Origin: Liolophura sinensis | Taxonomy: Eukaryota > Mollusca > Polyplacophora > Chitonida > Chitonidae | Direction: 5' to 3' | NCBI RefSeq assembly: GCF_032854445.1 | Contig: NC_088302.1 | Coordinates: forward strand, 52,606,046 to 52,670,045 | Length of the DNA: 64,000 bases | Part shown: positions 1 through 64,000 of the stretch, piece by piece | How the letters are laid out: each line of letters opens with the position of its first letter | How positions within the stretch are numbered: the first letter of the stretch is position 1 | Position numbers and translations under genes: made by a program | The notes under the pieces: model-generated | Database searches by the model: none | Seen by the model: only the letters and a program-made list of their open reading frames with translations | Told to the model about the DNA's origin: nothing

Positions 1-1360
1 TGATTATGTCATGATTAAATTGACAAAGTTTATATATGTTTTCACCTTTAACTTTGGACACAGTGTTATTAGGCTGCTCATTGGGTAGCAGTATGCAGTA
101 TTAGGCTGTATGACATTTGCAATAGTATTGTGAATCTGTTTAGGATAATTACTTGCTGGTTCAACAATCTCATGAATATGTCAATCTCTATGGACACTTT
201 CTGTACCTTTCAATTATTTGCAAAGTTCAGGTGAATGCTTCACTGTCTCTAGACGTTATAATAAAATCATCAAAATGGATGGAACACACAGTCTGTGAGA
301 AGAAATCTGTACAGGATTATATCCTGGTCTTAGCAAGAAATGGTGCAATATTCTATTCTGTCATTGTAAACTGTTAGACTCTGGACCACTGGGCTTACAT
401 AAATGTTCTTCACTTGCTTTCTTCACTGTCATCCAAACTAGTATGCTATTATACATAGTAAGGAATTGTGTGGAGTAGCTAGCCTACATGTACTGTCTGT
501 CTAAGTCAGCTTCTGCCATTTGCTCCATCCTTTGATTATTGTTGCTTTATTAGTTAAATATTATTGTATATGATACACAGGTAAACGAAACTTAGAGGAG
601 CAAAGGTCTGAGTTAGCTCTTAGTTCATCATCAAAGCCGTTTCTACATGTACATATAAAACATTAAAGTGGGTTTCTTGAATCATGTTTTCCATATCTAA
701 AGCTCTTTTCCTTTACTACCAGCATGCGCAAATTTATTTTATTTAACTATTGATCCAAGATTACTTTTTATTAACTGTTGATGGCTGCATATCAAATATA
801 TTTTGAGGAATGGTAATTGAAAAATGTTTGATGTCTCATCACTTGCACTGTATTGCCACAAATCATCAAAGGTCTTTCTTTTTAAATGCATTCGATTCCC
901 AAGAAAACTTGAAGAAATTTAAATTCATACAGAACAGTCATGTTGATAATTGTTTTGAATTTTTTTTTTAATTATTATTATTTTTTCTAATATAAATATT
1001 ACTACTTCACATGATACTTTTTTCTCACTGTTAAGAATTTGTAGGTCCAGCAATGGTGTTTATACATGTACATGTAACAGAATTCAAAATTGCAAAATCC
1101 TCTTGTCCTTGAGATTTCACTATTTTGTCTCTCAGAGAGGTTTCAGCTAATTTGAATTGACCTTGTCTGTGCGATGTGTATATATATATATATATATATA
1201 TATGTTGGAAATTTAAGTGAACTGATTACTTTGATTGGTACATGTATTGGTCTTTTATCTTTCCATGCCTATTGTGGTTGGCTTTTTCTCGGCTTAGACA
1301 TCCTTGTTGGTGATAATATTATCTTCATGTGTTAATCTTAGTTATTTTCTTATTTGCAGT
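1..1360 (+). other. Upstream / 5' non-coding region of TTC24
   Basis: No convincing coding exon is visible here. The stretch is A+T-rich and has a TA dinucleotide run at about 1179-1202. A pyrimidine-rich tract ending in ttgcag at 1354-1359 looks like a 3' splice acceptor, so the TTC24 start codon probably lies in a second exon and a non-coding first exon lies in this stretch or before the window. Confidence 0.4.
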
Positions 1361-1361
1361 C

Positions 1362-1418
1362 ATGGCAACCTGCATGCATATCCTGAGGGTAGCTGATGTG
1401 CGTGACAGCAACTCATGA
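1362..1418 (+). CDS. Upstream ORF in the TTC24 5' leader
   Basis: If the acceptor at 1359 is used, the first ATG of the exon (1362) opens an 18-codon reading frame that ends in TGA at 1416-1418, 40 nt before the TTC24 start at 1459. This is a uORF arrangement that could damp translation of the main frame. It is too short to be called a gene; expression is not shown. Confidence 0.3.
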   Translation: MATCMHILRVADVRDSNS

Positions 1419-1458
1419 CACAATGAATCATTAACTACATTGTAGTTAAGGCAGTAAA

Positions 1459-2095
1459 ATGGAGACAGAAAGTCGAGAGAGGAAGTTCAAGGAGGTTGAA
1501 AAGCTCGCTAAGCAAGGGGCTGAATTTGTGAAAGAAGGCAAGCTAAAGAAGGCACTCACAGTGTATGAATCAGCATATGGCTATACTGAGGACTTGGGCG
1601 ATGAAAAGGCAAGAAGAGCATGTGCCTTTAATGTAGGTGCTGTGTATATTGCACTGGGATTTCCAGAGAAGGGCATTGAGATGCTAAGAGTAGCAGAGCG
1701 CTCTAGCCCTAACTCCCTCTGCTCCACGCCCTCTGGGGATCTGTATTTCAACTTGGGAGTGGCCAATGAAAGTCTACAAAATATGGAACAGGCCATCAAC
1801 TTCTACAAGCAAGCTCTAGAGCTGTACGACAAAGAGGATGACTATCCCAACCAAGGAAGCATCTGTATTAAACTTGCACGCATCTACTCCCAGTTGAAGT
1901 ATTTTGCTGATTCTGCCAACTACTATGGAAAGGCTGCCAGAGCTTTTGGAATTCACCAGGATCTGGGGAAGCAGGTGTCTTGCAAGTGCGAACAGGCCAA
2001 TCAGCTGTTCAGTGACTCGAAACAAAATGAAGCTTTAGCACTAGCTGAAGACTGCCTCGAGAAGTGCTCGAAAATAAGTGGTGATCAGTACTTAG
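1459..2095 (+). CDS. TTC24: TTC24 coding exon 1
   Basis: Residues 1-212 plus one base (phase 1 end). It starts with [20 protein letters not shown] and holds four to five TPR helix pairs, with the motif [14 protein letters not shown] near residue 55 and [12 protein letters not shown] near residue 95, both matching the TTC24 pattern. It ends tta-g before gtaag. The ATG at 1459 is chosen because it gives a TTC24-like N-terminus and an in-frame upstream extension lacks homology. Confidence 0.92.
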
Positions 2096-5000
2096 GTAAG
2101 GTTCAAGTAATTGACTGAAAACATGTATACATTCACATTTGAAGTCTACTGCCTACATTTCAGTTCTGATCTTGTTCCCTACAAACATAACTGTCAACTT
2201 AATGTTAAGAAAGATGACTTTTTCACCACACTGAAAAAGTTACATTAGAAGTCCATTGCCTAGAAGTATGCAATTTCCCTATAGCTAGTCTCCACGGCGC
2301 TTAAAGCTTTTCTTCAGTCTGTTAACACATTATGTGATATGTCTGCGCAGACATGTTTTTCTCTTTCTCTCTATTGCGCAGCAAATGTTTGTGAAACACC
2401 TGACCCATGATGGGTTCCAAATGGTTCTGTTGAAATAGACTTAAAAAATTAGTACAACGGAAAATTTGGTAAAAGAACATCAATGTCTTTTATGGTAACT
2501 GTTTTATGATTGCTTGGAAATATAAAGATAGTCTATGTGTTCCTAACTGCATAGTGACAGTGATCAGCAGAATAGTAGTTTTTAAATACCGAGGTTCAGT
2601 TGCAAGGTGTGGCCAGTTCTTGTAACAGCCGTTGACAACTGGATTTTTCATTGAGCTCACAATTTCCACCTAAGAGATTGACTTGTTTCTCCACCAGGTG
2701 GCATGAGCTTCTACAAATGACATAACATGTGTACTGTACTGTGGAGACTAGCTATAGGAACCTTGCATATCTCCAGAAATGGATTTCTGGTTACATGTAC
2801 TACCTTGGGGTTGGTTTAGCAAAGCTTGGGCACTGTTACATATGATTTTAATCACTATGGTAATGGACTGCTTACAATACTAGTATCTATGGTAACAATT
2901 AACTAGTTGAGAACATTACAGTGCTGCAGAGGTTTTGTTGAACTAGATCCAGCAGTCTACAATCATTATAAAGAACATATAGATGTATCTGAGCCTCCCA
3001 TGCGATTCGTGTTAACACAATGTTAAAATGCACCTATTCATCCAAAATTGCAGTGAAGTAAGGTGTTAATTCTTCAGCAATCAGTTGATTTAGATTTTCA
3101 ACATTGAGTTAAAGGAATAGGCCGCACATTACTATGGGTAACTACAGATAATATGTAGTAACCAGTACAGGGGTGAGTAGTAACCAGTACAATGAGTAAT
3201 AGCCAGTATAGAAATCAGTAGTGGGTGGGTAGTAACCAATACAGCAGTGAGTAGTAACCAGTACAACAATGAGTAGTAACCGGTACAACAATAAGTAGTA
3301 ACAAGTACAAGAATAAATAGTTACCAGTACAACAATGAGTATAATATTCAGTTAATAACAGTGAGGCAAACCCAGTACAGCAATGAGTAGCACCAGTGGG
3401 CAATAACCAGTACAACAATGAGTAATGACCAACACAAAAATGAGGAATAACCAGTACAGCAATGAGTAATGACCAGCATAAAAATGAGGAATAGCCAGTA
3501 CAGCAGTGAGTAATGACCAGCACAAAAATGAGGAATAGCCAGTACAGCAATGAGTAATGACCAGCACAAAAATGAGGAATAGCCAGTACAACAATGAGTA
3601 ACGACCAGCACAAAAATGAGGAATAGCCAGTACAGCAATGAGTAATAACCAGCACAGCAATGAAGATTGAGGAATAACCAATACAACAATAATTAATAAT
3701 TATAATATGTTTTATTTATTTTTGCCTGATGCTGGGAGTTCTATTGTTATATTTTAGAAAAGTGTTTTCAGGTCTTTTGTAGGGTCATATGATATCCACC
3801 GGAAGTGATATTTCATGGCTTTTATCTGCCATTAAACATTCATGAGGCAAAATTTTCAGGCAAATACAGTACATCTTTGTTCTTAAAATACAGGTTCTGA
3901 CTTTTTAGAAACTTGGGCATTTTTTGAAAAATCAAATTATATCTAGGTGAATGTTCCTATGTCAGTATGTATAGTTACATGTATTACCAACTTTTATACT
4001 TTACAGGTTTCATGTACAATGACCTGGGGTTAATATTCACCCAGTGCAACATCTATGACAAAGCTGAGATGTGTTTTAACTTGGGCTTACAAGATAGCAG
4101 AAAACCTAATGGTGATGAGAAACAGCAGGCTGTTCTCTTACAGAACCTGGGGGCCATCTATAATTTTCTTGGAGACTACAGAAGATCTTTACAATTTCAT
4201 GAGGAAGCAGCTACAAAATATGGTACACGTTCAATCCTTTTTTTGTGTTTAAAGATTATGGTAAGCTTTTAGATATATCATAAAGCTGAATATGTAGGAT
4301 AATTCTTTTCCGTAAGCTTCCTTAAATCTAAGTTGGTCATTTAGAGTACATTTCATGAGAAGTTCATCTCCTAAGGCCTCACAATTACCCAGCATTTCAG
4401 CATTGCAGAATTTTAAATTAACTTGCATGCATACTAAAGTCTTTGGATAAATAATTTCAGCTAAACAGAAGAATCGCACTTGTCAAGGCCAATGTTTTTG
4501 TAACCAAGCTTTTGCGTACAGCCAGCTAAGGGACTATGAGTCTGCCTCTGAAGCTTTCTTACATGCCCTCCAGGCAGCAAAAGATTCAGGTAAGTAGGCA
4601 CATTGACCCAGGAGCCTCTCACCATTCTGGTCGTTGTGAGTTCAAGTCCTCTCTGGCTGTATGTGAGATCATCTGCCAGCAACCTGCAGATGGTACTGGG
4701 TTTACCTGGGCTCTGCCCGGTTTTCTCCCACTATGATGCTGGCTGCTGTTGTGTAAGAGAACTGCTTTTGAGTATGGCGTAAAACACCAATCAAATAAAT
4801 AAATAATTATGGATGCTTTGCAAAGGGTTTGCAGGCCATTGATTCATGTGGCAAAAAAGTTGCTTTTCTTGTAGATGATTGGCTCTTGATCAGCAGGGTC
4901 ACATGCTTAGATCCAGCTTCACATGATGAACTAGCAAGTTTGTCATGTGCTTGACAATGGACATTGGGTTTTTTTTTCTTCCGAGGCTCTAAATGGATCC

Positions 5001-8000
5001 CTCCACTCATAAACTTGATTGCCATATTTCTGGTAAAAGTATTGTTGAGCCAAAAAAGGAAAAAGAAATAAGGTAAAATACTTTTTTTGAAATTATTTGT
5101 TCAAGTAGCGCTTTGCCATGCCAACGTATTGTGATGTGATTTTTTCTGCTTCAGATGATAAGCATTCCCGCTGGCAAATCCTGGAAGGCTTAGGTGTTGT
5201 CACATTTATTCAGGGCAACATCAACAAATCTATCAAGTTTTTAAAAGAAGCTTTGGCGGCTTTTAGCTGTACGGATGAGGTGAACAGTGGTGTTCAGGAC
5301 AGGCTGGTGGCAAAGCTGAGTAAAGCACTGGAGGCCCAAGTCATGGCCAAAACAAGCCCAGGTACAAATATGGAAATTCTCATTGGTGATGTACAGCCCA
5401 CTCAGATGGTAAGTATTCTCCATTATACATGCAATTTATAGAAGACAAAGAATAAGCACACTTGACACACCTCCAGCTGTGGGATAATGGTCATGTGACG
5501 GGTGTACTTGCTTGAAACTGTACCATCTAAGTTTATTTTAAAGGCAATAGAAGACAACCATGCAGACAGCACATTTGTAGACGAAATGAATCTTGTTTCA
5601 GTGAATCTAACTTATTTTCAAATATTAACTTACAGTCTGTCACTCTGTCTGTCTGTACTGTGTGTGTGAATGTTTGTTGTGCCATAATATTTGCACTTGA
5701 ATGTTTTCTCACAGTTATAGTGTACCTATACAGTCATCCTTGACTATTGCCTTTGAATGGGGGTAATCCCTTTTACCTGGTTAGCCGGTAGGGAAATGTT
5801 TTTTTATGCTGGCTATTGAAAGACATAGAGATTTTAAAGAAAGTAACATTTAAAGAAAATCCATCAGAAGGGGAATAAAAACTTAAGTATGGCCCAGTTT
5901 TAGAGGATTACCCCCAACAAACATATTTTTTATAATAACCTAGTTGTCCCTATAACTAATGAATTGCTAATCTAAGTTTGTGTGAGAGTTTTCAGTCACT
6001 GACTCTAAATGAACTCTAAATGAATTGTTTGTGCTGAAATCTCATAAAATCCAAGGGTTTAAGGAGTAGGGATAACGCATTAGGAATGCAAATCACTTTA
6101 TTCTATATGAGCATGGACGTCTTGATTATTGTTTATATTCATGCTTAACAAGGCAATTCTGCTTTAAAATTTATCAGGTACTTAAAAGACACATGAAGGA
6201 AAGGCAGATGGTTAATATTCCAATATCAGTTCATAACTATTGAGTTATACTTAAACCAAGTAGGGGCCTCCGTGGCTCAGTCGGTTAAAGCGCTAGTGCG
6301 GCGTAATGACCCAGGAGTCTCTCACCAATGCGGTTGCTGTGAGTTCAAGTCCAGGTCATGCTGGCCGTACATGAGGAGGTCTGTCAGCAACCTGCGGATG
6401 GTCGTGGGTTTCCCCCGGGCTCTGCCCGGTTTCCACCCACCATAATGCTGGCCGCCGTCGTATAAGTGAAATGTTCTTGAGTACGGCGTAAAACACCAAT
6501 CAAATAAATAAATAAATAAACTTAAACCAAGTCACACCGATTTGTGTACCTGTAAAGCAACATGCCTTTCCCAAGAAAGCTGAATATAGATTATTGCATT
6601 CTTCTGTGTATTTACCACTGTCAGATTTGCTTATATGAAGTAACCTGCTCTTTTCATATACCCGTATATTTAAACCTGATCGAATGCACATTATTATACA
6701 TTCTCTTACTTGAAAGTTGTTCTCAAAACTCTTCTTTTCTGTCCTCTTTGCATTTAAATTTCTGGCTAATGAATGTTAGACTGTTTCCTTTAATGACACC
6801 ACCAAGACCTAAATCAGTCAATACAGTCTACACGTTGAAAGCATATCATGAATTCCTTTTTGAATTGATAACTCTGATAGCCATGGAGGTATGTGGTACA
6901 GGTTAACTATTAAAACTGCCCTGACGATGTTGTCATGAAATGTTCAGATTGTATACTTCATGTGCCTGAAATGGTCATTAGCAACAAGAAATATTATTAA
7001 GGTTAATATTTACACAAAATTTTAGTGTGCTTCTTATGTCATGACCAGACAGAACGGGCCATGCGATCTGAGACAGATTAGATGATAATTGAAGGTATTA
7101 AAGCAGAAATTGATTACATTTAGATTTCCTAGCCTGTGCAGTGACATTGGTACACTCACTATTGAAATAAGCAATAGTTTCCTTTAATGGCACCACCAAG
7201 CCTTAATCAGTTCATGCAGTCTTTGGACGTAATTGTCCTGATTGTGAAGGGTGCTATATTATGTGATTAATCACCCATCACATAAAATTTCTAGCACTCG
7301 TCACGCTAATGAGCCTTTTTAATTAACAAAGATTAGAGGAATAACTTCACAATGTAAATGCTTTCTTCAAGTTGACACAAGAAAACAAAGAGAAACATTT
7401 TTGTATACGTATATGTTGTGGGAATAAAAAAAATTCATCTAAATTCTGACAGGTGCTTCATAATAATTTAAAAATTTTAATAATAAAATTAAAAAACTGA
7501 ACTGAAATTCATTCAAGTTTTCTGTGTTTTGTCAAAACCTTTGACCAAGGAGACAAAAAAACAGATAGAGAAATGGTTGAAAATACAGGCACATGTGTTA
7601 AATATCTGGTGTTTCAATTTTTGGTGAATTTCTTGAAATCAGCACTCCCATTATCAGTCCTCATAGATGGCACACTTTGTCTTCAAAATTATATATTCCT
7701 GGATCAGTTAAGTAAACTTAAAACACTTATCTTTCAGATAGTATACAACTGATATAGTAGGGTACAAGTTCAATAATTAGCATAAGTGAATAAGTTATAC
7801 ATGGCATTGACCATATACTTGTATGGTGTAAGAAAAACTCTTGCAATTGGTATCAGTTCGTAGCAGACAGTTGTTTCCATTCTCCAGTGGTAGGGCCAAA
7901 ATATCTACAATTGCCAGTAGTATGCGCTAGTGGCACAGCTCTCACTAGATCTCTAGTCGAAACTGGCTTTGTGTGAGACTCCCTTTACACTGATAATTCT

Positions 8001-11000
8001 GACATAATTTCAAATGTGAAAGGATTCGGGGACACTTTAAGTGCTATAGCTTAACACAATTGGCAGATTTAATGCTGTAGTCTAACACTGGCAATTGGCA
8101 GATTTAATGCTATAGCGAAACACAGTTGACGGGCTTAATGCTATGGTCTATTAAACGTACATTTAATGCTGTAGTCTAACAAAAGGGACATTGTTAGTAG
8201 AAAACACTAAAACGAAAAACGAAATGCAAACATAATAGGAGTTACTACCAGTTTAAAAAGTAGCCCCACATTTGACATTTATCTGGAGGAATATTTTCCA
8301 CAGATATGGACAAAAGCATTCACTTTTTGTAGAGTAGATACCTAAAAAAGCAGTGATCAAACTTTGCACACAGTAGGTAGCTGAAAGGACAGTGGTCAAA
8401 CTTTGCACTTAGAAGATAGCTGGAATAGTACTGATCAGACTTTGCACACTACAGAAAGCTGGATTACGTGTGCTTGTTTTCCTGGTAGAATCACATTATG
8501 TCATTACACATCATGTGTGGGCATGTTTTCCTGGTGCCATCATAGATTCACAGTGTGTTTTCCTGGTACAATCACAGTATGTCATTACAGGTTTTATGTG
8601 TGGGCATGTTTTCCTGGTACAATCACAGTATGTCATTACAAGTTTATGAGTGGGCATGTTTTCCAGGTACAATCACAGTATGTCATTGCAGGTTTTATGT
8701 GTGGGCATGTTTTGCTGGTACAATCACAGTATGTCATTACATGTTTATGTGTGGGCATGTTTTGCTGGTACAATCACAGTATGTCATTACAAGTTTATGA
8801 GTGGGCATGTTTTCCTGGTACAATCACAGTATGTCATTACATGTTTATGTGTGGGCATGTTTTCCTGGTACAATTACAGTATGTCATTACATGTTTATGT
8901 GTGGGCATGTTTTGCTGGTACAATCACAGTATGTCATTACGTGTTTATGTGTGGGCATGTTTTCCTGGTACAATCACAGTATGTCATTACAGGTTTTATG
9001 TGTGGGCATGTTTTGCTGGTACAATCACAGTATGTCATTACATTTTTATGTGTGGGCATGTTTTGCTGGTACAATCACAGTATGTCATTACAGGTTTATG
9101 AGTGGGCATGTTTTCCTGGTACAATCACAGTATGTCATTACAGGTTTATGTGTTGGCATGTTTTGCTGGTACAATTACAGTATGTCATTACATGTTTATG
9201 TGTGGGCATGTTTTGCTGGTACAATCACAGTATGTCATTACACGTTTGTGTGTGGGCATGTTTTGCTGGTACAATCACAGTATGTTATTACGTGTTTATG
9301 TGTGGGCATGTTTTGCTGGTACAATCACAGTATGTTATTACGTGTTTATGTGTGGGCATGTTTTGCTGGTACAATCACAGTATGTCATTACACGTTATGT
9401 GTGTATGTTTTCCTGGTACAATCACAGTATGTTATTACATGTTTATGTGTGGGCATGTTTTCCACTGTAGCTGACTGCATCTTTTGAGGACAAGCGACTA
9501 AGGACCAGCGGTTCAATTCCAATGCAGGGTATGGCAGCAGCAGGGTCACAGCAGCTTGTGAATGGCAGGTAATCCTTGACAGTCTTACATTCTTACTGCA
9601 ACATCTTCTACATCAGGCATACAATTGTAGAGAAGTTCTCAGAAGATTCTGATGGAAGGAAATTGAGCCCTGGCTGGTTTAGATGATGAAAGCACTGCAA
9701 GTCCCTTGATGAATGAAGTTAGGGTGTCCAAATCTGAGCACTCACTGTTTTGGTTTTAGGTCAGGAGGTTTGTCAGCTAACTGACAAAAGTCGATGGTTT
9801 ACTCTGGGAACTTTGGTTTTCTCCAACCATAATCTGACCACTGTCATATGTTAAAGTGAAAAAGATTTGATCATGGTGTTTAACACCAATTAAATCAGAA
9901 GGAAACTGAGGTGGGACAAAAAATCAATGGAGGAAACTACTAAAGATAGTTTTTACAATAAACATACTTGTAAAAAACTTGAATCTGTCTTATTATCTGA
10001 TTTTGACACCAAACTCAAATATATTTTGTGGGTGGAAGAAAAATGACAGAGACTAATTTAAACACCCATTCTATTCCCTACGCACCTCTTGGAAACATCT
10101 GACCTCTGCCAAACAAACATACTGAAATATGTTTGTGCACTGACCTCCAGTCATTAACATGACAGTTTTTGTCCTAAACCAGATATTTCTTAATTTATTT
10201 GTATTATTAAATGAGTTGCTTATTGTGGCGAATGTGGCAGGGTTGTTGCTACACGGCCTGGCTCTCGGAGGTTTCAAACGGTGCCAAGGGGTCTGTCTCT
10301 GGAGAGCTTTGGGGAGCGGGTCTTCAGACATGAGGGGGTCGTGTGGGGCCAGGATGATTTGTCACAACCTGGGCAGGACGTGGGACAACATAATGGAACA
10401 TTTGTCCAAGATGTTCACATCTCCAAATATGAGGAAGCCATAAGGTACATGTGTATGTTGTCAGTGTTGAGGTGTCCTGCTTGTGGTTATCTATCCCTGA
10501 TGTCAGACATAAATCCCCAAGCATCCAGCAGGTTTGCAGCATAGAAGCTGATTTATGTTTAAATGATAAATGTATGTTATGTTATGACTAGAGTCTTACC
10601 TACATGTCTCAGAAGGCCATATCATTTGGCACATTTAATGGGCAAAGTTGTGATGCTCCATTTGATGATAACCCAGAATTCCACTATCTTAAAACATTAG
10701 TAAAGGTATTTATAGTTACTTTTTTCAAAGATCTGTCTGATGTTTTTTTTTAATTTGATCTGTCTCTTTCTAGTTTAAAACAGTAAATAATTCAATATTA
10801 TGGGAATTACCCACACTTGATGTATCAGAAGATTCAAACCATACAATGTGATTGTGTTACCTTCAGATCATATAGAAGGCCCTGATCAGTATTTACATTA
10901 GAGTATTGTAAGACATAGCATTTTAATAAAACGTTTTTGTCCATCATTCTTATTGCAGAAAAAGGGAAAGGGAAGAGGTCAGTGATGAGGAAACAGTTAA

Positions 11001-14000
11001 TGATGAAGAGTCATATAGTAGTGAAGAAGACAGTGATGAAGAATGGGACAGTGAAGAATATGAATCATCAAGTGAAGAATATTCAACTGAAGACAGTGAC
11101 TACAGTGCACAGAAGGGAGGTAAACCAGACCAGGGCATTCTTGTCAAGCCGTCTACATCCCAAGATAGCCGAGACAGATCATCAAATGCCAGGTAAAACT
11201 GTTATTTCTGCTGAAACAGATGCTGAAATTCCCTGAAGGAGAAGAAATCGTGAAAATGGTGCTGTGAAAATCTCTTTGTAAATATGGTCATTGAGATGTC
11301 TTTTTATTCTTTATGGAGAAAAGAGCATTTGGAATTATTTTTTAAACCCTCTCCAATATAAACAGGCTGTTAAAGATGCATTTTACACCTGAATTAAGCT
11401 GCTGTAATATAGCTATATAGGATATTAATGTCAACTACCAACATTGCCTCTATTTTCACAGAACATGCAAAACAAATTTCTTGAGAAATAGAAAAACAAT
11501 CTTTATGAACTTTACACCACCTCACAAGAAATAAAGCCAGTAATATTTAAAAAATTTGTGTAAGAGAGTCATAATAGGGGTGTTTTCTTTGGGGTCCACT
11601 ATCTGTATTTTCTTCATTTTTGTTGCCAAAGAGGTGTAAGTTTCAAGAAGAATGGCATGCCAGACAAGATACATGAGCCTGTACAAGGTGAGAGAATTTC
11701 CAGCGGTCAGATTGGGTCTACGCCATTACAAGAGAATAAGGAAGATTCCATCCAAGAGACAGAGGCAACAATCCAGCCAGGTTTGTTTATTATGCCCAGA
11801 TTTAGACATAGGCTAGACTGTTACTTTGTGAGTTGGTCTAATCTACCTTTATGTGCAGGTCAATGTTTTCTCCATAATGGCAGAACAGGGTGGGCGGGGG
11901 AGTGAGGGTGAGAGGATGGAGTTATTTTGCAAATGCCTTGAGCAGGATCTAGTTTGATCTGTGAGTCAATTCTAAGATGTATTAAAGCATAAATATTCTG
12001 TTCATATGACATAGTTTATCCTTAAAAAAGAGACATATATGAAGAGAAGATGGGCACGGAACTGTGTCTATGCAATCTAATGAAGGGGCAAAGAGGATTT
12101 CCTTTTTGCTGACAGTCTGTCTGCTGATCTTGTCTGCGTAGGAGTTGGTGACGGGAATCTGAAACTGCTTCCATTCACACTCAAGTTCAGCACTGTCATA
12201 TTAGTTTGCTTGTGTAGTCTAGCTTAGTCTTCACATATAAACAGAAAATCTTGTCATCATGGCTCTAGGCAAGTATATTGCATGGTTGGACTTGTAACAA
12301 CCTATCTGGATCATGCTTTTCTACTGTCTTTTGTCATAGGCTATATAATATATCTTCCCGAAGACACACCCACTGAGAGAGTTTCATATGCACATGTCCG
12401 TGCTCTTCAGTAAAGTGGATGTATTGGCTAACTCAGATATTTGGACTAATAAAGTTCAGAATGGTCTTACAGTTACTCATATTTTAAGTTGTGTTTCAAT
12501 GTTGGAAATAATTAAGAAATGAGTAGAGATGGAGAAGTGAACAAAAGTATTCAGAAGGTACATCTGACAAGATTGAACAATCGCAGTTATCCGTGAATTT
12601 CTTTGTTTTGAATCAGAATCAGCTCAGATGAGCTCAATTAGAGGAATACCAAATGATATCAAGGCAGCAGATGAAACTGAGGAATCAGGAGCTCTTCATA
12701 TAACTACTGAAAATAAAACTGTGCAGGAAACATTTGTTGGGCATGGAATAGCTGACAAGGGTCAATTAGCAGATGACAGTGATGACAGGCCAGTGATTGA
12801 AGCTGCATTGATTGGAGGAATTAATGGTGACAGATCATTCCCCCAGTCTGCTGTTGTGAAGGAAGGAACAGTTGCTGAACACAGCTCAGCAGATGAAACC
12901 TCAGAATACCGTGATGAGGATACAACGGACGAGGAAGACATCACTCACAGGGTGTCAGGACATGACCCAGCGTTGCCCATTGACTCAGCCCCGAGGACGC
13001 TCCTTGGGACGTATGAAGTCCCTGTTCTGAAAGGAAAAGCTGGTGACCATCGACCAACACAGAATTTCTCTCCCGATTATGCAGAGATAGACTTCACTGC
13101 CTCGGGGAGGCCGATCAGCGGGTCGACGCCACGCAGCTCTGCATCAGGAGAACGTGCACAGACCAGTAACTTCTTCCACTCAGACGATGAAGGTGAAATG
13201 AAAGGTTTGTTTATTGCATTATAAATTAATTTTTCTTGTCCTTCCAATGTAAACCAGACGGTTCCCCCACCTCTAAGTGAAACATACATGTGCTCCATAT
13301 CAAAGGTGTAGCAGATCACCTAAATATTTTTGAACTTTTTCTTCAAATAATCACCTCGTTCTGCGAACTGTAGTACAGAAGGGTGATTAAGGGGAGTCCT
13401 GTAGGTTGCGGCAGTGTAAAGTAAAAGACCGTCTGTCAGTTCCTACTGTAATGTTGTTCTGTGTTTAATGTACTGTCAATATGGTGAGCTGTGAAAATGA
13501 ATGTTTGACATGGATAAAATGGCATCAAAGTCTTACTACTGGGTCCCGATCAGGGCTGATTTATTGTACATATATATATATATATATAATCTACAACACC
13601 CGTTTGTTACCTGTACAAGTTGGTGCCCAGCCTGTACTGTGTGAGGAAGAGGAGGAGGAGGAGGGCCTGTACGAGTCTATCCACCCAAGGGAAGAGGGGG
13701 AAGGTGTAGCACAGCTCCCACGTGGCCATCGGTAAGGCTTCTTCTCGACTGGGCCACTGTTTCTGCACAGTGGACAAGATCTGGCCTCAATAGCATAACT
13801 ACTAGTACAAATCCTGATTTTCTGTCGGAACATCTACTTGTGAGAAAAAGATTTTTTTAATTATTTGGTGCTTACATCATACTTAAGAAACCTGCAGATG
13901 GCCTTGAGTTTCTCACAGGCCTTATTCAGTTTCCTCCCATCAATTGTCCTGGTAGATATTGGTTAAGTGAAATATTCTTGAGTACTTAATAAAACACCAA

Positions 14001-14723
14001 TCAGATAAACAAATAAATAAATAAAGACACTTAAGAATATTTCACTTATTTAATGGAAAAAGGAAAAAAAAAAAAAACCCTAAAATCATGTTTGCCCCCC
14101 AAAAAGAAGAATTTTGTACTATTTTTTGTAAGAAAGTAGGTCTTTACAGAACAGTCATGACAGGATACATTTATTTTGCTTGGCTGAAACAAACAAATTA
14201 TGTAGTTGGTCCCTGAACTCTTCAATGGCAGGAGGTAAAATTGCATAATGCTCACTACTAGAGCTCTGTATTCACCATGCTCCAATCCAACAGATGGTAA
14301 TTTAATTGTGTGCATAACCAAACCACTGACACAAAAGCAAGTTGGAACTTGTCATTAAATTATTGTTCACACAGTTCAGTTGTCCTACTAATTGAATGAA
14401 ATTAGGGCGTGCTCTATTTCATGCCAGTGGCATTCAACAAATCACATCTAAACGCAGCTTACGTAATATGTCTTCTTCTATTTTCATTCTGCGTCAAATT
14501 TGACTTGTCAAATTTTGACATACTTTACCTTGTTATTGGGGTTTATGGAAAGTGACTCTAACATTGGAATTGTGATGTTACTAGTTGACCAGTAAACACA
14601 TGTGATATCTCTGTGTGTTGTAGTGAACAATTGCTGTACCAGGAACATCAGAAACAGTTGGCTCAGGAGGCAGAGAAAAAACCAGAGGAAAAATCTCGCT
14701 CGAGGATGTGTACAGTGATGTAG
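1459..14723 (+). CDS. TTC24: Tetratricopeptide repeat protein 24 orthologue (11 coding exons)
   Basis: Joined exons: 1459-2095, 4007-4222, 4461-4589, 5155-5408, 9471-9568, 10241-10444, 10959-11192, 11632-11780, 12617-13204, 13620-13731, 14624-14723. They give 906 aa with every intron phase compatible and AG/GT at every junction. Residues 1 to about 400 are TPR helices. Match to human TTC24, as I recall it, is clear: [43 protein letters not shown] and [11 protein letters not shown] each have counterparts in the same order. Residues about 412-906 are low-complexity and rich in Glu, Asp and Ser, longer than the human tail (human is about 580 aa in total). The protein ends RMCTVM, a possible CaaX box. 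TPR proteins are scaffolds; no specific role of TTC24 is known to me. Exons 5 to 11 rest on splice consensus and phase more than on homology. Confidence 0.88.
3138..3695 (+). repeat. Minisatellite, 22/44 bp unit (TTC24 intron 1)
   Basis: About 25 copies of a 22 bp unit of the type gagtaataaccagtacaaca. From about 3420 on, two variants alternate (one with 'aatgaccagcacaaaaatg', one with 'aatagccagtacagcaatg'), giving a 44 bp higher-order unit. Confidence 0.9.
4007..4222 (+). CDS. TTC24: TTC24 coding exon 2
   Basis: Residues 213-284. It opens with [13 protein letters not shown] after tttacag and includes [15 protein letters not shown], the best conserved TPR block of the family. The donor gtacac follows ...KY-g, phase 1 on both sides. 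Confidence 0.92.
4461..4589 (+). CDS. TTC24: TTC24 coding exon 3
   Basis: Residues 285-327: begins [20 protein letters not shown] and ends [10 protein letters not shown], phase 1 on both sides, donor gtaagt. A 5'-truncated SINE begins about 10 nt beyond the donor. Confidence 0.92.
4600..4807 (+). mobile_element. tRNA-derived SINE, 5'-truncated
   Basis: Matches the full copy at 6262-6520 from 'gacccaggagcctctcacc' through 'aacctgcagatgg' and 'gctctgcccggtttt' to the end 'gtaaaacaccaatcaaat' and AAATAAATA tail. It lacks the tRNA-like head. It lies just after the TTC24 exon 3 donor. Confidence 0.9.
5155..5408 (+). CDS. TTC24: TTC24 coding exon 4
   Basis: Residues 328-412: [20 protein letters not shown], then a TPR helix, then [15 protein letters not shown], which corresponds to the last conserved block of human TTC24. 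It ends in phase 0 at ...PTQM before gtaagt. The TPR region ends here. Confidence 0.9.
6262..6520 (+). mobile_element. Full-length tRNA-derived SINE with target-site duplication
   Basis: The head reads ggcctccgtggctcagtcgg, a tRNA-like box A region, with a box B-like 'gagttcaagtcc' downstream. The body has 'gggtttcccccgggctctgc' and the tail is 'gtaaaacaccaatcaaat' plus AATAAA repeats. A 12 bp duplication, cttaaaccaagt, flanks it at 6250-6261 and 6521-6532, as expected for LINE-driven insertion. It sits in TTC24 intron 4. Confidence 0.95.
8030..8180 (+). repeat. Short degenerate tandem repeat, about 50 bp unit
   Basis: About three to four imperfect copies around 'gatttaatgctgtagtctaa'. A similar small array with 'gatcaaactttgcacacag' follows at about 8350-8450, before the large 50 bp array. 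Confidence 0.6.
8471..9465 (+). repeat. Minisatellite, 50 bp unit, ending at the TTC24 exon 5 acceptor
   Basis: About 19-20 copies of a unit containing 'gggcatgttttgctggtaca' and 'atcacagtatgtcattaca', period 50 with a few 51 bp units. The final partial copy runs into tttccactgtag, the acceptor of TTC24 exon 5. Long overlapping open frames across it are a by-product of the repeat. Confidence 0.95.
9471..9568 (+). CDS. TTC24: TTC24 coding exon 5 (linker, inferred)
   Basis: Open frame [20 protein letters not shown] and onward for 32 codons between ccactgtag and gtaatc. It begins in phase 0 and ends in phase 2, exactly what exons 4 and 6 need. Its acceptor directly abuts the 50 bp tandem array. 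No homology recognised; called from splice signals and phase. Confidence 0.65.
9751..9895 (+). mobile_element. Diverged SINE fragment
   Basis: Degraded copy of the 3' half of the SINE: 'ggtttgtcagctaactgac', 'ttttctccaaccataatctg', then 'gtgtttaacaccaattaaat'. It lies in TTC24 intron 5. Confidence 0.65.
10241..10444 (+). CDS. TTC24: TTC24 coding exon 6 (inferred)
   Basis: The frame joined in phase 2 reads [20 protein letters not shown], later [15 protein letters not shown], and ends SKYEEAI before a gtacat donor. A competing frame over the same bases is open too, but only this one fits the phases of both neighbours and runs into the acidic exon 7 frame. Confidence 0.7.
10959..11192 (+). CDS. 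TTC24: TTC24 coding exon 7 (acidic segment)
   Basis: After tattgcag the frame reads [18 protein letters not shown] and continues as a Ser/Glu/Asp-rich stretch with repeated SSEE, SDEE and SEEY motifs (about residues 513-560), then [14 protein letters not shown]. Phase 2 on both sides. Strongly acidic, probably disordered, with many possible CK2-type phosphorylation sites. Confidence 0.78.
11632..11780 (+). CDS. TTC24: TTC24 coding exon 8 (inferred)
   Basis: Phase 2 start, phase 1 end. Reads [20 protein letters not shown] then a polar stretch ending TIQP-g before gtttgt. The donor is weak (GTTTGT) but the next exon resumes the same kind of polar sequence. Confidence 0.65.
12617..13204 (+). 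CDS. TTC24: TTC24 coding exon 9 (long disordered segment)
   Basis: 196 codons with no stop, joined in phase 1 on both sides. Polar and acidic throughout, for example [15 protein letters not shown]; near the end it has [18 protein letters not shown] and [12 protein letters not shown]+C is clearly above the flanking introns. The PDYAEIDF stretch resembles a tyrosine-based signalling motif, but that is only suggestive. Donor is again GTTTGT. Confidence 0.75.
13620..13731 (+). CDS. TTC24: TTC24 coding exon 10
   Basis: Phase 1 start and phase 2 end. Reads [20 protein letters not shown], then [17 protein letters not shown], before a gtaagg donor. A TA run and a pyrimidine tract precede the acceptor ctgtacaag. 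Confidence 0.7.
13888..14024 (+). mobile_element. SINE 3' fragment
   Basis: Retains 'aacctgcagatggccttgag', 'tgaaatattcttgagtactt', 'aaaacaccaatcagataaac' and an AAATAAATAAATA tail. It lies in TTC24 intron 10. Confidence 0.85.
14624..14723 (+). CDS. TTC24: TTC24 last coding exon with C-terminal CTVM
   Basis: Joined in phase 2 after ttgtag it reads [20 protein letters not shown], then [12 protein letters not shown] and TAG at 14721-14723. A helical, charged end followed by basic residues and Cys-Thr-Val-Met resembles a farnesylation-type CaaX box. A second frame of the same exon is open up to a donor-like site at 14763. Confidence 0.65.
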
Positions 14724-17000
14724 TTAGCATACCGTCAACTCGTCGGATAGGAGGAATAATAAGTAAGGACTCACATTCTAGTATTTACATGTACTCAGAT
14801 ATGCAGTTTTATTACACCTGAAACTTCCTAATTCAGGAGAAACCACACCGCAGCATGTATGTAATGGGAGACTCGAGAACAATTACACAAAAGGTGCAAA
14901 TGACAGTAGAGCGCATTGTTTCTTCTGTGACGTTGCTGAGCGTGTGTACTTTATATATGTTTTATGAGCACACATACACTGATAATAATAAAAATAATGA
15001 AAGAAATAACAATTGAGTTCATAGCTTTGGACCATCTTGTTACAGGAGGGAAGGAGTTTTAAGAGTTCCCCATTATATACTATTTCATTTGAAACATTTT
15101 AATTTACAAAAGACCTCATTCCAGCATTTGTTCAGTTTGTATGTGGTTAATTGTTTGGTTAAATATATTAGGAGAAATCACATTCAAGTATTTGTGGACT
15201 TTTTAATATGTATTTGTTTTACAGTTATGTAGTACGCTGTTTCACACCTCACACATCTCAGTTCTACAATTCTTTCATTTCTGCACTCTTGTGTCAATTT
15301 TACACTTCATTGTAGTGAAATTATGTAATGTACTTTTTTCACTTTGATGAGGAAGTTGGGAAATACACTGCACAATTCAGTTCTCATGCATATTTCTTGT
15401 GTGATAATACTGATGTATGAAATGATGTAATTGATGAGGTCCAAGCTGTACAACTCAGTTAGAGCAGCAGTTAATGGACTGCTGATCTTGCACCTGATTG
15501 GCTGAAAAAAACTTGTACATGCCCTGGCAGTGATTCATAGTTATGGTCTCTTTTGCGAGCGTGAATAATATTGACGAATGCTGAAGTGTAAATAAAATGA
15601 CTGTGGTAGACAGTATGAAAATGAAAAGGACAATAACCTTTTAGGGGGTATTTCACATGCAGATGACTCTAATGGTGCTGTCATTTTGTATGGCACTGCA
15701 GAAAAGAAAGACAAATTCTGATTACCAGTAGCTAAAATTCTTGGGGAAGTCAATATCATATTATATTTATGAACCATCATACAACAGAATGTAAAAAGAG
15801 GCTGTCTTATCATGTAACTTAATAAAAGAAAATGTCAGTTATTGTGTCACTTCTATGAACAATTGATGCTCTGTTGTTGTTTTTTTTGGGGGGGGGAGGG
15901 GGGGGTAACAATATCAGAAGCAGGACAGTTGTATGTTCCTGCAGTAGATAGAGTAATGTGTTCAGAGAACTTGTGAACACTTACACGTGTGTTAATGCTA
16001 CAGCCTCACAATATTTTGACCACATCTGAAACTGACGCAGAGAACATTTCCTGTTGGTCGAGTTAATTTTTCCTGTTATACTGGAAAATTGATACTGGAA
16101 AGGTCATTTGATCACAGATTTGAAATGTGTAACTAATACTTTAACCTAATGTTAGTTTGAGGTTTTCAGGTAAAAGAAATTTATGCCTTGACAATTTAGT
16201 TGTCAGCAAAAACTACTGATGTATGTCAGTTGATTTCATTTCTCATGTCAAAACGGCATCTGTGAAGGAATAATTTTATTTTTAACTTTTGTTTTTATCT
16301 CTTTTGATGTACAAGTATGTAATTGTACTCTAATTTATTTTCAACATGTCACCATGCATTGAATGACACAATTATAACCAGAGTTCGTACACAGTAAAGA
16401 TTTCCTTGCGTTTTCAAGGCTTTTCCAGACTTGAAATTCACATTTTCCAGTCTTCTTGGCAAAAAATAATCAGGGCTTAATGCAAGATTGAATCAATGTG
16501 ACCTTAATTTGCTGAACTTTTTGGTTTCTCTTTTTTTCACATATACACACCAGTGTACATTGCATCATTCAGTTTCACATGTGTTGAAAAGCAGACTTCC
16601 CCAAGAAAATGTCAGCATACTATGACTGCTTAGGCCCACATACAAACACCCTGATTTTCCTCACAATTCAAGGCCTGGAAAAGTTACTTTTAAATTCTAG
16701 GCTCTTTTCAAGGCTTTGTATGAACCTTGTATAACATTCTCCAGATCAGTCTGCAGTTAACATTAAAGTCAATGTTGTCTTTCAATATTTATTGTGAAAA
16801 GCTGAGTGTCAATCTGACCACTTTTTGAAGATAGTAATGACTTAAGCCCAGAATCCACTGACAAGTATCCATTAACAAATGGTAATGATGGTAATGTGTG
16901 CATGGAATTTATGACTGAAGTATGGTATTATTAAAACATTCATTGTTCATCAGTTTTATGATGTACATGATTTTATTGATATTCTGCAATGGGTTTATCT

Positions 17001-17042
<42 letters not shown>

Positions 17043-18167
17043 CTTTTATGAGCATAATGAAAATGTTCATACACAGAACTTGTATTACATTCCATATTAT
17101 TTATTGGACTTAATTTGGGAATATGATGGAAATCAGACCAAAATATTTCCTTATGAAGTGAGTGGTTCTTTTAAAACAGGTCCTTTCATAATCTTGACAC
17201 AGTAACAGTACGAAAGTGCCATCAGTTTTTCTATTTTATACGTCACGTTATCAAAATTGACAGTGCCTGTTTCTACTTTGTGACTTCAGCTTCTATATTG
17301 GAAACATTTATTGCATTTGCTATTACTATATATCAACATGTATCTATGTATTTTGTTGATCTGTGATATTAGTGAGAATTAAAGATGTTTTGTATGTAAA
17401 GTTTGCCAGATGCATTTGTGTTTATTTTTTTCAAAGAGAACATGTTTATCTCCTGTAGCATGTGCCGCTGGAAACTGGGTCAAGATTGAATGCTTATTTC
17501 CAAGATCTATCCAGTAGGATTTCCTTTAGCTTTCACATAGGGCAATATATGATAGCAGGTGTTCATGTGACGTGGACGTGGTGTTCAAGTGACATACTAA
17601 CTTTGCAGAAAAAACTGCCACTAGAAGGCTGTTTCTGTTACACCTATTCCCAGAAGGTGGATCTGGACATTCGTGTTATCTCACTTTTAACGTTACATAT
17701 ATAAGGTCGAAAACTCAAGAAGACGAAAGTCTGAAGCTTGAAAAAAACATTGCACTTTTCCGGTTTATACCGTTTATGCATGTAAAAGCTGAGGGCACTA
17801 GATGTACAAGCCGTAGCTTTTTTTGATACACCAACCCTAACATTTACCTTAACACTGATTCTAATACACCATACACTATGTAGTGAATTTAGTAATTTAC
17901 ATCAGTGATGGAAAATCTCTCTCATGTTATTGTACTTTACATGTATGCAATACCTGAGCTCAGTACAATATTTCTTGGAGATACCACCACAAACATTTAC
18001 CTTAACATTACTTTTACTCAAATTTTTACTGGCCGTGTACTATAAGTGTAGCAGACTCGGAGACCAAATAAATAGTCACACAGGGAATGAAAATACCTCC
18101 CCTCCAATGATAGCAACATACACGACAAAACCACAAAATTCATGGAATGGCTCTTTTTTCTTCCCCT
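14724..18167. other. TTC24 3'UTR and intergenic spacer
   Basis: No further coding exon is supported. An AATAAA at 15591-15596 is a plausible TTC24 polyadenylation signal, about 870 nt after the stop. The rest is A+T-rich, with a poly-G tract near 15890 and a TA run at about 17003-17037. TTC24 and GNB5 point toward each other across this spacer. Confidence 0.4.
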
Positions 18168-20314
18168 TTTATTGAACAGAGTATCAAATAGTGAGATTGC
18201 CTAATTATTCAGTAGCGAAAGGCTTCAATAAATAAAACAAGGTTTCTGATGAAAAAAAGCTTGAGATCTGAGGTCAAGAAAAGAAAAGAAATACATATAT
18301 ATATATATATATATATTATGCAAAAAAATTAAATATATTGTCTGCCAGAAGCACAGGGTGGATTCATCCTTTCTGTCAAAATAAATGGTCCATACATATG
18401 CAACCCTAGGATATTTTCAATGAGAGAAACTATGTGGAACTACAACATGGGTAACTTTCCAAAAGTGTCTTGTTGAGATTAAAACAAGAACAAAAAACTA
18501 AGCACAAATTTCATAAAGTCATGGCATTCATCAAACAAAACAGTAACAGCTATTTGTTTTACATCTTGTCTCCGAAAGTTAGTACACTGTGGCATTAATT
18601 AACTTAAAATACCAATATGACAATTGCTATCAGGGGAGTTAACTGAGTGAAAGAGTAGCTAAGACATTGATTATCTCCCCTTACCATGAACCAAAGCCCA
18701 CACGAAATGACCATTGTAATAATCACTAAATGACATCTAGAAAACTACTGAACTCTTTGTACAAGTGAACACATTGTAGGTGGCATTGTGTGGCAGGTGC
18801 TATGTTGGCATCAAGCCCCACACCAAACATATCCCATGTCACAGTCACACTGAATCAATCTAGCATACCACTATCTAACATCACTTATTTACTGAGCTTC
18901 TTGCATTCTTTTTTGATTTGCTAAATACATAAATGTCTAAGCCCTTTTAACAATATGCATGCAGTTTTGCATACATGAAATGCTGCATGCGCTTTGAAAA
19001 ACTGACCTGTGTTACCTTCACTCAAGACCTGGTCTACACTTCCATTTATCACGTCCACTAACAACAGAACCAATCAGTGAACAACTTGTATATGCTTTAC
19101 ACACCAAGCTACCAAATGATACATGCCGTAAGATATGCATGATTAATCAGGCAACCACACACTTCCTGTATATGCACAAAACAGATACACATCTATCAAA
19201 ACTGTAATGAAAATTTCAACTATGACATTATTTACATTTTAACAAGTACAAAAATTAATATAATAACATCTCCCATGATTTCACAACTTTGTCAATGCAA
19301 ACTGGGCATGCAGTTGTATATCTGTAGTGTTGATTCTACGGACTGGGAGGCTATTTACTGCCTCTCACCTGAAATTATTAATGCTTAAATTTTAACTATG
19401 ATGTAAGTAAACCTTTCTGACAGAATGGAGTGCGAACGCTGTAGTTAAAAGTTACTTCAGTAAGTAATCCAAAATATCAAGAAGATATCCATAACCTGTT
19501 GTTCTGTAACAAGTAAATAACACATACAATATTTATCATATAATTGTCCTAGATTTAACAGAATTAAGGCAATACATGTGAAGAGAAAAACAAATGCATT
19601 TATATATTGTTTGTAGAATAGATAAATAACATTTTTCTGAGTAAAAATGATCATACATTAATGTCTAATACATAAGATAAAATTCTCCCAATTCATAGAA
19701 ATAAGTCTGTCTTGGAAATGAAAGAAAAGATTCCATTGAAAGAAGTCTAGCAAGTTAAAATATATAATTGCACATTCCCTTATATACACAGCAGTGTATA
19801 TAAATTATCTCCCCTTGTTCCACAGAGCTCTTCAAATCGACATAGCTTGCTGTAAGGTTCACCTACTGACTGCATGCCATTTAGGAAAAGCACTTCTCAC
19901 AGCTCATACTTTTCATAACTTTCTCACCTTCTTGAAAGATAACATTCCAAAAATTACATTTATGAAGTTTATGCACGATACAAATATCTTTTACAAAACA
20001 TAAATAAACACCCATGTAAATGTAGACACATTTCTGTAAAATGCAAATGGTCCCTAAAAATTATAGCCACACAGTGTTGATAATAATAGTGAACCAATAT
20101 TGATGATGTACACTGTAAAAAAAAAAAAAAAAAAAATATGACAAACTGCCTGTAAAAATGACTATTGGCACCTGGGAAATAATATATTGACAAAAAGACC
20201 ATAAAATAACAATGGTCTTTAGCTGTATACAGATGTGCAACACACCTCAAGTCTACATACACTGTGTCCAGAGGATAAAACTATGGAGGCTTCCCACCTA
20301 AGATCACACAAACA
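18168..20314 (-). other. GNB5: Candidate GNB5 3'UTR
   Basis: After the GNB5 stop codon (20317-20315) no coding frame is seen. The minus strand has an AATAAA at 18173-18168, a possible polyadenylation signal that would give a 3'UTR of about 2.1 kb. A nearer site cannot be excluded. A 19 nt A-run lies at about 20118-20136. Confidence 0.3.
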
Positions 20315-20326
20315 TCAAGCCCAGAC
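20315..20326 (-). CDS. GNB5: GNB5 coding exon 10 (V-W-A-stop)
   Basis: After ttcttcag the exon reads GTC TGG GCT TGA, supplying the family C-terminus VWA that exon 9 lacks. Only 12 coding nt, then the 3'UTR. Confidence 0.93.
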   Translation of the reverse strand, partial: VWA

Positions 20327-23300
20327 CTGAAGAAAGAGAAACAACATTTAACAGCAAAACAACACCCATAAAAGAGACATAATTCATTTTTACAAAAAAG
20401 CTGGATACTACAAATAACATTGAAGCAGGTTTGACAAACTACTGAGTACCTCTGTATGCCTGTAAGACAAAAGATTATTTCACGCAATTTAGGAAGATGT
20501 TTTGGGAACAGTATTACTGTATTAAATCGAAATATAATCCAAAATAGCACAAATACTGTCAAGGCATCGTCATTGAATACAAAATAAAAAATATGAATAC
20601 ATTCTTCTACCATCCTGGTTTAATTTTCTTTAACAGATAATTAACTTCTTTCTAGAGATAAAAGTTTTTTTCACATAGTGTATGCAAGGGTTACTTAATT
20701 GTTTCTACGACTGCTTTTTATGCCACAGAAATTCACTCTTTCACAATGTCAGTCAGTTTTGGACTTATACAAAAAGTAACACTATCCCATTACATTTTCA
20801 GACATGTAAAGCTTTGGGGGCATTATCAGCAGCTATGCTTAATTATTACAAGTACCGTAATTATTTCGACAGCAAAAATCTACAGTAAAACTAAGAGTAT
20901 GAATTCTGAATTGGATTTCACACCTAAAATATCAACTGTCTTCCCTTCACCACTGACAATTAATGAATGTTTCTCTCTTACATGCTATCAGCAGTATAAC
21001 TAATTTTAGATATATTATTTCTCACATATTCATTTGGGAACTGGTGTCATTGGTTGTTTTGGAAACGGGTCTTGTGATTATTGATTTGGAACGCCCCTTC
21101 ATGGTTAACAAGTGATATGCAAATATCAGACTTAACACTTAGATTCACATTATATTTCATCCAAGCAGTCACAAACCTAAAACCTTAATGAGAGAGGTGA
21201 TATGTTATAACTTGTACAATGTGCCATAAATTGTCTTATACTTACTCGTAGCGTGTAATCCCAGCTGCCTGTGCAGAGCGCAGTGCCATCTGGTGAAACG
21301 CCCAGACAACTAACCCTGTTCTCATGACCATACAGTATACTGATTCGGTTCCCCTTCAGAACATCCCATACATTGACTGTGTAGTCGTTGTAACCTCCAT
21401 ACAGGATACGACCTGTCAAACAAAATACTCCTTTGTTACCTTAAGCTTTTTGTCCCATGAACACATATCAACACATCCAAAACACTACTCAGCATGGCAC
21501 AGTACGTTCAACATGGCACAGTATGTTCAGCATGGCACAGTATGTTCAGCACAACACATCATTATTTAATGTTATTTCCTTTTTCATTTAATGCTGTATA
21601 CATTGTACACGCCTTGTAATGAAACACATAAATTTCAGGGGCACATATTCAACAGGTCTTCGACAGAAGTTTGATGGAAAAACAAATCTAGCAAATCAAA
21701 AACTGATTTTAGATTTCTTATTATCTTATGAATATCTTTAACAATTTCACATGCCTGAACCATACAAGATTCAGGAGAAAGGATCATTTCTCTAAACTAT
21801 ATGTATGAAGATATATGAAGACAAGTACATATTTACACAACAGAAAGGCTTTCACATAAACGGTGATCAGAACTCATAGTAATACAGACGTGGCACAAAG
21901 GTGAATAAAGACAATTCTGGCATATGAAACCTTCTGTAGTGCAAATCTTTGCACATGTTTGCACATGAAGCTATGATAGAGGTAGTACCTACCACTGACA
22001 GAGAAGTCGACTGAGTTACAGCCAAAGATGATGCTCTCCTTCTTGTAACAGTTCACCTCCCTGTCTGCCCGCAGATCAAACAGTCGACACTAGACATAAA
22101 GAGCATAGGGTAGGTGTAATACGCCTGAGAAGGCTATGTGTTAAGGGCTATCACATCACTTCTTGTAACAGGTCACCTCCCTGTCTGCCCACAGATCAAA
22201 CAGTTGACACTAGACATAAAGAGCATAGAGTAGGTGTAATACGCCTGAGAAGGCTATGTGTTAAGAGCTATCACATCACTTCTTGTAACAGGTCACCTCC
22301 CTGTCTGCCTGCAGATCAAACAGTCCACACTAGACATAAAGAGCACAGAGTAGGTGTAATACGCCTGAGAAGGCTATGTGTAAAGAGCTATCACATCACT
22401 TCTTGTAACACTTCATCTCCCTGTCTGCCTGCAGATCAAACAGTCGACACTAGACATAAAGAGCACAGAGTAGGTGTAATACGCCTGAGAAGGCTATGTG
22501 TAAAGAGCTATCACATCACTTCTTGTAACAGGTCACCTCCCTGTCTGCCCACAGATCAAACAGTCCACACTAGACATAAAGAGCATAGGGTAGGTGTAAT
22601 ACGCCTGAGAAGGCTATGTGTTAAGAGCTATCACATCACTTCTTGTAACAGGTCACCTCCCTGTCTGCCCACAGATCAAACAGTCCACACTAGACATAAA
22701 GAGCACAGAGTAGGTGTAATAAGCATGAGAAGGCTATGTGTTAAGAGCTATCACATCACTTCTTGTAACAGGTCACCTCCCTGTCTGCCTGCAGATCAAA
22801 CAGTCCACACTAGACATAAAGAGCACAGAGTAGGTGTAATATGCCTGAGAAGGCTATGTGTTAAGGGCTATCACATCACTTCTTGTAACAGTTCACCTCC
22901 CTATCTACCCACAGATCAAACAGTCGACACTAGACATAAAGAGCATAGGGTAGGTGTAATACGCCTGAGAAGGCTATGTGTTAAGAGCTATCACATCACT
23001 TCTTGTAACAGGTCACCTCCCTGTCTGCCTGCAGATCAAACAGTCGACACTAGACATAAAGAGCATAGGGTAGGTGTAATACGCCTGAGAAGGCTATGTG
23101 TTAAGAGCTATCACATCACTTCTTGTAACAGTTGACCTCCCTGTCTGCCCGCAGATCAAACAGTCCACACTAGACATAAAGAGCATAGGGTAGGTGTAAT
23201 ACGCCTGAGAAGGCTATGTGTTAAGAGCTATCACATCACTTCTTGTAACAGTTCATCTCCCTGTCTGCCCGCAGATCAAACAGTCCACACTAGACATAAA

Positions 23301-26300
23301 GAGCATAGGGTAGGTGTAATATGTCTGAGAAGGCTATGTGTTAAGAGCTATCACATCACTTCTTGTAACAGTTCACCTCCCTGTCTGCCCGCAGATCAAA
23401 CAGTCGACACTAGACATAAAGAGCATAGGGTAGGTGTAATATGCCTGAGAAGGCTATGTGTTAAGAGCTATCACATCACTTCTTGTAACAGTTCATCTCC
23501 CTGTCTGCCCGCAGATCAAACAGTCGACACTAGACATAAAGAGCATAGGGTAGGTGTAATACGCCTGAGAAGGCTATGTGTTAAGAGCTATCACATCATT
23601 TCTTGTAACAGTTCACCTCCCTGTCTGCCCGCAGATCAAACAGTCGACACTAGACATAAAGAGCACAGGGTAGGTGTAATATGCCTGAGAAGGTTATGTG
23701 TTTAGAGCTATCACATCACTTCTTGTAACAGGTCACCTCCCTGTCTGCCCGCAGATCAAACAGTCGACACTAGACATAAAGAGCACAGGGTAGGTGTAAT
23801 ATGCCTGAGAAGGCTATGTGTAAAGAGCTATCACATCACTTCTTGTAACAGTTCACCTCCCTGTCTGCCCGCAGATCAAACAGTCGACACTAGACATAAA
23901 GAGCATAGGGTAGGTGTAATATGCCTGAGAAGGCTATGTGTTAAGAGCTATCACATCACTTCTTGTAACAGTTCACCTCCCTGTCTGCCCGCAGATCAAA
24001 CAGTCGACACTAGACATAAAGAGCACAGGGTAGGTGTAATATGCCTGAGAAGGCTATGTGTTAAGAGCTATCACATCACTTCTTGTAACAGTTGACCTCC
24101 CTGTCTGCCCGCAGATCAAACAGTCGACACTAGACATAAAGAGCATAGGGTAGGTGTAATATGCCTGAGAAGGCTATGTGTTAAGAGCTATCACATCACT
24201 TCTTGTAACAGTTCACCTCCCTGTCTGCCCGCAGATCAAACAGTCCACACTAGACATAAAGAGCACAGAGTAGGTGTAATACGCCTGAGAAGGCTATGTG
24301 TTAAGAGCTATCACATCACTTCTTGTAACAGTTCACCTCCCTGTCTGCCCGCAGATCAAACAGTCCACACTAGACATAAAGAGCACAGAGTAGGTGTAAT
24401 ACGCCTGAGAAGGCTATGTGTTAAGAGCTATCACGTCAACATTCTCTCATCAATTTGGATATTGCCATTCCTGGAACAAATGAGCAGGGTCTATGAACTA
24501 GAGAATATGTGACTACAAATCCACAATCAATAAATAGAAAAGAACAAAGGAGATTTACCCTTACGTTTTCATCAATTCACTATCAAAGTGGAAGTCATTT
24601 CTGTCTGACAACCTCCTTCCTAACTCATTATTTTCAATGTGCAAATCTAATCTAAAACTACCTAAATTTACTCAATACTCAATTCATGTGCAAGGCTTAG
24701 TTGAAACCATTTTTGTTTGAAATATCCCCAATATTCGTGCACCTGCCACTCGGTTGAGAGACACATACCGTGGCGTCATCTGAGCCTGTGGCGAAAGCGT
24801 CCCCACTGGGATAAAACCTGACGCTGTTGATATCTGATTCGTGTCCCTCAAACACCTGCACACTCTCCCCGGTTCTCATGTCCCATATCATTGCCATCTT
24901 GTCACAGCCCTGAACAACAAAAAAACCATCTTCATGTATAGGCCAGGGGCCACTTTCACAATGTTTTGTGGGGCAGGGGCCACTTTCACAGAGATGTTGT
25001 ACTTGTACCATATCGCACATATAGGACAATGGTATGTTAGTAGCTACGTACAAAATATCGTACGACTAAAAACTGTTGTACGCTGCTTTGTGAAAGTGGC
25101 CCATGGGCTGTCACACCTTGAAAAATTTCAAATGTCTTGACTTTTCCAAACTACTTGGAATAAAAATTCTTTATTTATGTAAATTTTAAGAAAGGTAAAA
25201 TGATCACATTATTTGACTTTCACAGCACTGCATAAAATATGTTGGAAAACAAAAAACATATTCAACAGAATGTCAGCACACTATGTACAGTAGCTCAGAA
25301 TGGTTCTGTAGCCGGTTTACAGATCTGCTTGCTGGAAGTATAACAATCCAATTCTTAATTTCATGGCTTTTTCAAGCTTAAAACTACAAAAAAGCTTTGC
25401 TTTTCCAAACTTTTAGCCCTATGTACATACCCCAGAAACAAACAAGCTGCCAGTCTCTGACGGAGACAGGTCAATACTCATGACATCACCATGGTGACCA
25501 TGGAAACTCTGGATTAGCTGACCACTCTCCACATCCCACAATGCACAAGTGCTGTCCCCACTCCCTGTCAATATCTGAAGAGAAGAAAGGCATTTAACAC
25601 CTAGGTCATGAATACAGACAGGAGAATGGATATTTCATGTGTCATACTGAATTTGTCACAACAGTATACATATGACACATTATATGTATTTGTATATATT
25701 CTATTTCAGTAATGACAAATAATTTCCATGCTGTTTTTTCTTTTCTTTTGTAGTTGTTTGAGCAGCGATGTAACAGGTGGCTGCAGGAAAAACTGAAGTG
25801 ATGCCGTACGATACTCATTATTTTTGTACAATATGAGTGTCTTACCATGTGTAACAGAGCTACCAGCACACTGGGTACCAAACACACATGCAATGTCCCA
25901 TCGCTTACACTGGGATACTTATATTGCCGACACTGGGATGGCATACACTTTACGCTATCTTCATAAATGTAAGCTATGTGGGTATCACTAGATGAAGTAA
26001 TGTGGTTGCCAGTTTTAAAGTCTATGTCTTGACCTAGCCCTGTCTATGCTGCAGAATAATTTCCAACAAAAATTTGCAGGTTAGCATGGAATTGTATGCA
26101 CGTGTTTTAAATATTGTTTTCACCTAGAATGTCACACTGTTTATGCGTGATGATATCTATTCAATAGGGGCACTAGGGTGCTATATGATCACCTATCCGT
26201 TTGCATCCTATGAATTAGAGAATTGGCTACCTGTTGGTCAGAGCTGGTAAAGGTAGAACAGGACAAGTAGCTGGTGTGGGTAGCCACAGCCTTCTTCTTA

Positions 26301-29300
26301 CTGGCTGGGTCTTCATCCAGACTTAAAGGGTAAACAGTACACTTGTTATCCAAGCCTCTGGCATGAAAAAAACAAAACAAAAAGGATTAAAAGTATGTTC
26401 CATCAACAAAATAATAGTTGGAATGTTTGCTAGATGATACACATTACATTTCCATGAATGTTTATTGCCACAATGTATGTATAACTTTCAGTAAGAATAC
26501 AAAGATTTAGATTTTAAAGAGTTATCAAAACATTATTCATGAACTAAAATGTTACATTAAAAGGGTAAATTTTCTTTGTGTGAAATAAGCAAAACATAAC
26601 AACAATCCATAAATCAGAAAAGACAGACAAGCATAAAAAAAAAACATGACATCATTGGCTGAGATAAAATTACAGCACATTTGGCATTTAGTGCTTTCAA
26701 TTCTTGAATGTAAAAAAAAAAAAAAAAACAAAAGGGAAAAAAAAGGCAACGTGATTTATGTTTTACCACATCATTATTTGTGCTTGTCACAATCTTCTCA
26801 CACCCATGGCAAATATGACAATGACAACAAAAGAGTTCATGTGGCCACTAGACACAAAAAATGTCACACACATGCTAAAACACTCTTGTGGTTTAAAGGT
26901 TGTGTTTATCACAGGGATTATAAGAACAGGGTGATTCCGGTAAGTGTCATAAGCTGGTTAACTATGAGAGGAATGTCAGAGATTCACATGGAACTCTGCA
27001 TGGATTCTCACATCATCCTTACATCAGCGTGTTATCAAGCATGATAAGCCTATTATCTCTTACCCACAAGCCACCACACTTCCTGATGGGCCGTATGAGC
27101 AGGCCATCACCCAGGTCGTCGGCATGGTAACAGCATGTTCCTGTCAAAGCAACAGCTGTAACATTACTGACGAAAATAGAGCACAATTATGTATAAATGT
27201 GCACTTTTCAAGACAACCAGAAAATGATGAAGCAGAATGCAACTTTTAACTTTCATCCACCTGTTATTAATTTCATACAGTATCAACTGCAGCTTGCACA
27301 GCATGCTTTGCAATGTTTGGTTTAAATTTCAATAGTTAATTTGCATATTCGTTTATTCCAACCCACATAAATATTTGTACATGTACACTTAAAGACAATA
27401 AATTGAATGCTACTAATCCTGAAATACACACACACAAAAAAAGTATTTTATTTACAATAATCATAATAATTTACAATAATCTGCAAAATCTGTAAAAGCT
27501 GAAGAAACAGATACATGTATACGGGAATGTCTGTCAGCTACATGCGAATGGTTATGGGTCCCCCCTCTGCTTGGTTAGCTCTCACTATAACGCTGGCCGT
27601 CCTCAAACACATGAAATATTCTTGAGTACAGCATAAACCTCCAATCATACAAATAAATAAAGAGATTTAGCTATTTACTCAGTACTGACCTTATTAGTGG
27701 TAAAGGCGTCCCATACCAGCATCTTGCCATCCTGTAAACAGTGCCACAAAAAATCAGAAAATGTCAGGTAGCAAATCTCTGCCATATAAGCCTTTGACAC
27801 TGTTAGATTTGTGTACCTGTTTTACAGCTCAGGTAGATTATCTATTAACTTTGTGCTAAAAATACTTTTTACAATTGTTATACCCAGATATGTATCTACA
27901 GTTTGATGCCATGCAAAACTGTATTCCTATAATTATTTACAACTGTTGCTGGGCCACAAAAAATGTTTAACATCAGACAAAAATGGTGGCCTTTTCAGAT
28001 CACATCTAAGTGATGGGACATCACATCGCTTACTTCATAGGAATTCACTTAGTTGTCAGCAGATCATTTTAAATATAATTATTTTCTGTAAAATCATCTC
28101 TGTCCAAAAAACCATCTCAGAAAATAATTGCTTGCTTTCAAGAGTTTCTCTCTAATAAAAAAAAATGTAAAAAATGAATTTGAAGAATTTCTGGACAGTT
28201 ACACATATTATTTTTGACTTTATGTGCATTTTAACCTAGTGAATTACTTGTATGTATTATTATTATATTATTATGCATACTTCTACTTCAAAAGCTTGAC
28301 TAATTAATATGCATATAATCTATTGGATTTAAAATATCCCTCTCTTGGCATGCTGAATGAGGGGTGCCCCAGATTGAGAATAACTAGGTTAGTCGTTGAG
28401 AGTATCAGAACCTTAGCATGATTGGATTGGATTAACTCGTTAAACTAATTAATCTCTATCAAACCTGCTGTAACTGCAATATCCTTCCTGACCTCGGATA
28501 TTTATGCAAAGTCTGAGATCAATCCCGACAGCTGATTGGGCTACAATACCCTAATCACGATTTCAATCAAATTCCCCATTAAAGGAGAAGAAAACTTAAA
28601 AAAATGACACTATAGGCTGAAAAGAGCACATTTTTTTCTATCTGGGAGAACCTGCTGTTTGCCATACACGTAAAGTCTGAAAACGGCAAAGCTGGCATAA
28701 ATTGTGGAGTCCATCGCGTCCTCCATCTTTAACACCCTGTAATTTATACTGGGGTGTGTTGCCTCTCAGCCAATGAGAGTTGTTAAAACTGCCAGCTTGT
28801 TCAAGTAAACTTTTTAGCCTACGTCCAACATTTCGGTTTCCTGATCATCAAGCGGAAAATGAAATGTACTGTTCGCTACCTTCTGGGAAGAAGAGTTCCA
28901 CCGGAAATGCTCGAACTGCACTTCGGCGGTTTCCGACAGCAATTGTCCTCCTAACACAGAAGACTTCAGGACTAGTTCTAAGGCAAAATGGGATGGCCCA
29001 CAGCGGATGTTGGCGCTGACTTTATTTATAATTTATCAACTTGAGAAACATATTAGATGGCATCCACCTGTGAGGAAGTGTTGAATTTACAATACATCCT
29101 CCTTCATATGTTAGATATTGTGTGCACAGAGCTTGATAATAATTGAAGGAGTAGATTGGAGAAAAACTAGATTTCAACAAATATGTAACTAGAAACATAG
29201 TCTGACCAGAGAGAAGCTATATACCTCCTTCAATAAAATTAACACTGTTCTTTTCAGCAGTAAACTGACCCCAAGGTGTAAAATCTCCATGTTGTAAGGC

Positions 29301-31466
29301 TGCTATGTGTACATAAATATTTCAACAACCTATGGCTTGAGGTCCCTTTTAAAGGTGCAATTTTAAGAGTAGCCTGCATGAGATGGAACCTCAGAAAATG
29401 GCTAATGGCAAGTTTCAGAGTAATTTTGTAAACTTATTTGTAAAGCACATACAATCAACATTTTTTCTTTTTTTTTCAATCCATCGTAAGCTAATTTAAA
29501 ATTCCTGACCCTAATTAAGTACAATTGACAGTTTAAATACAGTACATATAATACATTAAGCTAAAAACTCAGACTTCATTTAAAATCTCTTGATATTTCT
29601 ACAAGTCTCAAAAGCTGATATCATGTACTTTTTTTTTTTATTCTGTTGCCTAAAAAAATATTTTTCACACACTGCATACTTTAATAGAAGAGGTCCCATT
29701 TCTCGTAGTTTCACGCCTCAAAAACTCACGTTACATCACAAAGGCTGTCATCTAACAAGGATCTGAGAAATAATTCATAGCAGGCCTATTAGATTGGTGT
29801 TCTTAATACACTGCTGAAGGATAGGGAATATATGCATGAGTTCCCCTGTATTGATAGAAGCTTTCTTGTATGAACTGAAAATGCAAGGTTGTACCACTGA
29901 ACCTTAATTGTTTGGTTTTTCACACTGACCAACTCAATCTGAACTTGAAACTTTCTTCTGACATACAGGCAGAACCGCTGAGCCAGGTTTGATAATGATA
30001 TTTACAGAGAGTATCTTACAAGCATATCTTCTGCATACTCACAATATTTTATATATTCATATTTATATCTTGTGTAGAATTATATTATAATTTGCATTCT
30101 GAGTTGCCTTGTTAATTGAATGAATCAGTTAATATACAATGTATTCTACGTCAAATAAGCAGTCTTACTCATTTCCCATGTCGACATAACTTTAAATTTC
30201 ATCCAAGACAAAGTTTTTTACTTCGCCTCTTTCTGAAAGCTCTAATTGTATAGAAAAATGTTTCGAGCTTTCTCTGAAATATAAGATGATATCGTACTGG
30301 AAAAAAGTATGTTTTAACACCAAAGTAATGCAGGTATTTCATGACCTTTACTTGAGTCTGAAAATATGTTTTTCTTTTTGAGCAAATTTTTTGGGTAAAA
30401 GTAAAGTAGACTCCTCATCCTCTGATGATTAGTAAAACATCAGAATTAAAATGTTTTGCACAGCTCCCTTCAGCTGGGGATAGGACACTGCTGTCGATGA
30501 AGTTTATCATGTGCATTACATGTATATGCTACCTGTTTACAACTTGCTTGAAAACAGCTAATCTAACACGTTAATCTTAACATGTTAGTCTTAAATGCAA
30601 ACCAGTAGTATCAAAACACAGAGTGCTACAGCATTTCTGAAAAATTCTTGACACCTATTTCCATAACTGGTTCCTAGGACTTGTTAATATCTGTACAAAT
30701 GGCATACCTGTGATGAGGAGACAATGTGTCGTTTATCAGTTGACCAGTCCATACACAGCACCTTCCCCTGGTGGCCCTTTAGGACTCGCCGAGACTTGAT
30801 GTTCAACTGGGGAAGACCTTCCAGCCGCTGAGCTACCACACACACTGCAACACAAAGGTTTGAGTACTTCTTAGTTGTGTCTTACTCATTTTCTGAGTAC
30901 CCACAGCACGTTCTTGGAAGTTGTTTCAAGACGATGTGAGAAAGAAAATAAAACAGTAAACTGTATAACATTTAAACTTAATAAGAACTGGTTGTAGTTT
31001 TTGGGGGCGTTAAATATCAAATGTCCGGCTAATAACGAAAACTGAGCACCTGATAATGCATCTGATTAATAATTTTAACTTAGACACTTTCCTAGAAAAA
31101 AGCAGGTCGTCAGCCACATCGATTCAACTGATCACATTTACATCTACACATTAAGTATAATTGCAAAAGAATCGGTAACACCTTGAAACACTGATGTCCT
31201 TCATTGTTAAACGAAAACTTAACACTTGTTACGTCAACAATCTTGTCGCAACTCAACTGTCAACATCCTGTTTGATTTGAACACAGCAGTCCACGACGAT
31301 GAAAAATAAGAAAATAGGCATTATTCACTGAATAACTAGACTTACTGTCAACATCGTTAAGTTTTGCTTTTTCCTCTTCTAGTTTAACCTTCAAAGACTC
31401 CGCTTCTCTGCTCAAAGAATCGATTGATTCGGTTGTGTTGTCAACCCGCAGCGCTTCAGTCGCCAT
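20315..31466 (-). CDS. GNB5: G-protein subunit beta 5 (10 coding exons, complete)
   Basis: Joined on the minus strand: 31466-31346, 30844-30708, 27731-27690, 27140-27064, 26357-26231, 25574-25431, 24909-24769, 22089-21993, 21412-21246, 20326-20315. This gives 354 aa, against 353 aa for the short human isoform as I recall it. The N-terminus is the GNB5-type coil ([20 protein letters not shown]), followed by seven WD40 blades. Diagnostic stretches are [90 protein letters not shown] and [18 protein letters not shown]5 binds the GGL domain of R7 RGS proteins instead of a gamma subunit, and tunes G-alpha-i/o signalling, mainly in neurons. Every AG/GT and phase fits. Intron 7 contains the 120 bp splice-site array. 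Confidence 0.97.
21246..21412 (-). CDS. GNB5: GNB5 coding exon 9
   Basis: [20 protein letters not shown], then [20 protein letters not shown] and [16 protein letters not shown]. Phase 1 start, phase 0 end, donor gtaagt. Forms most of the last blade. Confidence 0.97.
21490..21555 (+). repeat. Short 20 bp tandem repeat (GNB5 intron 8)
   Basis: Three copies of 'catggcacagtatgttcag' with small differences. Confidence 0.75.
21993..22089 (-). CDS. GNB5: GNB5 coding exon 8 (parent of the 120 bp array)
   Basis: [20 protein letters not shown] then [12 protein letters not shown] plus one base. Acceptor ctag at 22093-22090, donor gtaggt. Its first 51 nt (17 codons) are the exonic part of the adjoining tandem array. 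This is the only copy that continues into ESIIFG and a proper donor. Confidence 0.96.
22039..24438 (-). repeat. 20 x 120 bp tandem array made of the GNB5 exon 8 splice-acceptor region
   Basis: Exactly 2400 bp, 20 units of 120 bp with no indel seen. Read on the minus strand, each unit holds 69 nt of intron (with a branch-point-like CTTAAC about 50 nt before the acceptor, and ctag), then 51 nt identical or nearly identical to the first 17 codons of exon 8. The lowest-coordinate unit (22039 on) is the real exon 8 start; the other 19 run on into a TGA straight after codon 17. Units differ by a few substitutions only, for example cagtcgacac (11 units), cagtccacac (8) and cagttgacac (1). Confidence 0.97.
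24769..24909 (-). CDS. GNB5: GNB5 coding exon 7
   Basis: Forty-seven codons: [20 protein letters not shown], then [20 protein letters not shown] and TGSDDAT. Phase 0 on both sides, donor gtatgt. Near-identical to the human counterpart. Confidence 0.97.
24977..25102. mobile_element. MITE-like element with 14 bp terminal inverted repeats (GNB5 intron 6)
   Basis: gggccactttcaca at 24977-24990 is matched perfectly, inverted, by tgtgaaagtggccc at 25089-25102. An extra copy of the left end sits about 30 bp upstream (near 24947). No coding content. A non-autonomous DNA transposon is the likeliest explanation. Confidence 0.65.
25431..25574 (-). CDS. GNB5: GNB5 coding exon 6
   Basis: Forty-eight codons: [20 protein letters not shown], then [20 protein letters not shown] and TGSLFVSG. 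Phase 0 on both sides, donor gtatgt. Contains a complete WD40 blade with the ALWD signature. Confidence 0.96.
26231..26357 (-). CDS. GNB5: GNB5 coding exon 5
   Basis: [20 protein letters not shown], then [20 protein letters not shown] and QQ. Phase 2 start, phase 0 end. The donor gtagcc is weaker than the others, but the junction falls exactly where SDxQ meets ILTxSGD in the family. Confidence 0.95.
27064..27140 (-). CDS. GNB5: GNB5 coding exon 4
   Basis: Residues 101-125 plus two bases: [20 protein letters not shown] then SVVAC. Phase 0 start, phase 2 end, donor gtaaga. Confidence 0.96.
27528..27661 (+). mobile_element. SINE 3' fragment (GNB5 intron 3)
   Basis: Degraded plus-strand copy with 'tgtctgtcagctacatgcga', 'aacgctggccgtcctc', 'tgaaatattcttgagtacag' and a tail of CAAATAAATAAA. 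Confidence 0.8.
27690..27731 (-). CDS. GNB5: GNB5 coding exon 3 (42 nt)
   Basis: Fourteen codons, [14 protein letters not shown], bounded by tttacag and gtcagt and in phase 0 on both sides. Matches the human segment DGKVIVWDSFTTNK. Confidence 0.96.
30708..30844 (-). CDS. GNB5: GNB5 coding exon 2
   Basis: Residues 41-86: [20 protein letters not shown], then [20 protein letters not shown], ending IVSSSQ. This is the start of the propeller. Phase 1 start, phase 0 end. Confidence 0.97.
31346..31466 (-). CDS. GNB5: GNB5 coding exon 1
   Basis: Residues 1-40: starts [20 protein letters not shown] and runs into the coiled-coil segment. ATG at 31466-31464. The first four residues MATE match the start of the short GNB5 isoform. 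Phase 1 end, donor gtaag. Confidence 0.97.
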
Positions 31467-31600
31467 TTTCTCCCCGAAGCAGCATCATCAACACCGCGCG
31501 AGCTGCGCACTCGGCTGAAGGTCACGCATCCAATGACCTGTGCTCCGTGAAGACAGGCAGTTTCATTTCCGACATGCTGTATTTACACGCCTGGACTCTC
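31467..31600 (-). promoter_or_regulatory. GNB5: Likely GNB5 5'UTR / promoter region
   Basis: Directly upstream of the GNB5 ATG the sequence becomes relatively CpG-rich (accgcgcgagctgcgcactc near 31493), in contrast with the A+T-rich flanks. No TATA box is evident. Inferred from position and composition only. Confidence 0.4.
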
Positions 31601-31794
31601 TCGGTGTGCTTCAGGCAAGAGTGGTGGAAGTTGACTGCATTTGCTCAGCACATATATTTTTTATATAACTTAGACATACATGACAAGTGGGCAATGGGTA
31701 ATCCAGATCTTATTCTCATCAAGATCCGCTTACACCACTCGGTGTATATTTGCAATCTTTCATGCTCAATGCATGTCCACGCTAAAAAACCCCC

Positions 31795-31933
31795 ATCTTC
31801 TGTTAAATCCGTTCCCCGAGGGATGACGGATTGCATTTCCGTCGATCTAACGGATTAATCCGTTTCTGATTACGAATCACTTCGTAACGGAATGCCATCC
31901 GTCATCACCCAGGTAGCAAATTTAACAGAAGAT
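31795..31933. mobile_element. Foldback / MITE-like inverted repeat near the GNB5 5' end
   Basis: atcttctgttaaat at 31795-31808 pairs perfectly with atttaacagaagat at 31920-31933. The inner arms pair imperfectly (gatgacggat against atccgtcatc), and the centre has the palindrome aacggattaatccgtt. It would fold into one hairpin of about 139 nt. Confidence 0.7.
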
Positions 31934-32989
31934 TTTTTGGAGGGTATAGGCCTCTGACTTTTTTCGCGGTGTTAAAGTTGGCCTGCTAAACGATCTATTC
32001 GAATTAATGCATGGTTGTCTCAGGTTGTCATGAAATGTGAGTTTCTAGTCATTTATAGGCCTGTGTTCAAAAGATAAAAAATCAAAGAAAATAATACAGC
32101 CCAATAATAATGATCAAAAATATCTAACTATATATATTTATGAAGGAAGGAATTTCCGTAACTTTTGTAAACGTATGTTTGCCTTCGAATTTCTCCTCTT
32201 CTGATCGCCTGAGCACTTGGCAGGTGTATTGTTGATGACATGGAACTGTCGAGTTCTCAAAAAAATACGTAGGGATCCGCAATTTTAGCAATATGATGTT
32301 ATTTGTATTGTGAACGTTCTCCTTAGCAATGGGGAGATTTGAAATGTTACAGTTGTAAGTGTTTTAGATATGGATTTCAGCTGGTAGGCCTACTATACTA
32401 GTTTTAGTAACCTGTATATGCTCCATGCTACACACTCACTTCATACAATCTGACTTTAGTTACATTATTTCCTGACCGTGCTGGATGTTATATTGTACCA
32501 GTATGCCTAACATAACCCACCGTGTTGTGGGTTATATTACAGGAGTAGCGGAACCATTCCCAAAGTGGGAGCGGGTTAAGGGTGCAAGTCGGGGGACACT
32601 GGCTTTAAAAACAAAAATGACTGCACTTTACAAAAAGACCCCACTCCTCCATGGCCCACTTTAGTAATGCAGACTAAGGAAGAATAATATCTGTGTAGCT
32701 TCTGCAGTAGCTCGCAAGATCGCCTCCAGTAGTTGGTATTGTGTGGATCACGGACGCAGCTAATTTTTGTTGGTACACATAGCTCCACTGGATGATCAGA
32801 AGAGAAGAGAAGGTTGCTGTTGGTATTCGTATCGTCATTAATGTAAATGAGCATACAGAGGATATGCTGGTATGTGTGGGCAATATAGGCCCTGACACTC
32901 AAAAACAACACTTAATATATATATATATAGGCAAAAGCCCTGGAACAGAAAACACGTATAAATTATGAATTCCAAGTATATTTATATTA

Positions 32990-33170
32990 ATTGGTGTTTT
33001 ACACGATGGAATATTATTTCAAGATTATTTCACTTATTGACAAACCTTCCCACGTGACGGACCAGCGAGGAAGCGAGCCTAAGCTGGAATTGAATTTCAG
33101 CATTGGTGAGATGGTGTTAGCCGGGATATGATTCTGCGCTAACACGCTAACCACTTGGCCATCGGGGCCC
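32990..33170 (-). mobile_element. Diverged tRNA-derived SINE
   Basis: On the minus strand the head reads ggccccgatggccaagtggt, a tRNA-like box A region, followed by a box B-like gaaattcaattcc. The opposite end keeps attggtgttttacac, the complement of the family's 3' end. Confidence 0.75.
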
Positions 33171-33179
33171 AACCGAACT

Positions 33180-35280
33180 GCGAATATAGAGGGTATATCA
33201 AGAATACATTTATTACAATTGTATGTCTTCACATAGAGGTTGAATGTCTGTTCTCTAGATTCAACAAATGAGTCATGGATATGGGGCTACTTGATGATGC
33301 TTGGGCATATCCGGCTGTATGATACCATTTAGTAGCTTAACATGAATGCTGTTGGGATCATACTGTATCACATTTGCATCTGTACATGACGGTATATTTC
33401 ACTATGCTGGATGTATACTGGCTATATACGTGGATCTGCTAGGGCTTGCTGGGTATATTGGTGGGCACGGGCGGCCAAGTCAATGAAGCGTGGCAGATCG
33501 ATGCCAGGGGAGGGAATTGCTGCAGAGGGGATCGGGCTAAGGCGCTATGCCTCCACTCGTAATCGATCCAAAACCCGGACCCATTTAATTGTCGAACCAG
33601 CTACTCGGCTCCGAGGCTGGGAAAACACCGACTCAGCTTGGTGGGTTATCTTTTGGCTGTCTGAGAATCGATGTTACCAGGGCTCATCCACTCACTGAGA
33701 AGAAACATCAGAAGCCCCCCCTCGCCTTCCCCCGCCGCCGGCCCACCCCAACTTCTCGTTTCCAAATTCTCCCCCGACCTCTGAACCCGTCTTCCCAAAA
33801 CTCATCAACGGAAAGTTTACTAACTCTGGTCACGTGAGTATAATGCCAGCAGGAATCCGGTTACGAGCTCCACCATCGAGTCCTTTGTACTGTTCTAATT
33901 TAAACGATCGCCTTATGTGTTGATAGGACGAAAGTTCAGGCTGCTCGAATGGATCGACCCAAACCATCAACACTGTTGTAATTACTGTATTGTGAGGAAA
34001 AACTCAAGGGTTTAACACTCAGACAGAGGTATACATTGATCATGCGCTGTGCACGTTTGAAGATTTTTTGATTAGAACAAAAACCATCTCCCGTATCTAA
34101 AACGAGCATTTGTATACTAGCAATCAACAAAAATGCATGTTCCAGGTCAATAATCGTCCATGTCAGTAATCGCGAGGCCAGTGCCCCAAAACAACTTTCG
34201 ACAAAAAAGCCACCAAAGAACTAAAGAAAGTATATAAAGTATGAAATTAAGACGGACTCATCTAAAGTGAGGCAGTCAACAATATTCAACGATGTTGAAA
34301 AGACGCAAGACAAATGAATGAAAACTGTTTTCAAATCGTGTACCGTACCATGCTAATGTTTAAGTTGTCGATAATCAAAATGTGTATCTCATTTGCCACT
34401 GCTGATGTGGCGATCTAATTCAATAAATTATACACGCCAGTGCTGATATGATAGGGCAACTACCTCTTGAGACACTTGGTCAGTTATATATTTTAATACA
34501 CTCTACATATGAGAGTGCTGATACGATATGACACCACCTTGAGAGACACTTTGTATCCATGATGCAAGTAATTTATTTCAGATCATACAAGTGTCTTCGT
34601 TATTTAACACGAGTTACCTTCATAATGAAATGTTCTAAAATAAGTAAGCAAACTTTAAAAAGGTGGAATAAATCTGGTTTTCTGGGTAAATATTGTATCT
34701 TCCACTGATTTCGCGACGCTATTGGGTTATCTTAATTCAACAGAGTAAGTACAAGTTTGATAAAAGTGGCAAAAGATGAAGGTGATATGGAAGTCAACTC
34801 ATTAAATCCACAGTTTACATTTGGGAACATAATGTTAAAAGTAGAAAAGCCAGTTCACCGGTTAGTCAGCCAGTTCTTATGTCAACGGTAAACCATAAGT
34901 CAAGTTATATCTATGTGCAACAGCACTAAGCGACGTGGAAACTTTACCACGGCTGAATCATCTTCCATTTCGAGGGATCTGCAAATACATAGCATATTTT
35001 GATAAAGACAGAAGTACCCAAAGTATGTGCATTTAAACTTTTCTGAAGAATTATCAATAAAAGAATCAAGTGCATCGGATATTGTATTCGTACCTACGAA
35101 TATACCTCCCTAGTGTTTTATGTGAAGGAAAACTCAAATAAAATTTAAAGAAATCTAAAATAAGGCAAAGATATTTATTTAAGATTTAAACAAATAACTT
35201 TGAGAACAATATTGCCTGATGTATTGCTTACTGTCTATCCATCAACAAGTATTTGAGTCGTTTAGATTCAGCGAATAACG
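33180..35280. other. Intergenic stretch without a supported gene
   Basis: Around 33430-33840 the G+C content is higher and short open frames occur on both strands, but no family was recognised and no splice structure is clear. The rest is A+T-rich with nothing identifiable. Confidence 0.4.
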
Positions 35281-35289
35281 TTCTTTTAG

Positions 35290-36290
35290 CCTTGTTTCAG
35301 CAGGTGTGTTAGTTACTTGGTAAAGTTACGTGGTCCCTTGTTTCAGTAGGTGTGTCACGTATACCTGATGAAGGGAGATGGTCCCTTGTTTCAGCAGGTG
35401 TGTCATGTGTACCTGATGAAGGGATGTGGTCCCTTGTTTCAGCAAGTGTGTCAGGTATACCCGGTGAAGGGAGATGGTCCCTATTTTCAGCAGGTGTGTC
35501 AGGTATGCCTGGTGAAGGAAGGTAGTCCCTTGTTTCAGCAAGTGTGTTAGGTATACCCGATGAAGGGAGACGCTCCCTTGTTTCAGTAGGTGTGTCAAGT
35601 GTACCTGATGAAGGGAGGTGGTCCCTTGTTTCAGCAGGTCTGTCAGGTATACCCGATGAAAAAATGTGGTCCCTTGTTTCAGCAGGTCTGTCAGGTATAC
35701 CTGGTGAAGAAAGGTGGTCCCTTGTTTCAGCAGGTGTATCAGGTATACCTGATGACGGGAGATGATGCCTTGTTTCAGCTGGTGTGTTATGTACACCTGG
35801 TGAAGAGAGATGGCCCCTTGTTTCAGCAGGTCTGTCAGGTATACCTGGCGAAGAAAGGTGGTCCCTTGTTTCAGCTGGTGTGTCAAGTATACCTGATGTC
35901 GGGAGATGGTCTCTTGTTTCAGCAGGTCTGTCAGGTATACCTGGTGAAGAAAGGTGGTCCCTTGTTTCAGCTGGTGTGTCAAGTATACCTGATGTCGGGA
36001 GATGGTCCCTTGTTTCAACAGGTCTGTCAGGTATACCTGGTGAAGAAAGGTGGTCCCTTGTTTCAGCTGGTGTGTCAAGTATACCTGATGTCGGGAGATG
36101 GTCCCTTGTTTCAGCAGGTCTGTCAGGTATACCTGGTGAAGAAAGGTGGTCCTTTGTTTCAGCAGATGTGCCATTGTTATCTGGTGACAGAAGAGGTATA
36201 CCTGGAGGTGGGCCCTTGCTGTAGGAAGTGTGTCAGGTGTACCTGAGGAAGTGAGGTCGTCCCTTGTTTCAGCAGGTGTGCCAGGTATAT
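35290..36290 (+). repeat. Minisatellite, 48 bp unit with 96 bp higher-order structure
   Basis: About 20 copies of a unit containing 'cccttgtttcagcaggtgtg' and 'tcaggtatacctggtgaag'. From about 35850 to 36160 two variants alternate ('gaagaaaggtggt' and 'gatgtcgggagatggt'), making a 96 bp unit. Because 48 is a multiple of three, several frames on both strands stay open for long stretches. Confidence 0.95.
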
Positions 36291-36299
36291 CTGTATATA

Positions 36300-37640
36300 A
36301 CTTCCATCGCCAGATATACCTGGCCTTCTGCCCTATTTCCTCTAAGAATAAACATAACCCTATAGTTGAAAAAGTGAAATAGTGTTGAGTGTTTCATTTT
36401 CACACGCCATTAACACCTAGACGAAGACGCCATGCATGACTTGTATGAGTCATGTAAGAGTGCCATAGACTGGATCAGTCTGACTCCATGTGAAGACGAC
36501 ACCCCCCGCTTCGACTAATGAAGTCGTGTTTGGGAATTCAGTTCCGGCTAGTTCTGAAGTAACTACACAGCATGGTGTTTGTCAGGTATCTTCCAGATTT
36601 CCTCCAGACGTGAACCAGATCGTCAAAGTACAGTAAGGTATAAAAATCCCTGCCAAATAAATGAATTAATACGAGCATAATATTCCAAACAGCACTGCTT
36701 CGTTGTTATAAATCAGAGCCATGGGGTACGTACAATAACATAGGGTGAATAAGCCTATCTTAGGTTGAACTCTGCTGTGTATATAGGGTACACCATACTT
36801 GCCTTCTTGCGCTAAGCAAAGCGAACTGGGTCGATGTCCACGACTGACCGGCCTGTAGCGCACGAAGGCCCGTCATAAATCAAACAAATCTGCCCGGTTT
36901 TATCGTCACTTGTCCATCCGGGCTCCGAGTTAGTTTCAATAGTATTGGTTCGAGGAGGTTGGCTTGTACACAGATTCCAGGAGCTCGATATCAAATCGGG
37001 GGTAGTATACAAGACCACTTGTCTTCTTCGTGTCAATATTTCCCGGGAAACAGAGCAATGACAAAAACCCTCACGGGCCGCCACAGGTCAATGGGTTCTT
37101 TTCACACACTGACGCCAACCGAGAAAGAATATCTTAACGCAAAAGCTTCCCCATAGGATTGATCCTGGTATTATGTTTAAAAAATCAGGCTTACGTGACT
37201 ATGGATGTCAATTTTTCTTGAAATGAAGACAATGGAGTAGACTTAGAGTAAAGCATTTTTATTAAAAATAGATATATTTGTGTGAAGGCATGGCTTTTTA
37301 ATAACAATATTGCAACTTTGTGACATATATAGCATGAAAAGTTAAAAAAGTTAAAAGAAGTCATGTTATAGGTATTTGTCATTGATTAGTTAAGCCCGGG
37401 ATTAGCCACTAGTACGCAGATGGAATAAACAGAGCCATGGGTTTTTAGCCAATTATCTCGTCCACATGCTTGCCTAAGAATGGCACCGGAAGTGTGAAAG
37501 GAATGTGTACAAAGTAACACAGTAGACTTACACTTTGATCCAACTGCCTATTTTCTTGAATCGGTCACTTGGTTGTTGGTTGTTCGGATAGCCTAGTAAA
37601 AACAAACTTTGTACATACCAGATATCAAAACAAGGGAAAC
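36300..37640. other. Intergenic stretch
   Basis: No gene supported. A 90-codon minus-strand open frame at 36812-37084 with slightly raised G+C has no recognised domain and no initiating context. Confidence 0.35.
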
Positions 37641-37651
37641 TCCGAATATTT

Positions 37652-37695
37652 ATTTTATTTATTTATCTGATTGCTGTTTTACGCCGCGCTCACTG
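37652..37695 (-). mobile_element. SINE tail fragment
   Basis: ttattttatttatttatctg followed by attgctgttttacgccg is the complement of the SINE 3' end. Confidence 0.65.
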
Positions 37696-38034
37696 AGTAA
37701 TAAAATCAACATATTTGGTATTCTACATTTGGGCGTAACTAGATAGCCATCTTCAGGAATATACAACATCAAGAAAATTCAGGCCATATATACACAGTAG
37801 AGAGTAAACGGGAAACAAGCACGTACAATCACAAAATTAAGAAAGCTACATCATAATTCTTTTTCAAATATCAGATGTGGTCACTTTGCATTTGTCTTTA
37901 AAATTCCCTTGTCTCGTGTCTCTCAAGGCCACGCTAACGCAACCCGTAGAATATAAACGCAGGACATTTGTCGAGTGGTAGTTCTTCACTAGTTCTATCT
38001 CACCAAATATACAAGGACTGCACTATACCGTTAC

Positions 38035-39065
38035 GGCTTCCGCTGCTGGTGTAACCCTGCTGCGTCGTTTTTCAATAGCGTGTATGGAAAGAGGCTGCCT
38101 CATTTATTGTCCAGTAAGCATTTTTTTCTTAGCGAGTATGGAAAGAAGCTTTCTCACCTGTTGTCAAGAAAACGTCGTTTCTCTTAGCGTGTATGGAAAG
38201 AGGCTGTCTCATTTATTGTCAAGTAAGCATCTTTTTTCTTAGCGAGTATGGAAAGAAGCTTTCTCACCTGTTGTCAAGAAAACGTCGTTTCCCTTAGCGT
38301 GTATGGAAAGAGGCTGTCTCACCTGTTGTCAATAAAGCGTCTTTTTTCTTAGCGAGTATGGAAAGAGGCTTTCTCACCTATTGCCAAAAAGCGTCGCTTT
38401 CCCCTTGTGTCTATGAAAGAAGATCTCTCATAGGTTGCCAATAAAACGTTTGCCCCTTTTGTCTATGAAAAGAGGCTCTCTCATCTGTTTTCTATAATGC
38501 ATGGCTTTCCCCTCGTGTCTGTAGGAAAGCCTCTCACTTTATGAAAACTAAGAGTCGTTTTTTCCTCGTGTCCATGGAAAAAAGCTCCATCACAGGTTGC
38601 CAATGAAACTCTTTCCCTTCGTGTCTATAAAAAGAGGCTTTCTCACCTAATGCCAATTAAGTGTCGTTTTCCTCGCGTATCTATGGAAAGAAAACTCTCT
38701 CACAGGTTGGAAAATAAAACGTTTTCCCTTTGAGAAAAGAGGCTCTCTCATCTATTTTCAATTAAGCCTGTTATGTCTATAAAAAGGCTCTCTCACCTGA
38801 TGTAATTAAGTGTCGTTTTCCCCAGCTTGTCAGTGGAAAGAGGCTCCCTCGCCTTTTGGCAATTGAGCGCCGTCTTTCCGTCGCGTCTATGGAGAAATGC
38901 TCTCGCACCTGATCACACGTGCCAGTAAAGAGAGCCATCTCTCGCCGGTTGCTGACAAAACGTTGTTTTTGTAGCATGTCTGTGGAAAGGCTGCCTAACC
39001 TGTTGTAAATAAAGCAAAGCGTTGTTTCCCCACGTTTCAGAAGTTTATCTCACCTGTTGCTAATA
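38035..39065 (+). repeat. Degenerate minisatellite, about 53-62 bp unit
   Basis: Roughly 17 imperfect copies of a unit containing 'tatggaaagaggctctctca' followed by 'cctgttgtcaataaagcgtc' and a T-rich stretch. Units are clearest at 38060-38400 and decay to the right. Confidence 0.85.
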
Positions 39066-39069
39066 AAGG

Positions 39070-39735
39070 ACCATTTTTAATAGCGTAGCTAAACGTATGC
39101 TGAATGTAGCTGTATGCGGTAGTGTTAGTGGTAAATCATGGTGCAGCTGTATGCAGAGCTTTAGTGGTAAATCATGGTGCAGCTGTATGGAGTAATTTTA
39201 GTGGTAAATCATGGTGCAGCTGTATGCGGTAGTGATAGCGGTGAATCATGGTGCAGCTGTATGCAGAGCTTTAGTGGTAAATCATGGTGCAGCTGTATGG
39301 AGTAATTTTAGCGGTAAATCATGGTGCAGCTGTATGCGGTAGTGATAGCGGTGAATCATGGTGCAGCTATATGGGGTAGTGTTAAAGGTAAATTATGGTA
39401 CAGCTGAATGCGGTAGTTTAAGTGGTAAATCATGGTGCAGCTGTATGTGGTAGTGTTAGATGTAAATCATGGTGCAGCTGTATGCGATAGTTTTAGTGGT
39501 AAATCATGGTGCAGCTGAATGCGGGGTTTTAATGGTAACTCATGGTGCACCTACATGTGGTAGTGTTAGAAGTAAATCATGGTGCAGCTGTATGCGGTAG
39601 TTTTAGTGGTAAATCATGGTGCGGTTGTATGCGATAGTGGTAAATCATGGTGCAGCTGGATGCGGTAATTTTAGTCGTAAATCATGCAGCAGTTGTACGC
39701 GGTAGTGTCAGAGGTAAATCATGGTGCAACTGATC
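39070..39735 (+). repeat. Minisatellite, 37 bp unit
   Basis: About 17 copies of a unit with 'agctgtatgcggtagtgtta' and 'gtggtaaatcatggtgc'. A three-unit (about 111 bp) higher-order repeat is visible at 39120-39360. Confidence 0.92.
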
Positions 39736-40978
39736 ATGCATAATCGGTTGAGGGTGATGACATGAGCTGCATCAGGGTCTTTTGTCCTGGGATATAATCA
39801 CAATGCTTACAATATTAACTATAGACCACGGTGTGTAAATTAACAAGTGCATTTGATTATTCACAGTTAAGCAAGCGTTCGATATCCAAGATCAGCCACG
39901 AGCTAGATCAAGTCTAAGAAAAGTAAGTTTGATTATGAACGTAGTCGAGATGGTCCAATTGTAGTCGCGTCTATCCTACGATACAGACACGACATGGTGG
40001 GACGTCATTCATAGTGCTTCACTCAGACATCTCCTTGGATATCGCGACACTGGCATCGGACTGTTATTTTTTACAAATCTACTAAAAAGGGAACAGGTTC
40101 ATTGAAGATGTTTTATGCGTCCTGTGTATGCCATGGAAATATTGTCATCTCGAGGGGTAAAAACAAATCCCAACATTGGAAACAGGTATGTAGTATTTGG
40201 AAGCCCGTTTTTGTGACTACAGTAATTAGAATAATTTGATTACTTTCTATACATAGTTTCTCCAACTCCGTTTGATATCTGATGACAAATTTTGTTCAGC
40301 TCATTGATTGATGCCAGCTGCATCGACAATCCGGGTTTATATAAAGGTACGGGGTACCGGTAATTTGATACTTCCCACGTCATTATTCTGCTCTCATGCT
40401 GGCCAATCAAAAAGCGTTTGATAAGATGATGACGCAGACAAGGACTAGCGCGTAAGCTGATGACCACATGTTGACGGTTCAAATGTTTGTTTGATGTAAA
40501 TCGTCTCATGTATAACGGTAATATGGTGCCACGAGTTATTCAGTCTGACCGGAATTACGCTGTTTATTTAGCTTGGTATCACTGGAGCTGTAAAAGGCGG
40601 ACTTAGAACATACACATCTGTATTCTTTATATGGGGTTCAGTTACCGCTTTATGGCAGATTAGCATATTTATAGAGATTCATTGCCACGATATATATCAA
40701 AGAAGAAAGTATAAGTTTGCCTCTTACTGTAATCTGATTTACCAAGACAATATCACTGATTTTGTCTTGGTAAATTGTGTGCAACATTTCCGAATTGGGT
40801 TTCGATTGTGTGTAACAATAATGTGAAGAAAACAGTATCTTCATTAAAACTAACAGTAGGCCCAATAGACTTTCAAGTGTCATGAAGGTCTAAACTATTC
40901 TAATTTTGGCCTACACAAATTTCAAATCCACTCGATTAAGGTCAAGACAATGAATCATCTGCTACATTTTCTCTAAAA

Positions 40979-41070
40979 TTCATTCATTTATTTATTTAAT
41001 TAGTGTTTTAGGCCGTACTCAAGAATATTTGACTTGTACGACAGCGATCAGCATTGTGGTAAAAGGAAAC
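40979..41070 (-). mobile_element. SINE 3' fragment
   Basis: attcatttatttatttaatt then agtgttttaggccgtactca and agaatatttgacttgtacga, the complement of the SINE 3' part. Confidence 0.8.
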
Positions 41071-41943
41071 CATAAAATTCATACAAAAACTAGTAATTAT
41101 GGGCAATGTACATCACCTGTCAGATATAGAAAATTTAAGAACTTAATAAACCAACTCAAAGAAAGTGCCATTATCTGTAATCTCTTGCGGTCAGAGAGCT
41201 ATGGGTGACTTACAGCTCTAAATTGCCAAAGAAAATCCGGCACAGTTTTTGTCCAGATGTTGGACACCGTCGCTCGCCTCAGGGATCCTCCGTGATATAA
41301 AGTATGAAACAGATCTCAGCGTCTTTAGGCGAGTTGCTCAGTGGATGGTGGATCGGCATAAAAATCCGCTGCAGACTGCGTAAGCGTGCTTTAAATCGGT
41401 TAAGATGTACGTCATCGGAAACAATTTCTGAGAATTAAAAGGTACAGGATGTCACCGGGTGGACAAGCCATACAGTCTTATCTGACGGCGATGCTTGGTA
41501 ACCTGTGGTGTCCTGAGCAATGCCCTGGCCTAGATCTGCACAGAAACTGAGGGAAAACACGAGAAGAAAACCGGACTAAAGAGCTTTTGCAGTCGTGATA
41601 CTGATGAATGTCAAGGTGTGTGTCAGCAACATTTGTCTGTCAGCTTCAAGCTTTGGTCATCAGCAATGACACGGGGAAAGAGAAGCTTAGACATTCTGTC
41701 CTTGCGAACTGCGAGTGCTTTCTCTCAACTGGAATAAATCCGAGCGGATCGACATAATATATGATCATGCAATTATCGGCCATTTTCTGAGAGGTTGTGC
41801 TGTAGCCGGCAGTGCGTGTGTAGAGAGAGGGAGAGAGAGTGAGCTGTGTTAGAGTGAACACGGAACCCGGGCTGAGAGCTATTGCTTCCAGCCTCCCTTG
41901 CTGGTGCTATCCACGAGGATACAGCGCTGGCACAGCTAACATC

Positions 41944-42007
41944 ATGGTCGGACGGATAGCCTTTGTCATTTGCTTTGCTTTTGCGTGGTCAACGTCTTAC
42001 ACTGCTG
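41944..42007 (+). CDS. Signal-peptide exon of the Ig gene
   Basis: MVGRIAFVICFAFAWSTSYT then Ala and one base before gtaagt. A basic residue followed by a hydrophobic core and small residues is a classic secretion signal. It ends in phase 1. The preceding bases (a GA-rich stretch at 41820-41840 and a G+C-richer leader) suit a 5'UTR. Confidence 0.75.
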
Positions 42008-45000
42008 GTAAGTAGACTTGTACAGCATGTGACTGTGTCGTGCAGTTTCATAAGCCGTTTTAGCCAAGAATGCGGGCAAAGCATTGAATCATGTGGTGTT
42101 ACCGATCAATGGCCTGCCTGGAATTGTCTCTTCTTCACTTGTCTAGAACCGCGGCGTACATGTGGACACCAGCGAGGTACGATCATACCGGGAATTACCA
42201 CAACGGATTCTCGTCTCACATGGTTCTCTGCTATCTAGTCTATCTCTAGCGATAGGCATGCATCCACCGCCAGCACAGTTTAAGTTTTCGCTGCAAAGAC
42301 GGCCTGCACAGAACAATCGTTATGAAAGCTGCAATGTCGTGGACACCGAAGACGAAGCAATTAAGCAAAGGTGTATGATTTCTGCACGTATTATTCTTGT
42401 TCATGTGTATTATTCGGATATTTCACAGCTTGGTGACTATTCTTCCTGTCTATGTTTAAACGTGAGACTTATAGCTGCCACAAATCGATGCCGATTACGG
42501 TAGCCAAACACTCAGGCCGGAATCAATTAGGGCCGAATGGACGCTGGTATTTAGGCCAGCAATACCGACGGTAGTATTGTCCATATAGTGTGCTGGAATA
42601 TCACAACAGACTAAATGGTTCAATTCCAGCCTGGTATGTACTGCAGTCCGTCTGTGGCCAATGTCACGGCCGTTGTGGGAGTTGCTGCTAGCGAGTGGAT
42701 TGCATGTAGAATTCCATTTGCTTTGGGCTCGGGAATCTAAATCTGCAATCGTCTACCTTTGTAGAGTGGTCGATACAGACTACTGTTTATTAGGGTGTAA
42801 TGTGATTCTTATAAAGATGGGGGTTTAACAATCGCGCTGTATCACTGGTGCCGCCTCTTTGCGAAGGCGGAATAGTGAAGTAGTCGGCTCAATCCTGGCC
42901 AATGCATCCTCGTTAACAGGCTGTGTTGTAAGTGCGCTGACTTGATCAAGTTGCCATTACGTTCCTTGTTTGGTTATATGATCAAAACCCAATAAATCTC
43001 CTCATGATAGTCCTAATATGTGATGGCAAAAGTGAGAATGTATGCTTTATCAAACATGTTGACAAACTCGAATCGTGCATTATGGCAATTATGTGCTGTG
43101 TAGGATAATATCAACATGGGATCTAGAGCATGCATGAGCAGGGGTGTGTCATATAGGGCTTTTGTGTTCTACATCACCCGGTCAACTATACGTGCATTTA
43201 CTTTTTGTGTACGTGCTCTTTCTTCCCTTGCAACGGCAACTTTATTTACATTTGTTTCTTGAGTGATTTTCAGTTTATAAGATTATTTCTTCCTTTTCTC
43301 GGGTGAAGTAAGCATGGGTTTCTTGCAATGCTTTTCCAGTTTCAGTCACATCATCTTGGAACGATCTCTGTACTATGTTGCAATTTATGAACTGGTTTTA
43401 TTGACCGGAAACGTCCTTATTAGTTAACGGCTGGTATACGAATGTCTGTTTCGACGCCTACATTATTAACTTAACACGACCCAGATTAGGCAGCTTGTAT
43501 TGTCTTTCAAGCATCATTAGTGCAGACTTTAGTCTTTTGTAAGGCCTTTCGGTTTCACACAGAATAAAACCAGAAAATCAGAAAACTAAGGCAGTAGTCG
43601 TGTAAATAATGTAGTGTTTCCACGGTGTGAGCATGACTGAGACACACATAGGTGACGAGCAGCACTAGTTGTTGTACAGGATGAGCATCTGTGACAGATA
43701 AAGTAGTACAAGTTGTTCTGCGCACTGAACATCGGTAGCAGATGTAGAGCTCACGGGTAGCACTAGCTGTTCTATACACTGAGCATCAGTCCAAGGTGTA
43801 GAGATCATTCACGGGCAGTATTTGTCGTGTTGAAACCAAGCATCGCTTTTCATCCTTATTTAAGGGGGTACATGTTGTAGGTGAAGTCAATAAGGTCACA
43901 GGCTCGTATCCAGCTCTAACAGGTCTGACTTTGGAGCTTGGCCACGTCATGAATCAAAATCACAGCGCAGTATCTATGTTTGTAATGACATCACTGAAAT
44001 GCACTATGCAAATCGCACATGCTCCTCATCACAAATTTAAACAAATTTAAACCTCTTAGAAGACCTGTGTGGGCTGTTTTCAATCAGACCACAGGTTATA
44101 TATGTACATGTTCGACATACCAGACTCAAAATGAGAGACAGGCAGCTCAGCGCCATTTAAAGGTATACCATATAAAAATCGAAGGTATATTAAGTTTATG
44201 GGCAATTTATTTCATCTGATAAGAAATCATATTGCTAGATTGCCAAAGTTATGCTGACAATATTGAGTCGAATATACAAATGGTTTACCTCAGGTTCTGA
44301 ACTGTGTAATGCATTTCGTCTATCTCTGTGTTGTATGACAATACGAGCGCAAAAAATAATAGAACTCCTGTTGCATATTGATCCCCGAATGACGAATGCT
44401 GTCAGCTATACATCACTGATAACGTTAAATTGAAACTGATAAAACACATTGCCTTAGTTCGCACAACAGCTATTTTCGTGGTTTCCCCTATGTTGCACAT
44501 AACGGATCGTACAAATAGACAACTTGTAATGGCTCCCAGTTTGACCAAGGCACTCTGTATTGCATTGTAATCTTGGTGTCATAAATACTTGCATTAATAT
44601 CACAGTAACATCATATACTGGCAAAAAATGGGAAAACCTGGAGAACAAAGTCTTGAGCTTCAAAACCCACAGTTTCTTTTTATTTTCAACGACTTCTGTT
44701 TGGAATTACATACAAGACAAAATAAGGGAAGGCATTTCTTTTTTTATATGTAACGCTTGATGCAAAAGCGTTTGCAGTGCTTTACTGAGTTGTGTCGAAT
44801 ACAGCATTTAATGTAAAATGACTCTGGACTGGATGTTTTGAGTTGCTTGAGAAATAGAAGTTTTGATGTAAAATGAGTGTCGAGAGCTTTTCTGAATTGC
44901 TTGGTAAAGGCAATGCTTGATGTAAACTGAGCTTGGATTTATTTTCTGAATTGCTTTATGAATACATTATTTGATGCAAAAAGGCTTTCTGAGTTACTTG

Positions 45001-48000
45001 GTCAGCACAGTGGTTGATGCAAACTGCGCTTAAATTGGCTTTCTGAGTTGTTTGATCAGTATAATGGTTGATGTAAAATGCGGTTGGACTGGTTTTCTAA
45101 GTTGCTTGGCCAATACGCTGGCTGCTGTAAAATGCATTTGTGTGAGCTTTCTGAGTTGTTTGGTTAGTAGAGAGATTGATGTGAAATGCGTTTGCATTGT
45201 CTTTCTGAGTTGGTTGTTTAAGTCATGATTAACATTATGATACACCCTCATTCTCTCTCTTCCTGCTAACACCTGCACAGAGTCATTATCGTGATAAAAA
45301 AGCCCAATACGCACTTTACTTAACCACTCTGGGTAATTAGTTTCACTAAGTGTAGTTGATGATAAGTCTTTTTGAAGAAAAAGCGTAATTTTACTCTTAA
45401 AATATAGGACCACTGGATAGAGAGGGACTATGGAAAGCGTAGAGAGGTATAGGGAAGTGAGGGTGGGGGGGGGGGGGGGGGGAGAGAAGCACAACTGCCT
45501 GTAGGTATGTCAGAAGCCGTAGTCAGTCCATCGCTAATAAAACAATAGCGTATGAATAATTGACACAACACGGAAGCCAGTTGATTAAGTTATTACCCAT
45601 GCTAGGTCTGTGTCCAGATGCATGACAAGGCGGTGTTCCGGCCCAGGCATGTCAGAAGACGTCAGCATAACCTGGGGAACCATGCACCAAGTACACACTA
45701 TTATAGCCATTTTTTTATATCCTAACGAACAGCCTCAATCGACCAAGAAATGGATCAGTCATGTTACCACTTCATCACTGGGTGAGCGGCAGTAAGCAGG
45801 CTAATCAGTCAGTTAATCAATAAAGGTAACTTATCTAACGCCAAGTCAAAATGCGATATCAACTATCCAGGCGGCACCACCTTAGACCAGTATCTATTAA
45901 AAATCACTTGTTTTTTCAGTTGTATGTCATCTTTGGGTGATAGAGATACATATATAAAGGGTGCGGCTAGTCTTGCAGATTTTTCACAAAAACCAACAGA
46001 AACGTCTTGCAAATGTAGCAACAGTAAGAGAAAAACATTTACTCCATCAACACGGGGCAACAGAAATACTGGTTCCCAGAGTAGCCCAGCAGAAGCAATC
46101 ACTTGTGCTTACAACATGCGGCAATAGAAATTCTGGTCCCCAGAGTAGCCCAGCAGAAGCAATCATTTGTGCTTACAACATGCAGCAATAGAAATCCTGA
46201 TTCCCAGAGTAGCCCAGCAGAAGCAATCACTTGTGCTTACAACATGCGGCAATAGAAATACTGATTCCCAGAGTAGCCCAGCAGAAGCAATCACTTGTGC
46301 TTACAACATGCAGCAATAGAAATTCTGGTCCCCAGAGTAGCCCAGCAGAAGCAATCACTTGTGCTTACAACATGCGGCAATAGATATACTGATTCCCAGA
46401 GTAGCCCAGCAGAAGCAATCACTTGTGCCTACAACATGCGGCAATAACAGCTTTATGTTTAACAGCAGCAGTTGTACATAGATCAACAGTAAGGGAACCA
46501 ACTAGATAGGACGGCTAATGGTCCCCCAGATCGACTGCCTGCAGTGGAAGTAGTTATGTAGTTATGTGTACGAATGAGGATCTCCTGGGGATTTTTGTGA
46601 TGCGGCGTTAATGATTGGTAAATAAGGACAAATCAAAGCCCCATGGGTGTCAACGACATAAGTGCATGCTATCCATCTTATTAGCCAGATAATGAAAGCC
46701 GGAGAATGATCAACACAAATTAGGCGTGCCGTTAATAAAGAAATCAGAAAGTGTTGGCACGTAAATGCCAACACTATCGTTTGTGATTTGTCCATGGGAA
46801 ACAGTGCTCAGTAAATCAAAGACAACCCCAGCCCAGGATTAATACTGAAGTTCCTGTTATCGGGAGATCAGCTGGCGAAACGCTTTGGGTTACGTGACAC
46901 GGCCAGCAAATTGATTTTGATGCGTTCATATTTATTGGTCGGGAACGTTCTGCAGACGATGAAGATGTATAAAAAATTGTTCCCTGTCGTAGTTTTTCTT
47001 TGTTGCACCATCCCAAAGCCTACCCCTGTGCCTGTCAGCCTCATTTTCTGTCTGTCTGTAACGGGAGTTATATCTTAACTGTGGAACATGCGATAGTCAA
47101 TTTTAGAACGCTTTACATTATCATCAACAACCGTGTCAGTGTGGGCATGTTGGTTGACATCAGTTTTTGGTTTCAGATATTTTCACTACCAGACAAAAAC
47201 GTCATTAATCATTCTGACTTGTATTTTTAACATTTCACATATCCTTCCATATAAGCTGAACTTCCAGCAGATAAATTATGAAAGCTTCTTACGTGTTTCT
47301 TGATGTAAACCTGTCTTCACTGTAAGAATAAAAACCCTACACTGTAACAAATGTCACTGTAATTTTACAGTGAAAAGTGCTGGCAATTTAGTGACCAGTT
47401 AAATTCACTGTATATTTACAAGATGTACTGTTTAATATTTACACCCAAAATAGTAGTATATTTTCACATATACCATTATAAATGATCAGTTAACATTGCA
47501 AATTAACAAAATCTAGATATCTACCAAGGGTGTACATTTACATCAAAGTGCACTGTAAATGGTCAAACAGCTACAGTTTTACGCACAATGCTGTAAATAC
47601 ACATCGACTAGAGTAAAATGACACCACACAGGTGCAGAATTGAGCTGGAAAATGGTGTAAAGTATTTACAACATTATTTAATGTAACAATATACAGTGCT
47701 TCGGGCTGTAAATTTGCATTCAGGTCTTACAGTATAATTCTTCTAGTTTTTGGGACACCTGCTTTCTTTAGCCAATATACATGTAATTGTGGCAAGAATA
47801 TTTAGTTTCTTTTTTCACTTGGTTAGTCCATCTAATTAACAACATTTTCATATCTTTACTTATATAAAAAAAAACTAAGAGAGAAGTATTCTTTGCTTCC
47901 AGCACTACTAATATCTGTCCGAAAATTATAAGAAATAGAGTATTCATTTCAGCACTGGAATTCTATGCTGAATCTTGTTTTAGACGCAGTGCTCATGCAG

Positions 48001-51000
48001 TTGTTAGTATTCCTTGAATGCTTCTTGCTTATGTTTTATGTGTTCAAACGTATAGGTATCACTTGTGAAGTTACAAATACCATACCTGGCCCTAATGAGG
48101 TGATGTGTTTATTTGTTTCAATTATTCTGTTATGTTGATGTGGATGCAATATAGCAAACAACACTCATTCATCTGAGGTTATGCTATTTTCTATTCTCCA
48201 ACCACAGAAACGCGAATCGGTCTTTGGGAGTACGGCCGGCAATCGGCATCCAACAATGGCATTATTATGCGCCAAATAAATCGATCTCTCATTTCCATTA
48301 ATTGTGCACTGTTGATAGCCCTCCGTGAGCGGTGCTTATTACATTTACTTGTAAATGGTGTATAATTTCAATAATATTTCAGCAAAGTGATAAATAGATT
48401 GAGGGTCTAAAACAGAAATAACAGTATAACTTTATAAAGTATAAAGTATAAAGTATTTATGCACATATATCTCCATATTACGTTCCAATGGCGTCATTTT
48501 TACAATGTTGGATCCCTGAAGCTTGAAGCTGCGACACTCCAGTTCTATCCTTGATAAGTTCCGCTTTAAGTAGTGCCATAAATGCCATAAATTCTAGTTC
48601 CCTATGGAAAGGGTCATGGGAGGGTATATTTCGCTGTTATTATGCAAGTGGAACTGTGTATACCTGTACATTTACATGCTTATAGAACTCTTACAGAGAG
48701 CCGTTAACACGTTCCCCTGTTTCTAGCGATTGTCGGTGTAGAAAAAAGGCCTGAGGATAGGGATGGGGGCACTTTCTTATCACTGATGATCCCTTGGGGC
48801 GGATTTCGACTTGAGAGCGGCTTGGGTAGGGTGGGGTCGGGTGGTTTATATGATGTATTGAGGAATCGTGTTATTCAGTCAACAGGTCCCGTACCACGGC
48901 CTCTGAAGAACCCAGGGGAAATCAGGCCAGAACTTAATTTAAACGGAGAGACTCCGCTATGGAAAATTACGTGTTTATATATAATATCTAATAGGCGACA
49001 TGCACACCCCATAATAGAATCCCTTGGAAGTCTAATTAACTCGGACAACAATCGTTCTGTATTTTAGAATCCTGGAGGTAAGGTTTTTGATCTCACCCTT
49101 ACACAAAACTACGATATTGTCAAAATAATATCCAACATGCGTAATTTAAGGGTTTAACCCCGCTGTTTGCGGTGTTTGTTGCGTGACCCGGTACCGCTGA
49201 ACCTTGTTTCGTACCGAGTCAAATCCCGAGAATGCGCAGTAATCGAGGGATTTGACGAGGTGCGAAACAAGGTTCAACGGTACCGGGTTACGCAACAAAC
49301 ACCAAGACGAAGGTGTTAAAGTCTATTCTAGCCCCCCAAAAATTAAGAAAATGAGGCAAGAACGGTATATTTCATGCAGCTTTTCGTGGTCGTTCTCTTT
49401 CCCTCCCTCCACAGAGGTCATACGTTTTAGACCAGTCAATGGCAAGCTTATTCCATTGCAGTTGACCCAAATATTTCAAAACTGCGTATGTATGACGTCA
49501 TGTCTCATTGTTGAGTGACATAGAAATGTAAAATTGCACTGCACATGTATTACAACGTCATACCTCTGAGCTCAGATTGAAACGTCATGAAACAAATGTT
49601 TCTTCTTCCACGTCATGGCGTTTGGCTGTAAACTATGAAAAATGAAAATTGGTTTCATTATTGGTGCTGACACGTGATAATAAACAGCCATTTGCCTTCC
49701 ACCACTAGGCTGTGCAGATTTGTAAGTTACACGTGTGTAAGTTGGTCAGTTACTTGCAGATGGTTTACCCCGGGCAATACGGTTCCTTCCTCCCATATGT
49801 ATTTTCAACCCGCTACCCTATAAGTGTAATTGTTTTGAGTATGGCCTTAAAAATATTAAATAAATTTATTAAATTTGGCAAGGGAATGAGAACTGTTCTG
49901 ACTGCGGGGTGACTTCCGAACGCACGGACTGAATGGATAAACGGACGTCTTTAATTATTACTACGTATTGTCTATAGGCCTACACACTTCCTGGTGATGC
50001 ATTTCGTCATTTGTCCAACATTAATAAAAGACGTATGTGGAGACTGACGCACGATGCTGAGGATTAAACTCTAATAGAACAGTGTAGGCCATCATGCCGC
50101 AAAGAGCTGAGTGACCCAGATGTTTCTGTTCCATACTTGATCGTTTCACCTTCACGTGGGCCACGTGCCGCATAGATTGGTTCACCTGGCTGTTCATTTA
50201 TTTTCCTCGGGTTTAACGCCTCTTTTAACACTTATGCGGGCACATAACAGAGGTGTCCTTTCGCAGCAGATCAGTTCCAATGTCATGCGTCATGTTGCAG
50301 ACCAGATGCACTTCCTGTGCTGATGTATGTCTTCACTGTATGTTGCCAGTGGTATTATGAAAGGTGCAGGCTGCATGCAGACGCAGTCCTCTACTCAATC
50401 ACAATGTATTCGAGAAACCAGGTTCGTACTGCCTTTTATATGCCATTCCGAAAACTACATTCTGTTTGGTTTGTGGTCTTGAGCTCAAGATTTAGCCGTG
50501 ACTTTAAGTCACGTAGCCCGCCTGATTCAGCATGGTTTCGGTTTATTGCTGAGATGCCACACTTACGCTCTGTTTACCAACCATGTCGTGTGTGTTGAAA
50601 AGAAAAATATTGTCCCTCCCTGCTTGTTGTTGGCAGTGAAAATGTCTTTTGGTTGCAGTTAAAGTTGTCGTTTCACTTGCAAGATGTAATGTGTTGTGTT
50701 GCGGACATCACTCACGCATGCATGTGCACATAGATATTACTACATGCACCCGCTATTGGATATTTCTATACACGCCTATAAACGTTGTTAGTGCAGTGTG
50801 TAATTCCACACACTGTCTGTGAAACGATTCCTTTCTACCTAATGTAATGTTTAATGTCAATAGCTGTAGATTAAAGTATCAAATCTGGATGAGAAATAGT
50901 TAAAGCCCAGTCAGTTGTTCTCATAAACAGGTTCATTTACTTAGAGTAAACCGCCGTGAGAAGTTTCCTCTATTTTTACACCCGTCCTGCAATTCCCCGT

Positions 51001-54000
51001 GAGACAGCGAGCGGGTGGAATTATACCCCATCCACTCTCTCATGTTCCCCTCCTTCAAACTAGGCAGCGTTTTGAAATAAGGAGGATTACAGAGCAGTTT
51101 TCATGAGAACAGCAATAAATATAGGGGTAGTGGGTTGAGCTAGAAATAGTGCATAGAGGGCCACTTCCTGCCTTTGCTTTGGACAGCCAATCGATTTACA
51201 GGATCCACTGAACTAATTACAAGAGCCTATCCTACAAAGGTCTTTTCAAAGCAAATTGTGCTTAAGCGGAGATTTGCGCACAACTTTGGCAACTTTTCTC
51301 AGTTTTTAGTTGTTTGCCAATCTGCCTAGTGCGTGAAATGGCCTCATCAATAAGTTACTGGACAGCCGTCAGGAACATTTATTTTGCCATCGTTACTTCT
51401 GGTTCTCACAAATGCCACACAGTCATGACAGTGGCTTTCACTCACTTCAGTAGTCCTGACCATTTTCACAATGGCCCAATATACACGCTTAGCGCAGAGA
51501 TACAACAGACACGGTGTCTTCTTGGTGTGCATGTATTGATGACTAAGGCCTTGTGTCCGATCAATCGTTATGTATATATATACTATAACCAGTGCAGTGT
51601 TACATCATTACCTTCCAGTAATTTGCTGAAGATACCAATGTTTCCAGAGAATGGTAAGCGAAGTTCTTTTTTGTAATTATTGCTTGATGCAACGTATAGG
51701 GGAAATATACTCTGTCGTATGTACACTGTTTTAACCCAGGCAGTTCTTGTTCAGACATACGATACTAGCTTTCCTGTCACAGCTGTAGTGTATGTGAGCA
51801 ATGAGTCTTTGGAACAACGTAGCTATACAGTTTTTGTAATTGCAATGGGGATTAATATTTTGAGGATACTGGTCCTTAATATGCGTTAATATTTTGGCAT
51901 AACATCCAACATCGTTCACTTCCCTGGAGGCCATAGCTGGTTCGATGGAGTCTGGCTATGAAGACAAAATTACCACACCTTCAAACACAACTATACACGT
52001 CCATACAGTGGACATGGTGAGCACAAGCCATCCAGGAACTGAACAATCCGTCTAATCAAGTACAATTAGAATTGTGTACCCACTAATTACAGCACTACAA
52101 TTTGAGTTCAGTCAATACAAAGATCCTTTACTTATGCAGCGGAGCAGTAAAATGTGTGGCGCTGTCAAGGATTTTGTAGCCGCGGTTTAGCGAATGAGAT
52201 TCCTCGATAAACCAGGGCTAAGGATCCAAATGCGGTTGTTAAACTGCGTACAAGATCCGTGTTGACTTTAAACTCATCACATGCAAATGCTCTGCATGAG
52301 TACGTCCTGGCCTGGTTTCTTGCCTTTCGGTATGGCATGTACAATCCAGATTTAATACTATCACCTCGTTACTGTGTTTGTACTTTACTATTTGTCAATT
52401 TCTTACCGGGATCGGCGAAACATAACAGGAGTAGCATATTATGACTTTGACTAGTGGCCTGTCATTGTCGCTATTTTGCCTGTAAATGATTCTGTGTATG
52501 GTTGATAGTCATCCACTACACAAACGTGGCATAAACAATATAGATTTCTGTATAACAATATATTATTTGTTTTACCATAAAATCAATAACATACATTAAA
52601 GGTTTACGGGTTAAAGAGATATAAAATACCTGAGAAATGAATTTCTTTTCATTTTTTGGTAACATAACTTTCTTAATTTCCTTTTTTGAATTATTTTTCA
52701 TGTATGCTTTATGTCTATTTTATTATGACTAAGTGAAACTCCAGGTAGGGCAATATTATATTTTTGCGTATATATTTAACTTTCTCTTATATTGTACTTC
52801 TGTGTGCTGTATCCTTTCAGGTTCCATGACAATGTCCCCCAGTGTAAGTCCTTTATGGCTGCGAACAGAGAGCACATTGAACCTTACCTGTGTCTCCGAC
52901 GGTCGAACAGAGATTTCCTGGTACAAAAATAACGTGAAAATGAACATTGACTCGACGGCCGGGTTCATAATGACCACGAGACAAACGGTTACAACAACTA
53001 CAAGCAATTTGTGGAAAGTCGACGTCCGTATCAGTGACGCTGGCACCTACAGTTGCTATGATAACCAGCAGCGCCATCTACATAGAACTATTGACGTCAG
53101 AGTTCTGAATGGTAAGCGATACATCCTTGTCTCTGAAGTATTTAGTTATATAGAATTCCTGTTACTGTTTTTTTCAAACTGAGAGTTGATCGAAAAGCAA
53201 ATAAGTCGAGACACACATGCACCTGCTCAATGTCACACAATACTTTTGGATCTGGCGCGGGGACAGCAGACCATACAGCGAAAGACTTAGTTCAAATGAA
53301 CACAATCCGTACCTGGTCTAGACAACGATGGTCAATTATTCATTATCAGCATGTAGACTATACTATTACCGGTGCCGAATTAACTCTTCAGGTGATGGGT
53401 CCGATCATTAAAAGTATAATTTTCTAAATGCATTGAATCTGATGTGTGGCTTTAATATTATGTCCAAATGTTAACTTATACCTATAGTCTTCAATACGTA
53501 AGGGTATTAGGCTTCAGTACAGATATCTATATACGAACTGCATGACAAAAGTGATGGAATTCAATACGTTAGAGTATTAGGGGTCATAGCAGATATCTGT
53601 ACACCAACTGCATGCCAAAAGTGATGGACGTTCAAAACATCATTGGCAAGACCAATTTCCAAAGACCATTTCAATTACTTTTGAGAGGAATGTACAATCC
53701 GTTAATATCTAATGGTGAAAACCAGTCCGCTGGTTTGGCAAATCTAACCCTAAACTATTTTGCTTATTCTCTATTTGGCTTTTGTGTTTTGCTTATTTTG
53801 TTTCTTGACGTCATGTTATAGCAAACAGTTTTGTTTCCTGTAAGTTTCTCCCTACGTTATAATGCCAATACGGTCCCTTGGCGTTAATTATAATTTCAAA
53901 GAAAGGCAATAAAGAGTATACAGTGGGTGGCCTTTCTGTGTTCGAACTAGTTGAATCGACCTCGGTTGTTTATGTAGATGATGGTCCTGTCAATAGCATC

Positions 54001-55400
54001 CTGTCTGTCCGCGTTTTATTACCTCGTGTTGTTTCTAGGCTCACCACACTGTACAACACACTTAATTAGGTTTTGACTAATGAATTAATCTGTAGTGTGG
54101 GGTAATTGGTTGGCTTTTCGCATCAATGAGTTCAGGTTTAACTGAATGTATTGAGCGCATGTCACGTCAGCTCGTCCACGCCTCAGTGTTGACGCTGTTC
54201 AGCTGTACCATCATAGACATACATTGCGAATAAACGAACTTATATCCATTTTCATCAACTTCCGCTGTAGTTGTCAGCCTTGTGTAAACGGTGTGTGGAG
54301 CTTCTGTTGGGAGGAAACTTCATATACCTCAACAAAAACTTACATGAAGTTATGCTTTGCTTATGTACCAGACTGTATAGAGAAGCACCTTGATTTTCCA
54401 CAGCGTGTGTACCACTCGGGTAAACTTGATCTACGTCTGAATATGTTTACGTTTTTGGCAGTGGTGGGGTCAGATGTTACCAAACCAGTCGGGGACAGTG
54501 CGACGCTGAAGTGTAACCCGCAAAATTTGAAACATGAAGATTTCAAAAGAGTAGAGTGGCGACGAAACTATGACAGTCTTCCTTCTCACCAGCGTTCCAG
54601 GGTAATCAAGAACGACAACTCCTTCTCTTTAAAACTAACTTCCTTAGGTGAGACATCTATTCTTGTCTTAAAATTGGCTTAAAGGTGACGAGGTATTGTT
54701 TTCGGTTTACTGTCAAGAAACTTCTGTTACGCGCATGTCAAAGGATTGGATATTGCATACATTTGTCAGAAATTAATATTTGTGCGTATAAAATATTAGT
54801 TTAATGCATTCACTAACCATCTGTGTATTGGCAAAGAGGTAAACTGTCAAGATCTTTGACAGCAAAACACCTTTGTTTACTTGAAATGGGTTTGCTGTGA
54901 GGAAACTTCAATAATACTGTGAATGATAAGCTCTAGTGTAGGATACAGTGTTTTGGTTGAAAGTCTGAATTCTCGTTACTTTTTCATCAGATTTGTCACA
55001 ACTTGGCAAGATGCGATGCTTGGGTCGTTTCGGACACAGCCATGTTTCCTCGACCCACAAAACATGATCTATGTCATAAATCCTAAATAAGAATGTTAAT
55101 GTTTGGATAAATAAAAGAAAGAAAGAAATAAAATCATATTATAATTGTAACAATTTGTCATAACGAATTGCTGGTTAAGCAACTAAAGAGGTATAAAATA
55201 TTTTTTGAAAAATACTTTCTTTATTGAACACTGGCATGAATTCATTGAACATACGTTGAATACTAAAATGATTGTTTATTTGTTTGCAGACCAAAGTGAT
55301 TCTGGGGATTATGAATGCATATTTACGTTTGAGACGAAAACTCCGGACGGTTTAGTGCAAGAAGCAAGCCTCTCCAAGAGGATCCGATTGGCTGTGCAGG
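41944..55400 (+). CDS. Immunoglobulin-superfamily protein, partial (signal peptide + 2 Ig domains)
   Basis: Joined exons: 41944-42007, 52821-53111, 54462-54647, 55290-55400; all junctions are phase 1. The first exon encodes a signal peptide. The second is a whole I-set-like Ig domain with LTCVSDG, ISWYKN and SDAGTYSCYD, i.e. the Cys/Trp/Asp-x-Gly-x-Tyr-x-Cys pattern. The third and fourth together make a second Ig domain with ATLKCNP, VEWRRN and SDSGDYECIF. The order of exons and phases is typical of Ig-family genes. No transmembrane segment or stop is securely identified; the gene probably continues (see 58400-58673). Joining the first exon to the rest over a 10.8 kb intron is an inference from phase, strand and lack of another start. 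Role probably cell-surface or secreted recognition; no specific family assigned. Confidence 0.68.
44757..45225 (+). repeat. Degenerate minisatellite, about 55 bp unit
   Basis: About nine imperfect copies of a unit containing 'ttgatgtaaaatgcgtttgg' and 'ctttctgagttgcttggtca'. Copies are diverged and vary in length. Confidence 0.85.
45465..45482 (+). repeat. Poly-G tract
   Basis: Eighteen consecutive G residues in a G-rich context. A similar G run lies at 61657-61672. Confidence 0.9.
46050..46448 (+). repeat. Minisatellite, 64 bp unit
   Basis: About six highly similar copies containing 'cccagagtagcccagcagaa' and 'gcttacaacatgcggcaata', period 64. The last copy breaks off at 'gcggcaataacag'. 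Confidence 0.93.
47319..47733. mobile_element. Candidate MITE with ACTGTAAGA ends
   Basis: actgtaaga at 47319-47327 is matched inverted by tcttacagt at 47725-47733. Inside, many further CACTGTAA / TTACAGTG motifs recur in both orientations (for example 47340-47375). Non-coding, A+T-rich. No clear target-site duplication read by eye. Confidence 0.45.
49171..49303. mobile_element. Near-perfect 57 bp inverted repeat (foldback element)
   Basis: The arms 49171-49227 and 49247-49303 are inverted copies with 52 of 57 positions matching, around a 19 nt loop that includes tgcgca. Pairing continues weakly outwards to tttaacccc / gtgttaaa. The arms are G+C-richer than the surrounding intron. Transposon-derived hairpin is likeliest; a hairpin RNA source is possible if transcribed in the Ig gene intron. 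Confidence 0.85.
49730..49872 (+). mobile_element. Diverged SINE 3' fragment
   Basis: Keeps 'cagttacttgcagatggttt', 'accccgggcaatacggttcc', 'gttttgagtatggcctt' and a decayed AAATAAATTT tail. Confidence 0.6.
52821..53111 (+). CDS. Ig domain 1 exon
   Basis: Opens after atcctttcag: SMTMSPSVSPLWLRTESTLN, then LTCVSDGRTEISWYKNNVKM, later SNLWKVDVRISDAGTYSCYD and TIDVRVLN. Cys and Trp of strands C and B/C, and the D-A-G-x-Y-x-C of strand F, are all present. 291 nt, phase 1 at both ends, donor gtaagc. Confidence 0.88.
53490..53627 (+). repeat. Two-copy tandem duplication, 69 bp
   Basis: 'ttcaatacgtaagggtatta' at 53490 recurs at 53559 as 'ttcaatacgttagagtatta', with matching sequence through 'actgcatgacaaaagtgatg'. 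Lies in the intron between the two Ig domains. Confidence 0.75.
54462..54647 (+). CDS. Ig domain 2, first half
   Basis: After ttttggcag: VVGSDVTKPVGDSATLKCNP, then QNLKHEDFKRVEWRRNYDSL, ending NSFSLKLTSL plus one base. Strand B Cys and strand C Trp are present; the strand F Cys is missing because it lies in the next exon. Donor gtgaga. Confidence 0.82.
55290..55400 (+). CDS. Ig domain 2, second half
   Basis: After tgtttgcag: QSDSGDYECIFTFETKTPDG then LVQEASLSKRIRLAVQ and a phase 1 end before gtaagt. It supplies the D-S-G-x-Y-x-C motif that completes the second Ig fold. Confidence 0.85.
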
Positions 55401-56399
55401 GTAAGTTGTCCTAATTGATAGGTAAACCTATAAGACTATAGGAATGAAGCAGGTTTGCCAGATCTGATACACCAGCTAGAAGCACAGGTTCACTGACAGA
55501 GACTCGACTAGCTCATTAATATTCAATACCTGAATCGTAAATATTAATCAGTACTAGAGACTACGAGCTTCTTCAGTGGCTTAGCCTTCTGTTTCAGGAG
55601 TTCCGGTGTAATTATATATAACAGTTCATTTCTGGCGTTTGGCAAAATTGTATTCTCTACCACGGCGTGAAAAGTAAACAGAACTCAGTTTTGAAAATGT
55701 TTCATATAACAATCTAATTTCAGGAGCATTTATTGCTTGCCCTTCCCCGGAAAATGGTCCACTTACTTTCTTAGATTCTTTGAATATGCCTATCCGGAAA
55801 ATGATTTTTGTCAGTCTAAAAGTTTGAGATAATCAGATTGTTTGGATGTAGTTTGTGAGACAAGACAAAGTAGTACTCCATCTCACGATCAGATTATTTG
55901 TCAGAAAAACTGAACACTTTCATCTTTGTATTAAAAAATGGTGGCTTGTTGCCAAGAAATCAGATTGCAGTGTTTTACTTTCGGTTTGACTTTAGTTGCT
56001 ATAGTTTTCTTCTCCTGCCATTTTCTGTTTTATTGGATGTTGTATTTTAATGTGTTAATTTCAAATATAAATTCAGTGTGTACGTCGTACGACACAGTGA
56101 CCTGTGCTCTCTCTGGCAATGTTTTGAATTATTCCTTGCCACCTTCCTTTGAGGATACTGAAACTGTGTTGTAAACATACAGTTAACAATGAACACCTTG
56201 GGTTTGCCTTATAGCAATTTATTAACCTTCTTTGACAAATGGTATTACAATTGGTAAGAAATTTTAGAGTATGATCAAATTGCACGACCAGCTTATTGAA
56301 ATATTTTACCCATGACATAGTGTACATCCGAAAGACATCCCATCCCACACCGTGCCCCAAACATCACAGACTACACAGATGTACCTAATCCTGCACACG

Positions 56400-56930
56400 A
56401 TAGTTGGGTCTCGCAAACACTGTATGATTGTCTCCAGGGGGCACAAGAGGGTCTTTCAGAAACCACATGGGTGTCTCAAAAACACCTCGCTGTGTGAACA
56501 TGAACATGTTTTTCAAACACCACAGTCTCTCGTCTCTCTAAGACACTACGATTGTTTGGCGAATCCAGCTGTCGAGTCTTTGAAACAGCTGATGTTTTCC
56601 CTAAAATGTATAACGAACGTTTCTTGGAGATGGCACAGTTGTTTCTGTAACACCATGGTCAATACTGTTCTCCCTGTCATTTATACCGAATATTTTTGGA
56701 AGATGTTCAAGAATTGTTGTCGGAATACCAGTCAAGTCTTTGAGCCACCACCCATTGTCCTGACATTTGTAACGAACGATTCCCAAGATATACCAACTGT
56801 TGTTGAAGCAGCACGGTCAAGTCTTTGACACGCCAAAGTGGTTTCTCTGTCATGTAAAACGAATGTTTCACGGATATATCACAATTGTTTCTGTATGGAA
56901 CACTGTAGTCAAATCTTTGAGACACCACAT
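56400..56930 (+). repeat. Degenerate tandem repeat, about 110 bp unit
   Basis: Motifs 'gtcaagtctttgagacacca', 'tgtaacgaacgtttc' and 'cacaattgtttctgta' recur in the same order, clearest from 56570 to 56930. Diverged copies, about four to five units. Confidence 0.65.
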
Positions 56931-57319
56931 ATAATCAATTTATATATCATTAGTTGAACCTAAAGTAAATACGTTGAGACCAAATTTCATGTTTCCTCTT
57001 AATTTTGGGTAATGCTTTTACAATGTCTGCAAACATTAGCCTTTCTTAACATGCATATACTGTCCCATATAGTATGGATTACGTCAACACGCATGAGATA
57101 AATTAAAATAAAATCCCATGCTTAGTGCGTAGACACTAGTTTGTAATAAACCATTTTGGGCTTCCAACATACCTGTTTGTGCTCTGAAGTGCATGCAGAA
57201 TGAGGTGAATCTACTAAACCGTCCTTAAAGCTCAATGAAAACAAAGGGGGTGGGAGGGGTCGGCGTATGTGTGTATGTGTAAAATATCGATGAGAAATAA
57301 ACCCTTGCACAAGAGTTGA

Positions 57320-57583
57320 TTTATTTATTTATTTGATTGGTGTTTTACGCCGTACTCAAGAATATTTCACTTATACGACGTCGGCCAGCATTATGGTGGG
57401 TGGAAACCGGGCAGAGCCCGGGGGAAACCCACGACCATCCGCAGGTTACTGGAAGACCTTCCCACATACGGCCGGAGAGGAAGCCAGCATGAGCTGGACT
57501 TGAACTCACAGCGACCGCATTGGTGAGAGACTCCTGGGTAATTACGCTGCGCTAGCGCGCTAACCAACTGAGCCACGGAGGCC
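57320..57583 (-). mobile_element. Full-length tRNA-derived SINE with target-site duplication
   Basis: Reverse-strand copy of the same family as 6262-6520, head at 57583 (ggcctccgtggctcagttgg when read on the minus strand), tail of AAATAAATA at 57320. An 11 bp duplication, acaagagttga, flanks it at 57309-57319 and 57584-57594. Confidence 0.95.
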
Positions 57584-58127
57584 ACAAGAGTTGACCAATG
57601 AGCTGCAGATGTACAGTGGTTTACAGATGCATCGTACACGTCATGGTGAATCAGACTTGCCAATGTCTGGACATATCGATGACAAAACGATCGATTCAGA
57701 ATACTCGGATTTGATTGGATCACGGACATGTATATGAGTCACACGTCGCCAGTTGATTTGTTGCTACACTATGTATACATGAATCATGATTTGGCCTGAC
57801 ATGTTTTATCTTTGACGTTACTGACAGCGCAGATATATTTAGATGCAGTAAATATGCAGTCTCTCTGTGACGCACTGCACGCGGTATACAGTTGCCGTAT
57901 TCTGTGTGCAAATCTGCAATACTTGCTCAATTGAAAAACAGGTCAAATTTTGAATTTTAAGACTTGCCTGATTTTATAGTTTATGTGGCTCTTAACTGAC
58001 ATGCAAACAGGAAAGAAGACAATGACATTGATTAATTATTTAATTTGGATAACTGATTTATGTCAGTAATACCATTTGATCATTGTACTGTTCGGGCTGA
58101 TGGATCAATTCACTGATTGCATATTGT

Positions 58128-58335
58128 TTAACACCCGGCCGTGTGCAAGAATTTGTCACTTATATGACGGCGGTCAGGTTTATGAGTAAAGGAAACCAGA
58201 ATGACCGGTTTAAACCACCAAACTTCGGCAGGAACGTGACAAACCTCTTTACTTAAAGCCGCTGAGAGAACAGAACTGACTTCAAGCATGCGGCTTCATT
58301 CGTCAGAGACTTAGTGGTAGCGAACCAGCGCTTTT
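58128..58335 (-). mobile_element. Diverged SINE-like element
   Basis: Keeps 'tgcaagaatttgtcacttat', 'atgacggcggtcagg' and, at the other end, a worn tRNA-like head (complement of 'gtagcgaaccagcgctttt'). More decayed than the other copies. Confidence 0.55.
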
Positions 58336-58399
58336 AACATCTGAGTCAGCTGATTCCCCTTGTATAATTGCTGTTTGAATAATTTATTAATTGCCACAG

Positions 58400-58673
58400 G
58401 TGGTAAAGACAATATCCCCGGCTGCTTGTTTTATAATTTGGACAACTTCTTCATTAATATGCAAGCGGTTAAGACAACATCGTCTGGCGCCCTTCCATAT
58501 AGGTGGGATAATAAACGTCTTAATGTTATGCAAAGTATAAACACGGCTACATGTCGTCAAGCCATTCAAGAATTAGGATTCTTAAATGTCTTGAAAAGAG
58601 GAAAAGCTGAAATGGCATGTAACAACCGAAGAGTTTGTGTTTTTAATAGGCATTTACAGCTCGATCAGGAAAA
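58400..58673 (+). CDS. Candidate exon of unknown type (91 codons)
   Basis: Bounded by attgccacag and a strong gtaagt donor, open throughout, and in phase 1 at its start like the Ig exons upstream. Reads GKDNIPGCLFYNLDNFFINM, later TATCRQAIQELGFLNVLKRG and RRVCVFNRHLQLDQE. If the donor is not used, the next codons are AAG TAA, so it could also be a terminal exon. No domain recognised; it ends in phase 2 if spliced. Confidence 0.4.
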
Positions 58674-59887
58674 GTAAGTCATTATTACCAAAATATCTTT
58701 GTATATTGGCTTGTTTATATCGAGATTATCATAATGTGGTTAATGAGGAGGCGTAATTGTGTTTCTTAGGTAACAGAATTATACAGATGAATGTAAAGTT
58801 GATGAAATTTTGCTAGTATTCCTAATACAACGATTAGATATGAGGCAAACCATACTGCTATTCTGATCCTTTTAGCCTACAAAAGTTGATTCCTTCACAG
58901 CAATGCATGCTGATTAGACCACTTTGGCGTTTTTAACAAGAATATATGCTCTGCTACTTATTGCTTCTTTCTAGGGCTTGGGCATATACAAACTGTATTA
59001 TGTAGATCAGCACGGCTATAGGTCCTCTCCTTAAGCGTTAGGTCTACTCAACAGCCGGTAGATTAGTACTGTTTGACGTGGAGAAAGTACGCTATAGGCA
59101 CTCACAATCAATCCCATTTTTTTGTTTTTTTTTAAGTGCTTGGTACTGCACAGGAGTTCAGTCACTTCATAAAAAATAATGAGAGCTACTTGTACTGATG
59201 CCAACATATTTTGGTCCTTCGATGTATGCATTGATGCGTGGCACCGCTATAGTAAGGGAGCATTAAAGGGAGATAAGCACTTCTGGTCAGCGTTCACGTG
59301 TCTTGAGGCGACTGCACACGATGCCATGCAATTTACAGTTTGCAGAATGTTTCGGTGTTCACCGATAGCGTATTATTAAATAATTTGATACTCTGCTGCA
59401 TTAACGGAATTATTGTGACTAAAGACTTGTACATTCTATTGGTTTAATTTCATAATGATTTTTATGGCCTAGGCTATAGGCCTACATGTAGGCCTACTAA
59501 AGTTTAGACTCGTTCCATTGACTTAGAGTAGGCCTATTGAAGCTAGTAATAACGTATTAATCCTTCTATTCACGAAATGAACTTCAGGAGCATAATTTAG
59601 CGTAACCAAAAACAATCCTGAACATGCATCCGTATGGTTTAGCGACATACAACCTAAACTATAGTTTAGGATTCATTCGTGTAACGACTTGTCTAGTATG
59701 ATGAAACGATTTAATACATTCATTTCATACAATTCATGAATCACATTTCGATTAGTTTGACAGGTGCTGTCTAAATTTGATATTTCTGCTCATGCAGAAA
59801 CTTGTGTTATATATAGAGGACTAAAGCATATAACGTCCCTCTTCCACGCTCAGTATTTGGTGTGAAGGTCTGCTAGTAGCATGCGAA

Positions 59888-59987
59888 GAGTCGAGGGCTT
59901 CCTCGGGTCCTGTTTCGTTTCATCTCACCATAATACTGGCCGTCGTCGTACGGCGTAAAACATTAACCAAATAAATAAATAAATAAC
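59888..59987 (+). mobile_element. SINE 3' fragment
   Basis: 'cataatactggccgtcgtcg', 'tacggcgtaaaacattaacc' and an AAATAAATAAATAAATAA tail. Confidence 0.88.
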
Positions 59988-59999
59988 AATCGAATCAAT

Positions 60000-61200
60000 T
60001 GGTATGACTGAAACCGAGTGTTGCTCCCTCGATCACATTCTGTCCTCTCTTGTAACACGGGCATTGGTCGTTCATAACTTGGTGTCTGCTATGTAAAATT
60101 GTCAGACATATACATGTATATACAGGCGTATACAGTCTGTTTAATGCGTCTGTTGAGGTATATCTGCCTTGCAATCTTAACGATGATGCATATAGCTATC
60201 TAAGGAGCAAAGATGTAGGCTACAGTTTGCGTAACAAAAGATCCATACTGTTGTACTTTTCGTGAAGTAAAGTTAATGAAGTAAGGGTCATCAGACGAAA
60301 ACTGAATCCATAATTTTCAGTTTTCATATAGGCCTACTTACTTCATTTTTTAAACTCTTTCTTTTAAATGTCTACTTTTTTTATTACATTGGATTTAAAT
60401 TCTGTATATGCACCTTTTCCCGCTCAACCAATGATCTGTCTAACATGAATAGTACCAATCACAGGAAAAGTGAAAAAAAACCAAAAAAAAAAAAACAAAT
60501 TAAAATCAAAATTTACATGTCTAGATCTACCAGCCACAGTTGAAAATAGGCCAAATAAAATTCTATGTAACGGTGTCAGTGTTCACTGAAAAACTTTTTA
60601 GTTTTGCATGGTGGTACATTTCCATTAACTGGAACGCTTAAGCATACCTATACTTAACATACGGGTCAATGGTGTTTTGCGTGTTAAATATAGAATACGG
60701 GATATAGCCTGTTACACAGGTAGTTTTGAATGCGTAAGTACATGCAGGCCTATACTGTGAGATAGTCCCCGGCAGGCCCATGTATCGGCCTGCAATTAGT
60801 ATACATAAATACATAGGTCGACCGTGCAAGGAGTGGACATAGGCTGCCCAGGCATGCAGCGGCCAGTAACTGGTTTGACCCTCTTTCTGTCAAACAGGTT
60901 TACAGTTAACTGTTTTGCTTTTGTAGCATTACGACCAGCTGGTTTGCTCTACGCTGACATTGTTTCATTGTCCTTTGATGCTACTACCTTCTGCATACGT
61001 GAACTGGCTTAAGCCGCCCGCAGCTTGACGTTCTCATTTCCGAATAGTCCTTTCGGGCCTCAAACACTGACGTCATATTACCTTAAATATTGTTTACAGA
61101 GAATATAAGTTTATTCGAGACATGTGGCGCGTTTATTCTAATTAATTTATACGAATTACGTCTCCGACAGGTGCTGTAATAACTGACAGACGTTGCAGCG
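60000..61200. other. Intergenic stretch
   Basis: No supported gene. Some A-rich runs (about 60470-60495) and short recurring 'taggcctac' motifs near 59470-59530 and 60330. Confidence 0.35.
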
Positions 61201-61404
61201 AGTTAAAAACGACCACAACCGTTATTTCACTTTGACGCACTCACTGCGCATGTCCGCAGCTTATGATCATATGATAGATCGGCCATTTTTGCAGCGCAGT
61301 TGAGATTTAGCCAGCTTGAGAGGGACTGTTTGTTTATTTTCTGCGAGAAATCAGGGCAAGAAGGTTGAAAAAATACCTTTGCCGAAGACATCAGATTGCC
61401 GAAA

Positions 61405-61465
61405 ATGTTACAAAGACCAATCTTAGCGACTTTAGGCGTTCTGCTGCAAATTTGGATTGCTACGG
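61405..61465 (+). CDS. Signal-peptide first exon of a gene running off the window
   Basis: MLQRPILATLGVLLQIWIAT and one base before gtaagt. An Arg followed by a hydrophobic core of about 13 residues is a typical secretion signal, and the phase 1 end is typical of genes whose next exon is an extracellular domain. The leader upstream (61230-61404) is richer in G+C than its surroundings. No later exon is visible up to 64000. Product unknown; another Ig-type gene is possible by analogy with 41944. Confidence 0.6.
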
Positions 61466-62654
61466 GTAAGTTCACCCTGTTTGTGGCTTCTGTATTATAT
61501 ATCCGCCATGTAGCTCGCCGCCTTTTACGGGGCTTTTCTTCGATCACTTACCTTTAACGTGTGTAGTTATTTTGATTATAAACTGATAACTTTTGCAGAT
61601 CGTTCGATATCATTGGGACCATGATCAGCCAACTATTCACTGTAGTTATCGAGGGGTGGGGGGGGGGGGGGGATAATGCATTATGGTTGAGTAGTACCAG
61701 AGCCCTACGGTTGCCGGCTGGTTCGATGGTTGACAATGACATTGACAGCCTGACACAGACGCAAATCAGCGCACAGTTTTTATTCGAGGGAGATCATATA
61801 AGAATCTGGGTGGATTAACCATAACTGCAACTGTATGTCAGTCAAGTCTGATTAAAAAAAAAAAATATTGATATACATGTAATTTGAGCTTTATTTGCTT
61901 ATTTTAATTCTGGGTGATTCCACATTTTTTGGTCTTTCGGCAAACCACCGTAAAAGGTTGGTCATTCGTTTTATTATATTTCATGGATAATGGTCTTTAC
62001 AGTCACAGATTTAGTTAGTGGTAATTTGTCTAGTTGTTCATGTGTGTCATTTTCTTCAGATAAAAATGGCGTAATTGTCATAACATATTTCATCAGTTCT
62101 TCCAACTGAGTGTTCATATTATTTGCTTAGTGTTAAATGTATTTCTGGTAGTGGCGTGATATCCATTTCATTAGGCCTAACATATGTAAGGTCTTTGCTA
62201 ACTAATGTGTTTTGGCTTGGTATCATCTGTTTCTGAAAAATACTTTGTGTTCACACATGTGGAACAATGGGTTTTACCTATTTAGCACCCATGAAAATGT
62301 ACACATATCAGTTTTTGTGGAGTGATGCTAACAGAACACCTGTCTGGCACAGCTTGTACAAGACAACATGTACTTCAAGTCACAAGTCTACAAAAGACAC
62401 TGATTTGAGTTTCATCAAATGAATCGTGTACATGTATATATTTTAGCAGAATACTCGAATACTTTGCAGTTGGAAGATGTAAAAAAAGAAAAAGATAAAA
62501 AAGCATCTTCCATGCTTTAATTATATGTTACCATTTCACCACAGGAGTAAAACCCTACTTCATATGAATTTGCATGTGTTTATGTGTATGTACATCATCA
62601 TGTATGTGTACAAACTATCATGATCCTCTTCAGGGTTCAAGCTCACATACATGT

Positions 62655-63005
62655 ATACATGCACAGTTGGTAGAGTGTCTGCTTCAGGAGTAGTAGATCC
62701 AGTATCAATCCTGGGTCGAGTCACACCTAAGACTTTAAAGGAGGAATTTGGAACTTCCTCGCTTGGCGTTCAGCATGAAGGGGATAATGCAACGACTGGT
62801 TGACCCGTATCAGTATAATGGCTCGGGCGGGGCGGCTTACTTACCTTTGGTAAGTCATCTCATTGAAGCAGCACTAAATAAAAGACCGGTGGAAATCCGT
62901 CCTACAACAAGGAGGTACATTACATACACCCTAAAGATTCCTTCATTGTCGTCTGACTGAAAAATTGTTGAGCGCGACGTTAAACCTCAAGCACTCATTT
63001 ACTTA
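62655..63005 (+). mobile_element. Second SINE type (tRNA-like head, different tail)
   Basis: Head 'gcacagttggtagagtgtct' with a box B-like 'gtatcaatcctgggtcga' resembles a tRNA. The tail 'gttgagcgcgacgttaaacc' followed by 'tcaagcactcatttactta' differs from the other SINE in this window. No flanking duplication was read. Confidence 0.65.
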
Positions 63006-64000
63006 TGCCCTAAATGACCTCAAAAGAGTATTTTTTGGTGGCAAATAAATGTCATGAGATATTATTTCTATAGGGTAGTTTGACCAGTTATAATCAAGTA
63101 TGTTAGCCGAATCATCTGTGGCCTACACACTGGTTACAAATGTTCAGTCTTCTTTGACACCATGACGCCTGAAGTCTTGACTGAAAATTGATTGAAAATT
63201 GATGTTTTAGAAGTGGTGATTAAACAATTGGGCCCTTGGGATCCATCCATTACTAGTAGCGCCCTAATTAACTGACCCAACACAACCATCAGGTGTTTGC
63301 TGTGACCTACATGCAGAGAATTGTAGCAAGAAGCTGACCTTTTTCTATTTATAAACTTAGGTGCATGGTCGTATTCCCTGATGCTGTCATCTCACTACCA
63401 CAGAGGTCATCATTACTGCTGTCAGTCAGAGATTTAGAACACAATGGCTTTGTCTTCAATTTATAAGTGTAGCCCTTTGGTAACTACTAAAGACATCTAC
63501 ATAGACAAGCATATTGTAAACTGATAAGTTGTATGCCAATACTGTGTACCTGGATAACAGTCAGCATTACTGTTCATGGATTGGTGGTATGACAGGTTAT
63601 GTAATCTTTTGTGGTGTTATTGTTTACAGTAGATATTTTGGTTAAGTTCAAGTGTGTTCTGAAGACTATAGAGTTACATGTAAGCCTGTTGACGTGCAAT
63701 GTGGCAGTTGTTATTTCTACCTGGGCTTTATTGACAGACTTTGCTAAACACATTAGAAAGCTCTAAGTGGATGACCTGTTTTCCACATCTGATTGACTTT
63801 TCCAGACTACACGTCTCCAATCGTGTTTCACAGATCGCTCAAGGCTTGACCGTTTGAATTAAATACCCTGGCTCAAACTTTGTTGAAAGGCAGTGTTTCT
63901 TAAGCCTTTTATTAACTTAATGGTCTGATGACTCTGATCCTAAGACAGTGTTACATGTACTATATCCTTCTGGCCCTGAGGATATTGCATGTAATTTCAA
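63006..64000. other. Intron or flank, nothing identified
   Basis: Probably intron of the gene beginning at 61405. No coding frame or repeat of note. Confidence 0.4.

What the first reader, a model, noticed from the sequence alone, without database searches (positions are those of the whole stretch)
22039..24438. Twenty tandem copies of a complete 3' splice site plus exon start inside GNB5
Seen directly: exactly 20 x 120 bp with no indel, each unit containing a branch-point-like CTTAAC, the ctag acceptor and the first 17 codons of GNB5 exon 8. Only the unit at 22039 continues into the rest of exon 8. The other 19 are decoy acceptors that, if used, would add 17 codons and then meet an in-frame TGA. 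Known: duplicated acceptors can compete, and early stops trigger decay. Inference: this is either a natural splice-acceptor array that lowers or tunes GNB5 output (more copies, less product), or it is tolerated because the acceptor nearest the intact exon wins. The uniform length points to recent growth by unequal exchange.
Basis: partly seen in the sequence, partly recalled or inferred. Interest (0 to 1): 0.8.

Follow-up and report, generated by a model that had tools for sequence, protein, structure and literature searches.

The report
Minisatellite copying a GNB5 splice site
A 120-letter stretch covering the end of an intron and the start of an exon in a mollusc's GNB5 gene is repeated 20 times in a row; similar repeats are known from lancelets and recur in other genes of this animal, so it is most likely a tolerated by-product of repeat growth and not a gene-tuning device.

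Summary
The array is real: 20.0 x 120 bp at 22039-24438, no indels. It lies on the minus strand in intron 7/exon 8 of a complete 10-exon, 354-aa GNB5 coding model. Each unit is the last 69 nt of intron 7 plus the first 51 nt of exon 8. The AG is kept in 20 of 20 units and 19 of 19 decoys run into an in-frame TGA. CTTAAC is in 16 of 20 units, not all, and is a doubtful branch point. Decoy copies drift like neutral DNA and score no lower than the real acceptor, so the sequence shows no sign of weakening or tuning. Tandem repeats over intron-exon boundaries are a described kind, the 'mirages' of lancelets, reported not to disturb splicing (PMC3087553, PMC3902484, passages). This genome has molluscan-type hemocyanin. 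Of 81 sampled exon loci, 4 (RalA, kinesin-1, a kinesin-14 relative, a myosin) have such arrays, 3 over the donor and 1 over the acceptor. Best reading: a long new member of a known kind, tolerated because exon definition favours the junction attached to the intact exon. Copy-number tuning is not excluded but has no positive evidence; no RNA data were available.

The parts
22039..24438 (-). array of 20 units of 120 bp; unit = last 69 nt of intron 7 + first 51 nt of exon 8
22039..22158 (-). unit 20, the only unit joined to the rest of exon 8; differs from the unit consensus at 1 intronic base
22090..22091 (-). AG of the presumed working 3' splice site of exon 8
   Evidence: use in RNA not tested
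21993..22089 (-). GNB5 coding exon 8 (97 nt, enters in phase 0, leaves in phase 1); 22039-22089 lies inside the array
22090..24768 (-). intron 7, 2,679 nt, of which 330 nt (24439-24768) lie outside the array
22159..24438 (-). 19 decoy units: AG in 19 of 19, in-frame TGA after 17 codons in 19 of 19
22051..22059 (-). GAG|GTGAAC donor-like site inside exon 8 (GT at unit column 103), present as GTGA in 15 of 20 units
   Evidence: scores from recalled weights
24769..24909 (-). GNB5 coding exon 7, ends ..CACG|gtatgtg
20315..31466 (-). GNB5 coding model, 10 exons, 354 aa and stop
   Evidence: (PF25391 WD40_Gbeta, 421.8 bits)

Best explanation
This is a minisatellite over a splice junction, of the kind called 'mirage' in lancelets. 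A tandem duplication took in the last 69 nt of intron 7 and the first 51 nt of exon 8 of GNB5, and the pair then grew to 20 units by unequal exchange or slippage (inferred). The copy at the exon end is joined to the intact exon and must keep coding (shown: unit 20 encodes the conserved peptide). The other 19 copies lie in the intron and drift (shown: changes fit neutral expectation). Splicing most likely uses the acceptor at 22090 because exon definition pairs it with the exon 8 donor across 97 nt, whereas decoys would need exons of 217, 337 and up to 2,377 nt (inferred). Leaky use of a nearby decoy would add 17 codons and a stop, and that RNA would be expected to decay (inferred). So the array mainly lengthens the intron and has little or no effect on GNB5 output.
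For: Exact array at the junction. Full coding model around it. Exonic changes in decoys: 8 of 11 distinct changes are non-synonymous against 119 of 153 possible single changes (78%), i.e. no sign of protein constraint. The acceptor core is not specially conserved: longest invariant run 19 columns, reached by 38% of shuffles. Consensus CpG columns are the mutable ones: 5 of 6 against 16 of 114 others, P = 0.0006, as expected for methylated neutral DNA. Minisatellites fill 9.9% of the window and 12.9% of flanks of 81 exon loci. Four of 81 other loci have arrays over a splice junction in which copies mostly keep the splice dinucleotide (real site included): RalA 5 of 5 GT, myosin 7 of 7 GT, kinesin-1 20 of 21 GT, kinesin-14 relative 9 of 12 AG. 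Lancelet precedent: Adh3, TnC and globin BflGb6 (150-160 bp units of intron 3' end + exon 5' part) reported not to disturb regular splicing (passages).
Against: No RNA evidence of any kind was available. On recalled human-like weights 19 of 19 decoy acceptors score no lower than the real one (3.0-3.8 against 3.0), and 14 of 19 decoys also carry a donor-like site (2.1-2.4) inside the range of this gene's own donors (0.7-4.4), so the local sequence does not explain why decoys should lose. These scores are a poor guide in any case: an AG whose first exon base would be 24470, in the intron outside the array, scores 5.7, and the other AG of units 6, 17 and 18 scores 3.5. Unit 19 would define an exon of only 217 nt, within ordinary exon size. 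Arrays over junctions are about five-fold rarer than random placement would give (4 of 162 match ends against 20.8 expected), so they are probably not cost-free on average. PMC3087553 itself notes that such repeats could serve as cryptic sites giving alternative transcripts.
Confidence: 0.8

Rival explanations
1. Copy-number rheostat: decoy acceptors compete with the real one, decoy products stop after 17 codons and decay, so more copies give less Gb5, and the array is kept or adjusted by selection on dose.
For: AG kept in 20 of 20 units and in-frame TGA in 19 of 19 decoys; decoys score no lower than the real site on recalled weights.
Against: AG retention is unremarkable: 99 of 120 columns never vary and the longest invariant run is no longer than shuffles give. 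Comparable arrays in four unrelated genes among 81 loci point to a genome-wide mutational habit. Lancelet Adh and TnC mirages are reported not to give aberrant mRNA (passage).
Confidence: 0.12
2. Microexon bank: decoy acceptors pair with the internal GAG|GTGA donor, giving in-frame 33-nt exons (11 codons, [11 protein letters not shown] type), so that copy number or splicing yields length variants of Gb5.
For: GTGA donor in 14 of 19 decoys, score 2.1-2.4, with 33 nt in frame and no stop between.
Against: The donor-like site is also present in exon 8 itself, so it may be a by-product of the coding sequence. 33 nt is very short for exon definition. Residue R2 has changed in 9 of 19 decoys and R7 in 8 of 19, so the decoys are not kept as coding.
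Confidence: 0.03
3. Assembly artefact: one or a few real units were multiplied in assembly.
For: Only one allele is present in the assembly. Such arrays have been miscounted before: a lancelet globin array was aberrantly assembled in the draft, and lancelet PGBD5 arrays have 2 or 7 and 3 or 6 units in two versions of the genome. The exact number 20 is therefore less sure than the array itself.
Against: 19 of 20 units are distinct, with a patterned distribution of variants; contig C8 is 58 Mb long; 37 of 81 sampled loci hold some array.
Confidence: 0.04

Closest known systems
'Mirages' of lancelets (tandem repeats over exon-intron boundaries; Adh3, TnC, globins BflGb6 and BflGb9, PGBD5)
   Same: Tandem units that contain an intron-exon boundary with the splice signal, with one authentic copy. 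BflGb6 is the closest: units of 150-160 bp from intron 3' end and exon 5' part, 6 and 3 units on two haplotypes (PMC3087553, passages seen; PMC3902484, passages seen).
   Different: Different phylum (molluscan-type hemocyanin here) and more copies (20) than in the lancelet cases whose counts I saw. Transcript neutrality and length polymorphism are reported there but untested here.
Human interferon-induced (G1P3/IFI6) minisatellite with multiple splice donor sites
   Same: A minisatellite that repeats a splice site (title of Cuin and Porter 1995 seen only in a reference list).
   Different: That one repeats donors with a short unit (12 bp, recalled); here a 120-bp unit repeats the acceptor.
Human internal tandem repeats at exon-intron boundaries in segmental duplications (PMC2812944)
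   Same: Minisatellite expansion at exon-intron boundaries (abstract and passages seen).
   Different: Those are reported to generate novel introns and alternative splicing in recent paralogues; here there is no transcript evidence, and one search lists no second GNB5.

Membership tests
Minisatellite over a splice junction ('mirage' type) | tandem units that span an exon-intron boundary and include the splice signal | tested here: met
   20 units, each 69 nt intron + 51 nt exon, AG in 20 of 20
Minisatellite over a splice junction ('mirage' type) | one authentic copy joined to the intact exon, others intronic | tested here: met
   only unit 20 continues into exon 8; that the others stay intronic is read from DNA
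Minisatellite over a splice junction ('mirage' type) | regular splicing not disturbed | not testable with these tools
   no RNA data held
Minisatellite over a splice junction ('mirage' type) | copy-number polymorphism and somatic instability | not testable with these tools
   one allele in the assembly
Minisatellite over a splice junction ('mirage' type) | homogenisation within the array, array ends exempt | tested here: inconclusive
   neighbours more alike than in shuffled order, P = 0.014; units 1-2 and 14-19 share variants that units 3-13 largely lack, but the exon-end unit 20 matches the middle
Mirage in the strict sense (the lancelet repeats so named) | occurs in a lancelet | tested here: not met
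   PF14830 gives 8 hits in tandem within 11.5 kb and the PDB matches of one of them are hemocyanins, 3 of 14 with 8 matching stretches: a mollusc. I therefore do not file it under the lancelet repeats themselves, only under the wider kind
GNB5 (G protein beta-5) | full-length Gb fold, closer to Gb5 than to Gb1 | tested here: met
   PF25391 421.8 bits; a 135-aa part scores 278 bits with Gb5 chains against 217 with natural-length Gb1 chains; a 530-residue Gb1 construct with a repeated segment scores 393 by summing stretches

The most novel reading that the evidence does not exclude
In this molluscan lineage minisatellites over splice junctions are a genome-wide layer (of the order of a few percent of exon ends), and the decoy sites do compete, so that array length sets how much productive mRNA GNB5 and many other genes make, with heritable and possibly somatic variation.
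Probability: 0.1. Interest if true: 0.8.

Novelty: new member of a known kind. Interest (0 to 1): 0.42.

Why it matters
It suggests that repeat arrays over splice junctions, which my searches found in print for lancelets and a few human genes, are frequent in a mollusc: 4 of 81 sampled exon loci, plus GNB5. Each array is a natural experiment in which several to about 20 near-identical acceptors or donors compete in one gene. RNA from such genes would test directly how the spliceosome picks the junction attached to the exon, and how costly duplicated splice sites are.

Tried and rejected
RNA structure hiding the decoys: unit 20 folds no better than shuffles (z -0.62) and a stretch of six units likewise (z -0.44, 20 shuffles). 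Rfam: no match in the window at gathering scores. Antisense coding through the array: an open + strand frame of 367 aa exists (22032-23135), but with a 120-base unit a frame open in one unit stays open, and it breaks at later units; rejected as chance. Special conservation of the acceptor: not seen. Microhomology at the array ends: none seen by eye in the flanks. CTTAAC as branch point: two AGs lie between it and the acceptor; ATTAC 27 nt upstream has no AG between but is a weaker match. A second allele or copy of the array in the assembly: none listed. G-beta exons on C9 match at 62-68% (two of three matches there; the third is 29%) and are presumably another G-beta gene. An enrichment of arrays at junctions: not found; they are depleted (4 of 162 match ends against 20.8 expected). 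Literature: nine searches (open PMC only, listings) brought up lancelet and human cases and no mollusc case that I noticed in the listed titles and abstract beginnings; this does not show absence from print. Cañestro et al. 2002 (Adh minisatellite) is not held and was not read.

Limits of the sampling: the 81 loci are the best-scoring Ras, kinesin and myosin domain matches (30, 26, 25), not random exons. Some are single-exon genes, some lie in the same gene (L039 and L054 hold the same array, which is counted twice in the coverage), and match ends only approximate exon ends. The three hemocyanin loci and the four loci from the array itself (L001-L007) were left out of the 81. Not counted among the four: L029 (overlap 4 nt), L087 (10 nt away), L054 (22 nt away), and single extra copies near match ends in L024, L030 (acceptor side) and L087 (right end). 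Splice scores use human-like weights recalled from memory.
Full report
1. Is it there? Yes. The stretch 22039-24438 is 20.0 copies of a 120-bp unit at 96% with no indels. Cut into units on the minus strand, it has 21 variable columns of 120, 10 of 69 intronic and 11 of 51 exonic, and 19 distinct unit sequences of 20. A DNA search of the 609-Mb assembly lists 20 matches, all in this array.

2. The gene. I built a gene model from reading frames and splice signals: 10 coding exons from 31466 to 20315 on the minus strand, 354 aa and a stop, phases consistent throughout, with introns of 501, 2976, 549, 706, 656, 521, 2679, 580 and 919 nt. Pfam gives WD40_Gbeta at 421.8 bits. A 135-aa part scores 278 bits with solved Gb5 chains and 217 with natural-length Gb1 chains; the top hit by sum of stretches is a 530-residue Gb1 construct. 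Of the 2,679 nt of intron 7, 330 nt lie outside the array.

3. The unit. On the gene strand the unit is 69 nt of intron ending CTAG and 51 nt of exon (17 codons, phase 0). CTAG is kept in 20 of 20 units and TGA follows in frame in 19 of 19 decoys. CTTAAC is in 16 of 20. It stands 51 nt before the acceptor AG with two AGs between, one of them the TCAG at column 34, which is itself acceptor-like and kept in 19 of 20 units. So CTTAAC more likely belongs to no used site, or to that other AG (inference).

4. How the copies evolve. Of 11 distinct exonic changes against unit 20, 8 alter the protein; of all 153 possible single changes 119 would (78%). Five decoys and unit 20 encode [17 protein letters not shown]; 14 decoys do not. 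The longest invariant run, 19 columns around the acceptor, is matched or beaten in 38% of shuffles. Consensus CpG columns are variable in 5 of 6 cases against 16 of 114 elsewhere (P = 0.0006), as expected for methylated DNA that is free to drift. Neighbouring units are more alike than in shuffled order (P = 0.014). All this fits a drifting minisatellite with one selected end copy.

5. Splice strength. With human-like weights recalled from memory, the real acceptor scores 3.0 and the 19 decoys 3.0-3.8; this gene's other acceptors range from 0.8 to 10.9. Decoys therefore do not lose by local strength. Nor are these scores a good guide: an AG just before 24470, in the intron outside the array, scores 5.7. 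What differs is context: the real acceptor is 97 nt from the exon 8 donor; decoy 19 would make a 217-nt exon, and the others 337 to 2,377 nt. That exon definition protects the gene is my inference. It explains the far decoys better than the two or three nearest ones, where some leakage should be looked for. Inside each unit GAG|GTGA (15 of 20 units) could in principle close a 33-nt in-frame exon; I hold this unlikely. RNA folding gives no extra structure.

6. Is it special to GNB5? No. I took the best-scoring Ras (30), kinesin (26) and myosin (25) domain matches with 1.5 kb on each side. Arrays of period 10 or more and at least 2.5 copies cover 12.9% of the flanks and 0.56% of the matched coding bases, and 37 of 81 loci hold some array. 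Four of 81 loci have an array running at least 10 nt into the matched exon: L030 RalA, about 35 bp x 5 over the donor; L056 kinesin-1, 73 bp x 21.6 over the donor; L081 myosin, 66 bp x 8.1 over the donor; L043 a kinesin whose best structure matches are a kinesin heavy chain-like protein and a kinesin-like calmodulin-binding protein (kinesin-14 by recall), 64 bp x 11.8 over the acceptor, the same arrangement as in GNB5. The 95% interval for 4 of 81 is 1.4-12%. Splice dinucleotides are kept in 5 of 5, 20 of 21, 7 of 7 and 9 of 12 copies found, real site included. Decoy donors are weaker than the real one in 17 of 20 in kinesin-1, in 1 of 4 in RalA and in 0 of 6 in myosin. L029 has an array overlapping the match by only 4 nt, L087 one ending 10 nt and L054 one ending 22 nt from it; I did not count them. 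Against any idea that arrays seek junctions: 4 of 162 match ends are covered where 20.8 would be expected at random. Junction arrays are therefore selected against or formed less often, yet are not rare in this sample.

7. Which animal? PF14830, the hemocyanin beta-sandwich domain, gives 8 hits in tandem within 11.5 kb, and the 14 structure matches of one of them are named hemocyanin, 3 of them with 8 matching stretches. That eight-unit architecture is molluscan (established knowledge). I did not identify the species.

8. What is known. [quoted passage not shown] PMC3902484 (passages seen) adds PGBD5, with unit numbers that differ between two genome versions, and says that Adh and TnC mirages do not generate aberrant mRNAs. 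PMC2812944 (abstract and passages) reports repeats at exon-intron boundaries in human paralogues that do give new splicing patterns. A minisatellite with multiple splice donors in an interferon-induced human transcript is known to me from its title in a reference list. By anatomy the GNB5 array is of the mirage type; transcript neutrality, polymorphism and instability could not be tested.

9. Verdict. Observation confirmed with three corrections. Most likely a tolerated mirage-type minisatellite. It is ordinary as a mechanism, and of interest because it is long and because such arrays seem frequent in a mollusc. Tuning of GNB5 output remains possible and has a clear test.

Noticed in passing
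L030 1699-1873; L056 1605-3168; L081 56-1514 (minus gene); L043 773-1529: Four more minisatellites that copy a splice junction, in RalA, kinesin-1, a myosin and a kinesin-14 relative of the same genome.
   Followed up: yes
L029 1691-2496; L087 707-1491: Minisatellites that abut a splice junction of a Rab-like and a myosin exon without clearly containing it.
   Followed up: partly
window 24471-24472, minus strand: An AG in intron 7 upstream of the array (first exon base would be 24470) scores higher (5.7) on recalled weights than the real exon 8 acceptor (3.0).
   Followed up: no
window 4619-4843, 6322-6531, 57320-57526: Similar translated stretches (..WCFTPYS..) on both strands suggest a dispersed repeat, perhaps a SINE; resemblance to molluscan SINEs is recalled only.
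   Followed up: no
window 35309-36232, minus strand: 307-aa open frame made of 48-bp repeats (16 codons), with one weak Pfam match (Ish1, 32 bits).
   Followed up: no
window 22032-23135, plus strand: 367-aa open frame antisense to the array, a 40-aa repeat; unsurprising since the unit is 40 codons long.
   Followed up: partly
window 22039-24438: Variation is concentrated at consensus CpG columns (5 of 6 variable), which hints at germline methylation of this gene body.
   Followed up: partly
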